This document shows positions 1 to 64,000 of a stretch of 64,000 nt of DNA, piece by piece. How positions within the stretch are numbered: position 1 is the first letter of the stretch; every line of letters begins with the position of its first letter. The notes under the pieces are model-generated. The model was not told where the DNA came from, made no database searches, and saw only the letters and a list, made by a program, of their open reading frames with translations. Source of the stretch: Sphingorhabdus sp. YGSMI21 (GTDB taxonomy: Bacteria; Pseudomonadota; Alphaproteobacteria; Sphingomonadales; Sphingomonadaceae); the NCBI RefSeq assembly GCF_002776575.1, contig NZ_CP022548.1, forward strand, positions 3,239,001 to 3,303,000, given 5' to 3'. The translations under genes were made by a program, and so were the position numbers.

Positions 1-1279
1 CCTGGACCAGATATTCCGGTGTGATCGACAGCGCGATCGCGTCGCCGATGGCTTCGTGGAAACCGTCATTGGCACCGTCGAGATGCAGGTAGCTCTGCTT
101 GTTATAGGCGCGCTGGTAATAATTATGGCCAAGCTCGTGGTGGATGGTGGTGAAGTCATCGCCATTGACCTTGATGCACATCTTGATGCGGATATCGTCC
201 TTGTTGTCGATATCCCAGGCGCTGGCGTGGCAAACGACTTCGCGATCCGCCGGTTTGGTGAACAGCGACCGCTGCCAGAATGTCTCGGGTAGCGGTTCGA
301 AACCGAGTGAGGAGAAAAAGCCTTCACCCGCCTTGACCATCTTCATCGCGTCATAATCATTGGCGACCAGCAATTCGGTCGTGTCATAGCCGATATCGCC
401 GGCCCCTTCCGGCGCCACGACATCATAGATATTGCCCCATTCCTGCGCCCACATATTGCCGAGCAGATCGGCGCGGATCGGACCGGTCTCGGGCTGGACT
501 TCATCGCCATATTTTTCGTTGAGCTTGTCGCGGGTGTAGCAGTGCAGCTGGTCATAGAGCGGCTTGACCTGCGCCCAGAGCTTGTCGGTCAGCTTGGCAA
601 AGTCATCGGCCGGCATATCATAACCGGACCGCCACATCGCGCCAACATCGGCAAAACCGAGTTCGCGGGCACCTTCATTGGCGATTTCCACCATGCGGGC
701 ATAATCATCCTTCATCGGCGCGCCGACATTGGTGTGCCAGCTTTCCCACATTTCAGACAGTTCATCGGGATTGCGATTGGTACCCATCGCCGCTTCGATG
801 TCCGAACCGTTGATTTCCTTGCCGTTGAGCGTGCCCTTGCCCTTGCCGTAAGCCGAGTTCAGCTTGGTGGCGATCTCGTTCAGCTCCGTCGAAGCGCCCT
901 CTGTAGTCGGAGCCGGAAGCACGATCCCGCCGCGCAACTTGTCCAGCTTTCGTCGGGTGACAGCATCCAGTCCCTGGACATTGTTGAACTTGGCCGCTTC
1001 AAGCGCGGCGTTGACCGACATCGTAGTGCCTTCTGCGCCGACCTTGGCCGCCAGAGCGTCGGTATCATCGGTAATGAAGTTCGAATTGATCCAGTAAATG
1101 CGCGCAGCATCGACGGAAAAATCGAACAGCTTCTGCTCGGTTTCGGCGACAAATTGCTGTGCATCGGCCGCTGTCGGAGCAGCCGTTTCCTCCATCACGT
1201 CATTTTCATGGTCTTTTGCCAGGGCTGGGGTGGCCAGTGCCATGGTGGCGATTGCGACGATCGAAGCGGCGGTTTTCAT
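1..1279 (-). CDS. M2 family (ACE-like) zinc dipeptidyl carboxypeptidase, 3' partial
   Basis: Exported zinc metallopeptidase of the M2 (angiotensin-converting enzyme) family, which removes dipeptides from peptide C-termini. About 426 codons are visible; the C-terminus lies beyond the window edge. Residues 1-21 form a signal peptide (MKTAAS then a hydrophobic stretch ending ATPALA), so it should act in the periplasm. The zinc motif HELGH is at about residues 381-385, inside HHELGHNYYQRAY, which is diagnostic of M2. The downstream Glu ligand is in the last visible part (DGFHEAIGDAIALS). The start is the ATG directly before the signal peptide. It runs in the same direction as the gene upstream but is separated from it by 56 bp. 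Family assignment is firm; the natural substrate is unknown. Confidence 0.9.
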   Translation of the reverse strand, partial: MKTAASIVAIATMALATPALAKDHENDVMEETAAPTAADAQQFVAETEQKLFDFSVDAARIYWINSNFITDDTDALAAKVGAEGTTMSVNAALEAAKFNNVQGLDAVTRRKLDKLRGGIVLPAPTTEGASTELNEIATKLNSAYGKGKGTLNGKEINGSDIEAAMGTNRNPDELSEMWESWHTNVGAPMKDDYARMVEIANEGARELGFADVGAMWRSGYDMPADDFAKLTDKLWAQVKPLYDQLHCYTRDKLNEKYGDEVQPETGPIRADLLGNMWAQEWGNIYDVVAPEGAGDIGYDTTELLVANDYDAMKMVKAGEGFFSSLGFEPLPETFWQRSLFTKPADREVVCHASAWDIDNKDDIRIKMCIKVNGDDFTTIHHELGHNYYQRAYNKQSYLHLDGANDGFHEAIGDAIALSITPEYLVQ

Positions 1280-1335
1280 AGATGGATCCTCAACTGATTT
1301 GATATGGTAGAAATTGAAACTTTATCGCCCGCCGG

Positions 1336-1863
1336 TCAAGCCCGTGTTTCGCTCCATCGCCAGATAAGCGCGGCGATCATCGCGACCGTGCCGACAATCC
1401 AGCTTGCCACCTTTACCGGTTTTGCCAGAGCCGCCGTCCCGGCGAGAATGTCGCTGCCCTGTTCGTTGACCAGCTGGATCAGCTGGCACACGGTTTCGAT
1501 ATAGTCGGTCAGGCCAAAGACAAAATAGCTGAGCACGCAGAGCAGGCCGACTTTCTTGAGCGTCGGCGAATTGGCCCGCTGCCAGATCAGCCGCCCGCCG
1601 ATGATGCCACCCGACATATAGAGAGTGATGAAGACCAGATCCGCGATCATGCCCCAGCGCGCCATCGCCAGCGCCCCGGCTGATGCCCAGCTTTCCTGGA
1701 TCGCATTCACCCGTTCCGCTGTCGCTGCGCTCTGGTGATCGAGTATCCCATTCGGCGCGACAAGCGTTTCAAGCGCGCCGTTCGAGAGGATGAGATAGCC
1801 GAAAAGCGCCAGACCGCCGCCCCAGAATATCCAGAAATTACGCCAGTTATACAATTTCGACAT
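1336..1863 (-). CDS. four-helix membrane protein of unknown function
   Basis: I do not recognise a family. The 175-residue product has four predicted membrane helices at about residues 10-27, 71-90, 105-125 and 150-169, and a soluble loop at 30-68 between the first two. There is no signal peptide or catalytic motif. It starts 8 bp after the stop of the alpha/beta hydrolase gene, so it is probably the last gene of the four-gene unit that begins with the HCCA-isomerase-like gene. Its role there cannot be read from the sequence. Confidence 0.75.
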   Translation of the reverse strand: MSKLYNWRNFWIFWGGGLALFGYLILSNGALETLVAPNGILDHQSAATAERVNAIQESWASAGALAMARWGMIADLVFITLYMSGGIIGGRLIWQRANSPTLKKVGLLCVLSYFVFGLTDYIETVCQLIQLVNEQGSDILAGTAALAKPVKVASWIVGTVAMIAALIWRWSETRA

Positions 1864-1871
1864 CGTCCCTC

Positions 1872-2624
1872 CTATCCGACCAGAAAGCGCACCATTTCCT
1901 GGCTCATTTCCGCTTTGGTCACGCTGCTCATATGGGTGCCGGGAATGGCAACATGATGGCCATTGAGCAAAATCGCCGCCAGTTCTTCCGGATCGCCATT
2001 ATCGCGATCCTCGCTGCCGCACAGAACCAGTGTTTCGGTTTCTATGCTAGCCGCATCGGCGGGATCCATATCGGAAAAAGTTGCGAGCAACAAACTCGCC
2101 GCCACCGGATCGATTTTCTGGCTCTTCATGAACTGGATGGCCAGCCAGTGCGGGTCGCCGCGCTTGGCACTCTCCGTGAGGCGAATTGCTTCCTGGAAAA
2201 ATTCCTGCCGCTGCTCCCATCCCGCCAGGCCCTGCAATCCCATGCCGGCGAGTATCGCTTTAGATGGATTGGCACCGGTCACCAGCAACCGTGCTGTCGT
2301 CCGCGCGCCAAGCGAGAAGCCGCCGAGATCATAATCGCTCAATTGCAGATGCGCGATCAGTGCCAGCACGTCCTTGACCAGCACATCATCAGGATAGGCA
2401 GATGGATCATGCGGAGCTTCACTTTCGCCATGGGCGCGCAGATCGGGCATGATCACCCGGAAGCCGGCATCGACCAGAGCCTGGGCGTGACCGAATTTGA
2501 TCCAGTTGGTGTCGGCGTTGGAAAACAGGCCGTGGAGCAGGACAACCGGACGCCCCTCCCCCATTTCATGAATTTTGAGCTTCACCCCGTCGAAGGACGA
2601 GAAATCCCATTTGTCAGCCGTCAT
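1872..2624 (-). CDS. alpha/beta hydrolase
   Basis: Cytoplasmic alpha/beta-hydrolase-fold enzyme of 250 residues. The oxyanion HG motif is at about 31-32 (VVLLHGLFSN), the nucleophile elbow is GFSLG with Ser104, the probable acid lies in CGSEDRDNGDP, and the C-terminal GTHMSS supplies the histidine, so the Ser-Asp-His triad looks complete. An in-frame upstream extension exists but overlaps the preceding gene heavily. The start chosen here gives an ATGA overlap with the stop of the GFA gene, implying translational coupling. The substrate is unknown; the neighbours (glutathione-linked families) suggest a role in degrading or detoxifying an organic compound, which is inference. Confidence 0.88.
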   Translation of the reverse strand: MTADKWDFSSFDGVKLKIHEMGEGRPVVLLHGLFSNADTNWIKFGHAQALVDAGFRVIMPDLRAHGESEAPHDPSAYPDDVLVKDVLALIAHLQLSDYDLGGFSLGARTTARLLVTGANPSKAILAGMGLQGLAGWEQRQEFFQEAIRLTESAKRGDPHWLAIQFMKSQKIDPVAASLLLATFSDMDPADAASIETETLVLCGSEDRDNGDPEELAAILLNGHHVAIPGTHMSSVTKAEMSQEMVRFLVG

Positions 2625-3070
2625 GTTCCACTTTCCAAATTGCTGCGCCAGGCGGCCGGATTGTCCGGCTGGGTCAGATGCTGGTCGCTTGCTGGATCCA
2701 GTTCGATCCCCGGCTGTTTTTTCGACACCCATAAATGACCCATGGGCGCGATGCCGGACGGATCATCCAGCGTTCCCACTTTCAAGGTAATAGCTTCCGG
2801 TGGATTGCTGCCGGAATGCCAGAGCCGCGTGCCACAATCGCCGCAGAAATAATTATATTTGGTCCGCCCGCTGAAGACTGTGCTGACAAAATATGAAGCC
2901 GAGCCTTCGACCTGCAGCCTCGCATATTGCATCGGCACGGACATTGAAAAGGCACTGGCGCTCTGTTTCTTGCACTCGCCGCAATGGCAGGCATAGGCAA
3001 CCGGAATAGGGCCTTCAAACTGGTATCGTATCGCGCCGCACTGGCAGCCACCAGTCAGGAGGTCGCTCAT
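2621..3070 (-). CDS. GFA family (glutathione-dependent formaldehyde-activating-like) zinc protein
   Basis: Small 149-residue GFA/CENP-V-fold protein. The family cysteines are present: CQC at 9-11, CHCGEC at 28-33 and CGDC at 76-79, which in this family bind structural and catalytic zinc. Members are related to glutathione-dependent formaldehyde-activating enzyme but most have no proven substrate. The chosen ATG overlaps the stop of the upstream isomerase-like gene as ATGA; a longer in-frame start 11 codons upstream is less likely. It is the second gene of the unit divergent from marR. Family is confident, function is not. Confidence 0.88.
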   Translation of the reverse strand: MSDLLTGGCQCGAIRYQFEGPIPVAYACHCGECKKQSASAFSMSVPMQYARLQVEGSASYFVSTVFSGRTKYNYFCGDCGTRLWHSGSNPPEAITLKVGTLDDPSGIAPMGHLWVSKKQPGIELDPASDQHLTQPDNPAAWRSNLESGT

Positions 3071-3714
3071 TTCTCGGCAAGGCCTTTCTGCTTCATCCGC
3101 CATAGCGCCAGTTCGATCCGGTCCTGCCCGAAAAAGGGTTCGTCCTCGAACACCAGCGTCGGCACGCCCCAGTGGCCAGCGGCTTCGAGAGCCTTCTGGT
3201 TTTCGGCGATTTCGGCGTCCAGTCCTTCCGACTGGGTGGAGGCTTCGACGCGCAATTCGGTCAGATCCAGCCCGGCGCGTTCGGCGGCTTTTTCGAGGTG
3301 GTCGCCTTCGTTCCAGCCAGCGGTGCCGCCCCAGATCAGCTGCGAAACTTCATTGGCAAATTCCAGCCCCTTGCCGCGCCGCGACGCCGCCTGCCCCATC
3401 CGGGTCAGTTCGAAAATATAGGGTTGCTCGTCAGCGATCTTGCGGGTGGCGATATCCTGCACGATCGGGTCGGGATTGGGCGGTGCCATCGATATACCCA
3501 TATGCTGCGCCACCCGGAACATGTCCCGAAACGTGTAGCCCAGCCAGTTGGGGTGATTTTTCTCGAAAAAATCCGGTTCCCGTATCGCCAGCGGATAAAC
3601 GAAGCGCTGGTTGATCTTCAGATCATAATCCTGCGTCAGCGCAACATAACGCCGCGTCGCCAGATAGCTGTAGGGCGAGCGGAAGGACCAGTACACGTCT
3701 GCTTGTAATGTCAT
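3067..3714 (-). CDS. 2-hydroxychromene-2-carboxylate isomerase / DsbA-like thioredoxin-fold protein
   Basis: Kappa-GST-like thioredoxin-fold protein of 215 residues. The N-terminus VYWSFRSPYSYLA is the HCCA-isomerase signature, with Ser13-Pro14 in the position that activates glutathione. The rest follows the family with a helical insertion and the C-terminal WGVPTLVFEDEPFFGQDRI, which holds the cis-proline and glutathione-site region. Characterised relatives isomerise 2-hydroxychromene-2-carboxylate in naphthalene breakdown, but many family members act elsewhere and no naphthalene genes are nearby. It is the promoter-proximal gene of the four-gene operon, 89 bp from the divergent marR gene. 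Two other ATGs lie upstream; this one matches the usual family start. Confidence 0.85.
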   Translation of the reverse strand: MTLQADVYWSFRSPYSYLATRRYVALTQDYDLKINQRFVYPLAIREPDFFEKNHPNWLGYTFRDMFRVAQHMGISMAPPNPDPIVQDIATRKIADEQPYIFELTRMGQAASRRGKGLEFANEVSQLIWGGTAGWNEGDHLEKAAERAGLDLTELRVEASTQSEGLDAEIAENQKALEAAGHWGVPTLVFEDEPFFGQDRIELALWRMKQKGLAEK

Positions 3715-3777
3715 CGCGATCATATGGCACAATCGTGAACCGGCTTCTAGAAATTTCAAAGCTAATCATTGCTTATT

Positions 3778-3791
3778 ATAACATATGTTAT
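3778..3791. promoter_or_regulatory. palindromic operator candidate in marR divergent promoter region
   Basis: The perfect 14 bp palindrome ATAACATATGTTAT sits between the divergent isomerase-like gene and marR, 12 bp before the marR start. MarR-family repressors commonly bind such AT-rich palindromes in their own divergent promoter regions. Position and symmetry make it the best operator candidate here; binding itself is inference. Confidence 0.55.
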
Positions 3792-3803
3792 TAAATTGCC
3801 GGG

Positions 3804-4262
3804 ATGAGCGATAATATGGGATTTCTGGTCGGCGATATTTCCCGTCTGATCCGCCGGACTTTCGACAAGCGGGCCAAGGCAATTGGCATCACCCGTCCGC
3901 AATGGCGGGTGCTGACCTGGTTGCAACGGCACGAAGGGATCAACCAGAGCGCGCTGGCCGACATGCTGGAACTGGACGCAATGGCGCTGTGCCGGATGGT
4001 CGACCGTTTGCAGGCCGCAGATATGGTCGAACGCCGGGCCGACCCCGCCGACCGGCGCGCGTGGAAATTATATCTCACCCCCAAGGGCGTTGCCCTGACC
4101 GAGCAGCTGCAGCCGATTGGCGAGCAATTGCTGCAGGAAGCGCTGCACGATGTGCCGCCGGCGGAACGGGAAAAGCTCCATCATTTGCTCGAACGCTTCC
4201 GCGCCAACCTGCAATCCATCGATGACGATGATTCACACGAGAAGCGGACCGCCCATGGCTGA
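3804..4262 (+). CDS. MarR family transcriptional regulator
   Basis: Winged-helix MarR-family regulator of 152 residues. The core ALADMLELDAMALCRMVDRLQAADMVERR is the recognition-helix region, followed by the wing DPADRRAWKLYLT. Flanking helices form the dimerisation part. It is the first gene of a three-gene unit with an HlyD-type adaptor and a DHA2-type MFS exporter, and the adaptor's start lies 8 nt inside the marR end. This is the classical EmrR-like layout in which the repressor responds to the exported compound. It may also control the divergent isomerase/GFA operon through the palindrome in the shared promoter region; that is inference. Confidence 0.92.
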   Translation: MSDNMGFLVGDISRLIRRTFDKRAKAIGITRPQWRVLTWLQRHEGINQSALADMLELDAMALCRMVDRLQAADMVERRADPADRRAWKLYLTPKGVALTEQLQPIGEQLLQEALHDVPPAEREKLHHLLERFRANLQSIDDDDSHEKRTAHG

Positions 4263-5343
4263 CAATCCCAATCCGGACATCGATATCAAGCCTGTGACTG
4301 AAGGGCCGACCCCTGACCCCGCCACCCGGCGATCGACTGGCCGCAATATCGGTCGCTGGATATTGATGCTGTCGGTGCCGCTCTTGCTCGCAACATTGGG
4401 TATTTATTACTGGATCGCCAGCGACCGTTACGCTTCCACCGACAATGCCTATGTGCAGCAGGATATCGTGTCCATTTCTCCCGAGGTGGGCGGAAAAATC
4501 GTGCAAGTGGCGGTCGAGGAAAACCAGCAGGTCGCGGCCGGCGATCTGCTTTTTGCGATAGACCCAGCGCCCTTTGAACTGACCGTCGCGCAAAGCAATG
4601 CGCGCATCGCCGCCGCACAAGTCGAAGTCCAGAATCTCCGGACCGATTATCAGGTGAGCGGCGTGGACATAGAGGTCGCGCGACAGGACATTGCCTTCGC
4701 CCAGTCCAACTATCAGCGGCAGGCGGCCTTGATGGCGAAGGGCTTTACCACCCGGGCCCGGCTCGACGCCGCCCAGCATGAAGTCGATCTGGCCAGAGCC
4801 AGATTGAAATCCGCCCAGGCGGATGTCGTCGCGGCCAGGTCACGCCTGTCGACAGGATCGGCCGCTCCGGGCGAAAATCCGGATGTTGCCGAGGCCAGAG
4901 CGGCCCGGGACCAGGCCTTGCTCGATCTGGAACGCACGCGGGTGGTGGCTCCGGTCGCCGGACGGGTCGCCCAGTCTACCCGGCTGCAAATCGGGCAGAT
5001 GATGGTCTCCGGACTGCCGGCGCTTTCCATCGTGGACGACAAGAATAGCTGGGTGGAGGCCAATTTCAAGGAAACCGACCTCGCCAGGATGAAGGTCGGT
5101 CAGAAAGCAAAAATCACCTTCGACGCTTATCCGGAGCTGGAACTCAAGGGCCGTGTCGATAGCATCGGTGCGGGCACCGGATCGGAATTCTCTGTCCTGC
5201 CGGCCCAGAATGCCAATGCCAACTGGGTCAAGGTCACGCAGCGCGTTCCCGTGCGGATCAGGATCGTGGATCCCTCGCCGCGGCAGCTGATTGCGGGGAT
5301 TTCTGCGGAGGTAACCGTCGATCTGCGCACTGGTAAAGAGTGA
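4255..5343 (+). CDS. emrA: HlyD/EmrA-type membrane fusion protein
   Basis: Periplasmic adaptor of a tripartite multidrug exporter, 362 residues. One N-terminal membrane helix at about 30-50 (WILMLSVPLLLATLGIYYW) anchors it. It is followed by the first half-lipoyl domain (SISPEVGGKIVQVAVEENQQV), a coiled-coil hairpin, the second half-lipoyl domain (VVAPVAGRV) and a beta-barrel domain. It would bridge the MFS pump to an outer-membrane channel; no TolC-like gene is encoded here. The start chosen overlaps marR by 8 nt, and the stop overlaps the pump gene start as GTGA. The drug or metabolite is not known. Confidence 0.9.
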   Translation: MADNPNPDIDIKPVTEGPTPDPATRRSTGRNIGRWILMLSVPLLLATLGIYYWIASDRYASTDNAYVQQDIVSISPEVGGKIVQVAVEENQQVAAGDLLFAIDPAPFELTVAQSNARIAAAQVEVQNLRTDYQVSGVDIEVARQDIAFAQSNYQRQAALMAKGFTTRARLDAAQHEVDLARARLKSAQADVVAARSRLSTGSAAPGENPDVAEARAARDQALLDLERTRVVAPVAGRVAQSTRLQIGQMMVSGLPALSIVDDKNSWVEANFKETDLARMKVGQKAKITFDAYPELELKGRVDSIGAGTGSEFSVLPAQNANANWVKVTQRVPVRIRIVDPSPRQLIAGISAEVTVDLRTGKE

Positions 5344-6890
5344 ACGCGCAAAATCCCGATGAAGCAGCGCTGCCGGTAGACAACCGGGTCCTGCTCACCA
5401 TTGCCGTCATGCTCGGCAATATCATGCAGATACTCGATTCGACGATCGCCAATGTCGCGCTGCCGCACATGCAGTCGGGCTTGGGCGCCACGCTCGACAC
5501 GGTGACCTGGGTATTGACCAGCTATATATTGGCCTCGGCGGTCGCCATTCCGATCACCGGCTGGGTCGCGGACCGGATCGGATCGCGCAAGCTGTTTCTC
5601 TGGTCGATCGCCGGATTCACTCTGTCCTCGCTATTGTGCGCCACTGCTACCAGTTTGGAAATGTTGGTCTTTTACCGGGTGATGCAGGGCCTTTCCGGTG
5701 CCTTCGTGATGCCGCTCTCGCAGACGGTCATGCTCGACATCAACCCGCCGAAAAACCATCCCCGAGCGATGGCGATCTGGGGCATGGGCGTGATGATTGC
5801 GCCAATCACCGGACCGATCATCGGCGGCTATCTGACAGAAAATTACAGCTGGGAATGGATTTTCCTGATCAATGTTCCGCTGGGCATCATTACTTTCATC
5901 ATGCTCTGGACACTGCTCCCCTCGCGACCGATTGCCCGGCGCAAGTTTGACCTGTTCGGATTTGCCTTGTTCGCCGCCTTCATGGCCTCTTTCCAGCTGA
6001 TGCTTGATCGGGGCAATGGCGAGGACTGGTTCGAAAGCTGGGAAATCATCATTGAATTCGGCATTGCCGCCGCTGCCCTGTGGATGTTCGCCATCCACAT
6101 GTCGACAGCGCGAAATCCGTTCCTGTCGCGCGATCTGTTCCGGGACCGCAATCTGGTCACCGCGATGCTGCTGATGATCGTCGCCGGTGTATCGATGTTC
6201 TCCACCATGGCCCTGCTGCCGCCGATGCTGCAGAATATCTATCATTATACCCCTATTGATGCGGGCATAATATTGGCGCCGCGTGGCGTCGGTGTGTTTC
6301 TGGGCATGGCCATCGGCAGTCGCCTGGCGACCGTTGTCGACGCACGGTTCGTCGTTGCGACCGGAATGGCGCTGGCTTCCTATTCGGCCTGGATGATGAC
6401 CGGGTGGAGCCTGGAAATGGACCGCTGGCCGGTGATCACCAGCGGCGTCGTCCAGGGCCTCGGGATGGGCGCGCTATTCGTCACGATGAACATATTGGCT
6501 TTTTCCACTCTGTCGTCCGCGCTGCGAACCGACGCCGCCAGCTTGCTCAATCTTTCGCGGACGATCGGGGCTTCGGTCGGGATAGCGGTATTTGTCGGGC
6601 TGCTCGGCCGCAACTGGCAGACCAGCCACGCCGATCTCGCCGGCCATGTCACCGAAGCGCGGCTATCCCCGCTCAGCCCGACCAGCATCAACCGGCTCGG
6701 ACAATATGGCGAACAGGCGATGATGATGATCGACGGCGAGGTGAACCGGCAGGCGCTGATGATCGCCTATCTCGGCGATTTCTGGCTGATGGCGGTGGTT
6801 ACCGGTTTGTGTGTTCCGCTGGTGTTCCTGATGAAGAAACCCCAGCGGATGAAAGTTGATTCAGCCGAAGCGGCCAGCGCGGCGCACTAG
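5340..6890 (+). CDS. emrB: DHA2-family MFS drug exporter, EmrB/QacA type
   Basis: Inner-membrane proton-driven efflux pump of 516 residues, the usual length for 14-helix DHA2 transporters. The motif D/LDSTIANVALPHMQ after the first helix and the motif-A region WVADRIGSRKLF mark the EmrB/QacA family. Motif C is visible as GPIIGGYL. It starts with GTG overlapping the stop of the adaptor gene, so the two are translationally coupled. The stop codon overlaps that of the convergent asd gene through a shared CTAG. Specificity cannot be predicted. Confidence 0.92.
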   Translation: MNAQNPDEAALPVDNRVLLTIAVMLGNIMQILDSTIANVALPHMQSGLGATLDTVTWVLTSYILASAVAIPITGWVADRIGSRKLFLWSIAGFTLSSLLCATATSLEMLVFYRVMQGLSGAFVMPLSQTVMLDINPPKNHPRAMAIWGMGVMIAPITGPIIGGYLTENYSWEWIFLINVPLGIITFIMLWTLLPSRPIARRKFDLFGFALFAAFMASFQLMLDRGNGEDWFESWEIIIEFGIAAAALWMFAIHMSTARNPFLSRDLFRDRNLVTAMLLMIVAGVSMFSTMALLPPMLQNIYHYTPIDAGIILAPRGVGVFLGMAIGSRLATVVDARFVVATGMALASYSAWMMTGWSLEMDRWPVITSGVVQGLGMGALFVTMNILAFSTLSSALRTDAASLLNLSRTIGASVGIAVFVGLLGRNWQTSHADLAGHVTEARLSPLSPTSINRLGQYGEQAMMMIDGEVNRQALMIAYLGDFWLMAVVTGLCVPLVFLMKKPQRMKVDSAEAASAAH

Positions 6891-7912
6891 CCCTTCTTCA
6901 GATGCTTGCGGCCGAGCAGCTCAGCAATCTGCACCGCGTTGAGCGCTGCGCCCTTGCGGAGGTTGTCGCTGACGCACCAGATATTCAGGCCGTTTTCGAC
7001 CGTCGGATCTTCGCGCACGCGGCTGATGAAGGTGGCGCCGTCGCCGACGCATTCGACCGGCGTGACATAGCCTTCGTCCTCGCGCTTATCGACCAGCATG
7101 ATGCCGGGCGCGTCGCGCAGGATTTTCTGGGCGTCCTTGGCGGACAGTTCTTTTTCGAACTCGATATTGATCGACTCGCTGTGACCGACAAAGACCGGCA
7201 CGCGGACGCAGGTCGCGGTGAGCTTGATCTTGGGATCGAGGATTTTCTTGGTCTCGACGACCATTTTCCACTCTTCCTTGGTGGAGCCGTCGTCAAGGAA
7301 CACGTCGATATGCGGGATCACGTTAAAGGCGATCTGCTTGGTGAAAACGTGGTTTTCCTTTGGATCACCGACGAAAATCGCGCGGGACTGTTCGAACAGT
7401 TCATCCATACCGCCCTTGCCTGCGCCGGAAACCGACTGATAGGTAGAGACGACAACCCGCTTGATTGTCGCTGCATCGTGGAGCGGCTTCAGAGCCACAA
7501 CCATCTGGGCGGTCGAGCAATTGGGATTCGCGATGATGTTGCGCTTGGTATAGCCGCTGATCGCCTCGGGGTTCACTTCCGGCACGATGAGGGGCACGTC
7601 CGGATCCATGCGGTAGAGCGAGCTGTTGTCGATCACCACGCAACCGGCGGCCGCAGCCTTGGGCGCATATTCCTTGGTCGGGCCGGAACCGGCAGCAAAC
7701 AAGGCAATATCCCATCCGGAGAAATCGAAATGCTCGATATTCTGGACCTTGAGCATCTTGCCGGTGTCGCCAATTTCGATTTCGCTGCCCTGCGAGCGGG
7801 ACGAAGCGACGGCAGCCAGTTCGTCATAGGGGAATTCACGCTCGACCAGTACGTTGAGCATTTCGCGCCCGACATTGCCGGTAGCGCCAACAACTGCGAT
7901 TTTGTAACCCAT
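6887..7912 (-). CDS. asd: aspartate-semialdehyde dehydrogenase
   Basis: Catalyses NADPH-dependent reduction of aspartyl phosphate to aspartate semialdehyde, the branch point to lysine/diaminopimelate, threonine and methionine. The product has 341 residues, standard for the family. The Rossmann motif VVGATGNVGREM is at 7-18, the active-site cysteine is Cys132 in NPNCSTAQM, and the substrate-binding and C-terminal regions are complete. It lies downstream of rplS behind a strong hairpin terminator, so it probably has its own promoter. Convergent with the MFS gene with overlapping stop codons. Confidence 0.97.
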   Translation of the reverse strand: MGYKIAVVGATGNVGREMLNVLVEREFPYDELAAVASSRSQGSEIEIGDTGKMLKVQNIEHFDFSGWDIALFAAGSGPTKEYAPKAAAAGCVVIDNSSLYRMDPDVPLIVPEVNPEAISGYTKRNIIANPNCSTAQMVVALKPLHDAATIKRVVVSTYQSVSGAGKGGMDELFEQSRAIFVGDPKENHVFTKQIAFNVIPHIDVFLDDGSTKEEWKMVVETKKILDPKIKLTATCVRVPVFVGHSESINIEFEKELSAKDAQKILRDAPGIMLVDKREDEGYVTPVECVGDGATFISRVREDPTVENGLNIWCVSDNLRKGAALNAVQIAELLGRKHLKKG

Positions 7913-7936
7913 GAAACTTTTCCTGTTGCTGATATT

Positions 7937-7974
7937 AAAACAGCCGGTTTTCCTGTGGGGAGAACCGGCTGTTT
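7937..7974 (-). terminator. intrinsic terminator after rplS
   Basis: A perfect 12 bp stem (AAACAGCCGGTT with its complement) around a 13-nt loop, followed on the minus strand by a short T run. It lies between rplS and asd and should end the ffh-rplS transcript. Confidence 0.8.
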
Positions 7975-7997
7975 GAAACTTTTTAGAGAAGCGTAGC

Positions 7998-8387
7998 TTA
8001 TTTCGCTTCGGTGCCTTTCGCTGGCTGGTTCAAACGGCGTTCCGCAATACGGGCCCGTTTCCCAGTCCGGCCGCGCAGATAGTAAAGTTTCGCACGACGC
8101 ACGATACCGCGGCGAACCACGGTGATGCTTTCAATATTCGGGGAGTAGAGCGGGAATACGCGCTCGACGCCTTCGCCGAACGACATTTTGCGTACGGTGA
8201 AGTTGGAGCCCATGCCGCGATTGGTCCGTGCGATGCACACACCTTCAAAATTCTGGGTACGAACGCGCTCGCCTTCGACGACGCGAACACCGACGCGCAG
8301 CGTATCACCAGCGCGAAATTCGGGAACTTCCTTGGACGCTACAAATGCGTCTACTGCTTCTTTTTCCAACGTCTGAATCAGGTTCAT
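7998..8387 (-). CDS. rplS: 50S ribosomal protein L19
   Basis: Ribosomal protein of the large subunit at the 30S-50S interface, 129 residues. The sequence matches L19 throughout: [30 protein letters not shown]-like [32 protein letters not shown], and the basic region [19 protein letters not shown]. It follows trmD by 3 bp as in most proteobacteria, and a strong terminator follows it, so it is likely the last gene of the ffh operon. Confidence 0.98.
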
Positions 8388-8390
8388 GAC

Positions 8391-9344
8391 CTATTCCTTA
8401 TCTTTATCTTTTTCCTGCGCACCAGAGGGCGACTGATCCGGAGCATCCCTGTGACGCTCCCATAAATCCGGCCGCCTTAGCCGTGTATCTTCCTCTGCCC
8501 TTTGTTTCCGCCAAGCAGCTATTTTCGCATGATCCCCCGATCGCAAGACTTCAGGGATAATGCGCCCTTCCCATATTTGAGGTCGGGTATATTGCGGATA
8601 TTCGAGTATTCCGTGCTCGAAACTCTCGTCATCTCCGCTAGAAGACGCGCCCATTACCCCGGGCAGCAGCCGAATGCAAGCGTCTAAAAGCACCAGCGCG
8701 CCCATTTCTCCGCCGGAAAGCACATAGTCGCCGATCGAGACTTCCTCGATTGGCCGGCCTTCGAACAGGCGCTCGTCAAATCCTTCGAAACGGCCGCAGA
8801 TGATGGTGACGCCGGGGCCGGCTGCGATTTCGCGGACGCGGGCTTGCGTTAGCGGTTTTCCGCGCGGGGTCATGGCGAGGATGGGGGCGACTTGCGGCGG
8901 GGGAGCCGTTCGTTCTGAGCTTGTTGAAGCATCGCTCTCCGCTGCATTAGGTCCTTCGGCAGGCTCAGGACGAACGGAATTGGAGAACAACTCCTCCCCG
9001 TTTGCGTCGAGCGCCCCCTCCCCGTTCGTCTCGAGCGCAGTCGAGACACCGCTAGCCGCCAGACCGTATCTCGACTGCGCTCGAGACGAACGGACCTTCG
9101 CCGCCATTCGCTCCACCGCGTGATCGACCGCTGCCGCCATAATATCAGCCCTGAGCACCATTCCAGCCCCGCCACCCGCCGGCGTGTCATCGACACTGCG
9201 ATGCTTGTCGGTCGCGAAATCGCGCGGGTTGATCGTATCGCAAGCCCACTTCCCCTCCGAAAGCGCCCTGCCCGCCAGCGATGCGCCGAGTGGGCCGGGG
9301 AACATATCCGGGTAGAGGGTCAGTATTTGGGCGTGGAAGGTCAT
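8391..9344 (-). CDS. trmD: tRNA (guanine37-N1)-methyltransferase with repeat-derived insertion
   Basis: SPOUT methyltransferase forming m1G37 in tRNA, which prevents frameshifting. At 317 residues it is about 65 longer than usual. Conserved parts are intact: [11 protein letters not shown], the SAM-knot region [13 protein letters not shown] and [19 protein letters not shown], and the C-terminal domain with YPQYTRP and RSGDHAKI. Between AVERMAAKV and [11 protein letters not shown], residues about 84-149 have no counterpart in the family and are encoded by two adjacent palindromic repeats kept in frame without stops. The start overlaps the stop of the upstream small gene (ATGA). Identity is firm; whether the insert is tolerated in the folded enzyme is inferred from the open frame and the essentiality of trmD. 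Confidence 0.95.
8906..8977. repeat. REP-like palindromic repeat, family A (in trmD)
   Basis: Two imperfect inverted arms of about 25 nt, each beginning CCGTTCGT and containing CTGAGC, separated by about 20 bp. Other copies of the family are at 23706-23780 and 40129-40198. Here it is embedded in the trmD reading frame and encodes [11 protein letters not shown] and SSERTAP. Confidence 0.85.
9022..9093. repeat. REP-like palindromic repeat, family B (in trmD)
   Basis: Perfect 25 bp inverted arms at 9022-9046 and 9069-9093, both starting CCGTTCGTCTCGAGCGCAG when read inward, with a 22 bp centre. It shares only the outer CCGTTCGTC with family A, so it looks like a distinct but related repeat. It is also inside the trmD frame. 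Confidence 0.85.
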
Positions 9345-9631
9345 TTATCCCTGCGGGTATTTTTCATTTCCAAGATCACGAAGGTCATGATCGAGATCGC
9401 CACGGCCATCGCACTATAGATAACAGTCGATTTAGCCGGACTTTCATAGAGGCCCGGGTCCGCAGAGAAAGCGAGCAAGGCGACGGCCGGTGTCAAAATA
9501 AACTGTCCCGCGACGATCGTTATTGCCATGCGGATCGATTGACCGCGCTTCCGGCTCAACTTCCAGCCGGCGAAAGCAGGCGCGGCAACCAGCGCGAAGA
9601 CCAGCAAGATATAGAATATCGGACCGATCAT
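9341..9631 (-). CDS. small three-helix membrane protein between rimM and trmD
   Basis: Unrecognised 96-residue protein with three hydrophobic segments at about 3-22, 33-55 and 69-88 and a basic C-terminus (KNTRRDK). It is stitched into the ribosomal operon by ATGA overlaps at both ends, with rimM upstream and trmD downstream, so it is almost certainly translated. Such a gene is not part of the standard rpsP-rimM-trmD-rplS order. No motif indicates a function. Confidence 0.8.
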
Positions 9632-10113
9632 TGCTCGACGAACGCTGCTTCGACGATTGCCGGATCGCCACTCATGTCGATCGCGATGACCGGCACCATG
9701 AATTTTTTGCCATTGGCGCGTTCGATCTCGATCACGTCGCCGGCGCCAAATTCGTAGATGGCGAATATCTTGCCCAGTTCCTCGCCGGCGTCGGAGACGC
9801 AGCGGAGGCCGATGATGTCGATATGGTAAAATTCGTCCTCGTCCAGTTCCGGCAAAGCGGAGCGTGGCACGGTCAATTCTGTGCCGCGCGCGGCTTCGGC
9901 GCCGTTGCGGTCGGTAATTTCGGCAATCCGCGCAATCGCGCCCATCTTGTGGGGCTTCACGGATTTCAGCGTCATCGCGCCGCCGTTGAACGTCTTGTGC
10001 GCCCTGAGACTGTCGAGACTGTCACAGAACAGCTTGAGCCGGACCTCGCCGGTGATCCCGTGAGCGCCGATGACGACGGCGAGCGGGACGGGTTTGTCAA
10101 GCGGAGACGTCAT
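9628..10113 (-). CDS. rimM: 16S rRNA processing/maturation protein RimM
   Basis: Assembly factor that binds ribosomal protein S19 and helps mature the 3' domain of 16S rRNA. The 161-residue product has the N-terminal RimM domain (VVIGAHGITGEVRLKLFCD) and the C-terminal PRC-barrel (DEFYHIDIIGLRCVSDAGEELGKIFAIYEFGAGDVIEI). A longer in-frame opening exists, but the chosen ATG is preceded by a strong AGGAGG ribosome-binding site. Its stop overlaps the start of the next gene. Confidence 0.96.
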   Translation of the reverse strand: MTSPLDKPVPLAVVIGAHGITGEVRLKLFCDSLDSLRAHKTFNGGAMTLKSVKPHKMGAIARIAEITDRNGAEAARGTELTVPRSALPELDEDEFYHIDIIGLRCVSDAGEELGKIFAIYEFGAGDVIEIERANGKKFMVPVIAIDMSGDPAIVEAAFVEQ

Positions 10114-10136
10114 AAGCCCCTCCTCTTCAGAGCAGC

Positions 10137-10229
10137 GGTCGGGGTGGTGGCGATGTGCGAACATCGCGCGCATAGCAAAGCATCGGCTTCGCCAAATCCC
10201 ACCCCAACCCCTCCCTTGGAAGGGAGGGG
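10137..10229. repeat. REP-like palindromic repeat, family C
   Basis: Lies between rpsP and rimM. Outer arms of about 11 bp (GGTCGGGGTGG against CCACCCCAACC) enclose the element, and its 3' end is a tight hairpin with a perfect 10 bp stem (CCCCTCCCTT). Translated, the right part reads NPTPTPPLEGRG, a signature of a common sphingomonad repeat. It could stabilise or attenuate the polycistronic mRNA. Confidence 0.6.
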
Positions 10230-10237
10230 CTTAGACA

Positions 10238-10681
10238 TTAGCCTTCAGCCTTTTCTTCGGCTGCTGCTTCTTCGGCCGGTGCTTCTTCAGCAGGCGCTTC
10301 TTCAGCAGGAGCCGCAGCGGCTTCCTTGGCCGCTTCTTCAGCAGCAGCGGCTTTTTCCGCTTTCTCTTCGAGGCGCTCGGTGGCTTTTTCGCCTGGCTTG
10401 CCCTTGTTCGGGTTGTTGCGCGCTTCACGCTTCAACAGACCGGCGGCATCGAGGAAACGGGCAACGCGATCCGAAGGCTGTGCGCCGTTTTCGAGCCAAT
10501 GTTTTGCGCGCTCGGTATCCAGAACAACGCGCTTTTCGTCGTCTTTCGCGAGCAGCGGGTTGTAGCTGCCGATCCGCTCGATGAATTTGCCGTCGCGCGG
10601 TGCACGGGCATCCGCGATCACGATCTTGTAATAAGGACGCTTCTTGGATCCGCCCCGGGACATTCTCATTGCTACTGCCAT
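10238..10681 (-). CDS. rpsP: 30S ribosomal protein S16 with acidic tail
   Basis: Small-subunit assembly protein. Residues 1-85 are canonical S16 ([38 protein letters not shown] and the [17 protein letters not shown] region). The 147-residue length exceeds the roughly 80-90 of most bacteria because of a C-terminal extension rich in Ala, Glu and Pro (AEEAP repeats). Extended S16 tails occur in alphaproteobacteria. The ATG chosen gives the usual [11 protein letters not shown] start. Second gene of the ffh operon. Confidence 0.97.
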
Positions 10682-10726
10682 TGTAATAGACCTTTCTAAA
10701 AATACCAAAATTTCAAATTGTTAGGA

Positions 10727-12190
10727 TTATTTCTTCTTGTTCAATAAATTCGCCAGATCAGGGGGAAGCCCGCCCGGTGACATGTCGGGAAGCCCGGGCA
10801 TACCGGCCATGCCGCCACCCTGACCGCCCATTCCGGCGCCAGCGGCTCCGCCGCCTCCGCCAAACATCGACATCAGCCCCTTGATCCCGCCCATCTTCTT
10901 GATGCGCTTCATCGCCTTGGCCATTTCCTGATGCATCTTGAGCAGCTTGTTGACGTCCTGCACCGTCGTGCCCGAACCGATCGCAACCCGCCGCTTGCGC
11001 TTGGCGTTGAGCAGGCCCGGCCGGGTCCGCTCTTCTTTGGTCATCGAACCGATGATCGCGTCCATGCGAACCAGAACCTTGTCGTCCATAGCGCCGCCAG
11101 CCATCGCTGCCTTGGCTTTCTTCATACCCGGCATCATCGAGGCCATTGCACCCAGGCCGCCCATTTTGGTCATCTGGTTGAGCTGGGAGCGCAGATCGTT
11201 GAGATCGAACTGCCCCTTGAGCATTTTCTCGGCGAGCGCTTCGGATTCTTCCTTGTCGACCACCTGCGCCGCTTTTTCGACCAGGCTGACGACATCGCCC
11301 ATGCCGAGAATCCGGCCGGCAACGCGTTCCGGATGGAATTCCTCGAGCGCATCGATCTTTTCGCCGACACCTACGAATTTGATCGGCTTGCCGGTAACCG
11401 CGCGCATCGAGAGCGCCGCACCGCCGCGCGCATCGCCGTCCATGCGGGTGAGCACGACACCGGTGAGATCGACCTGGTCGGAGAAATTCTGAGCGACGTT
11501 GACCGCATCCTGGCCGGTCAGCGCATCGACAACCAGCAGGATTTCCTGTGGTTTCGAAATATCGGCAACCGCCTTCATTTCGTCCATCAGTTGCTGATCG
11601 ACATGAAGTCGTCCGGCGGTATCCAGCAGAAGTACGTCAAAACCCTGCAATTTTGCCGCCTGCAAGGCGCGCCTGGCAATCTCGACCGGTTGCTGTCCGG
11701 CAACGATCGGCAGGGTGGCGGTATTTGTCTGCTCGCCCAGGACCGCCAATTGCTCCTGCGCAGCCGGACGGTTGACGTCGAGCGAGGCCATCATGACCTT
11801 CTTGTTGTCCTTGTCCTTCAGCCGCTTGGCAATTTTCGCCGTGGTCGTCGTTTTACCGGAGCCCTGCAGACCGACCATCATGATGATGGCGGGCGGCGCT
11901 ACCGACAGTTCAAGCGCACTAACCTCGGAACCCAGCATTTCGGCAATACCGTCATTGACGATCTTCACCACCTGCTGGCCGGGGGTCACCGATTTGAGAA
12001 CCGACTGGCCGACCGCTTTCTCGGTTACCTTCTCGACAAAATCCTTGACGACCGGCAGCGCGACATCGGCCTCGAGCAAGGCAATCCGCACTTCGCGCAT
12101 CGCGCCGCGAACATCTTCTTCCCGTAGCGCACCCCGGCCGCGCAGCTTGTCGAAGACTCCGCCAAGGCGGTCGCTTAACTTATCGAACAT
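10727..12190 (-). CDS. ffh: signal recognition particle protein Ffh
   Basis: SRP54 GTPase that, with 4.5S RNA, targets nascent inner-membrane proteins to FtsY. The 487 residues show the N domain, the G domain with P-loop GLQGSGKTTTTAKIA near 108-122, DTAGRLHVD, and the M domain with Met-rich helices and the RNA-binding stretch RPGLLNAKRKRRVAIGSGTTVQDVNKLLK. The C-terminus is Gly/Met-rich. It is the first gene of the minus-strand operon; its receptor ftsY is encoded about 4 kb away on the other strand. Confidence 0.98.
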   Translation of the reverse strand: MFDKLSDRLGGVFDKLRGRGALREEDVRGAMREVRIALLEADVALPVVKDFVEKVTEKAVGQSVLKSVTPGQQVVKIVNDGIAEMLGSEVSALELSVAPPAIIMMVGLQGSGKTTTTAKIAKRLKDKDNKKVMMASLDVNRPAAQEQLAVLGEQTNTATLPIVAGQQPVEIARRALQAAKLQGFDVLLLDTAGRLHVDQQLMDEMKAVADISKPQEILLVVDALTGQDAVNVAQNFSDQVDLTGVVLTRMDGDARGGAALSMRAVTGKPIKFVGVGEKIDALEEFHPERVAGRILGMGDVVSLVEKAAQVVDKEESEALAEKMLKGQFDLNDLRSQLNQMTKMGGLGAMASMMPGMKKAKAAMAGGAMDDKVLVRMDAIIGSMTKEERTRPGLLNAKRKRRVAIGSGTTVQDVNKLLKMHQEMAKAMKRIKKMGGIKGLMSMFGGGGGAAGAGMGGQGGGMAGMPGLPDMSPGGLPPDLANLLNKKK

Positions 12191-12449
12191 GTTACCGCCT
12201 TTCTAACTTCCAAACGGCCCGGTTTCAGGCCAACGCAAAAAGCGCCGATGGGCGAAACCTCGCTGATCGACGTGTGAGTTTTTCGAACTCTAAACAGGAT
12301 TGGCAATACAAGCATTGCCTGATGTGGCGGTCTATTAGTGCAGTTCCCGCGATATCGCAAGTGCGGATTTTTGGAAGATATGAACAGCCGTTAACCAGAA
12401 ATTGAGAACTGTTCGGCAAAAGCCTTCCGGCAACAGCGGGAAAACAACT

Positions 12450-14123
12450 ATGGCTCGACCAGCAGCCGACCAACATCTCAGGTTGATGAAAAACGGGTAC
12501 AAGATATCCGTTGGCCGCGACGTTGTGACCGGCGCCATTGTCATTCTGGCGATACTCATGTTTGCCGGCACCGGCGGTACGGTGCTGTCCGATGCTATCG
12601 ATTCCATTACCGGCCAGACCAGAGCGGGTGACAACGTCCTGGTCCCCGCTTTCCTGCTCAACATCGCCCTGATCCTGTTCGGCTGGCGCCGCTACAAGGA
12701 CCTGACGCGGGAAGTCGAGGAACGGGCCGCCGCCGAACAGCGGGCGCACTCGCTGGCCGTGACCGACCCGCTCACCGGTTTGCTCAACCGCCGTACGATC
12801 GGCGAAAAGACGGCGGAAATGATCAGCCTCGCGCAACGGCAAAAAAAGAGCATCACATTCATGATGCTCGATCTCGACAATTTCAAAACCATCAATGATG
12901 TGCACGGCCATAGCGCCGGCGACGCCGTGCTCAAGCAAGTGGCAGCCCGCCTTTTGCAGGTCTTGCCACCCCATAATCTGCTCGCCCGCCTCGGCGGTGA
13001 CGAGTTTGCATGCGCCTTTGTATTCGATCCGGAGCAGCCGAGAATGGTCGAACGGATCGCCGACGATCTTATCGAAGCCATCGCAACACCGATTGTCGAG
13101 AACGGCATAGAGCTTGCTGTGACCACTTCCATCGGCATGTCACGCTATGATTCGGAATCGGAAGGTGTCGACCTGCTAATGCGCCGCGCCGACATCGCCA
13201 TGTACAGTTCGAAAAAGCAGGGGCGAAACCGTCATTGCTGGTTTGACGCGAATATGGAACAGGAACTGCAAACGCGCAGTTTGCTGGAGACCGGCATGCG
13301 AATGGGCATACCGAACGGGGAATTCGTTCCCTATTTCGAGCAACAGATTGATCTCGCGACCGGCAAATTGACCGGTTTTGAAGTTCTGGCCCGCTGGGAA
13401 TCCCCCACACAGGGGCTGATCTCGCCTGAAATATTCATCCCGATCGCCGAAGAGACCGGGATGATCGGCGATCTTTCGCTCAGCATCATGCGACAGGCCC
13501 TCGACCATGCGAAATATTGGGACGCGTCCGTAACGATTTCCGTCAATATCTCGCCGGTCCAGCTGCTCGATCCCTGGCTGGCGCAGAAAATCGTCAAATT
13601 GCTCGTCGAAACCGGATTCCCGCCCAGCCGGCTTGAAATCGAAATCACCGAAAGCGCGCTGTTCGAAAATCTCAGCCTCGCGCAGTCGATCGTCGGCAGC
13701 CTGAAAAACCAGGACATCAAGATCGCGCTGGATGATTTCGGTACCGGCTATAGCTCCCTTGCCCATCTGCGGGCCTTGCCGTTTGACCGGATAAAGATCG
13801 ACCGCAGCTTTGTCTCATCGCTTCTCGGCAATGCCGAAAGCAAGGCCATTGTAAAAGCCATCAATGGCCTCGGCGAGAGCCTTGGCCTGCCGATCACCGC
13901 CGAAGGTATCGAGGACAAGGACACCGAAAACGAGCTGCGCAGCATCGGCTGTGCCCAGGGTCAGGGCTGGCATTACGGACGCCCGCTGACGGTCCCGGAA
14001 ACGCGCAAGATTCTGGCCAAGCGCAATCTGCTGCCGGCGGGGGAACTGGAAGACGCGGCGGCGGCGCAGGCCGCCCCCGGTCCGTCGCCTTCTGACAAGG
14101 ACCTCATGCAAAAAGCCAGCTAG
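12450..14123 (+). CDS. membrane-anchored GGDEF-EAL cyclic-di-GMP signalling protein
   Basis: Two-domain c-di-GMP enzyme of about 557 residues. Two membrane helices at about 25-45 and 62-79 precede a short coiled coil. The GGDEF domain keeps the active-site motif GGDEF at 182-186 but shows no RxxD inhibitory site just upstream. The EAL domain starts with the variant EVLAR at 311-315 and retains NISPVQL, EITES, DDFGTGYSS, KID and AEGIED, so the metal and base residues of a phosphodiesterase are present. It could make, degrade or sense c-di-GMP. The start is uncertain; an ATG 12 codons downstream is possible. A TTAACC half-site like those bound by CtrA lies about 60 bp upstream. Monocistronic, divergent from ffh. 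Confidence 0.9.
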   Translation: MARPAADQHLRLMKNGYKISVGRDVVTGAIVILAILMFAGTGGTVLSDAIDSITGQTRAGDNVLVPAFLLNIALILFGWRRYKDLTREVEERAAAEQRAHSLAVTDPLTGLLNRRTIGEKTAEMISLAQRQKKSITFMMLDLDNFKTINDVHGHSAGDAVLKQVAARLLQVLPPHNLLARLGGDEFACAFVFDPEQPRMVERIADDLIEAIATPIVENGIELAVTTSIGMSRYDSESEGVDLLMRRADIAMYSSKKQGRNRHCWFDANMEQELQTRSLLETGMRMGIPNGEFVPYFEQQIDLATGKLTGFEVLARWESPTQGLISPEIFIPIAEETGMIGDLSLSIMRQALDHAKYWDASVTISVNISPVQLLDPWLAQKIVKLLVETGFPPSRLEIEITESALFENLSLAQSIVGSLKNQDIKIALDDFGTGYSSLAHLRALPFDRIKIDRSFVSSLLGNAESKAIVKAINGLGESLGLPITAEGIEDKDTENELRSIGCAQGQGWHYGRPLTVPETRKILAKRNLLPAGELEDAAAAQAAPGPSPSDKDLMQKAS

Positions 14124-14194
14124 AATGGTTTGCGACAGGCAATTGCGAGCCGAATTGCTGGACTCCCGGGAACGGCATCCCTAAATCGCCACTC

Positions 14195-15001
14195 ATGACC
14201 ACAGGACGCTTCCACAAAATGCACGGTTTGGGCAATGATTTTGTCATCATCGATGCGCGCGAGGAGGAACTGACCCTGTCCGGCGCGCAGGTCACGGCCA
14301 TTGCTGACCGGCGCAGCGGGATCGGATGCGACCAGCTGATCATCCTGCGTCCGTCGGACAAGGCCGATGTAAGAATGCAGATATTCAATGCAGACGGAAG
14401 CGAAGTCGAAGCCTGCGGCAATGCCAGCCGCTGCGTCGCCAAACTGATCGGCGCGGAAACCCGGATCGAGACTGCCGGCGGTATCATCGTCGGAAGCGCG
14501 ACCGAGGACGGTGCGATCGTCGACATGGGCAACCCCCGTTTCGAGTGGCAGTCCATCCCCCTCGCCTATGCCATGGATACGCTCGCCATGCCGCTTGGCT
14601 GGGAGGATCTGCAAAATCCTGCCGCCGTCAATGTCGGCAACCCGCATGTGATCTTCTTTGTCGACGATAGCGAAATTGTTGAACTGGACCGTCTGGGACC
14701 GATGATCGAAGTGGATCCGCTGTTTCCCGACAAAGTGAACGTCAATGTAGCCCATATTGTGGACGGTACCATCCATTTGCGGGTCTGGGAGCGCGGCGTG
14801 GGCCTGACCCGGGCTTGCGGCACCGGAGCCTGCGCGACCGCCGTCGCCGCGATCAGGCGAGGCCTGGCGTGCAGCCCGGTACAGGTCGAACTGCCCGGCG
14901 GCTCACTGGTGATCAGCTGGAAAGATGGCGAGAATATCCGGATGCAGGGTCCGACCACCTATGTCTTTGCGGGTGAAGCTGACTGGTCCCAGTTCGGATG
15001 A
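14195..15001 (+). CDS. dapF: diaminopimelate epimerase
   Basis: Converts LL- to meso-diaminopimelate for lysine and peptidoglycan synthesis, without cofactor. The 268-residue protein has the two-fold domain layout and both catalytic cysteines: in EACGNASRC and in RACGTGACATAVAA. The N-terminal KMHGLGNDFVIID is diagnostic. Its stop codon overlaps the mtaB start (ATGA), beginning a four-gene unit dapF-mtaB-ftsY-yciB. Confidence 0.98.
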   Translation: MTTGRFHKMHGLGNDFVIIDAREEELTLSGAQVTAIADRRSGIGCDQLIILRPSDKADVRMQIFNADGSEVEACGNASRCVAKLIGAETRIETAGGIIVGSATEDGAIVDMGNPRFEWQSIPLAYAMDTLAMPLGWEDLQNPAAVNVGNPHVIFFVDDSEIVELDRLGPMIEVDPLFPDKVNVNVAHIVDGTIHLRVWERGVGLTRACGTGACATAVAAIRRGLACSPVQVELPGGSLVISWKDGENIRMQGPTTYVFAGEADWSQFG

Positions 15002-16263
15002 GCGCGCCGGAAATGATCAGCATGGGCTGTCGGCTCAATATCGCGGAAAGCGAGACGTTGCGGCAGAATCTGGCCGCCAACAATATTGACGGCGATAATC
15101 TGATCATCGTCAACAGCTGCGCCGTGACCAACGAAGCGGTCAGACAGACGAGGCAAGCCATCCGCCGGGCGAAGAAAGACAATCCGGACAAGAATATCAT
15201 CGTCACCGGCTGTGCCGCGCAGGTCGATCCGGCGATGTTCGCGGATATGCCCGAAACCAGCGCGGTGGTTGGCAATGTCGACAAATATGACGCTGCCAAC
15301 TTCAAGCTCGGTCTGCAAAGCAATCGCCCGGACATCCGCGTCTCCGATATCATGCAACTCACGGAGACCGCACCGCACATGGTCAGCGCCTTTGCCGACC
15401 GGTCCCGCGCGTTCGTGGAAATCCAGAATGGCTGCGACCATCGCTGCACGTTCTGCATCATTCCCTACGGCCGCGGAAACAGCCGGTCAGTGCCGGCGGG
15501 CGAAGTGGTCAGCCAGATTCAGGCTCTGGTGGATCAGGGCTTTCAGGAAGTCGTGCTGACCGGTGTCGATGTCACCAGCTACGGACCGGACCTGCCCGGT
15601 GAACCGACGCTGGGCATGCTGGTCGAGCGTATCTTGAAACATGTCCCCGGCCTGCCGCGGCTCAGGCTGTCCTCGCTGGACGGCATCGAGATAGATGATC
15701 GCCTGTTCGACCTGCTTACCGGTGAAGCGCGGCTCATGCCCCATGTCCATCTGTCGCTCCAGTCGGGCGACAACATGATTCTCAAACGGATGAAGCGTCG
15801 GCACAGCCGTGAGCAAGCGATTGCACTGGTTGAGCGGCTAAAAGCCAGAAGGCCGGAAATCGCCATCGGCGCAGATATTATCGCCGGGTTTCCCACCGAA
15901 GATGACGCCATGTTCGCCAACAGCCTCTCGATCATCGACCAATGCGACATTGTCCACGGCCATATTTTCCCTTACTCGCCCAAACAGGGTACACCCGCCG
16001 CGAAAATGCCGCAGGTCGACGGGCAGGTAATCAAGCAACGAGCAAAGACATTGCGGGCGGCAGTCAGCCGGCGCGCACGATCATGGCGTCAGTCGCTGGT
16101 CGGCTCGAAACAGAATATACTGGCGGAGCTCTCGGGGAATTCCGGCTATTCGGAAAATTTTGCCCGTGTTCGATTTGATGCTCCGGCAGGCAAGAGTGAA
16201 ATAGTTCCGGTCGAGATCATCGACGTGCAGGACAAACAATTGATTGGCAGGATGTTAGCGTGA
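14998..16263 (+). CDS. mtaB: tRNA t6A37 methylthiotransferase MtaB
   Basis: Radical-SAM enzyme adding a methylthio group to t6A37 of tRNA. The 421-residue sequence has the N-terminal UPF0004 domain with three cysteines (SMGCRLN, NSCAVTN, VTGCAAQ), the radical-SAM cluster motif CDHRCTFCIIPYGRG, and a short C-terminal TRAM-like region. The GCRLN and SCAVT forms fit the MtaB subfamily better than MiaB or RimO. The dapF-mtaB-ftsY order is common in alphaproteobacteria. Ends with a GTGA overlap into ftsY. Confidence 0.93.
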   Translation: MSAPEMISMGCRLNIAESETLRQNLAANNIDGDNLIIVNSCAVTNEAVRQTRQAIRRAKKDNPDKNIIVTGCAAQVDPAMFADMPETSAVVGNVDKYDAANFKLGLQSNRPDIRVSDIMQLTETAPHMVSAFADRSRAFVEIQNGCDHRCTFCIIPYGRGNSRSVPAGEVVSQIQALVDQGFQEVVLTGVDVTSYGPDLPGEPTLGMLVERILKHVPGLPRLRLSSLDGIEIDDRLFDLLTGEARLMPHVHLSLQSGDNMILKRMKRRHSREQAIALVERLKARRPEIAIGADIIAGFPTEDDAMFANSLSIIDQCDIVHGHIFPYSPKQGTPAAKMPQVDGQVIKQRAKTLRAAVSRRARSWRQSLVGSKQNILAELSGNSGYSENFARVRFDAPAGKSEIVPVEIIDVQDKQLIGRMLA

Positions 16264-17189
16264 CCGAGAAAAATAGTTGGAAAGACCGTCTGTTCGGCGG
16301 CTTCAGCAAGACATCATCGCGGCTGACCGAGAATCTGGCCGGTTTGGTAACCAAGGCCAAGCTGGACGAGGCCACGCTCGACCATATCGAGGATGCGCTG
16401 ATCATGTCTGACCTTGGTCCCGCCACCGCGGCTTCGATCCGGGCAAAGCTTGCGGTCGAGCGATTTGAAAAAGGCCTGACCGAAGAAGCGGTGAAGGAAA
16501 TCATCCAGCGCGAAATCGCCGCGATACTGGAACCCGTAGCGATTCCGCTGGAAATTGACGCCTTTCCCAGGCCCCAGGTAATATTGGTGATTGGCGTCAA
16601 TGGTTCGGGCAAGACCACAACCATCGCCAAGCTGGCGCATCTGTTTCTCGAACAGGATTATGGCGTGATGCTGGCGGCGGGCGATACGTTCCGGGCAGCG
16701 GCCATCGGTCAGCTGAAAGTCTGGGCCGAACGGCTGGGCATTCCGATCATCAGCGGACCGCAGGGCGGCGACAGCGCCAGCATAGTCTATGAAGGCGTCA
16801 AACAGGCCACCGCGACCGGTATTGACGTGTTAATCGTCGATACAGCCGGGCGGCTGCAGAACCGCAGCGAGTTGATGGATGAACTGGACAAGATCCGGCG
16901 CGTGCTTGGCCGGCTCAATCCGGCGGCACCGCATAATGTGGTACTGGTGCTGGATGCCACGACCGGCCAGAACGCCCTGTCCCAGATCGAGGTTTTCCGG
17001 GATGTCGCCAAGGTTACCGGCCTGATCATGACAAAGCTCGACGGCACCGCCCGTGGCGGCGTATTGGTGGCGGCCGCAAAACAGTTTGGAATGCCGATCC
17101 ATGCCATCGGGGTCGGAGAGAAAATAGAGGACCTGCGCCCCTTCAAGGCCGAAGATCTGGCCGCAGCCATAGCCGGGATAGAAAAATGA
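16260..17189 (+). CDS. ftsY: SRP receptor FtsY
   Basis: GTPase receptor for the signal recognition particle at the inner membrane. At 309 residues it is a short form with the N and G domains but without the long acidic A domain of enterobacteria. The P-loop is GVNGSGKTTTIAKLA, with DTAGRLQNRSELMDEL and TKLDGTARGG downstream. The GTG start overlaps the mtaB stop, and its own stop overlaps yciB. Works with Ffh encoded on the minus strand in this window. Confidence 0.97.
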   Translation: MTEKNSWKDRLFGGFSKTSSRLTENLAGLVTKAKLDEATLDHIEDALIMSDLGPATAASIRAKLAVERFEKGLTEEAVKEIIQREIAAILEPVAIPLEIDAFPRPQVILVIGVNGSGKTTTIAKLAHLFLEQDYGVMLAAGDTFRAAAIGQLKVWAERLGIPIISGPQGGDSASIVYEGVKQATATGIDVLIVDTAGRLQNRSELMDELDKIRRVLGRLNPAAPHNVVLVLDATTGQNALSQIEVFRDVAKVTGLIMTKLDGTARGGVLVAAAKQFGMPIHAIGVGEKIEDLRPFKAEDLAAAIAGIEK

Positions 17190-17824
17190 CCGAAGCCACC
17201 GCCATCGAAGAAATCCCGAAAGACCATAGAGGTCTGAGCTTCGCGCTCGATTTCGGCCCCCTGTTGATATTCTTTCTGGTCTACAAGTTCGGCGCGCCAG
17301 AGGGCAATCCGATTACCTCTGCCATTTACGGCACGATTGCCTTCATGATCGCGATCGTCATCGCGATGGGTATTTCCAAATGGAAGCTGGGCAAAGTTTC
17401 GCCGATGATGTGGATGTCCGCGATCCTCATTCTGGGTTTCGGCGCCCTCACCATCTATTTCAACGATCCGCGGTTCATCCAGCACAAGCCAACCATCATC
17501 TATGCCGGCTTTGCCCTGATATTGTTCGGCGGCCTGTTGCGCGGCAAGGCCATGCTGAAAAGCCTTTTGCAGGCGGCATTTGAGGGTCTGACCGACGAGG
17601 GCTGGCTGAAATTGTCGCGCAACTGGGCGCTCTTTTTCACGGCCATGGCGGTTGTCAACGAACTGATGGTGGCTACGTTGACCTTTGACTGGTGGCTGAC
17701 GATCAAGGTCTGGGGCGTGACCACGGCATCGTTCATCTTTGCCATGGCGAATATTCCGATGCTGATGAAGCACGGCTTTTCGGTAGAAGAAAAGCCGCGC
17801 CCTGAAGGCCAGGACGCGGCTTGA
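17186..17824 (+). CDS. yciB: inner membrane-spanning protein YciB / septation protein A family
   Basis: Integral membrane protein of 212 residues with five to six helices, matching the IspA/YciB family: LDFGPLLIFFLVYKFG near the start, the conserved TIYFNDPRFIQHKPTI loop, and KVWGVTTASFIFAMANIPML near the end. Family members affect cell envelope integrity and septation; the biochemical activity is not established. It is the last gene of the dapF unit (ATGA overlap with ftsY) and follows ftsY in many alphaproteobacteria. Confidence 0.93.
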   Translation: MTEATAIEEIPKDHRGLSFALDFGPLLIFFLVYKFGAPEGNPITSAIYGTIAFMIAIVIAMGISKWKLGKVSPMMWMSAILILGFGALTIYFNDPRFIQHKPTIIYAGFALILFGGLLRGKAMLKSLLQAAFEGLTDEGWLKLSRNWALFFTAMAVVNELMVATLTFDWWLTIKVWGVTTASFIFAMANIPMLMKHGFSVEEKPRPEGQDAA

Positions 17825-17844
17825 ATTTATAGCGGAGGCTGATT

Positions 17845-18450
17845 TTAGCCCTGGTCGGCGCGGCTGACGCCGTCTCCATCGAGGTTCAGGGCGACAAAGT
17901 CCCAGTCGATCGCATTGTCGAGCAGCGCGGACACATAGTCCGGACGCGCATTCTGGTAGTCCAGATAATAGGCATGTTCCCAGACATCGAGCGTCAGCAC
18001 AGGTTTCACATCATGCGCCACGGGCGTATCGGCATCGTGATAGGAAGTGATCTTCAACTCGTCACCATCCAGCACCAGCCAGGCCCAGCCGCTGGCGAAA
18101 TGACCGGTCGCTTCGTCCTTGAACTTGCTCTTGAATTCGTCGATCGAACCGAAGCTGCTTTCCAGCCGGTCTTTCAGTTCGCCGGTAATTTCCTTTTTTT
18201 CCGGTGACAGGCAGAGCCAGTAGAAGCTGTGGTTCCAGACCTGTGCGGAATTGTTGAACAGGCCACCGTCTGCCGCCTTGATGACTTCCGAAAGCTTCTT
18301 GCCCTCGAGATCGGTGCCCTCAATCGCGTCATTGGTCTTGCTGACATAGGCATTGTGATGCTTGCCGTGATGATAGTTAAAGGTGTCCTCGGAAATCAGG
18401 TCGCCGAAGGCGGTTTTTTCATAAGGGAGCGGGGGAAGTTCGAAAGCCAT
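17845..18450 (-). CDS. sodB: superoxide dismutase (Fe/Mn)
   Basis: Dismutates superoxide in the cytoplasm. The 201-residue product has all metal ligands: His in TFNYHHGKHHNAYV, His in VWNHSFYW, and Asp/His in LTLDVWEHAYYLDYQN. The residues GLFNNSAQVWNHSFYW and the AWLVLDG region resemble iron-type SodB, though metal use cannot be settled by sequence alone. No signal peptide. Convergent with yciB, 20 bp apart. Confidence 0.96.
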   Translation of the reverse strand: MAFELPPLPYEKTAFGDLISEDTFNYHHGKHHNAYVSKTNDAIEGTDLEGKKLSEVIKAADGGLFNNSAQVWNHSFYWLCLSPEKKEITGELKDRLESSFGSIDEFKSKFKDEATGHFASGWAWLVLDGDELKITSYHDADTPVAHDVKPVLTLDVWEHAYYLDYQNARPDYVSALLDNAIDWDFVALNLDGDGVSRADQG

Positions 18451-18632
18451 AGTGTCTTTTCTCCATAATTTTTGAGACGTGGTGCTTCAACGCATGAATA
18501 GCGGAAAAGATGCAAGGATAAATATCTCTCTGCTCACTCTGGCGCGTCCAAAAATCCATTTTTTCGTGACATCGGCCGGGTGCTTGCATAAAGTTAAAGC
18601 CTAATTGTAAAAAGCTCACTGGGGGGAATATA

Positions 18633-19196
18633 ATGGCGAAGTTTTTTGGAAATCTGAATGCGGTGATGATTGTCGGACTGATCGCGGCAATCGCACTGAT
18701 GTTTGGCCTTGATGGCGATATGGTCAACGGCAACACAATCGGCCGCTGGCTGCACCTGTTCTTCGGGGTGCTCTGGATTGGTTTGCTTTACTATCTGAAC
18801 TTTGTTCAGGTGCCGCTGATGCCAACTATTCCGGACGAGCTCAAGCCCGCAGTCGGCAAGCATATCGCACCGAAAGTCCTTTTCTATTTCCGCTGGGCCG
18901 CCTTGCTCACCGTGGTCACCGGCCTGTATGTGGCATGGGTCAGCGGCTGGGTTCACCAGGCGATGACGCTACAGTCAGGATATACGTTGATCGGTGTTGG
19001 CATGTGGATCGCCATCGTCATGGCAGCCAATGTCTGGTTCATCATCTGGCCGAACCAGAAGAAGGTCCTCGGCATTGTCGAAGCCACAGCTGACCAGAAA
19101 GCCTCTGCGGGCAAGATCGCTATGATGGCGTCGCGCACCAATGTGCTGCTTTCGCTGCCGATGTTCTACACGATGGTAAACGCCAATATGGGGTAA
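18633..19196 (+). CDS. urate hydroxylase PuuD-like membrane protein
   Basis: Membrane protein of 187 residues with about five helices, matching the N-terminal membrane domain of the PuuD/urate-oxidase family (GRWLHLFFGVLWIGLLYYLNFVQVP, KVLFYFRWAALLTVVTGLYV, MWIAIVMAANVWFIIWPNQKKVLG). In full-length PuuD a cytochrome c domain follows; it is absent here, so urate oxidation is not assured. Conserved histidines suggest haem binding. A GGGGGGAATATA ribosome-binding site precedes the ATG. The last six codons (VNANMG) and stop are the first copies of a 17 bp tandem repeat, so the C-terminus is defined by that array. Confidence 0.85.
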   Translation: MAKFFGNLNAVMIVGLIAAIALMFGLDGDMVNGNTIGRWLHLFFGVLWIGLLYYLNFVQVPLMPTIPDELKPAVGKHIAPKVLFYFRWAALLTVVTGLYVAWVSGWVHQAMTLQSGYTLIGVGMWIAIVMAANVWFIIWPNQKKVLGIVEATADQKASAGKIAMMASRTNVLLSLPMFYTMVNANMG

Positions 19197-19277
19197 ACGC
19201 CAATATGGGGTAAACGCCAATATGGGGTAAACGCCAATATGGGGTAAACGCCAATATGGGGTAAACGCCAATATGGG
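19176..19277. repeat. 17 bp tandem repeat, six identical copies, spanning a stop codon
   Basis: Six perfect head-to-tail copies of gtaaacgccaatatggg. Copy 1 encodes the last residues of the PuuD-like protein and copy 2 supplies the TAA stop. The unit is not a multiple of three, and every copy carries TAA in the frame that matters, so copy number change would not alter the protein. Perfect identity indicates recent expansion. Confidence 0.97.
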
Positions 19278-19308
19278 ATAATATTGGAAGATCTGGAAGC
19301 ATGTTGAA

Positions 19309-19331
19309 GGGGGCTTGGCGGCCCCCTTTTT
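19309..19331 (+). terminator. intrinsic terminator after PuuD-like gene
   Basis: Stem GGGGGC/GCCCCC with a 6-nt loop followed by a run of five T. It sits just beyond the tandem repeats and at the end of the convergent pspF gene. Confidence 0.8.
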
Positions 19332-20377
19332 CATGTGCCCAGCAGATCATGCCGTTTCAGCGAATGGCGCAACTGGTCATAGGTCAGGTTGAGTGCCTTG
19401 GCAGTGTGCCGCTGATTATAGCGCGACTTGGCCAGCGCGGCCTCCAATATCCGCTTTTCAAAGGCTTCCACCGCCGCTTTCATGTCATCGATGCCGTCGA
19501 ACGCAATGTCATTGGCAGCAGTCTCGACGCGCGCCGGTGCGGTCTCGCCAACCGGCTGCTTGGCCGGTTCGCTTTTCTGCTCAGCCTGCATCTCGCGCGG
19601 CTTCCAGGGAGATTCGAACGGATCGAACACAATATGGTCGACCGCTCTGCTGTGATCATTCCATTGATAGACCGCGCGCTCGATCACATTGCGCAATTCC
19701 CGGACATTGCCCGGCCAGTTGTGGCGGTTCAGGGCCTCGGATGCGAGCCGGCCGAAGCCGGGCCAGGACGGCCATTCCAGTTCCGCCGCCATCCGGCGAC
19801 CGAAATAGTCGGCCAGCACCGGGATGTCGCCTTCGCGCACGCGCAGCGGCGGCAGCGTCACCACCTCGAACGACAGCCGGTCGAGCAAGTCGGCCCGGAA
19901 TTTATTCTCTTCCGCCATTTTCGGCAGGTCGGCATTGGTTGCCGCGACGATGCGGACATCGACCCGTTGCGGCCGGGACGATCCGATCCGCGTGATTTCC
20001 CCATATTCGACAGCCCGCAGCAACCGCTCCTGCGCGCCGGTGGACAATGTCCCCAGTTCGTCGAGGAACAATGTGCCGCCGTCGGCCTCTTCAAACCGCC
20101 CTACCCGCGCCTTGGTCGCGCCGGTGAAGGCACCGGCCTCATGGCCGAACAGTTCCGCTTCGATCAGGGTCTCCGGCATGGCGGCACAATTGAGCGTGAT
20201 AAACGGCCCGTCCCAACGCATGCTGAGCCGGTGAAGACGTTCTGCAATAAGTTCCTTGCCAGTGCCGCGCTCACCGACCACAAGCACGGGACGGTTAAGC
20301 GGCGCGGCCCGACTGGCTTTTTCCACCGCATCGAGAAAGGCGCCCGATTCGCCGACAAATTGACCTTCGCGTTCCAT
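19331..20377 (-). CDS. pspF: sigma-54 enhancer-binding activator PspF
   Basis: AAA+ activator of the phage-shock operon, 348 residues. There is no N-terminal receiver domain, as in PspF, which is instead held inactive by PspA. Walker A is GERGTGKE at 35-42, the sigma-54 contact loop GAFTGA is at 82-87, Walker B is GTLFLDEL, and a Fis-type helix-turn-helix lies at the C-terminus (QRHTAKALNLTYDQLRHSLKRH). The region between ATPase and HTH is longer than in E. coli. The start chosen is the ATG before EREGQFVGES; 12 upstream codons are less likely. Divergent from the psp operon that it should activate. Confidence 0.95.
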   Translation of the reverse strand: MEREGQFVGESGAFLDAVEKASRAAPLNRPVLVVGERGTGKELIAERLHRLSMRWDGPFITLNCAAMPETLIEAELFGHEAGAFTGATKARVGRFEEADGGTLFLDELGTLSTGAQERLLRAVEYGEITRIGSSRPQRVDVRIVAATNADLPKMAEENKFRADLLDRLSFEVVTLPPLRVREGDIPVLADYFGRRMAAELEWPSWPGFGRLASEALNRHNWPGNVRELRNVIERAVYQWNDHSRAVDHIVFDPFESPWKPREMQAEQKSEPAKQPVGETAPARVETAANDIAFDGIDDMKAAVEAFEKRILEAALAKSRYNQRHTAKALNLTYDQLRHSLKRHDLLGT

Positions 20378-20387
20378 GGCCAAGATA

Positions 20388-20405
20388 TAGTGTAAAATCC
20401 CACTA
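20388..20405. promoter_or_regulatory. candidate PspF upstream activating sequence
   Basis: Inverted repeat TAGTG-N8-CACTA in the pspF/psp intergenic region, about 75-90 bp upstream of the sigma-54 promoter, a normal distance for an enhancer site. Its position just before the pspF start would also allow autoregulation. Assignment is inference from symmetry and place. Confidence 0.5.
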
Positions 20406-20477
20406 AATAGCAATTAATACTATGCACGCGACCCGCAGAAAATTGATATTTCTTTTATTTTCAGTATCTTAAACAAG

Positions 20478-20494
20478 TTGGCACGGCTTCTGCA
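20478..20494 (+). promoter_or_regulatory. sigma-54 (-24/-12) promoter of the psp operon
   Basis: TTGGCACGGCTTCTGCA matches the sigma-54 consensus with GG and GC separated by exactly 10 nt. Expected transcription start is about 20505, 30 bp before the first small gene. Confidence 0.88.
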
Positions 20495-20534
20495 ATGTTG
20501 GTTTCATATAGGAACACAACCACTGGAGAACACC

Positions 20535-20711
20535 ATGCCAGCCCTGAACAAAATGAGCCGCACCGATATTTCCGCGATCGTTTCGATCCTGCTTTTCAGC
20601 GCGATGATATTGATCAGCGCCGTCGGACCTGCACAGGCCGAAGGCAATATGGTGAAAAACCAGTCCGAGTCCCCCGCTGTCAGCTTCGTTAACATAGGTT
20701 ATCGGGCGTGA
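20535..20711 (+). CDS. exported microprotein at the head of the psp operon
   Basis: Unrecognised 58-residue product. A well-spaced GGAGA ribosome-binding site precedes the ATG, and the gene is the first one after the sigma-54 promoter. Residues about 11-35 form a hydrophobic signal-like segment (ISAIVSILLFSAMILISAV) ending in GPAQAEG, a good signal-peptidase I site, leaving a mature tail of roughly 23 residues. It could equally remain as a membrane-anchored peptide. A stem-loop follows before pspA. No homologous function is known to me; co-expression with Psp suggests an envelope-stress role. Confidence 0.65.
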   Translation: MPALNKMSRTDISAIVSILLFSAMILISAVGPAQAEGNMVKNQSESPAVSFVNIGYRA

Positions 20712-20720
20712 CAGACAAAA

Positions 20721-20767
20721 TGGCCGGGTCCCCTTCTTTCCCCCTTGTCGAAGTCAGGTCCCGGCCA
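20721..20767 (+). other. stem-loop between microprotein gene and pspA
   Basis: Perfect 8 bp stem TGGCCGGG/CCCGGCCA around a 31-nt pyrimidine-rich loop, followed by CCTTTT. It could act as a partial terminator or as an mRNA stabiliser that sets the ratio of microprotein to PspA. Confidence 0.5.
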
Positions 20768-20860
20768 CCTTTTGAAATTCATCAGGTTGATGTAGAGCAG
20801 GACACGAGCGAAGGTTCGAACAAGTTCAAACCCAACCACAGATCCAACCGGAGTATGTAC

Positions 20861-21535
20861 ATGGCAGGTATTTTTTCAAGAACGCGCGACATTATCGCCG
20901 CCAACGTCACCGACATGCTGGACAAGGCCGAAGACCCCTCGAAAATGATCCGCATGATCATTCTGGAGATGGAAGAGACTTTGGTTGAAGTTCGCGCTTC
21001 CGCAGCCCGCACGATTGCCGACCAGAAGGAAATGCGCCGTCACATCGACAAGCTCGACCATCTGACCGAAGACTGGAGCGAAAAGGCCCAGCTCGCGCTC
21101 TCCAAGGATCGCGAAGATCTTGCCAAGGCCGCCCTGGTCGAAAAGCGCAAGGCTGCAGATATGGCTGACCAGCTGAAAGCCGAAATCAAGGTTCTTGATG
21201 ACGCGCTTCGCTCCTCTGAAGGCGACATCGCGAAACTGCAGAAGAAGCTGCAGGAAGCCCGCTCGCGCCAGAGCAGCCTGGTCAACCGGCTGGAAAGCGC
21301 AGAGAATCGCGTGAAGCTGCGCGAAATGTATAATGGTGAAAAGGTCCACGATGCCTTCTCCCGTTTCGAATATCTCGAACGCCAGGTCGATTTCGCCGAA
21401 GGCCGCGCCGATGCGCTTGGCATGGGCGGAGAGCCGCAGAGCCTGGAAAACCAGATCGCTGCGCTCGAATCCAGCGACAAGGTTGATGAAGAACTGGAAG
21501 CCATGAAGGCGGCCATGAAAAAAGGTGACGCATAA
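20861..21535 (+). CDS. pspA: phage shock protein A
   Basis: Peripheral membrane protein of the PspA/IM30/ESCRT-III family, 224 residues, the same size as E. coli PspA. It inhibits PspF in unstressed cells and forms membrane-protecting scaffolds under stress. The N-terminal amphipathic helix (AGIFSRTRDIIAANVTDMLDKAEDP) and the conserved EMEETLVEVRASAARTIADQKEM follow the family, and the rest is a long coiled coil. A longer in-frame opening exists, but a GGAG site seven bases before this ATG fixes the start. Stop and pspB start overlap as TAATG. Confidence 0.97.
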   Translation: MAGIFSRTRDIIAANVTDMLDKAEDPSKMIRMIILEMEETLVEVRASAARTIADQKEMRRHIDKLDHLTEDWSEKAQLALSKDREDLAKAALVEKRKAADMADQLKAEIKVLDDALRSSEGDIAKLQKKLQEARSRQSSLVNRLESAENRVKLREMYNGEKVHDAFSRFEYLERQVDFAEGRADALGMGGEPQSLENQIAALESSDKVDEELEAMKAAMKKGDA

Positions 21536-21843
21536 TGCAGGAAGAACTCATCATCATTCCCATCGTGATGGGAACATTGTTCATCGGTCTGCCCTGGTTG
21601 ATTTTCCACTATGTGACCAAATGGAAAACCGCCGCGACGATCACCAATGAAGACGAACATTTGTTGGAAGAATTGCACCACATGGCCCGCCGTCTGGACG
21701 ACCGGATGGAAACCATTGAACGGATCATGGCCGCGGACAACCCCGATTGGCGTCAATCCGCTCTGCCGGCATCGAAAGCCGAACAAGCCCCAACGCTCGA
21801 AAATTTTGACGAGCTTCTGAAGAAAGAAAGGCACCCCTCATGA
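21535..21843 (+). CDS. pspB: phage shock protein B
   Basis: Inner-membrane PspB of 102 residues: one helix at about 5-25, then a cytoplasmic leucine-rich coiled coil. The segment ARRLDDRMETIERIMAADNPDWR matches the E. coli PspB region ending ESILDAEHPNWR. A C-terminal extension of about 25 residues follows. PspB and PspC sense membrane damage and release PspF from PspA. The gene overlaps pspA by 1 nt and pspC by 4 nt. Confidence 0.92.
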   Translation: MQEELIIIPIVMGTLFIGLPWLIFHYVTKWKTAATITNEDEHLLEELHHMARRLDDRMETIERIMAADNPDWRQSALPASKAEQAPTLENFDELLKKERHPS

Positions 21844-22223
21844 GCTCCTCACGCACGAAATTCTATCTCGACAAGCAGCGCGCAAAATGGAGCGGTGTCT
21901 GCGCCGGGATCGCCGACTATACCGGGATCAATGTCGCCTGGGTCCGGCTTGCAGCGATCATTGCTACAGTGACCTTCGCTTTCCCCTGGACGCTGGTTGC
22001 TTACTGGGTCGCGGCAAAGATTTCCGAACCGAAACCGGTCGGCATGTATCTGAGCGATCCGGAAGACACGAAATTCTGGCAGGGCGTGCGCCAGTCGCCC
22101 CGCCGCACGACCCGCGATATCAAGTCGCGTTTCCGCGAGATCGACCGCAAGCTGGCCGACATGGAACTTTACTACACCAGCAAGAACACGACTCTGTCGA
22201 ACGAAATTGAAAATCTGCGCTAG
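21840..22223 (+). CDS. pspC: phage shock protein C
   Basis: PspC-domain membrane protein, 127 residues. FYLDKQRAKWSGVCAGIADYTGINVAWVRLAAI is the PspC signature, followed by a second hydrophobic stretch (FPWTLVAYWVAAKI) and a cytoplasmic C-terminal helix (IKSRFREIDRKLADMELYYTSKN) typical of Psp regulators that contact PspA/PspB. ATGA overlap with pspB. Followed by five small membrane-coiled-coil genes in the same direction. Confidence 0.95.
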   Translation: MSSSRTKFYLDKQRAKWSGVCAGIADYTGINVAWVRLAAIIATVTFAFPWTLVAYWVAAKISEPKPVGMYLSDPEDTKFWQGVRQSPRRTTRDIKSRFREIDRKLADMELYYTSKNTTLSNEIENLR

Positions 22224-22246
22224 ACGCCGGAACAGGGAGAATTAAT

Positions 22247-22546
22247 ATGGATTGGGGGAGCCCCGAATTTGTAATCGCCATCATCGCCGTCAGCTACGGA
22301 GGATGGATCATCAACAACTGGATCAGAGCCAAACATGGCTATGAACTGGAAGATGAATGGGGCGGAAAGAGCAGCAAGGCTGATCCTAACGAACAGCGCA
22401 AAATCGAGCTTCTCTCGAACGAGAATGCAGAGCTGGTCGGCAAGATCGACCGCTTGCAGGAAAGGCTCCAGGTCCTCGAAAGGATCGCTACCGATCCGGC
22501 GAAACGCACGGCAGACGAAATTGAAGCACTGAGGGAGAAGAACTGA
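22247..22546 (+). CDS. PspB-like membrane/coiled-coil protein 1
   Basis: First of five tandem small paralogues downstream of pspC. The 99 residues have an N-terminal membrane helix (about 6-25), a short basic/acidic linker (RAKHGYELEDEWG) and a coiled coil with NENAEL and RLQVLERIATD then DEIEALR. The pattern R-hydrophobic-LERI-xTD resembles the C-terminal part of PspB. It has its own GGGAG ribosome-binding site 23 bp after pspC, and its last base overlaps the next start. No catalytic residues. Role inferred as PspB-like sensing or scaffolding. Confidence 0.8.
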   Translation: MDWGSPEFVIAIIAVSYGGWIINNWIRAKHGYELEDEWGGKSSKADPNEQRKIELLSNENAELVGKIDRLQERLQVLERIATDPAKRTADEIEALREKN

Positions 22547-22875
22547 TGGATCCGGAAAAGATCGCCATGATCACACAGCTCGCACCAATTATCGCGACGG
22601 TCGCTGCCATCGCGGTCGGCGGCTGGGTCCTGACCACCTGGATGCGGATCAAGAACGGCTATCCCCTCGAAAACCAGTGGGGCAAGTCCGTCTATCCCAA
22701 GACCGACAAGGAAGCGGTCGAACGGGTCAAATTGCTGACCAACGAAAATGCCGAACTGCGCGCCGAAATCGGCTCGATGAAAGACCGGCTCGCCAATGTC
22801 GAACGGATTGTCACCGATGACAGCCATCGGCTGACACAGGAAATTGAACAGCTGCGCGACAAGCGCGCGAACTGA
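22546..22875 (+). CDS. PspB-like membrane/coiled-coil protein 2
   Basis: Second paralogue, 109 residues. Membrane helix at about 13-32, then RIKNGYPLENQWG, closely matching RAKHGYELEDEWG of the preceding protein, and a coiled coil VKLLTNENAELRAEIGSMKDRLANVERIVTDDSHRLTQEIEQLRDKRAN. The shared NENAEL and EIExLR blocks show recent common ancestry with protein 1. The start overlaps the previous stop by one base, so translation is coupled. Confidence 0.8.
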   Translation: MDPEKIAMITQLAPIIATVAAIAVGGWVLTTWMRIKNGYPLENQWGKSVYPKTDKEAVERVKLLTNENAELRAEIGSMKDRLANVERIVTDDSHRLTQEIEQLRDKRAN

Positions 22876-22888
22876 AGGGATTGAATCG

Positions 22889-23143
22889 ATGGAAGGGATT
22901 ATCGCGTTACTGATACCATTTGGAGCCTTCGCCGTAGCAGGCTTTGCCATCTGGACCGGTCACCAGCGCAAGCTGATCAAGATGCGGGGCGAGTTTCCCG
23001 GAAGCCAGGACGCCGATGCGGAGCGGATGCGGGAGGAATTGAAATATCTGAAGGAGCGCGTTGCCGTGCTCGAACAGATTACCACCGACGGCCACAGCAC
23101 CCGGCAGCTGGAAAGCGAGATTGAGCAGCTGCGCAGTCGCTGA
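22889..23143 (+). CDS. PspB-like membrane/coiled-coil protein 3
   Basis: Third paralogue, 84 residues, shorter because the NENAEL heptads are missing. N-terminal helix at about 3-21, then a basic juxtamembrane region (HQRKLIKMRG) and the coiled coil REELKYLKERVAVLEQITTD with ESEIEQLRSR at the C-terminus. The KYLKERVAVLE block is shared with protein 4. The start chosen follows GAAGGGATTG; an upstream in-frame start would overlap the previous gene. Confidence 0.78.
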   Translation: MEGIIALLIPFGAFAVAGFAIWTGHQRKLIKMRGEFPGSQDADAERMREELKYLKERVAVLEQITTDGHSTRQLESEIEQLRSR

Positions 23144-23176
23144 CCGGCACGCGAAAAAATTTGAGGGAGTGTTTTA

Positions 23177-23437
23177 ATGAATCCGTTTGAAATGGTCGTT
23201 GCCATCATCATCGTTGTGACGATCGGCAAAGTGCTGAGCACCCGTTACCGGGCGCAAAATGGAATTATCGAAGACCAGCATGGCAACGAGATTGCCGCGC
23301 AGAATCAAGATGCTGGTCGACTGCAGGAAGATGTCAAATATCTCAAGGAACGCGTCGCGGTGCTGGAGAAGATCGCCACCGACGATCGCGGGGCCCGGGA
23401 ACTGGAAAACGAGATCGAAAAATTGCGCGACCGGTAA
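23177..23437 (+). CDS. PspB-like membrane/coiled-coil protein 4
   Basis: Fourth paralogue, 86 residues, preceded by a GAGGGAG ribosome-binding site. A hydrophobic helix at about 5-20, then RYRAQNGIIEDQHGNE, related to the linker of proteins 1 and 2, and the coiled coil DVKYLKERVAVLEKIATDDRGARELENEIEKLRDR. It combines the linker type of 1/2 with the coiled coil of 3, which supports serial duplication within the operon. Confidence 0.78.
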   Translation: MNPFEMVVAIIIVVTIGKVLSTRYRAQNGIIEDQHGNEIAAQNQDAGRLQEDVKYLKERVAVLEKIATDDRGARELENEIEKLRDR

Positions 23438-23464
23438 GCCGGTCCGGGAAGTGGAAGGACAAGC

Positions 23465-23698
23465 ATGATGCAAGAACCTGCTTTTTATATGATCACCGCG
23501 GCTTTTTCGCTGATCGGACTGACGGTCCTGGCGCTGGTCGCCCTGCGTGGCTGGCGCGACTGGATCGCGCTCAAGTCCCGCGAAATCGAGCAGCGTCGCG
23601 AGGATAATCCCCCCACCGCGACATCGCGAATCGAGGTTGCCGACCTCAAGGAACGTATCCGCAAGCTGGAAGCGATTGCCGCCGGGGTGGAGCTTTAG
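23465..23698 (+). CDS. PspB-like membrane/coiled-coil protein 5
   Basis: Last and most diverged paralogue, 77 residues. Helix at about 8-29 (YMITAAFSLIGLTVLALVALRGW), a charged linker, and a short coiled coil VADLKERIRKLEAIAAGVEL that stops after the LExI motif. The GGAAGGACAAGC ribosome-binding site is clear. A palindromic repeat begins 7 bp after the stop and may end the transcript. Confidence 0.75.
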   Translation: MMQEPAFYMITAAFSLIGLTVLALVALRGWRDWIALKSREIEQRREDNPPTATSRIEVADLKERIRKLEAIAAGVEL

Positions 23699-23705
23699 TC
23701 AAACA

Positions 23706-23780
23706 CCGTTCGTCCTGAGCTTGTCGAAGCATCGGCCTGAGCGCGTGCCGCCTGTCCTTCGACAAGCTCAGGACGAACGG
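23706..23780. repeat. REP-like palindromic repeat, family A
   Basis: Perfect 24 bp inverted arms at 23706-23729 and 23757-23780, beginning CCGTTCGTCCTGAGCTTGTC when read inward, with a 27 bp centre. It lies between the psp operon and sufE. Same family as the copies in trmD and between gatC and gatA. Confidence 0.9.
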
Positions 23781-23831
23781 GTGGTTTAAATCGGGTGACC
23801 TTGGCCGCCGACCCTGCTAACCGCCCTGCCC

Positions 23832-24242
23832 ATGAGCAAAATTGACGACCTGATCGAAGAATATGAATTCCTCGAACCCGATGACCGCTATCGCCTGCTG
23901 ATCGATCTCGGCAAGCAGCTCGATCCGATGCCGGACGCGCTGAAAACCGATGCGACGCTGGTGCGCGGCTGTTCCGCTTCGGTCTGGGTCTATCCCACGC
24001 AACTGGATGACGGACGGCTGCATTTTCTGGCCGACAGCAATGCTGCGATCACCAAGGGCATTATCGCGCTGGTGCTGGAAACGGTACAGGATCAGGCGGC
24101 CGAGCAGATCACAGGTACCGATATTGCTGCCGTGCTCGAGCCTTTTGACCTGAAGAACCAGCTGAGTTCGAACCGCACCCAGGGCATTCCCAATATGATC
24201 GCGCTTATTCAGCAGACCGCGTCGCGGTTGCAGGGCAACTAG
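23832..24242 (+). CDS. sufE: SufE family cysteine desulfuration protein
   Basis: Accepts sulfur from the SufS cysteine desulfurase for Fe-S cluster assembly. The 136-residue protein has the family fold and the acceptor Cys47 in VRGCSASVWVYP. No suf operon is adjacent, so it is a stand-alone copy. The ATG chosen follows the repeat by about 50 bp. Confidence 0.93.
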   Translation: MSKIDDLIEEYEFLEPDDRYRLLIDLGKQLDPMPDALKTDATLVRGCSASVWVYPTQLDDGRLHFLADSNAAITKGIIALVLETVQDQAAEQITGTDIAAVLEPFDLKNQLSSNRTQGIPNMIALIQQTASRLQGN

Positions 24243-24387
24243 TACCCCTGCGCAGGCAGGGGTCCATCTCCCGATGCTCGATCCAAAATATTTGTAGAGG
24301 TTCGCACTCGACTATCGTCTGGTGCCATTTCGAACGGCTATGATTGCCGCAATGGTGGGAGATGGCTTCCTGCCTTCACAGGAATAC
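24242..24387. repeat. MITE-like inverted-repeat element
   Basis: About 146 bp with imperfect 31 bp terminal inverted repeats: the left end reads GTACCCCTGCGCAGGCAGGG and on to CCATCTCCC, and the right end is the reverse complement of a similar sequence. The 84 bp centre has no reading frame. It fills the gap between sufE and the J-protein gene, its left end touching the sufE stop. Confidence 0.65.
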
Positions 24388-24392
24388 AGCGG

Positions 24393-24929
24393 CTAAACAG
24401 GCTTCCAGACCCGGCGCTCTTCGGCAATCCGCAACACGTCATAAGCTGCCTGCGCCGCCTGGAATTTCTTGGCCGCCTCTGCATCGCCCGGATTGACGTC
24501 GGGGTGATATTCCTTGGCCATCGTCCGCCATGCTTTTTTCACCGTGTCGAATTCGACATCGGGGGTCAGATCAAAAATCTCCAGCGCGGTCATCTCATCG
24601 CGCGAGCGGCTGCCGTCGCCGGACCCCATCCAGCTGTAATGCGCCGCTTCCTGATAGGCATTGGCGTCGCGCTGCTCATCGGCTTCACGCTTCTTGCGCT
24701 CTTCCTTGTCGAGACCCTCGAAATAATCCCAGCCCCGGTTATATTCCGCAGCGTGGGTCTGGCAGAAATACCAGCGTTCGGGACTGTTGGGGGATTTCGG
24801 CGCAGGACAATTGCCGGCTTCGTCGCAACCGTGCCGGTCACAAATCTTGACCTGCTGGGTCTCGCGCGAACTTTCGTAGCTTCCCCATCTCGGGAAACCC
24901 CAGTTATCTGATCGTTTTGCTTTTGGCAT
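24393..24929 (-). CDS. J-domain protein (DnaJ-like co-chaperone)
   Basis: 178-residue protein with a C-terminal J domain at about 117-175: ALEIFDLTPDVEFDTVKKAWRTMAKEYHPDVNPGD has the HPD motif needed to stimulate Hsp70 ATPase. The N-terminal half carries cysteine/histidine pairs (CDRHGCDEAGNC and CQTH) that look like a small zinc-binding unit. The J-at-C-terminus layout is common in alphaproteobacterial stand-alone J proteins. Client and partner are unknown. Confidence 0.88.
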   Translation of the reverse strand: MPKAKRSDNWGFPRWGSYESSRETQQVKICDRHGCDEAGNCPAPKSPNSPERWYFCQTHAAEYNRGWDYFEGLDKEERKKREADEQRDANAYQEAAHYSWMGSGDGSRSRDEMTALEIFDLTPDVEFDTVKKAWRTMAKEYHPDVNPGDAEAAKKFQAAQAAYDVLRIAEERRVWKPV

Positions 24930-24977
24930 AGTCCCTATTCTAACAGACGAACCCTGCGAGTTCCACCGCTAAGATAA

Positions 24978-25336
24978 TACCAGAGGGTCTGTAAGCCGGG
25001 TTCTGTCCATCCGCCGAAACGGAATAGCCAGCCATTCATCTCGGCCATGCATTGCTGCGTGGCTCAAGCAACCAACCCGGGCAGCAGGCCGAAAAAGCCA
25101 TATGCCGCCCCTATTTGGTTTTGCTCCAGGTGGGGTTTACCATGCCAGGGCTGTTGCCAGTCCCGCGGTGCGCTCTTACCGCACCCTTTCATTGTCACGT
25201 GACCGAAGCCGTCGCGACCTGCTTTCTGTTGCACTTTCCCTAGGGTTGCCCCCGCCGGACGTTATCCGGCACCTTCTAATCGTGGAGCCCGGACTTTCCT
25301 CGACAAACTGCCGCGGCTGGCCGACCCTCTGGTCCG
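24978..25336 (-). ncRNA. rnpB: RNase P RNA (class A)
   Basis: Catalytic RNA that matures tRNA 5' ends. On the minus strand the hallmarks appear in order: GAGGAAAGTCCGGGCTCCA near the 5' end, the P8-P9 region, AGAGCGCACCGCG, and the 3' conserved AGAACCCGGCTTACAGACC. The ends pair as helix P1 (CCAGAGGGTC with GACCCTCTGG). Boundaries are set by P1 and are good to a few bases. It starts within a few bases of the stop of the amidase gene. Confidence 0.96.
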
Positions 25337-25338
25337 CT

Positions 25339-26031
25339 CTATTTAGTGATTCCGCGCTCTCTGTCCAACATTAAAGACAAAAGCAGCGAGCGACACTCGC
25401 CATCGATCGCGCCATCAATATTTTCTGGCCGGAAACGCCGCTGAAAAGCCACCACTGCTGCGGTCTGCTCGGATATATCATAGCCGAACCGTTCCAGCGC
25501 CAGCATGAAGCCGCCGTCGGTCCATGGCGGGTCGTTCAGTTTTGCTGTTGGCCTTTTCAGCGCGATACCGTGGCGCGCCAGGCGATCCCAGTCGAACAAT
25601 TCGCCCGGATCCTGCTTGCGCGCCGGAGCAAGATCGCTGTGACCGATAACATTGGAGGCGGTGATATTGTGCCGTTGCACGATGCCATGCGCAAGACGGG
25701 TGACGGCATCCATCTGCTCTTCCGGGAAGGGCACATAACCCCATTCATGCCCGGGATTGACGATTTCGATACCGATGCTGGCGCTGTTCACATCACTGAT
25801 CCCGCGCCAGAAGCCCCGCCCCGCGTGCCAGGCCCGTTTCTCCTCTTCGACCATCTGGACGATCTGGCCATCCTCGGTCACCACATAATGGGCCGAAACC
25901 TTGGCTTCGGGATTGGCCAGCCAGCTGATCGCCGAAGCAGCGTCCTTCATGCCGGTATAGTGCATGACAAGAATGCTTATCGGCAGCTGGCGCTCGTCAA
26001 AATTGGGAGACGGCGTCCATATCGCATCCAT
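25339..26031 (-). CDS. N-acetylmuramoyl-L-alanine amidase, AmpD/AmiD-like
   Basis: Zinc amidase_2-domain enzyme cleaving the bond between muramic acid and the stem peptide; 230 residues. Zinc-ligand histidines are in LVMHYTGM and GHSDLAPARKQDPGELF, with the catalytic Glu in SIGIEIVN. A peptidoglycan-binding-like domain follows (about 165-225: DGGFMLALERFGYDISEQTAAVVAFQRRFRP). No signal peptide is visible, so it is probably cytoplasmic and recycles muropeptides. rnpB follows immediately. Confidence 0.92.
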   Translation of the reverse strand: MDAIWTPSPNFDERQLPISILVMHYTGMKDAASAISWLANPEAKVSAHYVVTEDGQIVQMVEEEKRAWHAGRGFWRGISDVNSASIGIEIVNPGHEWGYVPFPEEQMDAVTRLAHGIVQRHNITASNVIGHSDLAPARKQDPGELFDWDRLARHGIALKRPTAKLNDPPWTDGGFMLALERFGYDISEQTAAVVAFQRRFRPENIDGAIDGECRSLLLSLMLDRERGITK

Positions 26032-26052
26032 GAAAGACCTCTCCTTCGCAAA

Positions 26053-26694
26053 TCAGGCGGTGACGATAGCACCCAAAAGCAATTCTGTCGTCGATGGTGG
26101 CGAGATCCGCAAATCGCCGCCATTTTTCAGGGTCAGTTCCCGGGTCATCCACGCGCCCGCGGTCCGCGCGCTGAGATCGGCCTGCGCGATGGTACCATCC
26201 AGGGCAGATCGTATTCCCTCGTCAAGCGCGATCTTGTCGCCTTCTGCCCGGATAACGACCTCGACCCCCAGTTCCCCCTGCTCGGCACCGACATCCAGTC
26301 GTCCGCCCCGCACCAGGGATTCCTTGGCAATTAGCGCGAGATTGAGGAGAATCTTGATCGCTTTCTTGGGCAAGGCCTCGCCCTGCAAGGCCCAGCCCAG
26401 AGTGATCTTGCCCGAATCGCCGAGCAGTGATTCGATCAGCTGCCGCGCCTCTGCCGGATCGACATTGTCGCCGAAACCGCCGGCGGCGCCAAAGGCGAGC
26501 CGGAAATATTTCAGCTTGTTGGCCGATACTCTGGCGCTGTCCGCGAGCAGATCCATGCAGCGATCGCGCATCACCGGATCGGTTTCGCCTTCCAGCAATT
26601 CGAGGCCGTTGTTGAGCGCTCCGACCGGGCTGAGCAAATCATGGCATATTTTCGAACATAGCAGTGATGCCAGGTCAACTTCGCTATTCGACAT
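26053..26694 (-). CDS. chpT: histidine phosphotransferase ChpT
   Basis: Dimeric phosphotransferase that relays phosphate from CckA to CtrA and CpdR in the alphaproteobacterial cell-cycle pathway. The 213 residues begin with the DHp-like helix carrying His18 (LLCSKICHDLLSPVGALNNGLELL), followed by a degenerate HATPase-like domain lacking ATP-binding boxes, as expected for ChpT. Ends 22 bp before the amidase gene, likely same transcript. Confidence 0.9.
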   Translation of the reverse strand: MSNSEVDLASLLCSKICHDLLSPVGALNNGLELLEGETDPVMRDRCMDLLADSARVSANKLKYFRLAFGAAGGFGDNVDPAEARQLIESLLGDSGKITLGWALQGEALPKKAIKILLNLALIAKESLVRGGRLDVGAEQGELGVEVVIRAEGDKIALDEGIRSALDGTIAQADLSARTAGAWMTRELTLKNGGDLRISPPSTTELLLGAIVTA

Positions 26695-26718
26695 ATAAAC
26701 GCGCCCTTAACTGTAATT

Positions 26719-27150
26719 TCATTCCGCGGCTGTTTGGCCTTTTGCACCGGTGCAATCAAGGGGGATCGCATTGAAACGACCATAAATTTCCCCGTTTTCA
26801 ACCGCATGCCAGGCGGCGGCGTCCTGTCCGTTGAGGATCAGCCAGAGCCGGCCATCGGGCGCAGCGCTACCGGCGTCGGTCGGGGAAGGCTTCACCGGTC
26901 CGTTCGGGTGCGAATGATAATAGCCGGCAATGGGCTCTCCGCCGCGGCGCTGGTCTCGTTCTGCGGCGATCAATATGGCCGGATCAATCTCGAAATGGCA
27001 CCTCGGATCGGCAGCGACATTCGGCGCGGACCGATAGGACCAGACCCGTCCCGCGCTGCCGAACAATATCCCGCAGACCTCCTGCGGCACTGCCGCGAGG
27101 GCGAGTTGCTGGAGTTCGGCCAACATCGCGCTTGATATAAACAGTTGCAT
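26719..27150 (-). CDS. JAMM/MPN (Mov34/PAD-1) metalloprotease-like protein
   Basis: Small JAB-domain protein of 143 residues. The JAMM zinc motif is complete: Glu in VPQEVCGILFG, then HSHPNGPVKPSPTD with both His and the Asp. Prokaryotic relatives cleave C-terminal Gly-Gly-like tails of ubiquitin-like or ThiS/MoaD-like sulfur carriers, or process other proteins. No sulfur-carrier gene is adjacent. Its ATG can share a CATG with the divergent rluD start; an ATG three codons further upstream is also possible. Likely first gene of a unit with chpT and the amidase. Confidence 0.87.
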   Translation of the reverse strand: MQLFISSAMLAELQQLALAAVPQEVCGILFGSAGRVWSYRSAPNVAADPRCHFEIDPAILIAAERDQRRGGEPIAGYYHSHPNGPVKPSPTDAGSAAPDGRLWLILNGQDAAAWHAVENGEIYGRFNAIPLDCTGAKGQTAAE

Positions 27151-28120
27151 GGCCCACATCTACCCGATGAACGCGGGGCAATCTACAATATCCGGAATCT
27201 TGCCGGATTCTCAGAAAAAACAGCGTCTAGATGCTGCCCTGACAGAGGTGGTGGAAGGGCTTTCGCGCGAGCGCGTGAAATCGCTGATCTCGAATGGGAA
27301 CCTGCTGGTCGACGGCACGGTCTTCACCGATCCTTCGGCCAAGAAACTGGCCGGCAAACCATTCGAACTGACCATTCCCGAACCGGTCGAAGGACCGGCC
27401 CAGCCTCAGGATATTCCGCTGGACGTGGTCTTTGAAGACACGCATCTCATCATCGTCAACAAGCCGGCGGGGCTCGTCGTGCATCCCGCCGCCGGACATG
27501 CCGACGGCACGCTGGTCAACGCGCTGCTACACCACTGCCGGGGCCAGTTGTCGGGGATTGGCGGCGTTTCCCGGCCCGGAATCGTCCACCGGATCGACAA
27601 GGATACGTCGGGACTGATGGTCGCGGCCAAGACCGATGCAGCGCATCAGGGCCTGAGCGCCCTGTTCGCCAAGCATGATATCGAGCGGCGCTATCTGGCG
27701 ATTGTCAACGGCCGGCCCAATCCGCCCATGGCAACGATCGAGGGGAGCATCGGCCGGAGCAATGTCAATCGCAAGAAAATGGCGGTTGTCGGCGACGACC
27801 GGGGCAAAGCGGCAATGACCCATTATACAGTCAAGGAAATGCTCGACGGCGCCGCGCTGGTCGAATGCACGCTGGAAACCGGGCGTACCCACCAGGTCAG
27901 GGTCCATATGACCCATATCGGGCACAGCCTGATTGGTGACCCGCTCTATGGCGCTGGTCGAAAATCATTACTTTCCCGGCGAAAAGATATTCAATTTCGA
28001 CGCCAGGCGCTGCATGCTGCTAGTCTTGGATTTGTTCACCCGATAACGGACGAAAAATTGATGTTTTCTATCGATTTCCCGGACGATATGCAGGAACTAT
28101 TCATGAAGTTGCGTGTATAA
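27149..28120 (+). CDS. rluD: 23S rRNA pseudouridine synthase, RluA/RluD family
   Basis: Isomerises uridines in 23S rRNA helix 69 if it is the true RluD orthologue. The 323-residue enzyme has an N-terminal S4 RNA-binding domain (about 26-70) and the catalytic domain with the nucleophile Asp150 in GIVHRIDKDTSGLMV. The family motif GRTHQVRVHMTHIGHSLIGDPLYG is intact. A second in-frame ATG lies six codons on; neither has a clear Shine-Dalgarno, and the first overlaps the start of the divergent JAMM gene. Confidence 0.93.
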   Translation: MAHIYPMNAGQSTISGILPDSQKKQRLDAALTEVVEGLSRERVKSLISNGNLLVDGTVFTDPSAKKLAGKPFELTIPEPVEGPAQPQDIPLDVVFEDTHLIIVNKPAGLVVHPAAGHADGTLVNALLHHCRGQLSGIGGVSRPGIVHRIDKDTSGLMVAAKTDAAHQGLSALFAKHDIERRYLAIVNGRPNPPMATIEGSIGRSNVNRKKMAVVGDDRGKAAMTHYTVKEMLDGAALVECTLETGRTHQVRVHMTHIGHSLIGDPLYGAGRKSLLSRRKDIQFRRQALHAASLGFVHPITDEKLMFSIDFPDDMQELFMKLRV

Positions 28121-28194
28121 GTAACACACCTTATATCGCTTTTGACCAAAGGGTGCTTGATGAGGCCTGGCGGCACAACAAAGAAGGAACGAAA

Positions 28195-29106
28195 ATGGCT
28201 AATGGTAGCAATGTTCCGGCCAAGATCCCAGCCTTAGGGGGGGATGCAAGCCTGAACCGATATCTTTCGGAAGTTCGCAAATTTCCGATATTGACTCCCG
28301 AACAGGAATATATGCTGGCGAAACGCTATTCTGAGCACAAGGATCAGGAAGCAGCAGCCCAGCTCGTCACCTCGCATCTGCGACTCGTTGCCAAGATTGC
28401 AATGGGCTTCCGCGGCTACGGCTTGCCCGTGTCGGATCTGATTTCCGAAGGCAATGTCGGCCTGATGCAGGGCGTGAAGAAATTCGAACCCGATCGCGGT
28501 TTCCGCCTCGCAACCTATGCGATGTGGTGGATCCGTGCATCCATTCAGGAATATGTGCTGCGCAGCTGGAGCCTCGTTAAAATGGGCACGACCGCGGCCC
28601 AGAAGAAACTGTTCTTCAACCTGCGCCGGATGAAGAATAATCTGGATGCGTTTGAAGACGGGGATCTGTCACCGGAAGACGTGCAGAAAATCTCCACCGA
28701 TCTTGGCGTCGCGGAGCATGAGGTGGTCAATATGAACCGCCGCATGTCGATGGGCGGCGATGCGTCGCTCAACGTCTCCCTGTCGTCCGAGGACGGCGAT
28801 GGCGGCCAGTGGCAGGACATTTTAGAAGACGACGGCCCGCTGCACGATGAATCGATCGCTGCCGCACAGGAAGCCGATTTCCGTCACGAAATGCTGACCG
28901 AAGCCATGGGTTCGCTGAACGAGCGCGAGCAGCATATTTTGGCTGAACGCCGCTTGTCGGAAGATCCCAAGACGTTGGAAGACCTGAGCAAGGTCTATGA
29001 AGTGAGCCGCGAGCGCATTCGTCAGATCGAAGTTCGCGCGTTCGAAAAACTGCAAAAGGCGATGCTCCGTATCGCCGGAGAAAAGCAGCTTCTGGCAGCG
29101 AGTTGA
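28195..29106 (+). CDS. rpoH: RNA polymerase sigma-32 factor RpoH
   Basis: Heat-shock sigma factor, 303 residues. Region 2 (LRLVAKIAMGFRGYGLPVSDLISEGNVGLMQGVKKFEPDRGFRLATYAMWWIRA) and region 4 (ERRLSEDPKTLEDLSKVYEVSRERIRQIEVRAFEKLQ) match RpoH. It directs transcription of chaperone and protease genes such as clpXP. The chosen ATG has an AAGGA site; an in-frame start 14 codons upstream is weaker. A strong terminator follows the stop by about 30 bp. Confidence 0.97.
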   Translation: MANGSNVPAKIPALGGDASLNRYLSEVRKFPILTPEQEYMLAKRYSEHKDQEAAAQLVTSHLRLVAKIAMGFRGYGLPVSDLISEGNVGLMQGVKKFEPDRGFRLATYAMWWIRASIQEYVLRSWSLVKMGTTAAQKKLFFNLRRMKNNLDAFEDGDLSPEDVQKISTDLGVAEHEVVNMNRRMSMGGDASLNVSLSSEDGDGGQWQDILEDDGPLHDESIAAAQEADFRHEMLTEAMGSLNEREQHILAERRLSEDPKTLEDLSKVYEVSRERIRQIEVRAFEKLQKAMLRIAGEKQLLAAS

Positions 29107-29137
29107 TCGCCGGGCACGACTCCGGTCCGAAATAGCG

Positions 29138-29174
29138 AAACGCCCCGAAACAGAAATTGTTTTCGGGGCGTTTT
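29138..29174 (+). terminator. intrinsic terminator after rpoH
   Basis: Perfect 13 bp stem AAACGCCCCGAAA and its complement around a 10-nt loop, with a following T run. The stem is symmetric and could work in both directions. Confidence 0.9.
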
Positions 29175-29192
29175 GCATTTAGGCTGCCCCTC

Positions 29193-29858
29193 ATGCGGGC
29201 GATCAGATTTCTCTTCAAATTTGCTGTCTATTTCATTCTGATCACGGTGGCGTGGGTCGGGATCTATGCAATTTTGCCGCCGCCAATAACCGCAACCATG
29301 ATTCTGGATGAAAATGGCATCACCAAGGACTGGACGAGTTTCGGCGATATTTCCCCGAATATGGCGCGGGCGGTGATTGCTGCGGAGGACAGTAAATTCT
29401 GCAGCCACAACGGTTTCGACACCGAAGCGATCCAGAAAGCGATTCAGCGCAACGCTCAGGGCGGCCGGATAAGAGGCGGATCCACCATTTCCCAGCAAGT
29501 CGCGAAAAACGCGTTTCTCTGGCAGGGCGGCGGATTTTTCCGCAAGGGGCTGGAAGCCTATTTCACCTTCCTGATCGAGACGATCTGGAGCAAGCGGCGG
29601 ATCATGGAAGTCTATCTCAATATCGCGGAAACCGGCATCGGCACCTATGGCGTGCAGGCTGGTGCGCAGCGCTATTTCAAAAAGGACGCGAAGGATCTGA
29701 CCAAGATCGAAGCGGCACGCATCGCGGCGGCCCTGCCCCTGCCCAAGAAGCGCGCTGTCAACGGCGCCAGCGGCTTTACCCGGCGCTATGGCAACACGAT
29801 TGCGGCACGGATCAATGTGGTGGCCAACGAGGGGTTAGACAGCTGTATCTACAATTAA
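29193..29858 (+). CDS. mtgA: monofunctional peptidoglycan glycosyltransferase MtgA
   Basis: Polymerises lipid II into glycan strands at the inner membrane. The 221-residue protein has one N-terminal membrane helix (about 5-27) and a GT51 domain with the catalytic Glu in VIAAEDSKFCSHNGFD, the RGGSTISQQVAKN motif, and EVYLNIAETG. No transpeptidase domain. The start is placed at MRAIRFLF, since the upstream in-frame ATG is inside the terminator stem of rpoH. Confidence 0.95.
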   Translation: MRAIRFLFKFAVYFILITVAWVGIYAILPPPITATMILDENGITKDWTSFGDISPNMARAVIAAEDSKFCSHNGFDTEAIQKAIQRNAQGGRIRGGSTISQQVAKNAFLWQGGGFFRKGLEAYFTFLIETIWSKRRIMEVYLNIAETGIGTYGVQAGAQRYFKKDAKDLTKIEAARIAAALPLPKKRAVNGASGFTRRYGNTIAARINVVANEGLDSCIYN

Positions 29859-29877
29859 ATATATACGCACATCTACT

Positions 29878-30378
29878 GTGATAAAAATAGAACGCAAAAT
29901 TCTCGTCGGCGCCTGCCTTGCGCTTATTCTTGCCAATTTGTGTTGGTACAGTTTCGATCGAGATAATGATCAATCTGCTGATGTTCAATTGGGCACAACG
30001 ATTGCGGCTTTAAGTTTTTCCGACAAAGCTTCGATCGATAAATTACCGTATTATGATCGAGCTCAAACCGCTTGGATTAAAGATAGTGCTGTGGTGAAGG
30101 ACATTACGACTGAGCTGGTCGACGATGATCCTCAGAACCTCGGACCGGATAGCGTGGGCAAATATGTGGTGGTCCGCCTAGAACGGGAGACCGGCTCGAC
30201 AGCCTATATCGAGACAATCAAGGCGCTGGCTTCGAGAGGGATCTGCTTGGTCGCATTAGTAGATGCAACAAACCCTAGACAAGAGGAAGGTGTTTTCTGG
30301 GCAGACATATCCAGGATTATCAGGGTCAAAAATGCCCGTGGGCAGTCGGTAAATTGCCACGACCGCTTTAATACCTAG
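29878..30378 (+). CDS. hypothetical signal-anchored protein, AT-rich
   Basis: No recognised family. The 166-residue product begins with GTG and a membrane anchor at about 8-25 (ILVGACLALILANLCWYSF), followed by a soluble domain with two separated cysteines (GICLV, NCHD). The coding sequence is visibly richer in A and T than its neighbours, and no Shine-Dalgarno precedes the start. It lies 19 bp after mtgA in the same direction. The base composition hints at recent acquisition. Confidence 0.6.
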   Translation: MIKIERKILVGACLALILANLCWYSFDRDNDQSADVQLGTTIAALSFSDKASIDKLPYYDRAQTAWIKDSAVVKDITTELVDDDPQNLGPDSVGKYVVVRLERETGSTAYIETIKALASRGICLVALVDATNPRQEEGVFWADISRIIRVKNARGQSVNCHDRFNT

Positions 30379-30434
30379 ATGTCTAACCCATTGGCCGGGA
30401 TTGCAACGCCGAACCGAGAAAAGAGACGGATTTT

Positions 30435-31706
<1,272 letters not shown>

Positions 31707-31845
31707 AAAAAGTCCTTTAAACCGGCCTATATTCTATATCTAACCGCCATATCGCAAATTGCCACCGCTTTTTTCGCGGCTTTTCCGGCGAATAGACAAG
31801 TCTATCAAATATGGCTTAAATTTCGTTTAGAGCCGCACCAACGGC

Positions 31846-32469
31846 TTATTTGGTATCTTCCGACGGCACGGGACGCTTGTTGTAGACTTCATCCACGATG
31901 CCGAAAGCCTTGGCCTCGTCGGCTTCGAGAAATGTATCGCGATCCATGGCCTTCTCGATCTCTTCGACCGATTTTCCGGTATATTGCGCGTAAAGTTCAT
32001 TCATTCTTGCACGGATACGCAGGATTTCCTTGGCCTGGATCTCGATATCCGATGCCATGCCCTGGGCGCCGCCGGAAGGCTGATGCACCATGATCCGCGC
32101 GTTGGTGGTGGCCATGCGCATGCCCGGTTCACCGGCTGCCAGAAGGAAGCTGCCCATCGAGGCCGCCTGACCGACGCAAACCGTACCGACGCGGGGCCGG
32201 ATATATTGCATCGTGTCGTGGATCGCCATGCCGGCGGTCACCACGCCACCTGGCGAGTTGATGTAGAGATAAATATCTTTCTTGGGATTTTCTGATTCCA
32301 GAAACAGCAATTGTGCGGTGATGATTGAAGCCATGCCGTCCTCGATCGGGCCGGTGACAAATACGATCCGCTCGCGCAGCAGTCGGGAAAAAATGTCGAA
32401 GCTGCGTTCGCCGCGGTTGGATTGTTCGATAACAACCGGGACTAGAGCGTCTGTGATCGGATCATGCAT
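31846..32469 (-). CDS. clpP: ATP-dependent Clp protease proteolytic subunit ClpP
   Basis: Serine protease forming the tetradecameric chamber used by ClpX. The 207 residues contain the triad: Ser104 in [11 protein letters not shown], His129 in [10 protein letters not shown], and Asp in MDRDTF. The N-terminal [25 protein letters not shown] is standard. First gene of clpP-clpX, divergent from a second clpP-like gene. Confidence 0.97.
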
Positions 32470-32713
32470 GTTGTAGGTCGTCCTGTTTTTATCTCTTTTG
32501 CGCCTGTCTTCAGCGTCGCCACTACATCGGGATTATCGCCGAATTGTTCAAGGGCTTTAACGATCTTGAGCAAGAATGATTGCCGCCAATAAAAAATACC
32601 TTGTCGAGACAAGGATCATTGTGCACGATCCCGGCTATCCCTACATGTTATGCAAGGCAATGCTGATCGTTCCGTGATCGGTGCCAGTCGAATTTCCATC
32701 TGCGGAGTCAAGA

Positions 32714-33334
32714 ATGATAACCACCAACAGCCCGATTACACCCTTTTACAACGAAGAGGACGAGGAAGAGAACAAGTCCGGTGGCCTGCCCGGCGCCATG
32801 ATGACGAAATTTCTGGAAGCCCGTACGATCATGATATTCGGCGGCATTGACCAGAAGCTGGCGGAGCGGGTCTCGACGCAGCTGCTCTATCTCGACCATG
32901 TCAACAATGATCCCATTCGCATCTTTCTGAATTCTCCCGGCGGTCACGTCGAATCGGGCGATACGATTCACGATCTTGTCCGCTATATCAGCTCACCGGT
33001 CGCCATGATCGGAACCGGCTGGGTCGCGAGCGCCGGCACGCATATTTTCCTCGGCGTTCCCAAGGAACAGCGCTTCTGCCTGCCCAATACCCGGTTCCTG
33101 ATCCATCAACCATCCGGTGGTGCCGGCGGCAAGGCATCGGACATTGCAATTCAGGCGCAGGAAATCGTCAAGATGCGCGAAAGACTGGCGCGGATTATCG
33201 CGGACGAAACCGGACAGGACGTCGAGCGGGTCCGCAAGGATATTGATCGCGATTACTGGATGAGCACCGAAGAAGCCAAGGAATATGGCATTCTCGGCAC
33301 CGTGATTGACAAGGCTAGCGAAGTCATCATCTAA
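32714..33334 (+). CDS. second ClpP-family protease subunit
   Basis: ClpP paralogue of 206 residues, divergent from the main clpP across a 244 bp region. The triad is kept: Ser106 in WVASAGTHIFLG, His131 in FLIHQPSGG, Asp in DIDRDYW. It departs from canonical ClpP at the active-site strand (ASAG for ASMG) and has an acidic N-terminal tail (YNEEDEEEN). A GGAG ribosome-binding site supports the start. It may mix with ClpP, or form its own particle with another unfoldase; neither can be decided here. Its stop codon is duplicated in a 13 bp tandem repeat. Confidence 0.9.
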   Translation: MITTNSPITPFYNEEDEEENKSGGLPGAMMTKFLEARTIMIFGGIDQKLAERVSTQLLYLDHVNNDPIRIFLNSPGGHVESGDTIHDLVRYISSPVAMIGTGWVASAGTHIFLGVPKEQRFCLPNTRFLIHQPSGGAGGKASDIAIQAQEIVKMRERLARIIADETGQDVERVRKDIDRDYWMSTEEAKEYGILGTVIDKASEVII

Positions 33335-33348
33335 CGTCATCATCTAAC
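33323..33348. repeat. 13 bp tandem duplication spanning the stop codon
   Basis: Two perfect copies of GTCATCATCTAAC. The first contains the last codons and TAA stop of the second clpP gene; the second lies just outside the gene. Confidence 0.9.
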
Positions 33349-33398
33349 GAGGGCTGGCGCGCTCCTTTGGCAGCCAGATCTCGTTGATCTCAGCCCAT

Positions 33399-33434
33399 AA
33401 AAAAGCCGGACAGGTTCACCCTGCCCGGCTTTTT
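33399..33434. terminator. bidirectional intrinsic terminator
   Basis: Stem AAAAAGCCGG-A-CAGG with CCTG-C-CCGGCTTTTT around a 4-nt loop, A-rich on one side and T-rich on the other. It separates the convergent second clpP gene and tig. Confidence 0.88.
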
Positions 33435-33454
33435 CAACGTCCCGACGGGATAGA

Positions 33455-35011
33455 TTATTTCTTGGCTGGCGCCTTTTTCGCAGCCGGCTTTTTCGCCGCT
33501 GGCTTCTTGGCCGCCGGTTTTTTGGCTGGAGCCTTCTCGGCAGCGGCCTTGGCCGGAGCCTTTTTCGCTGCAGCCTTCTTGGCCGGTGCCTTTTCGGCAT
33601 CGTCCTTCTTGGCAGCTGGCTTTTTCGCAGCGGCTTTCTTGGCTGGCGCCTTTTTCTTGGCTGCCGGCTTTGCTTCGGCTTCGTCTTCTGCCTCGATCGC
33701 AGCTTCCAGCTCTTCACGCGTTACCTTGCGGTCGGTGATTTCGGCCTTTTCAAACAGGAAGTCGACAACCTTGTCTTCGTACATCGGTGCGCGAAGCTGG
33801 GCTGCCGCCATCTGGTCCTGCTGGATATACTGGACGAACCGGTCGCGGTCTTCCGGACGATATTGCTGAGCCGCCTGCTGGATCAACATGCCCATTTCCT
33901 GCTGGCTGACTTCGACGCCATTGGCCTGGCCGATTTCCGAGAGCAGCAGTCCAAGCCGGACACGACGCACCGCTATATCGCGATATTCGTCTTTCTCGTC
34001 TTCCATTTCCTTGCGGGCCGCCTCAGGATCTTCTTCCTGGGCCGCTTCCTGCTCGAGCTGCTGCCAGATCTGGTTGAATTCGGCTTCGACCATGCCCGGT
34101 GGCACTTCGAAATCATGGCTGGCTGCCAGCTGGTCCAGAAGCTTGCGCTTCATATGGGTCCGGGTCAGGCCGTTGAGTTCCTGTTCGATCTGGCCCTTGA
34201 GCAGTTCGGACAGCTGGTCAATGCCTTCCAGACCCATGGATTTCGCCATTTCGTCGTCGGCTTTTGCCACCTTCGGCTTCTGCACTTCGGCAACAACAAC
34301 GTCGAAAGTCGCGTCTTTGCCCTTGAGGTCCTCGACATTATAGTCGTCGGGGAAGGTCACCTTGACGAGCACTTCGTCATTGGCCTTCTTGCCGATCAGC
34401 TGGTCTTCGAAGCCCGGGATCAAACGGCCGGAACCGAGTTCGATCGCCATGCCTTCGCCCTTGCCGCCTTCAAACGGCACGCCGTCAACCTTGCCTTCGA
34501 AATCGATCAGGCACTGGTCGCCGGTCTGCGCCTTGTAGGTTTTGGGTGCGGTTTCGAACTGTTTCTGGCTTTCGGCGAATTTCTGCAGCGCTTCATCAAC
34601 GGTTTTCTTGTCCGCTTCCACCTGAAGGCGTTCGAGTTTCAGACCGTCGACCGATGGAGTCGGAACATCCGGCAGGATTTCCAGATCGAGCTTCACATTG
34701 GCGTCCTTGCCCGGCTCATAGCCTTCTTCAAGGTCGACATTGGGCTGCATCGCCGGACGGAGATTATTGTCCGTCATGGTTTTCTCGATGCTTTCCTGGA
34801 TCGAGCTGGTCAGCGCGTCCTGCATCAGGGCGTCATTGTGCATCTTGCGCACAAGATTGGCCGGAACCTTTCCTTTGCGGAAGCCGGGCATATTCACCTG
34901 TGGTGCAAGCTTCTGCACTTCGGCTTCGACCCGCGATTCGATATCCTTCGCGGTAATCTTGATTTCATAGGCCCGTTTCAGACCTTCGTTCAGCGTTTCA
35001 ACAATCTGCAT
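33455..35011 (-). CDS. tig: trigger factor with lysine/alanine-rich C-terminal tail
   Basis: Ribosome-associated chaperone and peptidyl-prolyl isomerase, 518 residues against about 430-450 usual. The ribosome-binding loop is VNMPGFRKGKVPANLV, followed by the FKBP-like domain (about 150-245) and the C-terminal arms. The last 72 residues (about 447-518) are almost only Lys, Ala and Pro in PAAKK and APAKK repeats, like the tail of histone H1. The repeats are encoded by slightly varied codons. The start is the ATG at MQIVETLNEGLKR. The tail should be basic and disordered, and may bind nucleic acid or ribosomes; that is inference. Confidence 0.95.
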   Translation of the reverse strand: MQIVETLNEGLKRAYEIKITAKDIESRVEAEVQKLAPQVNMPGFRKGKVPANLVRKMHNDALMQDALTSSIQESIEKTMTDNNLRPAMQPNVDLEEGYEPGKDANVKLDLEILPDVPTPSVDGLKLERLQVEADKKTVDEALQKFAESQKQFETAPKTYKAQTGDQCLIDFEGKVDGVPFEGGKGEGMAIELGSGRLIPGFEDQLIGKKANDEVLVKVTFPDDYNVEDLKGKDATFDVVVAEVQKPKVAKADDEMAKSMGLEGIDQLSELLKGQIEQELNGLTRTHMKRKLLDQLAASHDFEVPPGMVEAEFNQIWQQLEQEAAQEEDPEAARKEMEDEKDEYRDIAVRRVRLGLLLSEIGQANGVEVSQQEMGMLIQQAAQQYRPEDRDRFVQYIQQDQMAAAQLRAPMYEDKVVDFLFEKAEITDRKVTREELEAAIEAEDEAEAKPAAKKKAPAKKAAAKKPAAKKDDAEKAPAKKAAAKKAPAKAAAEKAPAKKPAAKKPAAKKPAAKKAPAKK

Positions 35012-35068
35012 GACTATCCTTCTGGTGCCTTCATATTCGATGTGTAACGATAGATATTGCAACTAACT

Positions 35069-35153
35069 TGGTGCGGGCGAAGGGACTCGAACCCCCACAC
35101 CCGAAGATACCAGAACCTAAATCTGGCGCGTCTACCAATTCCGCCACGCCCGC
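35069..35153 (-). tRNA. tRNA-Leu (anticodon UAG)
   Basis: An 85-nt class II tRNA. The acceptor stem is GCGGGCG with CGCCCGC, CCA is encoded at the 3' end, the anticodon stem CCAGA/TCTGG encloses TTTAGGT with anticodon TAG, the variable arm is long, and the T loop is GGTTCGAGTCC. It reads CUN leucine codons. No other tRNA was found in the window. Confidence 0.97.
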
Positions 35154-35306
35154 CCAGCTAAGTCGTCAAAACTCTATCGAAGTACGATTGACCCGCGCGC
35201 CTAGCCGAAAGGCTCGTTGAGGGCAAGTGGGGTTTGAAATTCTAATCGACCAATTGCCGAATCAGCCTGGTCACGGGCCATAGGGCCTTGCCTGCCCGAC
35301 CCCGCT

Positions 35307-36323
35307 TCACTCAACCACAGCGTCAGAGACAATGGCGTCCGCTTCCGTGACCTCAGCTTCTGCGGCACTTTCTGGCGCAGGTGATGCGGCCAGCGCTGCT
35401 TCAGCAGCCGCGACGCGCGCCGCTTCTTCCTCGGCCTTGATATCAATCACCTGGTCACGCTCATATCTGAACAGGCCTTCGACCGGTCCCATTCTGCTGA
35501 CCATCGCCCGATAGACATTATTCAGCTTGCCCGAGGGCGCAAATTCCGCACGTGCGGCGGGATAGGATGAAAGAGAATCGGGCAATCCGAACTTGACCGG
35601 CAATTTCAGCCACCGCAACGCCTTTGAATCGGGAGAGTTCTCCTGCAAAAGCATCGGCCCGAGAAGCGCTGTACCGCCATTGTCTAATGCGGGTGCATTG
35701 GTCAGGAAATTGCCCAGATCCGTGATCTGTCCGGCGCTGACCGAAAATTTCACGCTGCCCATGCAATAGCAGACACCAGTCGTCGCCGCACCGGGGACGC
35801 TCAATACCGGGCCGAAATAATTATAATTGCCCGGTTCGACTTCGATCATATAGCTGAAGACAGGATTTTCCTTGTCGGACTTGTCCTTGGAGAAAACAAA
35901 CTGGGGACCAAAGCTGACCGAATTCCACAACTCGATCGGTCCGATCGAGAATGTTTCAGCGGTTGGTTCGACCGGCTTCTTGCCGGGGCGGCTCGCCCTG
36001 GATTCGGTCAGGCTTTCCCATCTCTTAAGTTCCCGAACATATTTGCTTTTCGCCTTCTCGAACTGTTCGGTCCACTCGGCCTCGTAGGCCGCGATATTTT
36101 CCTGACCGGGTTCCTTGATGAAGACACCCCATTGTCGGCTGTTTCCGTGCAGGAATATATATCCCTTGCTTTCGTCAAACAGGAATTTGCCGTTTTTCAG
36201 ATTCTTTTCTTCGACGGAATCGAATTCGATATTCCGGCTCTCCGCCTGAGCGGGACCGGTTGCCGCCAGAGCGATCAGGGGAAGCAAGAGGATTGCGAAT
36301 TTCCGCGTGATATTGTTTCTCAT
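35307..36323 (-). CDS. secreted protein of unknown function (gene 2 of pair)
   Basis: Unrecognised 338-residue protein. Residues 1-27 are a signal peptide (RKFAILLLPLIALAATG then AQA). The mature part has a CYC pair (TGVCYCMGSV), a charged segment near 85-125, and an Ala/Glu-rich, probably disordered C-terminus after about 290. Phrases such as GYIFLHGNSRQWGVFIKEP and MIEVEPGNYNYFGPVL suggest a beta-rich envelope protein. Its start overlaps the stop of the upstream secreted gene (ATGA), so the two are co-translated. Confidence 0.8.
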   Translation of the reverse strand: MRNNITRKFAILLLPLIALAATGPAQAESRNIEFDSVEEKNLKNGKFLFDESKGYIFLHGNSRQWGVFIKEPGQENIAAYEAEWTEQFEKAKSKYVRELKRWESLTESRASRPGKKPVEPTAETFSIGPIELWNSVSFGPQFVFSKDKSDKENPVFSYMIEVEPGNYNYFGPVLSVPGAATTGVCYCMGSVKFSVSAGQITDLGNFLTNAPALDNGGTALLGPMLLQENSPDSKALRWLKLPVKFGLPDSLSSYPAARAEFAPSGKLNNVYRAMVSRMGPVEGLFRYERDQVIDIKAEEEAARVAAAEAALAASPAPESAAEAEVTEADAIVSDAVVE

Positions 36324-36898
36324 TTTTCAAGCACCTCGCCTGCCGGTTTCGGGCCGGATATTACCTTGGCCTGGATCAAGAAATATTCCCGGCGCTTGTC
36401 GTCATTTGCTTCGCCGAAGCCTTCCTCAAAATGGAATTTCTGCCACCGCTCCTTTTCAAGCCCGTATCGGTCATAGCCCTTGAAGGCCATGCAGTTGCGA
36501 AGATTGACGCGACGGACCCGGCGGCGCTCGGCAGAGCCGAATATGGCATCGGCCACCAGCGAACCGATAATGCTGCCGGCCGCGCTGCCCAGCATGCCGG
36601 CTTGCGGCGAATAATAAGAGACGCTGGTGCTGTAATAGCCCGCGCCGCGCGCCAGGGCATCGCATTCGTTTATATCGCCGAAGGCAACGTCAAAGCTCGT
36701 GTCCGGCCGGTGGAAGAAGAAATATTTGTCGTAAACCCTGATATCCGCTTCGGTTTCTTCAAATTGCAGATCGGGATATTCGATCGCAGCAATTTGGTCT
36801 TCCGAAAAAACCTCCAGCGGCGGCTCCGATTTGATCGCCTGCCCCCAGGCAGCCTGTGAAATACTAGCCGCCGCGATGAATATCGCAAAATTCCGCAC
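36320..36898 (-). CDS. secreted protein of unknown function (gene 1 of pair)
   Basis: Unrecognised 192-residue protein. A GTG start at the head of the signal peptide (RNFAIFIAAASISQAAWGQA) is preceded at 7 nt by GGGGGAGG, which decides the start over an ATG eight codons upstream. A glycine-zipper-like stretch (MLGSAAGSIIGSLVADAIFGSAE) lies near residue 110-130, and one cysteine each is found in INECDAL and LRNCMAF. The zipper suggests membrane association. The stop overlaps the start of the next secreted gene. Confidence 0.75.
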   Translation of the reverse strand: MRNFAIFIAAASISQAAWGQAIKSEPPLEVFSEDQIAAIEYPDLQFEETEADIRVYDKYFFFHRPDTSFDVAFGDINECDALARGAGYYSTSVSYYSPQAGMLGSAAGSIIGSLVADAIFGSAERRRVRRVNLRNCMAFKGYDRYGLEKERWQKFHFEEGFGEANDDKRREYFLIQAKVISGPKPAGEVLEK

Positions 36899-36958
36899 TG
36901 AATAACCTCCCCCGAAATCCATTATAGATTTCAGGAGACGCTATTTGCATTCACCGCT

Positions 36959-38446
36959 TCAATCAAGGACCTTCTTCAATAGTTCATTCACCACCTGCGG
37001 ATTGGCTTTGCCTTGCATTGCTTTCATCGTCTGGCCGACGAAGAAACCGAACAGCTTGTCTTTGCCACCGCGGTACTGGGCGACCTTGTCTTCGTTGGCG
37101 GCCATGACGTCGGCGATGACTTTTTCGATCGCGCCGGTGTCGGATTCCTGCTTGAGCCCCTGTTCCTCGACGATTTTCTTCGCACCATCACCGGTTTCGA
37201 GCATGATCTCGAAGACCTGCTTGGCGATCTTGCCCGAAATCGTGCCATCGGCAACCAGGCTGAGCAATTCAGCGGCCTGCGCCGGGGAAACCGGGCTGTT
37301 CTCGATGTCGAGTCCCATGCGGTTGAGCGCGCCGAACAGTTCGGACGTCACCCAGTTGGCGGCGCTGCTGGCAATTTTTTCGGGCTGGTCGGTGGTTTCG
37401 AGCAGTTCCTCGAACCAAAGAGCGGTTTCATGCTCTGCGGTCAGGACCGCAGCATTATAGGCGCTCAGGCCGAGAACGCTCTTGTAGCGCGCGCGCTTTT
37501 CGTCGGGCAGTTCCGGCAGGCTTGCCTTGCAGTCGAAAATGAAATCATCTTCCAGCTCCAGCGGCAACAGGTCGGGATCGGGGAAATAGCGGTAATCATG
37601 CGCGTCTTCTTTCGAGCGCATCGACCGCGTTTCGCCCTTGTCCGGATCAAACAGGCGGGTTTCCTGCACAACTTCGCCGCCATCCTCGATCAGATCAACC
37701 TGACGCTGGGCTTCATATTCGATCACCGCCTGGATGAAGCGCATCGAGTTGACATTCTTGGTCTCGGTCCTTGTGCCGAGTTCGCCGCCGGGCTTGCGCA
37801 CGCTGACATTGACGTCGGCGCGCATCGAGCCCTGTTCCATATTGCCGTCGCATGACCCGACATAGCGCAGGATCGAACGCAGCTTGCGAACATAGGCCGC
37901 GGCTTCCTTGGGCGAGGTCATATCCGGTTTGGAGACGATTTCCATCAGAGCGACGCCGCAGCGGTTGAGATCGACATAGGACATGGTTGGATGCTGGTCG
38001 TGCATCAGCTTGCCGGCATCCTGTTCGATATGGATCCGCTCGACACCGATTGCCTTGCCGTGGGCGTCCGGATCTTTCTCATCGAGCGAAATCTGGATCA
38101 CGCCCTCGCCCACGATCGGATGGTAAAGCTGCGAAATCTGGTAGCCCTGCGGCAGATCGGCGTAGAAATAATTCTTGCGGTCAAAGCGCGAATATTTGTT
38201 GATCTGCGCGTTGATCGCGAGACCGGTGCGCACCGCCTGACGGACGCATTCGCCGTTCAGCGTCGGCAACATGCCGGGCATGGCAGCGTCGATGAGGCTG
38301 ACCTGCGTATTCGGCTCAGCGCCAAATTCGGTCGAGGCCCCGGAAAAGAGCTTCGATTCGGAGGTGATCTGGGCGTGGACTTCGAGGCCGATCACGACCT
38401 CCCATTCGCCAGTTCCGCCCTGGATACGATATGTTGATTCAGTCAT
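36959..38446 (-). CDS. gatB: Asp-tRNA(Asn)/Glu-tRNA(Gln) amidotransferase subunit B
   Basis: Subunit that binds and activates mischarged tRNA in the GatCAB complex, 495 residues. [22 protein letters not shown] at the N-terminus and the family regions ([34 protein letters not shown], the C-terminal YqeY-like domain) are intact. The start chosen is the ATG at [11 protein letters not shown]. In alphaproteobacteria GatCAB makes Gln-tRNA and/or Asn-tRNA. Third gene of gatC-gatA-gatB. Confidence 0.97.
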
Positions 38447-38630
38447 ATGGATTCTTCCGCTTAATTCTTCCATGCAGGAGCAAGTTATTCCACCAATCAA
38501 AATACCTGCTGAAATTATGCAATTGAAACGTTAGTAGGCAGTATATCCACAGTATTGCAGCCCAGACGGTCCACAATAAAACAGACAATATCGGCTTAAA
38601 AACCAATTCATTGATTAACTCGCCCAGCAA
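38439..38630 (-). CDS. possible small membrane protein between gatA and gatB
   Basis: A 63-codon frame that fits exactly into the gatA-gatB gap, starting with TTG 3 bp after the gatA stop and ending 8 bp inside gatB. It would encode one or two hydrophobic segments ([25 protein letters not shown]) and a basic C-terminus. A GGTGGTG stretch precedes the start. The base composition is more AT-rich than the neighbours. It may be a real microprotein or a chance frame. Confidence 0.4.
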
Positions 38631-38633
38631 ATT

Positions 38634-40118
38634 TCACCACCACTGTTCCGGTTTCGCCACGAATCCAGCCCGTTCCTCGATTGCCAGACCTGCGTTGAAC
38701 ACGCTCTGCTCATCCAGCGCCTTGCCGATGATCTGCAGGCCGAGCGGCAAGCCCTTGCCGTCCAGTCCGGCGGGCACGGACATCGCTGGCAATCCGGCCA
38801 GCGAGCTGGGCACGGTGAACACGTCGTTGAGATACATGGCCAGCGGATCGTCGCTTTTCTCGCCCAGACCAAAGGCTGCGCTTGGCGCGGTCGGGGTCAG
38901 CAGCAGGTCGCAGCTGTTCCAGGCCTTGTCGAAATCCTGCGAGATCAGCGTGCGGACCTTCTGCGCCTGGGTATAATAAGCGTCATAATAGCCGGCGCTC
39001 AGCACATAGGTGCCGATCATGATCCGGCGTTTCACTTCCGGTCCGAAACCGGCTTCGCGGGTGGCGGCATACATGTCCTGCAGCCCTGCCCCGTCCGGCA
39101 GATCGCGCAGACCGTAGCGCACGCCATCATAGCGCGAGAGATTGGACGATGCTTCGGCGGGCGCGATGATATAATAAGCCGGCAATGCATATTTTGTGTG
39201 CGGCAGCGAGACATCGACGATAGTCGCTCCAGCATCCTTGAGCATTTCAATGCCCTTTTGCCACAGCGCATCAATTTCAGGTGGCATATTGTCGACCCGA
39301 TATTCCTTGGGAATACCAATCTTTTTGCCCGCCAGATTGCTATTGAGCGCCGCTTCCCAGTCGGGAACGGGCAGGTTCAGCGAAGTCGAATCCTTGGCAT
39401 CGAAACCGGCCATGGATTCGAGCATGATCGCGCAATCGCGGACATCATGGGCCATTGGACCAGCCTGATCGAGCGAGCTGGCGAAAGCAATCGTGCCCCA
39501 GCGCGAGCAACGGCCATAAGTCGGCTTGAAGCCGGTGATGCCGACAAACGCGGCAGGCTGGCGAATCGATCCGCCCGTGTCCGTGCCGGTGGCTGCCGGC
39601 GCGATATGGCCGGAGACGACCGCCGCGCTGCCGCCCGATGAACCACCAGGCGCCAAGTCGACGCTACCGCCGTCATTGCGCCGCCAGGGCGAAATCACAT
39701 TGCCGAATGCGCTGGTCTCGTTCGACGAGCCCATGGCAAACTGGTCCATGTTGAGCTTGCCGAGCATTCCTGCGCCCGCCTTGAACAGGTTGGACGAAAC
39801 GGTCGATTCATACTGGGGAACAAAGCCTTCAAGAATGCGGCTGGCCGCCGTGGTCGCGACGCCCTCGGTGCAGAACAGGTCTTTCATGCCGATCGGAACG
39901 CCGGCCATTTTGCCGAGCGTTTCGCCGTTGGCCTTGGCCTTGTCGGTGGCTTCCGCCGCCGACAGAGCATGTTCCGGCGTTTCGACCAGAAAGGCGTTCA
40001 ATGGCTTGGCCGCGCTGACCCGCGCGATGAATGTCTCTGCAACTTCCTTCGCGGTGAAATCGCCGCCGGCAATGCCGCTGCGGATATCCGCGATACCCAT
40101 TTCAAATATTGCGGTCAT
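38634..40118 (-). CDS. gatA: Asp-tRNA(Asn)/Glu-tRNA(Gln) amidotransferase subunit A
   Basis: Amidase-signature subunit releasing ammonia from glutamine, 494 residues. The Gly/Ser-rich signature [16 protein letters not shown] contains the catalytic serines, and the Lys of the Ser-Ser-Lys triad lies in IGMKDLF. The start is put at [12 protein letters not shown], typical of the family. The reading frame stays open for 36 more codons upstream, through a palindromic repeat reading VRPEPVEGP, so a longer product cannot be fully excluded. Confidence 0.97.
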
Positions 40119-40128
40119 AGCACTGGCT

Positions 40129-40198
40129 CCGTTCGTGCTGAGCTTGTCGAAGCATTGGTGTTTGCCGCCGGGCCCTTCGACGGGCTCAGGGCGAACGG
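40129..40198. repeat. REP-like palindromic repeat, family A
   Basis: Imperfect 24 bp inverted arms (CCGTTCGTGCTGAGCTTGTC read inward on the left) with a 22 bp centre, lying between gatC and gatA. Same family as the copies in trmD and before sufE. Confidence 0.88.
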
Positions 40199-40218
40199 GG
40201 TTTCTTTCCGAAACATCA

Positions 40219-40506
40219 TTATTCAATCACCTTCGGAACGGCAAAAAAGCCATGTTCGGCGATTGGCGCATTGGCCAATATCTTGTCACGAATCTCGCCA
40301 TCGGTGACGACATCCTCGCGCAGCCGCAATTTGTTCGGGATCACCGCCGTCATCGGCTCGACCTTCGAACAATCCACTTCGCCCAGTTGCTCGACCCAAC
40401 CCAATATCTGGTTGAGCTCGGGCACGAAGGCATCCGCTTCGGCTTCGGTAATCGCGATCCTCGAGAGGCTGGCGATCTTTTTGACGGTTTCCTTATCGAT
40501 TGACAT
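40219..40506 (-). CDS. gatC: Asp-tRNA(Asn)/Glu-tRNA(Gln) amidotransferase subunit C
   Basis: Small 95-residue subunit that wraps GatA and GatB together. [33 protein letters not shown] and VPKVIE at the C-terminus are characteristic. It is the first gene of the gatCAB unit, separated from gatA by a 100 bp gap holding a palindromic repeat. Confidence 0.95.
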
Positions 40507-40633
40507 GACTCATTCTTTTCAGGTTCATCTTTTTTCGGGTATTTTGGATTTTTTTTGTGTACCGAGCGCCGCTAGCACTGGCGCGGAGCGGCTTCAAGCG
40601 GATTGAAGCGGCACAAGCAGGTTGGAGTATCTT

Positions 40634-41758
40634 TTGGCCCGTAAATTTCTTTATTTTGTCGCAGGCATGGTCATTCTCGTGCTCGCCGGCGCATTTGTTT
40701 ATCAGGTCTATGGCGACGATCTGATGGAAGTGGCCTTTGTGCCCGACACCGAATTTGCGGCACAGGAAGTGCTGGAAACCAATGTTTATGCAGACACCGC
40801 GATGTGGCTGGCCCGGCCCGAACTGGTAAAGGACAACCCCGCCCTCTGGCTTCCCGAAGGCTATGAGGACAGCGAGCCCGCGCTCCCCGAGACCGGAAAG
40901 GCCGCCGTTTTCTTCGTTCACCCGACGTCCTTCCTGAAAAAGGACCACTGGAATGCGCCGCTCGACGATGAAGAATCGCAAGACCGGGCGCGCATTTTCC
41001 TGCGCGGACAGGCCAGCGCCTTCAATGCGGTCGGCCAAGTCTGGGCCCCGCGCTACCGCCAGGCGACTCTCGGCGCGTTTCTGACCGAAAAGCCGGAAGG
41101 CCAGCGGGCGCTGGACGCAGCCTATCAGGACGTACTGGCGGCCTTCGATTATTTTGTCGGGGAAATTCCAAGCGATCAGCCAATTATTCTGGCCGGACAC
41201 AGCCAGGGCAGCCTGCATCTGACCAATTTGCTCAAGGACCGGGTCGCGGGCACACCGCTCGCCACCCGGATTGTCGCCGCTTATGTGGTAGGCTGGCCGG
41301 TTTCGGTGGATACGGATATTCCGGAAATGGGACTCGATATTTGCGAAGCGCCCGATCAGACCCGCTGCATCATGGCTTGGCAGAGCTTTGCCGAACCCGC
41401 AGATTATGGCCGGATCGTCAAAGTCTATGACATGACCATCGGCTTCAACGGCGAGCCGCGAAAGGACAGCAAGCTTCTATGCAGCAATCCGGTCAACGGC
41501 GACGTCAACTCCTCCTCTCCGGCTTCGGCCAATCTCGGCACGCTTGTCCCGAACGACGATCTGAGCGAGGCGAGCATCACCGTCGGATCGGTACCAGCCC
41601 GATGCGATCCGCGCGGTTTTCTGCTGATCGGTGACCCGCCTGAGCTCGGCCCCTATGCCCTGCCCGGCAATAATTACCACGTCTATGACTATAGCCTGTT
41701 CTGGGCCAATATTCGCGCGGATGCGCGCCGGAGGATGGCGGCATTTCCGGCACGTTGA
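40634..41758 (+). CDS. DUF3089 family alpha/beta-hydrolase-like protein
   Basis: Membrane-anchored hydrolase-like protein of 374 residues. An N-terminal helix (about 4-23) would hold it in the inner membrane facing the periplasm. The catalytic core has VFFVHPTSF, and the nucleophile elbow ILAGHSQGS with Ser190, as in DUF3089. Starts are non-ATG: a TTG with a GGAG site 6 bases upstream is preferred over a TTG four codons earlier. Its stop overlaps the TTG start of ruvX. Substrate unknown. Confidence 0.85.
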
Positions 41759-42219
41759 TCTCCGATGATGTCGCCGCCTTCGCGCAGGCGCTGCCCGATG
41801 GTGGCCGGTTACTGGGCCTTGATATCGGCACCAAGACGGTGGGCATGGCCCTGTGCGATTCGCACTGGACCTTCGCGACCGCTGCCGAAACCATCGAGCG
41901 GCGCAAATTCTCCAAGGATCTGGAACGTATCAAGACGGTGATCGCCGAACAGAATATCGTCGGACTGGTCGCTGGCCTGCCGCTCAATCTCGACGGCAGC
42001 CAGAGCCCGCAGACTCAGGCAGCACGCGCCTTTGCGCAAAATCTCAAACCTCTCGGTCTGCCGATTCTGCTTTGGGACGAACGGTGGAGTACGCAAGCGG
42101 TCACCCGCGATCTGATCGCTTCGGACGTCAGCCGGAAGAAACGGGCCAAGGTCGTCGACAAAATGGCCGCCGCCTATATTTTGCAGGGCGCCATCGACAG
42201 GCTTGCCGCGCTGCCATGA
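41755..42219 (+). CDS. ruvX: Holliday junction resolvase-like / pre-16S rRNA nuclease RuvX (YqgF)
   Basis: RNase H-fold nuclease implicated in 16S rRNA 5' maturation, 154 residues. [19 protein letters not shown] carries the first catalytic Asp, [10 protein letters not shown] the Glu-region equivalent and WDERWST plus [11 protein letters not shown] the remaining family motifs. It begins with TTG overlapping the preceding stop (TTGA). pyrB follows 22 bp later. Confidence 0.92.
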
Positions 42220-42241
42220 TGGCACTATAGAACCCGCTTTA

Positions 42242-43234
42242 ATGACATCGCAAAAAACCGCATCGTCGCAGACCTTTCCAGCCGGATCGGATGCTTTTCC
42301 TCATCGTCATCTATTGGGTATCGCCGGGCTGCAGCCCTGGGAGATATTATTCCTGCTGGAAGAGGCCAAGCAATGGGTCGATCTCAACAAGAAATCAAGC
42401 AAACATGCCGACAAGCTCGATGGTCTGACGGTCATCAACGCCTTTTTCGAGAATAGCACGCGAACTTTGTTGTCCTTTGAAATAGCCGGAAAACGGATGG
42501 GCGCGGATGTCGTCAATATGCACGCGGCGCAATCGAGCATCAAGAAGGGCGAGACGCTGATCGACACGGCCGTCACGCTCAATGCGATGAAGGCGGATGC
42601 CATCGTCATCCGCCACGGCAGCTCCGGCGCGGTGCAGCTGATTGCCGACAAGGTCGACTGTCCGGTGCTCAACGCCGGCGACGGGCGGCACGAACATCCG
42701 ACCCAGGCTCTGCTCGACGCGCTGACCATCCAGCGGCGGCGGGGCGAGATCAGCGGGCTGACGGTCACCATCTGCGGCGATGTGATGCACAGCCGGGTGG
42801 CCCGGTCCAATATCTATTGCCTGACCACATTGGGCGCAAAGGTTCGCGTCTGCGCGCCGCCTTCCCTGCTGCCCGCCGATCTTGACCGGTTCAATGTCGA
42901 GGTTTTCAGCAATTTCGACGAAGCCCTGGAGGGCAGCGATGTGGTGATGATGCTGCGCCTGCAGAACGAGCGGATGAACGGGGATTTCATCCCCAGCCCG
43001 CGCGAATATCATTATCTCTACGGCCTGACCCGGGAGCGGCTGCAGCGCGCCAACGACAATGCTCTGGTGATGCATCCCGGCCCGATGAACCGCGGCGTCG
43101 AGATCGACAGCGAAGTGGCCGACGATCTCGAAAATTCTGCGATAACCGAACAGGTCGAAATGGGGGTTGCCGTGCGCATGGCCTGTCTCGACATATTGAC
43201 CCGCAAGTCTCGCGGCGTGGAGGGCTGGTCATGA
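42242..43234 (+). CDS. pyrB: aspartate carbamoyltransferase catalytic subunit
   Basis: Condenses carbamoyl phosphate and aspartate in pyrimidine synthesis. The 330-residue protein has the carbamoyl-phosphate loop [13 protein letters not shown], the [11 protein letters not shown] motif and [11 protein letters not shown]. No regulatory subunit (pyrI) is present; instead the next gene is a degenerate dihydroorotase, overlapping as ATGA, which is the class A type arrangement where PyrC' helps form the ATCase complex. Confidence 0.97.
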
Positions 43235-44451
43235 AAAAGATATTCACCAACGCCCGCCTGGTTCTCCCGAACGCAGAGCAGCCGACGCAAGGCCATCTGG
43301 TCGTCAAAGGTGAACGCATCGCTGCGGCTGATGATGGCAAGGACGGGGAGAGCGGCGAGACAATCGACTGCAAAGGCAGGCTTCTCGCGCCCGGCATCGT
43401 CGATCTCGGCGTTTTCGCGATCGACAAGCCGGCGTTCCGCTTCGGCGGGATCACCCGGGCGGCGCTGATGCCGGATCAGGCCCCGATCCTCGATCTGCCC
43501 GCGATGATCAAGCATAATGCCGTGGAGGGAAAACCGGATCTCTGGTCCCATCCGATCGCGGCGGCCACCAAGGGGCTTAAAGGCGCACAATTGGCCGAGA
43601 TCGGCCTGATGCAGCGCTCGGGCGCAAAGGCCGTGGCGACGGGCCGGCAATGGATCGCCGACAGCGGAATCATGCTGAGGCTGCTGCAATATTGCAAATC
43701 GCTGGACCTGCCGCTGATCGTGCACAGCGAGGACGCCGGTCTGACCGGCGATGCGGTAGCCACCAATGGCGAAACCGCAACCCGGCTGGGATTGGCCAGC
43801 GCCACGGCTGCTGCCGAATCGGTGGCAATTGCCCGGGATATCGCGCTGGTCCGCGAAACCGGTGCCCATATCCATTTCCGTCAGGTCACCACCGCAGCCG
43901 GCCTCGAGCTGATCCGGGCGGCAAAATCCGAAAATTTGCCAGTAACCTGCGGCATCACCCCTGCCCATCTGCTCCTGTCCGATATCGCGATCAGCGATTT
44001 CCGGACATTTGCCCGGCTTTCCCCGCCGCTGCGAAGCGAAGAAAATCGCCTGGCCTGTGTGGCGGCCGTCAAGGACGGGACAATCGATGTCATTTCTTCG
44101 GGCCATGATCCGAGAGGCCCCGAAGACAAGCGCCTGCCCTTTGCCGAGGCTGCGCCGGGCATGGCCGGGGCGGAAACTTTGCTGGCGCTGTCCTTCACAC
44201 TTGTCCGCGACGATGTGATTTCGACCGGGCGGCTGTTCGAGCTATTGTCCGCCAATCCGGCAAGGATATTGGGGGTCGAGGCCGGGCTGCTGAAAGCGGG
44301 ATATGAAGCCGACTTCATCCTGATCGACGAGGATGCGCCGTGGCGGGTGGACACAAGGAAAATGGCAGCGGCTGCCGGCAATACGCCGTTTGACGGCCTG
44401 CCGGTCCAGGGCCGGGTAACGGCCATATATAAAGGCGGCAGAGCTTATTAG
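43231..44451 (+). CDS. dihydroorotase-like protein, probably non-catalytic PyrC'
   Basis: Amidohydrolase-fold protein of 406 residues in the position of dihydroorotase. The metal motif DxHxH expected after PGxxD is replaced by DLGVF at 58-62, and the usual TDHAPH region reads SSGHDPRG. Some other positions survive (LIVHSED). Loss of key metal ligands argues against dihydroorotase activity; known alphaproteobacterial and pseudomonad homologues (PyrC', PyrX) act structurally with PyrB. A true PyrC would then be encoded elsewhere. ATGA overlap with pyrB. Confidence 0.9.
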
Positions 44452-44463
44452 CCCGCCGCCTTT
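44431..44463. terminator. hairpin terminator between pyrC' and SPOR gene
   Basis: Stem AAAGGCGGC/GCCGCCTTT, overlapping the 3' end of the dihydroorotase-like gene. The T/AT-rich tail is better for minus-strand transcription, i.e. for the ParA-SPOR unit, but it may act both ways. Confidence 0.6.
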
Positions 44464-44481
44464 ATCACGTTTCTGGATTGC

Positions 44482-45921
44482 CTAGCGCGAAGCGAGTTTC
44501 TTGGGGGCCTGGCTGGCCATGCGTGAAGGCGCAACCTTGTTGATGCCCGTCGCATGGCGCACGATGCAATTGCCGCCCTTGGCCTTGATACCGTCACACA
44601 TCGCTTCGGCGGTTTGCGCATTGCCAAAGCCGATGGCTGCCAGCCGGTAAAGCGTCCGTCCCTTCACGTTGACTCGTGAGCTGGCATATTGGAACGACTT
44701 CAGGTCGCTGTTTCTGGCCGACAAAATTCCCCAGGCGCGCTTGGCGCTGGCTGGCGAGGAAAAAGCACCGAGCTGGACCAGATGGGTACCGGAGGTCGAG
44801 ACCACGGTTTGCGATTCCGGCTGATAAGCCGTCTTCTGCAATATTGGTTTGGCGGCTGGCGAATTCTGTAAGCCGGCGGTTTTTACCGGTGCAGGCTTGT
44901 CGCGTTCGACAACAAAATTGGCGGGCGTCGCAGCGAGAGCCGGCTTGGCCTGTGCCTTGGCTGCCGGGGCCGTTGCCTTGGCAACCGCGCTGCTGGCCGG
45001 TAATGCAACCGACGCAACTTTGACATTATTTTCCTTGGCGAGGAAATCGACATCGGAGCCGGCTTTTGGTGCTGGTCCGACGGCCGGCAGCGGCGTGTTG
45101 CGATCGAAGCTGGCGACTTCGCGCCCATAATCCTGCTCGGGCGATGCAGCGACGTTGGTCGGCGCAAAATTCAAGCGAAGCGCCAGTTGCGCTGGTTGAC
45201 CCGGATCATTGGCGACCGGAGTCACGTTCAGCACGGTGGCAATGCGGGTCTGATAAGCGCCGGGGCGAGCCATCTGGGCCCATTCCATGACCCGTTCATT
45301 GACCGCAGCCGGTGCCACGTCCTGGACTGCCATCAACTTGGCTTCTTTCCAGCGACCATCCAGCGCGTAAGCCAGACCGAGATTCTGGCGGGTACGGCCC
45401 GTGACATTGGATCCGCGGATCGCCTGCTCGAGAACCTCAATGGCGGTCTTGCTATCGCCGGCCAGCGCCAGGGCGAGGCCATAGTCGGCAGCCGGAATAT
45501 ATTGGCGATTGTTGACGACAAGGGCTTTCGCCTTGTCCGCCTTGCCCTGCCCCAGCTGCGCGAGGCTAAGGCTCAAAATGGTGCGCGCGTCTCTCTTGCC
45601 GAGTTCCATCGCGTCCTGGAAACTGCGTTCGGCAGAAGCCATGCGTCCAGCGGACAGATAGGCTTGGCCCAGGAGCGCCCGTGTCTCGGGATCGCTGCCG
45701 ACACCTGCAACCGAACGCTCGGCATAGGCGATCGCAGCTTCAAGATCGCCTTTCGCCAAGGCCTTTTCGGCCTTCTTGGCATATTTCGCACCGTCTTTGA
45801 CCGTTGCCGGCTTGCTGGACATGGATGCGACCGAGCCGCCGCCAAAGGGACCGCAGCCTGTCAACACGGTGGCAAACACCATGGAGGAAGCAGCCATTTT
45901 CAAAATTACATCGCGTTTCAT
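44482..45921 (-). CDS. TPR and SPOR-domain lipoprotein
   Basis: Outer-envelope protein of 479 residues. A lipobox (VFATVLTGC) ends the signal peptide at about residue 23. Tetratricopeptide repeats fill about 45-210 (AKKAEKALAKGDLEAAIAYAERSV and later units). An Ala/Pro-rich linker follows, and a C-terminal SPOR domain (about 380-455: HLVQLGAFSSPASAKRAWGIL) should bind denuded septal peptidoglycan. It is downstream of the ParA and RHH genes on the same strand, suggesting a cell-division role. Confidence 0.88.
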   Translation of the reverse strand: MKRDVILKMAASSMVFATVLTGCGPFGGGSVASMSSKPATVKDGAKYAKKAEKALAKGDLEAAIAYAERSVAGVGSDPETRALLGQAYLSAGRMASAERSFQDAMELGKRDARTILSLSLAQLGQGKADKAKALVVNNRQYIPAADYGLALALAGDSKTAIEVLEQAIRGSNVTGRTRQNLGLAYALDGRWKEAKLMAVQDVAPAAVNERVMEWAQMARPGAYQTRIATVLNVTPVANDPGQPAQLALRLNFAPTNVAASPEQDYGREVASFDRNTPLPAVGPAPKAGSDVDFLAKENNVKVASVALPASSAVAKATAPAAKAQAKPALAATPANFVVERDKPAPVKTAGLQNSPAAKPILQKTAYQPESQTVVSTSGTHLVQLGAFSSPASAKRAWGILSARNSDLKSFQYASSRVNVKGRTLYRLAAIGFGNAQTAEAMCDGIKAKGGNCIVRHATGINKVAPSRMASQAPKKLASR

Positions 45922-45980
45922 TTTTATGCCCTCGCAATAAAAGTCAGTCGTTTCCGTTCTAAATTCTGTTCTCGCCCGAT

Positions 45981-46634
45981 TCAGACAGAACCGCGCGACG
46001 GAACGCGTTCGGCCAGATCATCCAGTTCGGGGATCGTCTTCAAATATTCGTCGACAGCCCTGGTCACCAATTGCTGGGCCGAGATATTCTTTACCGCGGT
46101 TGCCAGGCGCAGTTTCAAATGCCGTTCGGGATCAAGACGGAGAGTGAATGCCGTTTTCGCCTTGCGCGTCCGGGATTTCGTAGCCGGGCGGGGCTTTCTG
46201 GGTTCGGCCTTCGGGAGCCTTGCGGATTCCAGCACCGATGGCTTTTTGGCCAGCGTTTGAACGTCCCGCGAAATCGACAATGGAACAGGCGTATCGCCGG
46301 CATTTTCCGCGTCCGTTTTGGTGGAATCCTCGGTCGAAGGCTTCACCCCCAGCTTGGCGGCAATTTCCTCCTGCTGCTGCCGGACGGCGGCACCGGGATT
46401 CGGAATCGCTCCGGCCAGGGGATTGTGAATATGTTCAACCGGATGCGCGTCATGATCGGGATCGACATCATAGCCCATGTCATCCCAGCCCAGGTCCTCA
46501 TGGATTGCGCCATCAAGGTCGGAACCATGGTCCGGGAAATTCGTGTAGCCCTGACGACGCATCGCCGGTTTTGCACCGCCCTTGCGAGCCAGCAGGCTGG
46601 ACGAAAGGGATGCAAGGGGTTTGGGATCGCTCAT
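45981..46634 (-). CDS. ribbon-helix-helix-like partner of ParA-family protein
   Basis: Unrecognised 217-residue protein. The C-terminal 60 residues (KTAFTLRLDPERHLKLRLATAVKNISAQQLVTRAVDEYLK) look like a ribbon-helix-helix DNA-binding domain, preceded by a basic stretch (RKPRPATKSRTRKAK) and an acidic, low-complexity N-terminus. RHH proteins are typical partners of ParA ATPases. The start chosen has a GGGAGAGG site; a GTG seven codons upstream overlapping the parA-like stop (GTGA) is the alternative. Confidence 0.75.
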   Translation of the reverse strand: MSDPKPLASLSSSLLARKGGAKPAMRRQGYTNFPDHGSDLDGAIHEDLGWDDMGYDVDPDHDAHPVEHIHNPLAGAIPNPGAAVRQQQEEIAAKLGVKPSTEDSTKTDAENAGDTPVPLSISRDVQTLAKKPSVLESARLPKAEPRKPRPATKSRTRKAKTAFTLRLDPERHLKLRLATAVKNISAQQLVTRAVDEYLKTIPELDDLAERVPSRGSV

Positions 46635-46651
46635 TTTTTCAGCCTCTCCCA

Positions 46652-47374
46652 TCACGAACCAACCACACGGCGGCCAAAATTGCCACCGGGTCGCTGCATG
46701 CCAGGATTGACATTCTGTGCCATCGCCGGAGCGCTGAATATCGTCCGGCGGAAATTTTTCTCGAGCCGATCGGAAATATAGGACCAGAGATGGACGACTT
46801 CCTGCGCCGAACGGCTTTTGGGATCAACTTCCATCACGGTCCGGCCATCAATCATCGAACCGGCAAAGTCGGTGCGGTGATGGACCGTAATCGGCGCAAC
46901 CGTGCCGTGCTGGGACAAAGCGACCGCTGCTTCGGATGTGATTTTGGCTTTCGGAGTCGCGCCGTTGACGACGAAAAGCAGGGGTTTTCCTGCCCGCTCG
47001 CAAAGATCGACGGTAGCACCAACCGCTCTGAGATCATGCGGGCTCGGGCGGGTCGGGATAACGATCAGTTCGGCAACCGAGATAACGCTCTGGATCGCCA
47101 TAGTGATGGCCGGTGGCGTATCGATGACGGCGAGCTTGAAGCCCTGCTGGCGCAATATCGCCAGATCGGAAGCAAGACGCGACACCGTGGTCTGGGCAAA
47201 GGCGGGCAGCTTGGCTTCCCGCTCGTTCCACCAATCGGCCAGTGACCCTTGCGGATCAATGTCAATCAACACGACAGGACCTGCCCCGGCCAGTTGTGCC
47301 TGCACAGCCAGATGACCCGACAAAGTCGTCTTGCCGGAACCGCCCTTTTGCGAAGCCATTGCTAGAACTCGCAC
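46652..47374 (-). CDS. ParA/MinD-family ATPase
   Basis: Deviant Walker-A ATPase of 240 residues. The P-loop is ASQKGGSGKTTLSGHLA, switch regions are DIDPQGSLADWW and VIDTPPA, typical of ParA proteins that form dynamic gradients on the nucleoid or membrane. A GTG start with a GGGGA site is preferred over a TTG nine codons upstream. The C-terminus is Pro/Gly-rich. It heads the ParA-RHH-SPOR unit. No parB or parS is visible, so it is unlikely to be the chromosome partition ParA; positioning of division or envelope components is more plausible. Confidence 0.88.
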   Translation of the reverse strand: MRVLAMASQKGGSGKTTLSGHLAVQAQLAGAGPVVLIDIDPQGSLADWWNEREAKLPAFAQTTVSRLASDLAILRQQGFKLAVIDTPPAITMAIQSVISVAELIVIPTRPSPHDLRAVGATVDLCERAGKPLLFVVNGATPKAKITSEAAVALSQHGTVAPITVHHRTDFAGSMIDGRTVMEVDPKSRSAQEVVHLWSYISDRLEKNFRRTIFSAPAMAQNVNPGMQRPGGNFGRRVVGS

Positions 47375-47633
47375 GCTCTTCCCCTTGTTCAACCACGGCA
47401 ATCACTGCCTGAAAATCTCTAATCTGCGGCTTTTGTGACAGAACAGGGCTAAAATAGGGTTAACAGGATCGAGGGGAATTTTGCGCTGGCGCGATTATCG
47501 GTTACATTCTCCGGCAGAGGATTCCCGAGCCGCCTCTCCAGTTTTTACTAGACTTGAAGAGTCTCAGGGGTTTAGCAACATGCAAACGGTTGATAAGGCG
47601 CTAGTTTTGAAATCTGATTACCGAGGAAAATCC

Positions 47634-48653
47634 ATGAAAAAGGCCCATAATTCCATCGCACCGTTATTCGGTCTGGCGCTGATCCTGGGTGCGACACCTG
47701 CTCTGGCGGATGTGAAGGACGGCGTCGATGCGTGGGGACGCGGGGATTTCCAAACGGCGATCAACGAATGGCGCGGGCCCGCCGAGCGAGGCGATGCTGA
47801 TGCCCAGTTCAACATGGGCCAGGCCTACAAGCTTGGCCGCGGCGTTCCGCAGGATCTGGCCCAAGCGGAAAAATGGTACAAGAAAGCAGCGGATCAGGGC
47901 CATTTGCAGGCCAATGACAATTATGGCCTGGTGCTCTTCCAGGACAATCGGCGCAGCGAAGCCCTGCCCTATTTGCAGGCTTCGGCAGAGCGCGGCGAAC
48001 CACGGGCGCAATATGTTCTGGGAACCGGCCATTTCAACGGAGATTTTGTCGAAAAGGACTGGATCCGGGCCTATGCGCTGATGACCCGCGCCTCGGCGCA
48101 GGACTTGCCTCAGGCAACCTCCAATCTGGCACAAATGGATCGCTTCATTCCAGTCGAGGACCGGCGGCGGGCGGTCGAACTGGCAGGCCAGATGGAACAG
48201 GATGAAAAGCGGGTCAGAACCGCGCAAATCGGCGGCTTGCGCCCGGCGCAGTCCAGCGGAGCGGTACAGACCGCCCAACTGCCGCCATCCCGCCCTGCAC
48301 TGCCCGATCCGGTGCCATCGGCCGGCCCGATCACTCCTGGCGTGACCTATGCGCCTTCCCCGCAGTCTGCGCCGGCAGCGCCTGTCGCATCCGCAACAGC
48401 GCCGGTGCAGACCGCCGCCAGTGGCGACTGGCGCGTGCAACTCGGCGCGTTTAGCGACGAGAACAAGGCAAAGACCCTCTGGACCAGGCTTGAAGGGAGC
48501 GTTTCCGCCCTTTCCGGGTTGCAGCCCTATCTGGTCAGGGCGGGCGGCATCACGCGCTTGCAGGCAGGACCGTTCGAAAGCCGGGCGCAGGCCGATTCCC
48601 TGTGCGGTCGTGTCAAGGCTTCCGGCAATGACTGCATTACCAAGAAGCGGTAA
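47634..48653 (+). CDS. Sel1-repeat and SPOR-domain exported protein
   Basis: Exported protein of 339 residues divergent from the ParA unit. Signal peptide at 1-25 (ending TPALA). Sel1-like repeats at about 35-140 (GDADAQFNMGQAYKLGRGVPQDLAQAEKWYKKAADQGH), a Pro/Ala linker, and a C-terminal SPOR domain (DWRVQLGAFSDENKAKTLWTRL). Likely binds septal peptidoglycan in the periplasm. The ATG chosen has a GAGGAAAA site; the frame is open for about 50 codons upstream but those lack signal-peptide character. Confidence 0.88.
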   Translation: MKKAHNSIAPLFGLALILGATPALADVKDGVDAWGRGDFQTAINEWRGPAERGDADAQFNMGQAYKLGRGVPQDLAQAEKWYKKAADQGHLQANDNYGLVLFQDNRRSEALPYLQASAERGEPRAQYVLGTGHFNGDFVEKDWIRAYALMTRASAQDLPQATSNLAQMDRFIPVEDRRRAVELAGQMEQDEKRVRTAQIGGLRPAQSSGAVQTAQLPPSRPALPDPVPSAGPITPGVTYAPSPQSAPAAPVASATAPVQTAASGDWRVQLGAFSDENKAKTLWTRLEGSVSALSGLQPYLVRAGGITRLQAGPFESRAQADSLCGRVKASGNDCITKKR

Positions 48654-48660
48654 ACCAGAC

Positions 48661-49542
48661 CTATTGCGAAACCCACTGGTCCGCGGCAATGCCCTGAATA
48701 TATAGCAGCGCCGTAAGATCGTTATAGCGGATCGCCACATCAGCGGCCTGCGCAGCCTTCGGTTTGGCGTGATAGGCGACGCCCAGCCCGGCTCTTTGCA
48801 ACATCGGAATGTCATTCGCCCCGTCGCCGACGGCCAGACAGGATTGCAGTGAAAGCCCGCCATCCTGCGCAGCGGATTGCAGCAGCTGGTCCTTGCGGGC
48901 CGAATCGACGATCGGCCCGTCCAGCCCGCCGGTCAGCAAGCCGGAGGATTCGCCCAGCACATTGGCATGAAAGGACTCAAAACCAATGACTTGCGCGACA
49001 GGCTTGGCAAATTTTGTGAATCCGCCCGACACCAGGATAGTGGTCGCACCGACGCGGGCCATGGTCCGGACCAGGGTTTCGGCGCCCGGCATGATCCTGA
49101 CCCGTTCATCGAGGCATAGCTGGATCGCGGCGGTCTCCAGGCCCTTGAGCAGCGCCACCCTGCCGCGCAGCGCCTCCTCGAAATCCAGTTCGCCCTGCAT
49201 CGCGCGTTCGGTGATGGCGGCGATTTCCGACTTGATCCCGGCATAATCGGCCAGTTCGTCGATACATTCGACCGTGATCATGGTGCTGTCCATGTCGGAA
49301 ATCAGGAGTTTCTTGAGACGATTGGCTTCCGGCTGCACTGCCACATCGATATCGCCATCTATCTCTTCCAGATATTTCCGCGCCGTGCCCGGATCGCCGT
49401 TGAAGAAAATATCCAGCACCCGTCCGTCGATCAGGCCGGACTGGCGCGCGATGGTGACACCAGCCTCGCCCAGGCGGGCGATCGCCGACTGAATATCTCT
49501 CTCATTCAGGGATTCTTTTGCTATGAGCGTGGCGATGAACAT
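48661..49542 (-). CDS. serB: phosphoserine phosphatase
   Basis: Last step of serine synthesis. The 293-residue HAD-family enzyme has the nucleophile motif DMDST (Asp83, Asp85), the SGGF motif in VSGGFTKFA, and GDGANDIPML. An N-terminal ACT-like domain of about 75 residues is present as in many proteobacteria. The start has a CGGAGAA site. The 5' end overlaps that of the divergent miaA gene. Confidence 0.96.
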   Translation of the reverse strand: MFIATLIAKESLNERDIQSAIARLGEAGVTIARQSGLIDGRVLDIFFNGDPGTARKYLEEIDGDIDVAVQPEANRLKKLLISDMDSTMITVECIDELADYAGIKSEIAAITERAMQGELDFEEALRGRVALLKGLETAAIQLCLDERVRIMPGAETLVRTMARVGATTILVSGGFTKFAKPVAQVIGFESFHANVLGESSGLLTGGLDGPIVDSARKDQLLQSAAQDGGLSLQSCLAVGDGANDIPMLQRAGLGVAYHAKPKAAQAADVAIRYNDLTALLYIQGIAADQWVSQ

Positions 49543-50470
49543 GATTTCTCCGAAACAGGACCAGAATGTTGCGCTGGTCGTAGGTCCGACGGCCAGCGGC
49601 AAATCCGCCTTGGCATTGGACATTGCCAAAAAGCAACCCTCGGTAATCATCAATGCCGACAGCGCGCAGGTCTATCGCGATCTCACCATATTGAGCGCGC
49701 GCCCGACCCGGGACGAGATGCAAGGCGTAGAGCATCAGCTGTTCGGCTATATCGACGGCATGGAGGCCTGTTCTGCGGCGCGCTGGGCGAGTGACGCCAA
49801 GACGGCAATCGCTGCAGCGCACGAACGCGACCTGCTGCCGATACTGGTCGGCGGCACCGGACTCTATGTCCGGATATTGCTCGAAGGGATCGCGCCGATT
49901 CCCGAAATCGATGCCGCTATCCGGCAGGAAATCCGTAAAATGGAACTATTGGAAGCATATCGCGCGCTTCAGGAGCTGGATCCGGTTTCGGCGGACAGGC
50001 TGAACGCCGGTGATACCACCCGCATCCAGCGGGCGCTGGAAGTGGTCCGGTCGACCGGCAAGACGCTCGACCATTGGCAAAGGCACAAGACAGGCGGAAT
50101 CGGCAACCGGATCAAATTGCATCCGCTGGTGCTGCTGCCGCCTCGCGAATGGCTCTACGAGCGCTGCGACCGGCGATTGCACATGATGATCGAGCGCGGC
50201 GCGCGGGAAGAGGTCGAACGCCTGCTGGCCCGCAATCTCCCTGGCAATCTCCCGGTCATGCGGGCGATCGGTGTCACGGAAATCGCGGCCTGGATAGCGG
50301 GCGATATCAGCAGGGAAGTCGCTATCGAACGGGCCCAGATCGCGACCCGCCAATATGCCAAGCGCCAATATACGTGGTTCCGCAACCAGAGCCCGCCCGA
50401 CTGGCACCGGGTAGAAAGCATGGATAATATCAATATCGATGATATATTTGATATTATATTACGCGATTAG
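49523..50470 (+). CDS. miaA: tRNA dimethylallyltransferase
   Basis: Adds a dimethylallyl group to A37 of tRNAs reading UNN codons. The 315-residue protein has the P-loop VVGPTASGKSALALD, NADSAQVYRDL, and the RIQRALEV region. The start is uncertain: the first ATG overlaps serB by 20 bp, while an ATG six codons later shares a CATG with the serB start. The 3' end is unusually AT-rich (DNINIDDIFDIILRD). Confidence 0.95.
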   Translation: MSVAMNMISPKQDQNVALVVGPTASGKSALALDIAKKQPSVIINADSAQVYRDLTILSARPTRDEMQGVEHQLFGYIDGMEACSAARWASDAKTAIAAAHERDLLPILVGGTGLYVRILLEGIAPIPEIDAAIRQEIRKMELLEAYRALQELDPVSADRLNAGDTTRIQRALEVVRSTGKTLDHWQRHKTGGIGNRIKLHPLVLLPPREWLYERCDRRLHMMIERGAREEVERLLARNLPGNLPVMRAIGVTEIAAWIAGDISREVAIERAQIATRQYAKRQYTWFRNQSPPDWHRVESMDNINIDDIFDIILRD

Positions 50471-50576
50471 GCCTTGACATAACATATTCAGATATGTAGC
50501 CAGCCCCGAATTGATAAAGCCTTGCCTATTGTGTTGCAGTGCATCATGGCGGGCGAGCACGCGTAACAGACAGTTG

Positions 50577-52334
50577 ATGGAGCATGATGTGGCCGAAAAA
50601 AGCGGCGCCGATATATTGGTCGAAACCCTGCTGGATCTGGGCGTGGATACCGTTTTCGGCTATCCGGGCGGCGCTGTGCTTCCCATTTATGATGCGCTTT
50701 ACGAGCACCCCCGGATAAAACATATCCTGGTCCGCCACGAGCAGGCCGCGACCCATGCGGCTGAAGGCTATGCCCGCTCCACCGGCAAGCCTGGCGTCGT
50801 GCTGGTAACGTCCGGTCCGGGTGCGACCAATGCGGTCACCGGCATTACCGACGCGCTGATGGACAGCATTCCGATGGTCGTCATCACCGGCCAGGTTGCA
50901 ACCAATCTGATCGGCACCGACGCCTTCCAGGAAGCCGATACGGTCGGCATCACCCGCCACTGCACCAAACATAATTATCTGGTGAAAAAGCCTTCCGATC
51001 TGGCGCAGGTTGTCCAGGAAGCCTTTCACATTGCCACCCAGGGCCGCCCGGGACCGGTGGTCATCGACATTCCCAAAAATGTCCAGGTGGCGGCGACAGA
51101 ATATAGCAGCAACGCTGCCCGGACCAACACCCGCTATCAGCCGCAGACCGAGGGTGATTTCAAGGCGATCAACGCCGCCGCCGAAATGATCATGGCCGCG
51201 AAAGCGCCGGTCCTCTATACCGGTGGCGGGATTATCAACAGCGGACCAAAGGCCAGCGAGACCCTGCGGGAACTGGCCGAAATTCTGGGATGTCCGGTGA
51301 CGTCTACGCTAATGGGGCTCGGCGCATTTCCGGCCTCGTCGGACAAATGGCTGGGTATGCTCGGCATGCACGGGACCTTTGAAGCCAATATGGCGATGAA
51401 CAAGGCTGATCTGGTGATCTGTCTTGGCGCGCGGTTCGACGACCGGATCACCGGACGGCTTGACGCCTTTTCGCCAAACAGCAAGAAAATCCACGTCGAT
51501 ATCGACCGTTCCTCGATCAACAAGACCGTTCGGGTCGATCTGCCGATTATCGGCGATGTCGGACGGGTGATGGAACAGTTGATCGCGGTGCTGAAGGGCC
51601 GCCGCTTCGCGACTCCGGACCATGCGGAATGGTGGGCCCGGATCACCGGCTGGCGCGCAACCAACTGCCTCGATTATCCCGAGAGCAAAACCGAAATCAT
51701 GCCGCAGGAAGCGATCCGCAAATTGTGGGAAGCAACCCACAGGCGCGAACCGATCATCACCACCGAGGTCGGTCAGCACCAGATGTGGGCCGCCCAGCAT
51801 TTCGATTTCGAAAGCCCGAACAAATGGCTGACCAGCGGTGGTCTCGGCACCATGGGCTATGGCCTGCCCGCCGCCATAGGCGCGCAACTGGGCAATCCCG
51901 ATGCGCTCGTCATCGATATTGCCGGCGAAGCATCGATCCAGATGAATATCCAGGAACTCGGTACGGCCAGCCAATATCGCCTGCCGGTCAAGATATTCAT
52001 TCTTAACAACGAATATATGGGCATGGTCCGCCAATGGCAGGAACTGACCTATGAAAGCCGTTATTCAAACAGTTACAGTGACAGTCTCCCGGACTTTGTG
52101 AAGCTGGCCGAAAGCTATGACTGGACCGGTATCCGGATCGAGGATCCTGCCGATCTCGAATCCGGCATCCGGAAGATGATCGAAACCGACGGACCGGTGA
52201 TGGTGGATTGCCGGGTCGCCAAGCTGGCAAACTGCTTCCCGATGATCCCGTCGGGTGCCGCCCATACGGAAATGCTTCTCACCGAAGCCGACGTAAAGGG
52301 CACTATGGACGACCAAGCAAAGGCCCTAGTCTGA
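50577..52334 (+). CDS. ilvB: acetolactate synthase large subunit
   Basis: ThDP/FAD enzyme forming acetolactate and acetohydroxybutyrate for Val, Leu and Ile. The 585 residues show the catalytic Glu55 in VRHEQAATHAAEGYARS, and the C-terminal ThDP-binding motif GEASIQMNIQELGTASQYRLPVKIFILNN, where the normal GDG is read here as GEA. A GTG four codons later with a GGAG site is an alternative start. Stop overlaps ilvN as TGATG. Divergence in the GDG motif is notable but the rest is canonical. Confidence 0.96.
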   Translation: MEHDVAEKSGADILVETLLDLGVDTVFGYPGGAVLPIYDALYEHPRIKHILVRHEQAATHAAEGYARSTGKPGVVLVTSGPGATNAVTGITDALMDSIPMVVITGQVATNLIGTDAFQEADTVGITRHCTKHNYLVKKPSDLAQVVQEAFHIATQGRPGPVVIDIPKNVQVAATEYSSNAARTNTRYQPQTEGDFKAINAAAEMIMAAKAPVLYTGGGIINSGPKASETLRELAEILGCPVTSTLMGLGAFPASSDKWLGMLGMHGTFEANMAMNKADLVICLGARFDDRITGRLDAFSPNSKKIHVDIDRSSINKTVRVDLPIIGDVGRVMEQLIAVLKGRRFATPDHAEWWARITGWRATNCLDYPESKTEIMPQEAIRKLWEATHRREPIITTEVGQHQMWAAQHFDFESPNKWLTSGGLGTMGYGLPAAIGAQLGNPDALVIDIAGEASIQMNIQELGTASQYRLPVKIFILNNEYMGMVRQWQELTYESRYSNSYSDSLPDFVKLAESYDWTGIRIEDPADLESGIRKMIETDGPVMVDCRVAKLANCFPMIPSGAAHTEMLLTEADVKGTMDDQAKALV

Positions 52335-52849
52335 TGCATATTCACGAAGAAGCCGTCGAACGCCACGTTCTTGCCGTTCTGGTTGACAATGAAGCGGGCA
52401 TCTTGGCCCGGATCGCCGGTATGTTCACTGCGCGCGGCTATAATATCGACAGCCTGACCGTCGCCGATATCAGCGAAGACCATGCCGTCAGCCGGATCAC
52501 CATTGCCACCAATGGCCCGCCGCATGTGATCGAGCAGATCATTGCCCAGCTCGACCGGCTGGTGCCGGTCCACAGTGTCCGCGACCTAACCGAGTCCGGC
52601 CCGCATGTGCAACGCGAACTGGCGCTGGTGAAAGTCGCCGGCAAGGGCGAGCATCGTATCGAGGCCATGCGCCTGGCGGATATTTATCGCGCGCGGGTTG
52701 TCGATGCGACGACCGAAAGCTTTGTCTTCGAAATTACCGGGGCTCCGGAAAAGATCGAGACATTTGTGGCTTTGATGCGGGAAGTCGGCCTGGTGGAAGT
52801 CGGCCGAACCGGCGTCGTCGCCATCGGACGGGGGCCTGACACGGCGTGA
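52334..52849 (+). CDS. ilvN: acetolactate synthase small (regulatory) subunit
   Basis: Regulatory subunit conferring valine feedback and full activity to IlvB; 171 residues with an N-terminal ACT domain (HVLAVLVDNEAGILARIAGMFTARGYNIDSLTV) and the C-terminal domain ending in EVGRTGVVAIGRG. Overlaps ilvB by one base. ilvC follows after 92 bp. Confidence 0.96.
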   Translation: MHIHEEAVERHVLAVLVDNEAGILARIAGMFTARGYNIDSLTVADISEDHAVSRITIATNGPPHVIEQIIAQLDRLVPVHSVRDLTESGPHVQRELALVKVAGKGEHRIEAMRLADIYRARVVDATTESFVFEITGAPEKIETFVALMREVGLVEVGRTGVVAIGRGPDTA

Positions 52850-52932
52850 GCGGGGAATATCCGATCTAGACCGACCCACAAATTCCGGCTGCGACAGTAG
52901 CCTAAATCCTATTCGCAAACATCTGACTATAA

Positions 52933-54386
<1,454 letters not shown>

Positions 54387-54568
54387 TAGCGCGTTTCCAT
54401 CGATAGTTCGTGCCGGTCCTAATCCATCATTCTTAAAATATTGTAACTAAACGTAAAATGACACGCGGCACCGGTTGGCCGACTTGCCTGCGGACGGTTT
54501 TCCATCGCCCCCGGCTGTCCGGAACGCGCCCGACCGCTGCCGAAAACAGAAAAAATTCGTCGGCACGC

Positions 54569-54596
54569 TTGATTTATCTGCCGGGCCGGATATTAC
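54569..54596 (+). promoter_or_regulatory. candidate sigma-70 promoter of leu leader/leuA
   Basis: TTGATT and TATTAC separated by 16 bp. Predicted start is about 54602-54604, at or next to the ATG of the leader peptide, which would make the leader mRNA leaderless. Confidence 0.5.
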
Positions 54597-54603
54597 CGGC
54601 GGC

Positions 54604-54651
54604 ATGACACGGTCTCAGGCCCTATTGCTGCTACGACTTATACGCCCTTAG
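54604..54651 (+). CDS. leucine leader peptide
   Basis: Fifteen codons: MTRSQALLLLRLIRP. Five of the last nine residues are leucine, with four in a row, using CTA, TTG, CTG, CTA and CTT. It lies 123 bp upstream of leuA and its end falls in a long hairpin, the classic design of translation-monitored attenuation. Ribosome stalling at leucine codons would signal leucine shortage. Confidence 0.8.
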   Translation: MTRSQALLLLRLIRP

Positions 54652-54697
54652 GCGTACCAATGCTGCTGCCCTGATGGCGCAGCGCCCCGCCTAAGGG
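54645..54697 (+). promoter_or_regulatory. attenuator-like hairpin between leu leader peptide and leuA
   Basis: The perfect 10 bp inverted repeat CCCTTAGGCG/CGCCTAAGGG includes the leader peptide stop codon on its left arm. An inner hairpin (GCTGC with GCAGC) lies in the loop. No strong T run follows, so control may be by Rho, by mRNA processing, or by a further alternative pairing. Confidence 0.7.
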
Positions 54698-54774
54698 ACG
54701 ATTTACCAGATATTATAAGCAAACCCGCGAATTTGTGCCTTGCGCGCAATTTCCAGCAGCATAAGAGTGAAGCC

Positions 54775-56433
54775 ATGCACAAGAACCCGTCACAGAAATA
54801 CCGCCCGTTCCCGCAAATCGACTTGCCCGACCGGCAATGGCCCTCGCGGACAATAGAAAAAGCGCCGCGCTGGCTCTCCACCGACCTGCGCGACGGCAAC
54901 CAGGCGCTGATCGATCCGATGGATGCGCAGAAGAAACAGCGTTTCTTCGACTTGCTGGTCAAGATTGGCATCAAGGAAATCGAAGTCGGTTTCCCGTCCG
55001 CCGGCGCGACCGATTTCGACTTTATCAGCGGCCTCGTCAAATCCGGCAGGATACCGGATGACGTCATGGTGCAGGTATTGACCCAGTCGCGCCGCGACCT
55101 GATCGAAACCAGCTTCGCCAGCCTCGAGGGCGCGAAGTCGGCGATCGTCCACCTGTATAATGCCGTGTCCCCGGCCTGGCGCGATGTCGTGTTCCGGCTC
55201 GACAGGCAGGGCGTCAAGGATATCGCCCGCGAAGGTGCAACGATCTTGCGCGAGCAGGCCGAAAAATATCCCGACACCGACTGGCATTTCGAATATTCGC
55301 CGGAAACCTTCTCCACCGCCGAACTGGATTTCAGCCTTGAAGTGGTGGAAGCGGTGATGGAAATCATCGAACCAACCGCCGACAAACCATTGATATTGAA
55401 CCTGCCCGCCACGGTCGAGGCCTCGACGCCCAATATCTACGCCGATCAGGTCGAATGGATGTGCAACAATATCAGCAAGCGCGACCATGTCGTGATCAGC
55501 CTGCACACGCATAATGACCGGGGCTCCGGCATTGCCGCATCCGAACTGGGCATGATGGCCGGCGCGGATCGCGTCGAAGGCTGTCTGTTCGGCAATGGCG
55601 AGCGTACCGGCAATGTCGATCTGGTGACATTGGGTCTGAATCTCTACACCCAAGGCGTTGATCCAAAGATAGATTTCTCCAATATGGACGAGATCGTCAA
55701 AACGGTGGAATATTGCAACCAGCTGCCGGTGCCGGCCCGCCATCCTTATGCCGGCGAACTGGTTTTCACCGCTTTCTCCGGCTCGCACCAGGATGCGATC
55801 AAGAAAGGTTTTGCCGCGCAGGAGCAGCGCAACGACGAAATCTGGAACGTGCCCTATCTGCCGATCGATCCGCGCGATCTCGGCCGCGACTATGAAGCGG
55901 TGATCCGGGTCAACAGCCAGTCCGGCAAGGGCGGCATCGCCTGGATCCTGGAGCAGGACCACGGGCTGAAACTGCCCAAGCGGCTGCAGGCCAATTTCAG
56001 CCGCACGGTGCAGGAACTGGCCGACGAGACCAGTCGCGAACTGTCCTCTGACGATATCTGGGATGCGTTCCGGAAACGCTATCATCTCGACGGCAGCGGC
56101 CAATATACTTTGGTCGACTATGAAGAGCGCAAAACCGGCACCGATCGGGTCTTTGTCGGCAAGATCAAGGGGCCCGATGGCGAGATTTCAGTCAGCGGTC
56201 GCGGCAACGGACTGATTTCAAGCGTGGTCGACGCTGTGTCCTCGGCTCTGGGCATCAATCTGGAGATCAAGGACTATTCCGAACATGCCCTGGGATCGGG
56301 CAAGGACGCGCAGGCAGCCGCCTATGTCGAATGCAAATCGGATGACGGAAAAGAATTCTACGGGGTCGGCATAAACAGCGATGTCGCGCGGGCTTCTGTT
56401 GAAGCTTTGCTGAGCGCCGTGAACCGTATTTAA
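54775..56433 (+). CDS. leuA: 2-isopropylmalate synthase
   Basis: First committed step of leucine synthesis, joining acetyl-CoA and 2-oxoisovalerate. The 552-residue enzyme is of the longer LeuA type: HMGL-like TIM barrel starting RWLSTDLRDGNQAL, GFPSAGATDFDF, metal histidines in SLHTHNDRGSGIAASELG, GCLFGNGERTGNVDLVTLG, and the C-terminal leucine-sensing domain. Expected to be controlled by the upstream leader peptide. A terminator follows. Confidence 0.96.
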   Translation: MHKNPSQKYRPFPQIDLPDRQWPSRTIEKAPRWLSTDLRDGNQALIDPMDAQKKQRFFDLLVKIGIKEIEVGFPSAGATDFDFISGLVKSGRIPDDVMVQVLTQSRRDLIETSFASLEGAKSAIVHLYNAVSPAWRDVVFRLDRQGVKDIAREGATILREQAEKYPDTDWHFEYSPETFSTAELDFSLEVVEAVMEIIEPTADKPLILNLPATVEASTPNIYADQVEWMCNNISKRDHVVISLHTHNDRGSGIAASELGMMAGADRVEGCLFGNGERTGNVDLVTLGLNLYTQGVDPKIDFSNMDEIVKTVEYCNQLPVPARHPYAGELVFTAFSGSHQDAIKKGFAAQEQRNDEIWNVPYLPIDPRDLGRDYEAVIRVNSQSGKGGIAWILEQDHGLKLPKRLQANFSRTVQELADETSRELSSDDIWDAFRKRYHLDGSGQYTLVDYEERKTGTDRVFVGKIKGPDGEISVSGRGNGLISSVVDAVSSALGINLEIKDYSEHALGSGKDAQAAAYVECKSDDGKEFYGVGINSDVARASVEALLSAVNRI

Positions 56434-56456
56434 GCGTTCGGTTAAAAAAACAGTAG

Positions 56457-56496
56457 AATATGCCGCCGCATCGGTTATTGCGGTGGCATATTTTTT
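56457..56496 (+). terminator. intrinsic terminator after leuA
   Basis: Stem of 14 bp with one mismatch (AATATGCCGCCGCA against its near-complement), 8-nt loop and a run of six T. Confidence 0.88.
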
Positions 56497-56511
56497 CAAA
56501 TCGGGGTGCCC

Positions 56512-57483
56512 ATGACTTTACCAGCCATTTTCGACAATCTTCGCCTGCCGCTTATCGGTTCTCCTTTGTTCATCGTATCGGGGCCAGAACTGGTGATTGC
56601 GCAATGCAAGGCCGGTATCGTCGGCAGCTTCCCTGCCCTCAACGCCCGCCCGCAGTCGATGCTTGACGAATGGCTGCACCAGATCACCGAAGAACTGGCG
56701 GCATGGAACCGCGACAATCCGGACAAGCCGGCGGCGCCCTTCGCGGTCAACCAGATCGTGCACAAGTCCAACGACCGTCTCGATCAGGACATGGCGACCT
56801 GCGCGAAATGGAAAGTGCCGATCGTCATCACCTCGCTGGGCGCGATCGAGGATCTGAACACCGCGGTCAAAGGCTGGGGCGGGATCACGCTGCACGACAT
56901 CATCAACAACCGCTTCGCCCACAAGGCGATCGAAAAAGGTGCGACCGGCCTCATTCCGGTGGCAGCCGGCGCTGGCGGCCATGCCGGCACGCTTTCTCCC
57001 TTCGCCCTGATGCAGGAAATCCGCGAATGGTTCGATGGTCCCGTCGCCCTGTCCGGTTCAATCGGCAACGGCGCCTCTATTCTGGCAGCCCAGGCGATGG
57101 GCGCAGACCTCGGCTATGCCGGCTCTGCCTTTATCGCGACCAAGGAAGCCAATGCGGACCAAGGCTACAAGGAAGGGATCGTCGAGGGCAAGGCCTCCGA
57201 TATCGTCTATTCCGACCTGTTTACCGGCGTGAAGGGCAATTATCTGCGCCAGTCGATCGAGAATGCCGGTCTCGACCCCGACAATCTGCCCCAGGGCGAT
57301 TACAAGACCATGAACTTCGGTTCCGGCGGTAATACCGAGAAAAAGGCCTGGAAAGACATCTGGGGCTGCGGTCAGGGCATCGGCCTGATCAACGACGTGA
57401 TGAGCGTGCAGGATATGGTAGACCAGTTCACACGCGAATATCGCGAAGCGCGCGAAAGCCTGAAAGAACGGTTCAACTATTAG
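56512..57483 (+). CDS. nitronate monooxygenase family (2-nitropropane dioxygenase-like)
   Basis: FMN-dependent TIM-barrel protein of 323 residues. LIGSPLFIVSGPELVIAQCKAGIVGSFPALNAR is the family N-terminus, PVAAGAGGHAGTLSPFAL the FMN loop with the catalytic His region, and GSIGNGASILAAQAMGADLGYAGSAFIATKEA the phosphate-binding end. Members oxidise nitronates or reduce enoyl compounds; the substrate is not predictable. An ATG two codons after a GTG is taken as start because GGGG lies upstream. Confidence 0.9.
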   Translation: MTLPAIFDNLRLPLIGSPLFIVSGPELVIAQCKAGIVGSFPALNARPQSMLDEWLHQITEELAAWNRDNPDKPAAPFAVNQIVHKSNDRLDQDMATCAKWKVPIVITSLGAIEDLNTAVKGWGGITLHDIINNRFAHKAIEKGATGLIPVAAGAGGHAGTLSPFALMQEIREWFDGPVALSGSIGNGASILAAQAMGADLGYAGSAFIATKEANADQGYKEGIVEGKASDIVYSDLFTGVKGNYLRQSIENAGLDPDNLPQGDYKTMNFGSGGNTEKKAWKDIWGCGQGIGLINDVMSVQDMVDQFTREYREARESLKERFNY

Positions 57484-57491
57484 GGGCGCAA

Positions 57492-57527
57492 AGCCCGGGG
57501 CTGGCTGAAAACCGGTCAGCCCGGGCT
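57492..57527. terminator. GC-rich hairpin between convergent genes
   Basis: Stem AGCCCGGG/CCCGGGCT, extended by an imperfect inner part, between the nitronate monooxygenase-like and DUF389 genes. No clear T run, so its efficiency as an intrinsic terminator is doubtful. Confidence 0.5.
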
Positions 57528-57561
57528 GGATAGCTGTGATATATTGCCCGAAACAGCGGTC

Positions 57562-58575
57562 TTAGCCAGCTCCCAGGGCGATGCGTCCGCCGACCAGACC
57601 GACGAACAGCACCAGGACAAGCAGCCAGATCACGAAGATGCCGCTGGTCAAGCGCCAGCTTCTCGGCGGCAGTCCCTGCACCAGAAAGGTTGCGATCCCC
57701 GCGACGTTGATGCACACGAGATTGGTGGCCAGCAAAAATAGCGCGCTCAGTCCCAGGGACTCTTCACCGCTGCCGAAAAACAGGCCGGCGGCGGCAATCG
57801 GCGGCACCAGCGCGACCGCGATCATCACACCGACGAGCGAGAGCGAAGCGCCCTGGCTGAACGCGAGAACGCCGGCGGCACCGCAGGCCAAAGCCAAGGC
57901 AATATCCGCCGGCTGGACGATCGTCCGGTTTCTGAGCTCGGGGACCAGCGGATCGACATCGATGAACATGCCCAGCAAAAAGGTGAACAGCAACGCGGCG
58001 GCGATCCCCGTGACCAGGGTGACCAGCGCCCTGCGGCCCAGCGCCCTGTCGCCCAGCGTCGCCGCCATGGCCATCGCCATGGTCGGGCCGAGCAGCGGGG
58101 CGATGATCATAGCGCCGATCACCACCGCGGTCTGGCCGCTGCGCATGCCCAGAGCCGCGATCAGCGCGGACAGGATGACGGTCAATAGATAATTGGGGCG
58201 CAGTTCCAGACTGGCTTCGATATCATCATATAATTCGTTGGTGCTGATCCGGTCACGGGTAAAGAAAGCTTCCAATTTCGTCGGCGGCTTCCCGGCACCG
58301 GCAACCGGCGGCGCAATGTCCTGCAACTCCGGAATTTCCGGCAGCACCGCCTCGACCTGCAGGACGAGAACGGAAAATCCCTCAGTGCCCCTGAAATTCT
58401 CGTCCAGCTCGGCGATGAGCGTCTCGATCGACCGGCTGGGTACGACGCAGGAATATTTCTCGAGTCCGTCGGGGACCGGCTCCTGCCAGAAACGGCTGCA
58501 ATGTTTCGCGATGACGGCTTTTGCTTGCGCCACGCCGGCGTCCGGAACGATTATTTCAACCAGTCTTGCCGACAT
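57562..58575 (-). CDS. DUF389 family (TIGR00341) membrane protein
   Basis: Membrane protein of 337 residues. A soluble N-terminal domain of about 110 residues (ferredoxin-like, LVEIIVPDAGVAQAKAVI) precedes six to seven helices with the family motif VVIGAMIIAPLLGPTMAMAMA and GVMIAVALVPPIAAAGL. Function is unknown for the family. Transcribed alone, 45 bp from mltG's end. Confidence 0.88.
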   Translation of the reverse strand: MSARLVEIIVPDAGVAQAKAVIAKHCSRFWQEPVPDGLEKYSCVVPSRSIETLIAELDENFRGTEGFSVLVLQVEAVLPEIPELQDIAPPVAGAGKPPTKLEAFFTRDRISTNELYDDIEASLELRPNYLLTVILSALIAALGMRSGQTAVVIGAMIIAPLLGPTMAMAMAATLGDRALGRRALVTLVTGIAAALLFTFLLGMFIDVDPLVPELRNRTIVQPADIALALACGAAGVLAFSQGASLSLVGVMIAVALVPPIAAAGLFFGSGEESLGLSALFLLATNLVCINVAGIATFLVQGLPPRSWRLTSGIFVIWLLVLVLFVGLVGGRIALGAG

Positions 58576-58620
58576 GCGCCGCTCCTTTTCCCAGCGATCT
58601 GATCGCGAGGCATGATGATA

Positions 58621-59592
58621 TCACATTTCTCCGCGTGCCCGCCGGATCGCGAACCATTTCTCGACATTGCGATTATGCTCCTCCAGCGTTTCGGCAAAGA
58701 CGTGACCGCCTCTGCCGTCGGCGACAAAATAGAGCGCATCGGTCTTCGCAGGGTTCAGCACCGCTTCTATGGACAGGCGTCCCGGATTGGCAATCGGCCC
58801 CTTGGGCAGACCGACCATCGCATAAGTATTATAGTCATTGACCTGGGCGATCTCCGATTGGCGGATGCGACGGCCCAGCGGTTTGCCCCTGGTAATCGGA
58901 TAGATGATCGTCGGGTCGGCCTGCAGCATCATATTCTTGCGGATACGGTTGCTGTAGACACCGGCCACTGTCCGGCGTTCCCGTGCCAGCGCGGTCTCTT
59001 TCTCGACGATCGCGGCAAGAGTGATCGCTTCGTGCGGCGTTTTGGCGACGCTGGCCTTGGAGCGCTTCGGCCATAGCTCGGCGATAGTATCCGTCATCGC
59101 CTTCTGCATCCGCGCCACCACGGCAGCGCGTTGCTCGCCGCGCTCGAAGCTGTAGCTGTCCGGCAGGATCGACCCTTCGGCCGGCACCGGAATATCGCCC
59201 TTGAGCAGCTTTTCGGCCATCAGCGTCTCGTGCACGATGATCGACGGCGTGCCTTCCGGCACCGTGATCAGGCGCTGCACCGCCTTGCCACCTTGCAGAA
59301 TGGACAGAATTTGCGCGTTGCTCGCCCCGGCAGGAATTTCGAATTCCCCGGCCTTGATCGGTTCGGAACCGCCAAGAATTTTGACGCGCGTCAGGAAGTC
59401 GTCGGCGGATTCTATAACACCTTCCGATTCCAGATCCTGCGCTGCCATGGCGAGGCTCGAACCCGATTTGATCAGGACCGTGCGCTGCTCTTCGAGAGGC
59501 CCGCTGGCGTTCCAGCCATAAAGGAAACTGCCGCCCAGCAGGACCGCAATGACCGCCGCTGCCACCAATATCAGGCAACCGAGACGGCGCAT
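58621..59592 (-). CDS. mltG: endolytic murein transglycosylase MltG
   Basis: Inner-membrane lytic transglycosylase thought to end nascent glycan strands; 323 residues. One N-terminal helix (about 5-26), LysM-like region, then the YceG domain with IVEKETA at about 195-201 carrying the catalytic Glu, and SNRIRKNMMLQADPTIIYP. It follows fabF by 3 bp, as is common, in the fab operon. Confidence 0.95.
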   Translation of the reverse strand: MRRLGCLILVAAAVIAVLLGGSFLYGWNASGPLEEQRTVLIKSGSSLAMAAQDLESEGVIESADDFLTRVKILGGSEPIKAGEFEIPAGASNAQILSILQGGKAVQRLITVPEGTPSIIVHETLMAEKLLKGDIPVPAEGSILPDSYSFERGEQRAAVVARMQKAMTDTIAELWPKRSKASVAKTPHEAITLAAIVEKETALARERRTVAGVYSNRIRKNMMLQADPTIIYPITRGKPLGRRIRQSEIAQVNDYNTYAMVGLPKGPIANPGRLSIEAVLNPAKTDALYFVADGRGGHVFAETLEEHNRNVEKWFAIRRARGEM

Positions 59593-59595
59593 CGT

Positions 59596-60852
59596 TTAGA
59601 CCGCTTTCATGATGATGCTGGCATTGGTTCCGCCAAAGCCGAAGCTGTTGCTGAGCACAGCTTTCACTTCCCGCTTTTTCGCAACATGCGGCACCAGGTC
59701 CACGCCTTCGCACCCTTCATCCGGGTCGTCGAGATTGAGCGTCGGCGGCACGATCTGGTCGCGCAGGGCGAGAATGCTGAAAATGCCTTCGACAGCGCCA
59801 GCCCCGCCCAGAAGATGGCCGATTGCCGATTTGGTCGAGCTCATCGACATGGTCTTGAGATCATCACCGAACAGGCGCTTAACCGCCGCCAGCTCGATCG
59901 TGTCCGCCATCGTCGAGGTGCCGTGGGCATTGACATAGTCAATGTCGGCGGTCGTCAGACCCGAGCGCTTGAGCGCCATTTCCATCGAGCGATAGGCACC
60001 GGTTCCGTCCGGATGGGGTGCCGTCACATGATAGGCGTCGCCGGACATGCCATAGCCGACCACTTCGCAGTAGATATTGGCGCCGCGAGCCTTGGCATGT
60101 TCATATTCTTCCAGAACCACGACACCGGCGCCCTCACCCATGACGAAACCGTCGCGATCCTTGTCATAGGGACGGGACGCTGCGGTCGGATCATCGTTGC
60201 GCTTGGTGGAAAGCGCCTTGGCCTGCGCGAAACCGGCAATGCCGATCGGGCAGATTGTTGCCTCCGCACCACCGGCCAACATGACATCGGCATCGTCCAG
60301 CGCGATCATCCGCGCCGCGTCGCCGATGCTGTGGGCACCGGTCGAGCAGGCTGTAACCACCGCGTGATTGGGACCCATCAGGCCATATTTGATCGAAACC
60401 TGACCGGAAATGAGATTGATCAGCCGTCCGTGGACGAAATGCGGACTCACCCGTCCGGGGCCGCGTTCCGCAAGAACCAGCGATTCTTTTTCAATGCCAG
60501 GCAATCCGCCGATACCCGAACCGATCGAGCAGCCGGCGCGCAGCTTGGCTTCGTCGGACATGTCGGTCAGACCGGCATCCTCCAGCGCCTGGCCGGCGGC
60601 ATCGATACCGTAGACAATGAACGGGTCGACCTGCCGCTGGACCTTGTGGTCAACGCGCAGATTGGGATCGAAGCCATATTCATGGTCCGCAGGCTTTACC
60701 TCGCAGGCGATATGGCATTTCTGATCGGATGCATCGAAGCGGGTGATTTTTCCCGCGCCCGACTTGGAAGCCAATATATTGGCCCAGGTCGTTTCCACAT
60801 CTCCGCCCAGCGGCGTTACCAGGCCCATTCCGGTTACAACTACACGGCGCAT
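59596..60852 (-). CDS. fabF: beta-ketoacyl-ACP synthase II
   Basis: Elongating condensing enzyme, 418 residues. The catalytic Cys is in VVTACSTGAHSIG, and histidines in NAHGTSTMADTIE and SAIGHLLGGAGAVEG complete the Cys-His-His triad. GFGGTNAS closes the C-terminus. Downstream of acpP, separated by a hairpin that may reduce its transcription relative to acpP. Confidence 0.98.
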   Translation of the reverse strand: MRRVVVTGMGLVTPLGGDVETTWANILASKSGAGKITRFDASDQKCHIACEVKPADHEYGFDPNLRVDHKVQRQVDPFIVYGIDAAGQALEDAGLTDMSDEAKLRAGCSIGSGIGGLPGIEKESLVLAERGPGRVSPHFVHGRLINLISGQVSIKYGLMGPNHAVVTACSTGAHSIGDAARMIALDDADVMLAGGAEATICPIGIAGFAQAKALSTKRNDDPTAASRPYDKDRDGFVMGEGAGVVVLEEYEHAKARGANIYCEVVGYGMSGDAYHVTAPHPDGTGAYRSMEMALKRSGLTTADIDYVNAHGTSTMADTIELAAVKRLFGDDLKTMSMSSTKSAIGHLLGGAGAVEGIFSILALRDQIVPPTLNLDDPDEGCEGVDLVPHVAKKREVKAVLSNSFGFGGTNASIIMKAV

Positions 60853-60908
60853 ATCATGCCTCTCCTTGCGGGCTTTCCCTGCCCAAAAATCAAAACCTGT
60901 TCAAAATC

Positions 60909-60958
60909 AAAAAAACGGCCACCGGATCAGGACTTTCCTCCCGGGCCGGTGAGCCGCT
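60909..60958 (-). terminator. hairpin between acpP and fabF
   Basis: Stem GCGGC-T-CACCGG with CCGGTGGCCG around a 19-nt loop, followed on the minus strand by seven T. It could partly end the abundant acpP message before fabF. Confidence 0.7.
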
Positions 60959-61024
60959 TTGCTATATTTCAGCGATCATTGGCCCTGGGGCGCGCCTGTT
61001 CTGCTGGCAGCACCCCAAAATCAA

Positions 61025-61261
61025 TTAGCCTTTGTTTTTGTCGATAAAATCGATGGCGTCTTTGACGGTACCGATTTTTTCAGCGGCATCATCTGGAATT
61101 TCGACGCTGAATTCTTCTTCAAACGCCATAACCAGCTCAACAATGTCGAGGCTGTCAGCGCCCAGATCATCGATGAAGGCAGCTTCTTCGGTGACTTTGT
61201 CGGCTTCAACACCCAGATGCTCAACAACAATCTTTTTTACGCGGTCTGCAGTCTCACTCAT
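61025..61261 (-). CDS. acpP: acyl carrier protein
   Basis: 78-residue carrier of growing acyl chains. Ser37 in [21 protein letters not shown] is the phosphopantetheine site, and the sequence is acidic as expected. Lies between fabG and fabF; the 115 bp gap upstream could hold its own promoter. Confidence 0.98.
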
Positions 61262-61376
61262 GAGAGGTCCTTTTTGTTAGGAATGAATTTCAATTTCGTC
61301 CTAGTGCGCTGGCGCGCGCCTTGCAAGTGTCCGTGAAGTCGAAATCGTACAGGAGATGATGTTTTTCGGCAAAGCC

Positions 61377-62120
61377 CTAGGAAATCATCGCCATACCGCC
61401 ATTCACATGGAGCGTCTGACCGGTGACATATGCGGCCTCCTGGCTGGCCAGATAGACCACTGCGGCACCGATATCGTCGCCACTGCCCATTTTCCCTGCC
61501 GGAATCTTGCGGTTGATCTCGTCTTTCTGGGCGTCGGTCAGCTCGTCTGTCATCGGCGATTCTATGAAGCCCGGGGCGACGCAATTGACGGTAATCCCGC
61601 GCGAGGCCAGTTCCTGAGCCAGCGCCTTGGACATGCCGACCAGACCGGCCTTTGAAGCAACATAATTGGCCTGCCCCGGATTACCGGTCGCGCCGACCAC
61701 CGAACTGATCGAGATGATCCGGCCGCCGCGCGCCTTCATCATCGGCCGCGCTGCGGCGCGGATCAGGCGGAAAGCGGATTCCAGATTGACCCGGATCACG
61801 TCGGAGAAATCCTCGTCCGACATCCGCATGACGAGACCGTCGCGGGTGATGCCGGCATTGTTGACCAATATGTCGAGCTTGCCGAGCTTTGCCACCGTGT
61901 CCGGCACCAGCGCGTCGACTTCCTCGGGTTTTGAAAGGTCGCACGGCATGACGATATGCCCCTCGCCCGGCAATTCCGGGATCATTTCCATCAGCACGAG
62001 CTTGCGGGTGCCCGAAAGCGCAACGGTAGCGCCCCGTTCGGCGAGCGATCTGGCGATCGCCGATCCGATTCCGCCGGATGCGCCGGTTACCAGGGCGGTT
62101 TTTCCGCTTAAGTCAAACAT
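61377..62120 (-). CDS. fabG: 3-oxoacyl-ACP reductase
   Basis: NADPH-dependent SDR reductase, 247 residues. TGASGGIG at 12-19 binds NADPH, and the catalytic residues Ser140, Tyr153 and Lys157 (YVASK) are present with NNAG at 87-90. The start chosen has an AAGGA site; an ATG five codons upstream is weaker. Second gene of the fab operon after fabD. Confidence 0.97.
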   Translation of the reverse strand: MFDLSGKTALVTGASGGIGSAIARSLAERGATVALSGTRKLVLMEMIPELPGEGHIVMPCDLSKPEEVDALVPDTVAKLGKLDILVNNAGITRDGLVMRMSDEDFSDVIRVNLESAFRLIRAAARPMMKARGGRIISISSVVGATGNPGQANYVASKAGLVGMSKALAQELASRGITVNCVAPGFIESPMTDELTDAQKDEINRKIPAGKMGSGDDIGAAVVYLASQEAAYVTGQTLHVNGGMAMIS

Positions 62121-62163
62121 TGCTAATTCCTTCAAAAATACAAATTCGGGCCAGCAATCGCTG

Positions 62164-63099
62164 CTAGAGGCTTTTCAGAAACGCCTCGATATCATCCATC
62201 GAGACCAGGCTGACCTTTTCGGCGTCCGGCGCAATGCGCCCGACCATGCCGGTCAGCACCTTGCCGCCAAATTCGACAAATTGCTCGACTCCGGCTTCGG
62301 CCATATTGCCGACAGATTCCCGCCAGCGCACCGCGCCGGTCACCTGCTGCACCAGCAACTCGCGGATTTCGTCGGCATCCGAGACCGGAGCCGCGGTGAC
62401 ATTGGCAAACACCGGGACGACGGGCGGGAAAATGCTCGCTTCGGCCAGCGCTTCTTCCATCGCCTCGGCGGCGGGCGCCATCAGCGAACAGTGGAACGGA
62501 GCGGAGACGGGGAGCAACATGCCACGCTTGATGCCATGGTCTTTCGCCGCGGCAATCGCGCGCTCGATCGCTCCGATATGGCCGGAAATCACGACTTGGG
62601 TGGGATCATTGTCATTGGCGACGGTGCAAATCTCGCCCTGGGAAGAGGCATTGGCCAGCGCCGACGCCTTCTTGATGTCGGCGCCGAGCAGGGCCGCCAT
62701 GCCGCCCTCGCCCACCGGCACCGCTTTCTGCATCGACAGGCCGCGCAGCTTCAGCAATTCCGCCGTCGTCGTCAGGTCGAGCGCCCCGGCGGCGCAGAGC
62801 GCACTATATTCGCCGAGACTGTGGCCAGCCACATAGGAGCAGATATCGCCAATCGATTGACCGCCTTCTTTCTCCATTACCCGCAGCGTCGCGACAGCAT
62901 TGGCCATGATTGCCGGCTGCGCATTTTCCGTCAGGGTAAGTTCGTCGATCGGCCCGTCGCACATCAGTTTGAACAGATTCTGCTCCAGCGCGTGGTCGAC
63001 TTCCTCGAACACTTCGCGGGCGGTACTGCTGGCCTCTGAGAGGGCCTTGCCCATGCCGACGGCCTGGCTGCCCTGTCCCGGAAATATGAATGCACGCAT
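62164..63099 (-). CDS. fabD: malonyl-CoA-ACP transacylase
   Basis: Loads malonyl onto ACP; 311 residues. FIFPGQGSQAVGMGK, the nucleophile Ser94 in AGHSLGEYSA, and the His in SAPFHCSLM are the family landmarks. A GGGGGT site precedes the chosen ATG; the frame is open further upstream. First gene of fabD-fabG-acpP-fabF-mltG. Confidence 0.97.
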   Translation of the reverse strand: MRAFIFPGQGSQAVGMGKALSEASSTAREVFEEVDHALEQNLFKLMCDGPIDELTLTENAQPAIMANAVATLRVMEKEGGQSIGDICSYVAGHSLGEYSALCAAGALDLTTTAELLKLRGLSMQKAVPVGEGGMAALLGADIKKASALANASSQGEICTVANDNDPTQVVISGHIGAIERAIAAAKDHGIKRGMLLPVSAPFHCSLMAPAAEAMEEALAEASIFPPVVPVFANVTAAPVSDADEIRELLVQQVTGAVRWRESVGNMAEAGVEQFVEFGGKVLTGMVGRIAPDAEKVSLVSMDDIEAFLKSL

Positions 63100-63184
63100 G
63101 TTGACCCCCAGATTTTCAAATATGATTGGGGGAATTAGGCACGAATGGTCGGTCATGCAAGCACCGCACGCTCCGATTAAAATC

Positions 63185-63212
63185 ATTTGCGCAAATTTAA
63201 TCGCGCGATTAA
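63185..63212. promoter_or_regulatory. two abutting palindromes in fabD divergent promoter region
   Basis: ATTTGCGCAAAT (63185-63196) directly joined to TTAATCGCGCGATTAA (63197-63212), both perfect, ending 4 bp before the first possible start of the divergent kinase gene. Good candidates for a dimeric repressor pair; no regulator gene is adjacent. Confidence 0.55.
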
Positions 63213-63221
63213 GCCATGCTT

Positions 63222-64000
63222 ATGACGGATGAGGCATTTCAGGCAAAGCTCGCGAATTACTGCACAAAAACTTTTGGCACAGACGGCAAACTAGAGCATT
63301 TGCGACGATTATCGGGCGGCGCCAGCATGGAAAGTTGGGGCTTTGCCTATGGCGGCGAAGACTTTGTCCTGCGGCGCCTGCCCGCGGGTCTGTCCGCCGA
63401 TGATGACGGTTTGCGCGGCGTCCCGCTCGCAACCCAGGCGGATATCATCGAACTGGCCCGCACCACAGGGGTGACCGCTCCGGAGGTCCGCGGGAGACTC
63501 GCTCCGGAAGATGATATCGGCGAAGGTTTCATCATGGCCAAGGCCGAAGGAGAAACCCTGCCGCACAAGATATTGGGCAATCCCGATTTCGCCGAAGCGG
63601 AACGCAAGCTGACCCGGCAATGTGCAGGAGAACTGGCGGCGATCCACCAGATTCCGGTGCAATCTCTGGCGGCATCGCTGGAATATTTCTCCCCCGCCGA
63701 GTTGATCCGGGTTCAGAAAGACAAATATGACGAAATCGGCAGCCAGATTCCGATTTACGAATATGCCTTCCACTGGCTGAACGAGAACGCGCCCGACGCC
63801 ACCGACAAATATCTCGTGCACGGTGATTTCCGGATGGGTAATCTGATGATCGACCAAGAAGGGCTGTCCGCGGTGCTCGACTGGGAACTGGTCCGGTTGG
63901 GCGATCCGGTGCAGGATCTCGCCTATCTGTGCACGCCAAGCTGGCGGTTCGGACACTATGAGAAGGTCGCGGGCGGCTTCGACAGCGCCGAAGCCCTGCT
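63222..64000 (+). CDS. APH/choline-kinase family phosphotransferase, 3' partial
   Basis: Aminoglycoside-phosphotransferase-fold kinase, about 260 codons visible, running off the window. The Brenner motif HGDFRMGNLM and the DFG-equivalent VLDWELVRLGDP are present, with the lobe start LRRLSGGASMESWGF. Sequence style is closer to the ACAD10/11-type phosphotransferases of acyl-CoA metabolism than to antibiotic kinases. An ATG two codons upstream is also possible. Divergent from fabD. Confidence 0.88.
   Translation, partial: MTDEAFQAKLANYCTKTFGTDGKLEHLRRLSGGASMESWGFAYGGEDFVLRRLPAGLSADDDGLRGVPLATQADIIELARTTGVTAPEVRGRLAPEDDIGEGFIMAKAEGETLPHKILGNPDFAEAERKLTRQCAGELAAIHQIPVQSLAASLEYFSPAELIRVQKDKYDEIGSQIPIYEYAFHWLNENAPDATDKYLVHGDFRMGNLMIDQEGLSAVLDWELVRLGDPVQDLAYLCTPSWRFGHYEKVAGGFDSAEAL

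Follow-up and report, generated by a model that had tools for sequence, protein, structure and literature searches.

Five consecutive small genes (g1 to g5; 22247-23698, + strand) lie directly 3′ of the pspF/pspA/pspB/pspC set in the window, by which we mean the whole 64,000-nucleotide stretch analysed, and the sequence data support their assignment to one psp operon under PspF/sigma54 control, of which they form the distal part. The data also support a distant kinship of their products to both PspB and PspC, and such gene rows are nearly confined to one GTDB family, f1, which by its members we take as Sphingomonadaceae. Our favoured reading, in which we place about even confidence, is that these proteins are extra membrane-bound tails that would bind PspA, PspB and PspC in a mixed complex. 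Together with similar rows in the related bacteria examined, the five genes suggest an enlarged membrane-stress machine. The locus is laid out as follows.

19331..20413, − strand: pspF, the divergent sigma54 enhancer-binding activator (TIGR02974, 487.3 bits; cut-off 443.55)
20478..20495, + strand: sigma54 (-24/-12) promoter-like site TTGGCACGGCTTCTGCAA, 5′ of the pspA operon, matching 10/11 consensus positions
20535..20711, + strand: small ORF of 58 aa with a hydrophobic, signal-like N-terminus, between the sigma54 site and pspA
20861..21535, + strand: pspA (TIGR02977, 279.2 bits; cut-off 242.95)
21535..21843, + strand: the true pspB (PF06667, 92 bits, and TIGR02976, 93.6 bits with a cut-off of 51.7; both passed)
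21840..22223, + strand: the true pspC, with tail end LADMELYYTSKNTTLSNEIENLR (TIGR02978, 119.7 bits; cut-off 104)
22247..22546, + strand: g1, class a, with a membrane helix, linker HGYELEDEWGG, coiled coil and PspC-type tail end
22546..22875, + strand: g2, class b, with a membrane helix, linker NGYPLENQWGK, coiled coil and PspC-type tail end
22889..23143, + strand: g3, class d, with a membrane helix, KYLKERVAVLEQITTD coiled coil and EIEQLR tail (ATG start preferred to a TTG lying upstream)
23177..23437, + strand: g4, class e, with an MNPFEMVV membrane helix, KYLKERVAVLEKIATD coiled coil and EIEKLR tail
23465..23698, + strand: g5, class z, the usual last gene, with RIEVADLKERIRKLEAIAAGVEL and without the TD/EIxxLR tail

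The encoded proteins are 99, 109, 84, 86 and 77 aa long (g1 to g5), and neighbouring genes in the row from pspA to g5 overlap or are at most 33 bp apart. Operon membership is read from this layout, g1 to g5 forming a same-strand run after pspC behind the sigma54 site. Together with the divergent pspF, this bears out at the level of sequence a preliminary description of this DNA, which had placed five small genes after pspABC in the psp operon under PspF. Of the 265 gaps between consecutive genes from pspC to the end of the array, counted over all loci read, 255 were no longer than 50 bp (median 15 bp; the walk had a gap limit of 250 bp), and a scan for sigma70 patterns gave no entry between g1 and g5. 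The sigma54 site begins 382 bp ahead of pspA. Sites matching at least 10 of 11 positions were present in 49 of 53 loci of the family and in 21 of 27 loci of other families (one more locus, lacking pspA, was left out), compared with 12 of 1620 shuffled 650-bp stretches.

The ORF at 20535-20711 matched no NCBIfam model at E ≤ 1e-4; on visual inspection, ORFs comparable in length and build, ending in A, are common at this position in family loci. It may be the counterpart of Zymomonas ZMO1062 ('pspD'), which passages of the Zymomonas literature report as induced along with pspA. Genes between ZMO1060 and ZMO1065, as well as ZMO1069, are named in passages of PMC3495753, PMC8645129, PMC8237431, PMC2651186 and PMC8543907; ZMO1066 is named neither in those passages nor elsewhere in the literature searched. 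Just 3′ of g5, at 23709-23777, the 21-bp sequence TTCGTCCTGAGCTTGTCGAAG occurs as an inverted pair, which may be a terminator or a dispersed repeat; a third copy with one mismatch lies at 40132. A 17-bp tandem repeat, GGTAAACGCCAATATGG, at 19175-19281 (6.3 copies, 98% matches) sits at the end of an ORF at 18633-19196, just before pspF.

The general build of the five proteins is as first described: hydropathy gives each one N-terminal hydrophobic segment, the layout of helix and short coiled coil is PspB-like, and the blocks HGYELEDEWG (g1), NGYPLENQWG (g2) and KYLKERVAVLE (g3 and g4) are all present. An LExI-xTD motif, ascribed to all five, holds for four, g5 having LEAIAAG and no TD. By direct reading, g1 to g4 carry a spaced tail motif, [RK]x4Ex3T[SD]x7[EQD][ILVF]xxL, with a longer loop in g3 and g4, and g5 lacks it. 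Among array genes other than the g5 type (class z), 145 of 216 carry the motif in its strict form and 201 of 216 with a looser loop; because it was designed after these sequences had been seen, the rate is descriptive. In PspC, the motif was found in all 26 distinct proteins of other families but in only 26 of 52 from the array-bearing family, the other 26 missing it even with T or S allowed. It was absent from 80 PspBs (52 + 28), 30 FtsB, 29 ATP synthase b and 80 PspA proteins, from 49 g5-type proteins, and from 9,815 background ORFs, a set that excludes ORFs matching the array, PspB or PspC profiles. Thus the layout and coiled coil of the array proteins appear PspB-like, and the tail end (T-D turn, EIxxL) appears PspC-like.

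The predicted topology is single-pass with the N-terminus outside and the C-terminus inside. With class labels assigned by regular expression (68 of 267 genes remaining unlabelled), the C-terminal side of the membrane segment was the more positive in class b (44/44), class c (40/40), class d (19/19), class e (20/23), class z (44/48) and the unlabelled genes (56/66); in class a this held for just 10 of 25, and the positive-inside rule is not clearly followed. The location of the tail is not simple, because PspC itself may have two topologies, as suggested in passages of PMC3068692.

Searches with family models place the array near both PspB and PspC. None of g1 to g5 passed a curated PspB or PspC cut-off in NCBIfam or Pfam. 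NCBIfam PspB scores were 15.5 bits for g1, 12.5 for g3 and 14.7 for g4 (cut-offs 51.7 or 90), g4 gave 12.5 bits with Pfam PspB (cut-off 25.6), and no PspB match was listed for g2 or g5 in either collection. Against TIGR02978, g2 scored 24.1 bits (E 2.5e-5, PspC positions 33-121; cut-off 104), and PF04024, the N-terminal PspC domain, matched none of the five. When 22 divergent members (none of the g5 type, three of them single genes from family f8, described below) were compared with 18,950 NCBIfam models (E ≤ 0.01), the PspC model was matched by 12 and PspB by 5, followed by a second PspB model (4) and six further models (1 each). In the reverse direction, when 28 loci of other families were searched with an array profile at more than 8 bits, PspB was found in 27 and PspC in 20, in addition to the single genes of f8 and an unrelated ORF; in the 20 loci listing both, PspB scored higher in 16 and PspC in 3, with one tie. 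The best match among solved structures had an E of 0.007, to helical proteins without evident relation.

Profile comparisons gave the same double likeness. These used 264 of the 265 array genes, a 138-aa gene of locus L111 being omitted here and kept in the other counts. The whole array matched PspB of other families at a probability of 95 (over 26 columns) and of its own family at 83, and matched PspC tails of its own family at 92 and of other families at 69. The classes differed: class c favoured PspB (93 and 86 versus 14 and 33), class b favoured the PspC tail of its own family (95 versus 17 and 66), and class a was even (87 and 86). Class e, that of g4, matched the f8 single genes with an hhalign probability of 99.3. 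The g5 type reached at most 1.6 with PspB or the PspC tail, and its best links were to classes c, d and e (89-91). The PspB-type identity first proposed for all five genes stands for the layout and as a distant kinship; it needs refining in that no PspB cut-off is reached and the tail end is PspC-like, and g5 itself gave no signal for PspB or the PspC tail.

Coiled coils alone can produce part of this signal. The control families reached 64 (FtsB) and 12 (ATP synthase b) with the whole array, and at worst 76 (FtsB with class c, in a control set in which at least one row looks misread) and 81 (ATP synthase b with class e). Reversed array profiles gave at most 11.2, save for class b against PspC tails of the family (61.7). 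We judge from these controls that the kinship signal lies above, but not far above, the level that coiled coils can give. The control values, like the failure of g1 to g5 to reach any PspB or PspC cut-off, are what would be expected if these were unrelated small membrane coiled-coil proteins riding in the psp operon, with their likeness to PspB and PspC due to convergence. We give this explanation little chance, since the spacing of the tail motif did not occur in the background, FtsB or ATP synthase b sets and since PspC and PspB lead all 18,950 NCBIfam families. Plain PspB paralogy was rejected as the sole label, no PspB cut-off being reached and the tail end being absent from all PspBs, and a pure PspC-tail label was softened because PspB scores equal or better for parts of the array in profile search and profile comparison. 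'PspB/PspC-type' is a fairer label than either name alone. Both kinships would be explained if the PspC tail is a divergent PspB domain, a passage of PMC11237479 describing 'PspC fused to a divergent C-terminal PspB'.

All five genes are under purifying selection. Over eight loci of the genus, median dN/dS was 0.063 for g1, 0.117 for g2, 0.065 for g3, 0.148 for g4 and 0.018 for g5, the most constrained of the five (19 of 28 pairs were usable for g3, and 28 for each of the others); these low values rule out decaying ORFs. The preliminary description had suggested serial duplication from the pattern of shared blocks. An expanded set is indeed present; however, recent duplication was ruled out, because only 5 of 265 array genes had their nearest counterpart within their own locus, in a comparison that left out pairings between loci of the window's genus but included them for other genera with two loci. 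Array classes are shared by different genera and mostly keep one order, with the g5 type last in 49 of 53 family loci. The duplications are old and were followed by gain and loss. One relative of g2, P0084 (177 aa), has a class-a tail joined to a full class-b protein, which could reflect either a g1-g2 fusion or an error in the sequence.

The survey of copy number downstream of pspC revealed an array directly after that gene in all 53 psp loci read in the family, the window included. The arrays held one to eight genes: 1 (1 locus), 2 (1), 3 (4), 4 (12), 5 (17), 6 (11), 7 (5) and 8 (2). These loci comprise the window, 20 found through g2 matches (16 from the genus and 4 from the family) and 32 found through PspC matches independent of the array, and they leave out some genera of the family (e.g. 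g33, g34, g38, g44 and g48). In contrast, 26 of 28 psp loci from other families of the order had no array genes by the 250-bp walk; the two exceptions, L129 and L141, were excluded from the family counts. L141 has a single array-like gene. In L129, from an array-free family, an apparent PspB duplicate with a WRERLD ending lies directly after pspC (5274-5495, − strand) and scores 30 bits against the PspB profile. Visual inspection of family f8 showed one common arrangement in L138, L140 and L141: pspABC is followed by a second, short PspC domain and then by one g4-like gene, which the walk had missed in L138 and L140. The fourth f8 locus, L139, has no array-like gene. Short second PspC-domain genes without a tail occur near pspC in these three loci and in L052 and L117. 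The existence of domain-only and tail-only genes suggests that the halves of PspC are separable.

Wider searches agree with this distribution. A g2 match was found in 36 of 60 genomes: its own, 29 of 31 congeners (the two without a match being 80% and 89% complete), 4 of 4 from the family and, weakly, 2 of 24 from the order. Relatives of the g2 protein numbered 6,013 at E ≤ 0.001; among the 120 matches listed, the nearest named ones were from Parasphingorhabdus/Sphingorhabdus, and the entries were named 'hypothetical' or 'uncharacterized' protein or bore bare coordinates. A scan of named genomes with g5 confirmed at least 544 relatives. The best 80 came from Sphingomonas, Sphingobium, Sphingopyxis, Sphingorhabdus, Parasphingorhabdus, Novosphingobium, Blastomonas, Hephaestia and Stakelama, and otherwise from unclassified Sphingomonadales/Sphingomonadaceae and three 'Proteobacteria' MAGs. 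Among these 80 loci, which were picked through g5 and overlap in some genomes with the 53-locus set, pspC lies within the stored piece in 77, each of which has two to eight array genes.

Across the class, the profile of 22 divergent members matched at least 7 of 289 genomes of the class, with at most 18 candidates scored per genome and 262 genomes not among the matches listed: four from the family (the window's own included), one from another alphaproteobacterial genus and two weak. In that other genus, all 13 genomes searched have an array-related gene. In one of them, G408, a pair of small array-related genes encoding a membrane segment and coiled coil, of which the larger is the gene present in all 13, lies about 80 kb from pspC (L223:3727-4209, − strand), adjoining genes that by eye resemble dut and coaBC; three more genomes of the genus have a second array-related match close by. 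A phage origin of the array was rejected, g2 having no match in 50,697 phage records and PHROGs at E ≤ 0.01 giving four weak matches for g2 and none for g1, g3, g4 or g5. A defence-system reading was also rejected, PADLOC giving one weak match, to g2. Among plasmids, an 880-kb replicon of Sphingomonas parapaucimobilis gave the one match, which covered 22% of the query; the features under this match are PspC and three hypothetical proteins.

In the mechanism that we favour, g1 to g4 would be predicted single-pass inner-membrane proteins with a cytoplasmic C-terminus, in which a PspB-like layout and coiled coil end in a PspC tail module (T-D/S turn and EIxxLR helix) without the PspC domain, and the product of g5 would be a divergent partner under strong constraint, its gene usually standing last in the operon. 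Upon membrane stress, the five would be made together with PspA, PspB and PspC and would join them through their coiled coils, so that the array would multiply and diversify the membrane-bound tails able to bind PspA (or PspB and PspC); PspA would be drawn to the membrane and off PspF, giving a graded or tuned response. Free-standing PspC-type tails, expected to be co-made with PspA, would most simply be further binding partners in the same complex. Among the literature matches listed, none gave expression or interaction data for any array gene.

The differences among classes would also suit a multi-input sensor, in which the helix and linker of each array protein read a different membrane state and pass it to the PspA/PspC core: membrane segments and linkers differ by class, the coiled-coil tail is shared, and the classes recur across genera. 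We consider this unlikely, as no ligand or signal is known and as a copy number of one to eight among relatives fits dosage or redundancy equally well. We also think it quite unlikely that the array proteins are structural effectors, forming a hetero-oligomeric scaffold or a docking patch for PspA that stabilises the membrane with no role in signalling to PspF. Many copies of small single-pass coiled-coil proteins would suit a scaffold, and in Yersinia, PspB and PspC alone protect against mislocalised secretins (passages of PMC5596341); however, the array tail end resembles the PspA-binding part of PspC.

Our preferred reading, that of extra tails in a mixed complex, can be taken further. PspA is ESCRT-III-like, and Sphingomonadaceae have a sphingolipid envelope. 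A speculative and rather doubtful extension is that the two-component PspBC switch has been made combinatorial in this family: several co-expressed, membrane-anchored tails of old and separately conserved classes would assemble into mixed coiled-coil complexes, and the composition of these would determine the time and place at which PspA is released from PspF and polymerises, possibly with a tie to the sphingolipid envelope. To our knowledge, how PspB and PspC sense membrane stress is unsettled. In enterobacterial psp systems the two act as a pair, and the expanded free-standing tails offer natural part-by-part variants of the sensor. With the PspC tail and the PspC domain parted in the array, either can be studied by itself, and many proteins now named 'hypothetical' would gain a testable role.

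Among known systems, PspD, PspE and PspG of E. coli are small accessory members of the PspF regulon, as the array proteins would be. One close likeness is to the tail of PspC (TIGR02978/PF04024), which shares with g1 and g2 the coiled coil, the [RK]x4Ex3T[SD] turn and the EIxxL helix at the same spacing, the loop being two residues longer in g3 and g4. PspC is encoded in the same operon and its model is the one matched by the largest number of array members, but, unlike them, it has the N-terminal PspC domain. PspB (TIGR02976/PF06667) resembles the array proteins in its small size, its N-terminal membrane helix, the following coiled coil with LExRLxxxERI and its place in the operon; it differs in the T-D/EIxxL tail end, found in none of the 80 PspBs. 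According to passages of PMC5596341, PspB and PspC form an inner-membrane complex in enterobacteria, and once the system is on, PspA can be bound by the cytoplasmic C-terminal domain of PspC, freeing PspF; passages of PMC3068692 report that a putative leucine zipper of PspC is required for PspA interaction and signalling.

The preliminary description knew of no described function for such a set. PspB duplicates in psp operons have been mentioned before, in one sentence of PMC11237479 (mSystems 2024) with AOL22920.1 as example. Judged by its listing, this was the only work on the subject among the papers found on PspB duplicates, paralogues, homologues and PspB-like proteins, and its available passages do not include the array size, the classes or the family restriction. 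Passages of PMC9239133 (mSystems 2022) describe multiple PspC domains in many genomes, and 'Sphingo' occurs in the main text of neither paper. Within the searches made, four features of the array are new: its size, its combination of PspB and PspC traits, the age of its classes and its near-confinement to one family.
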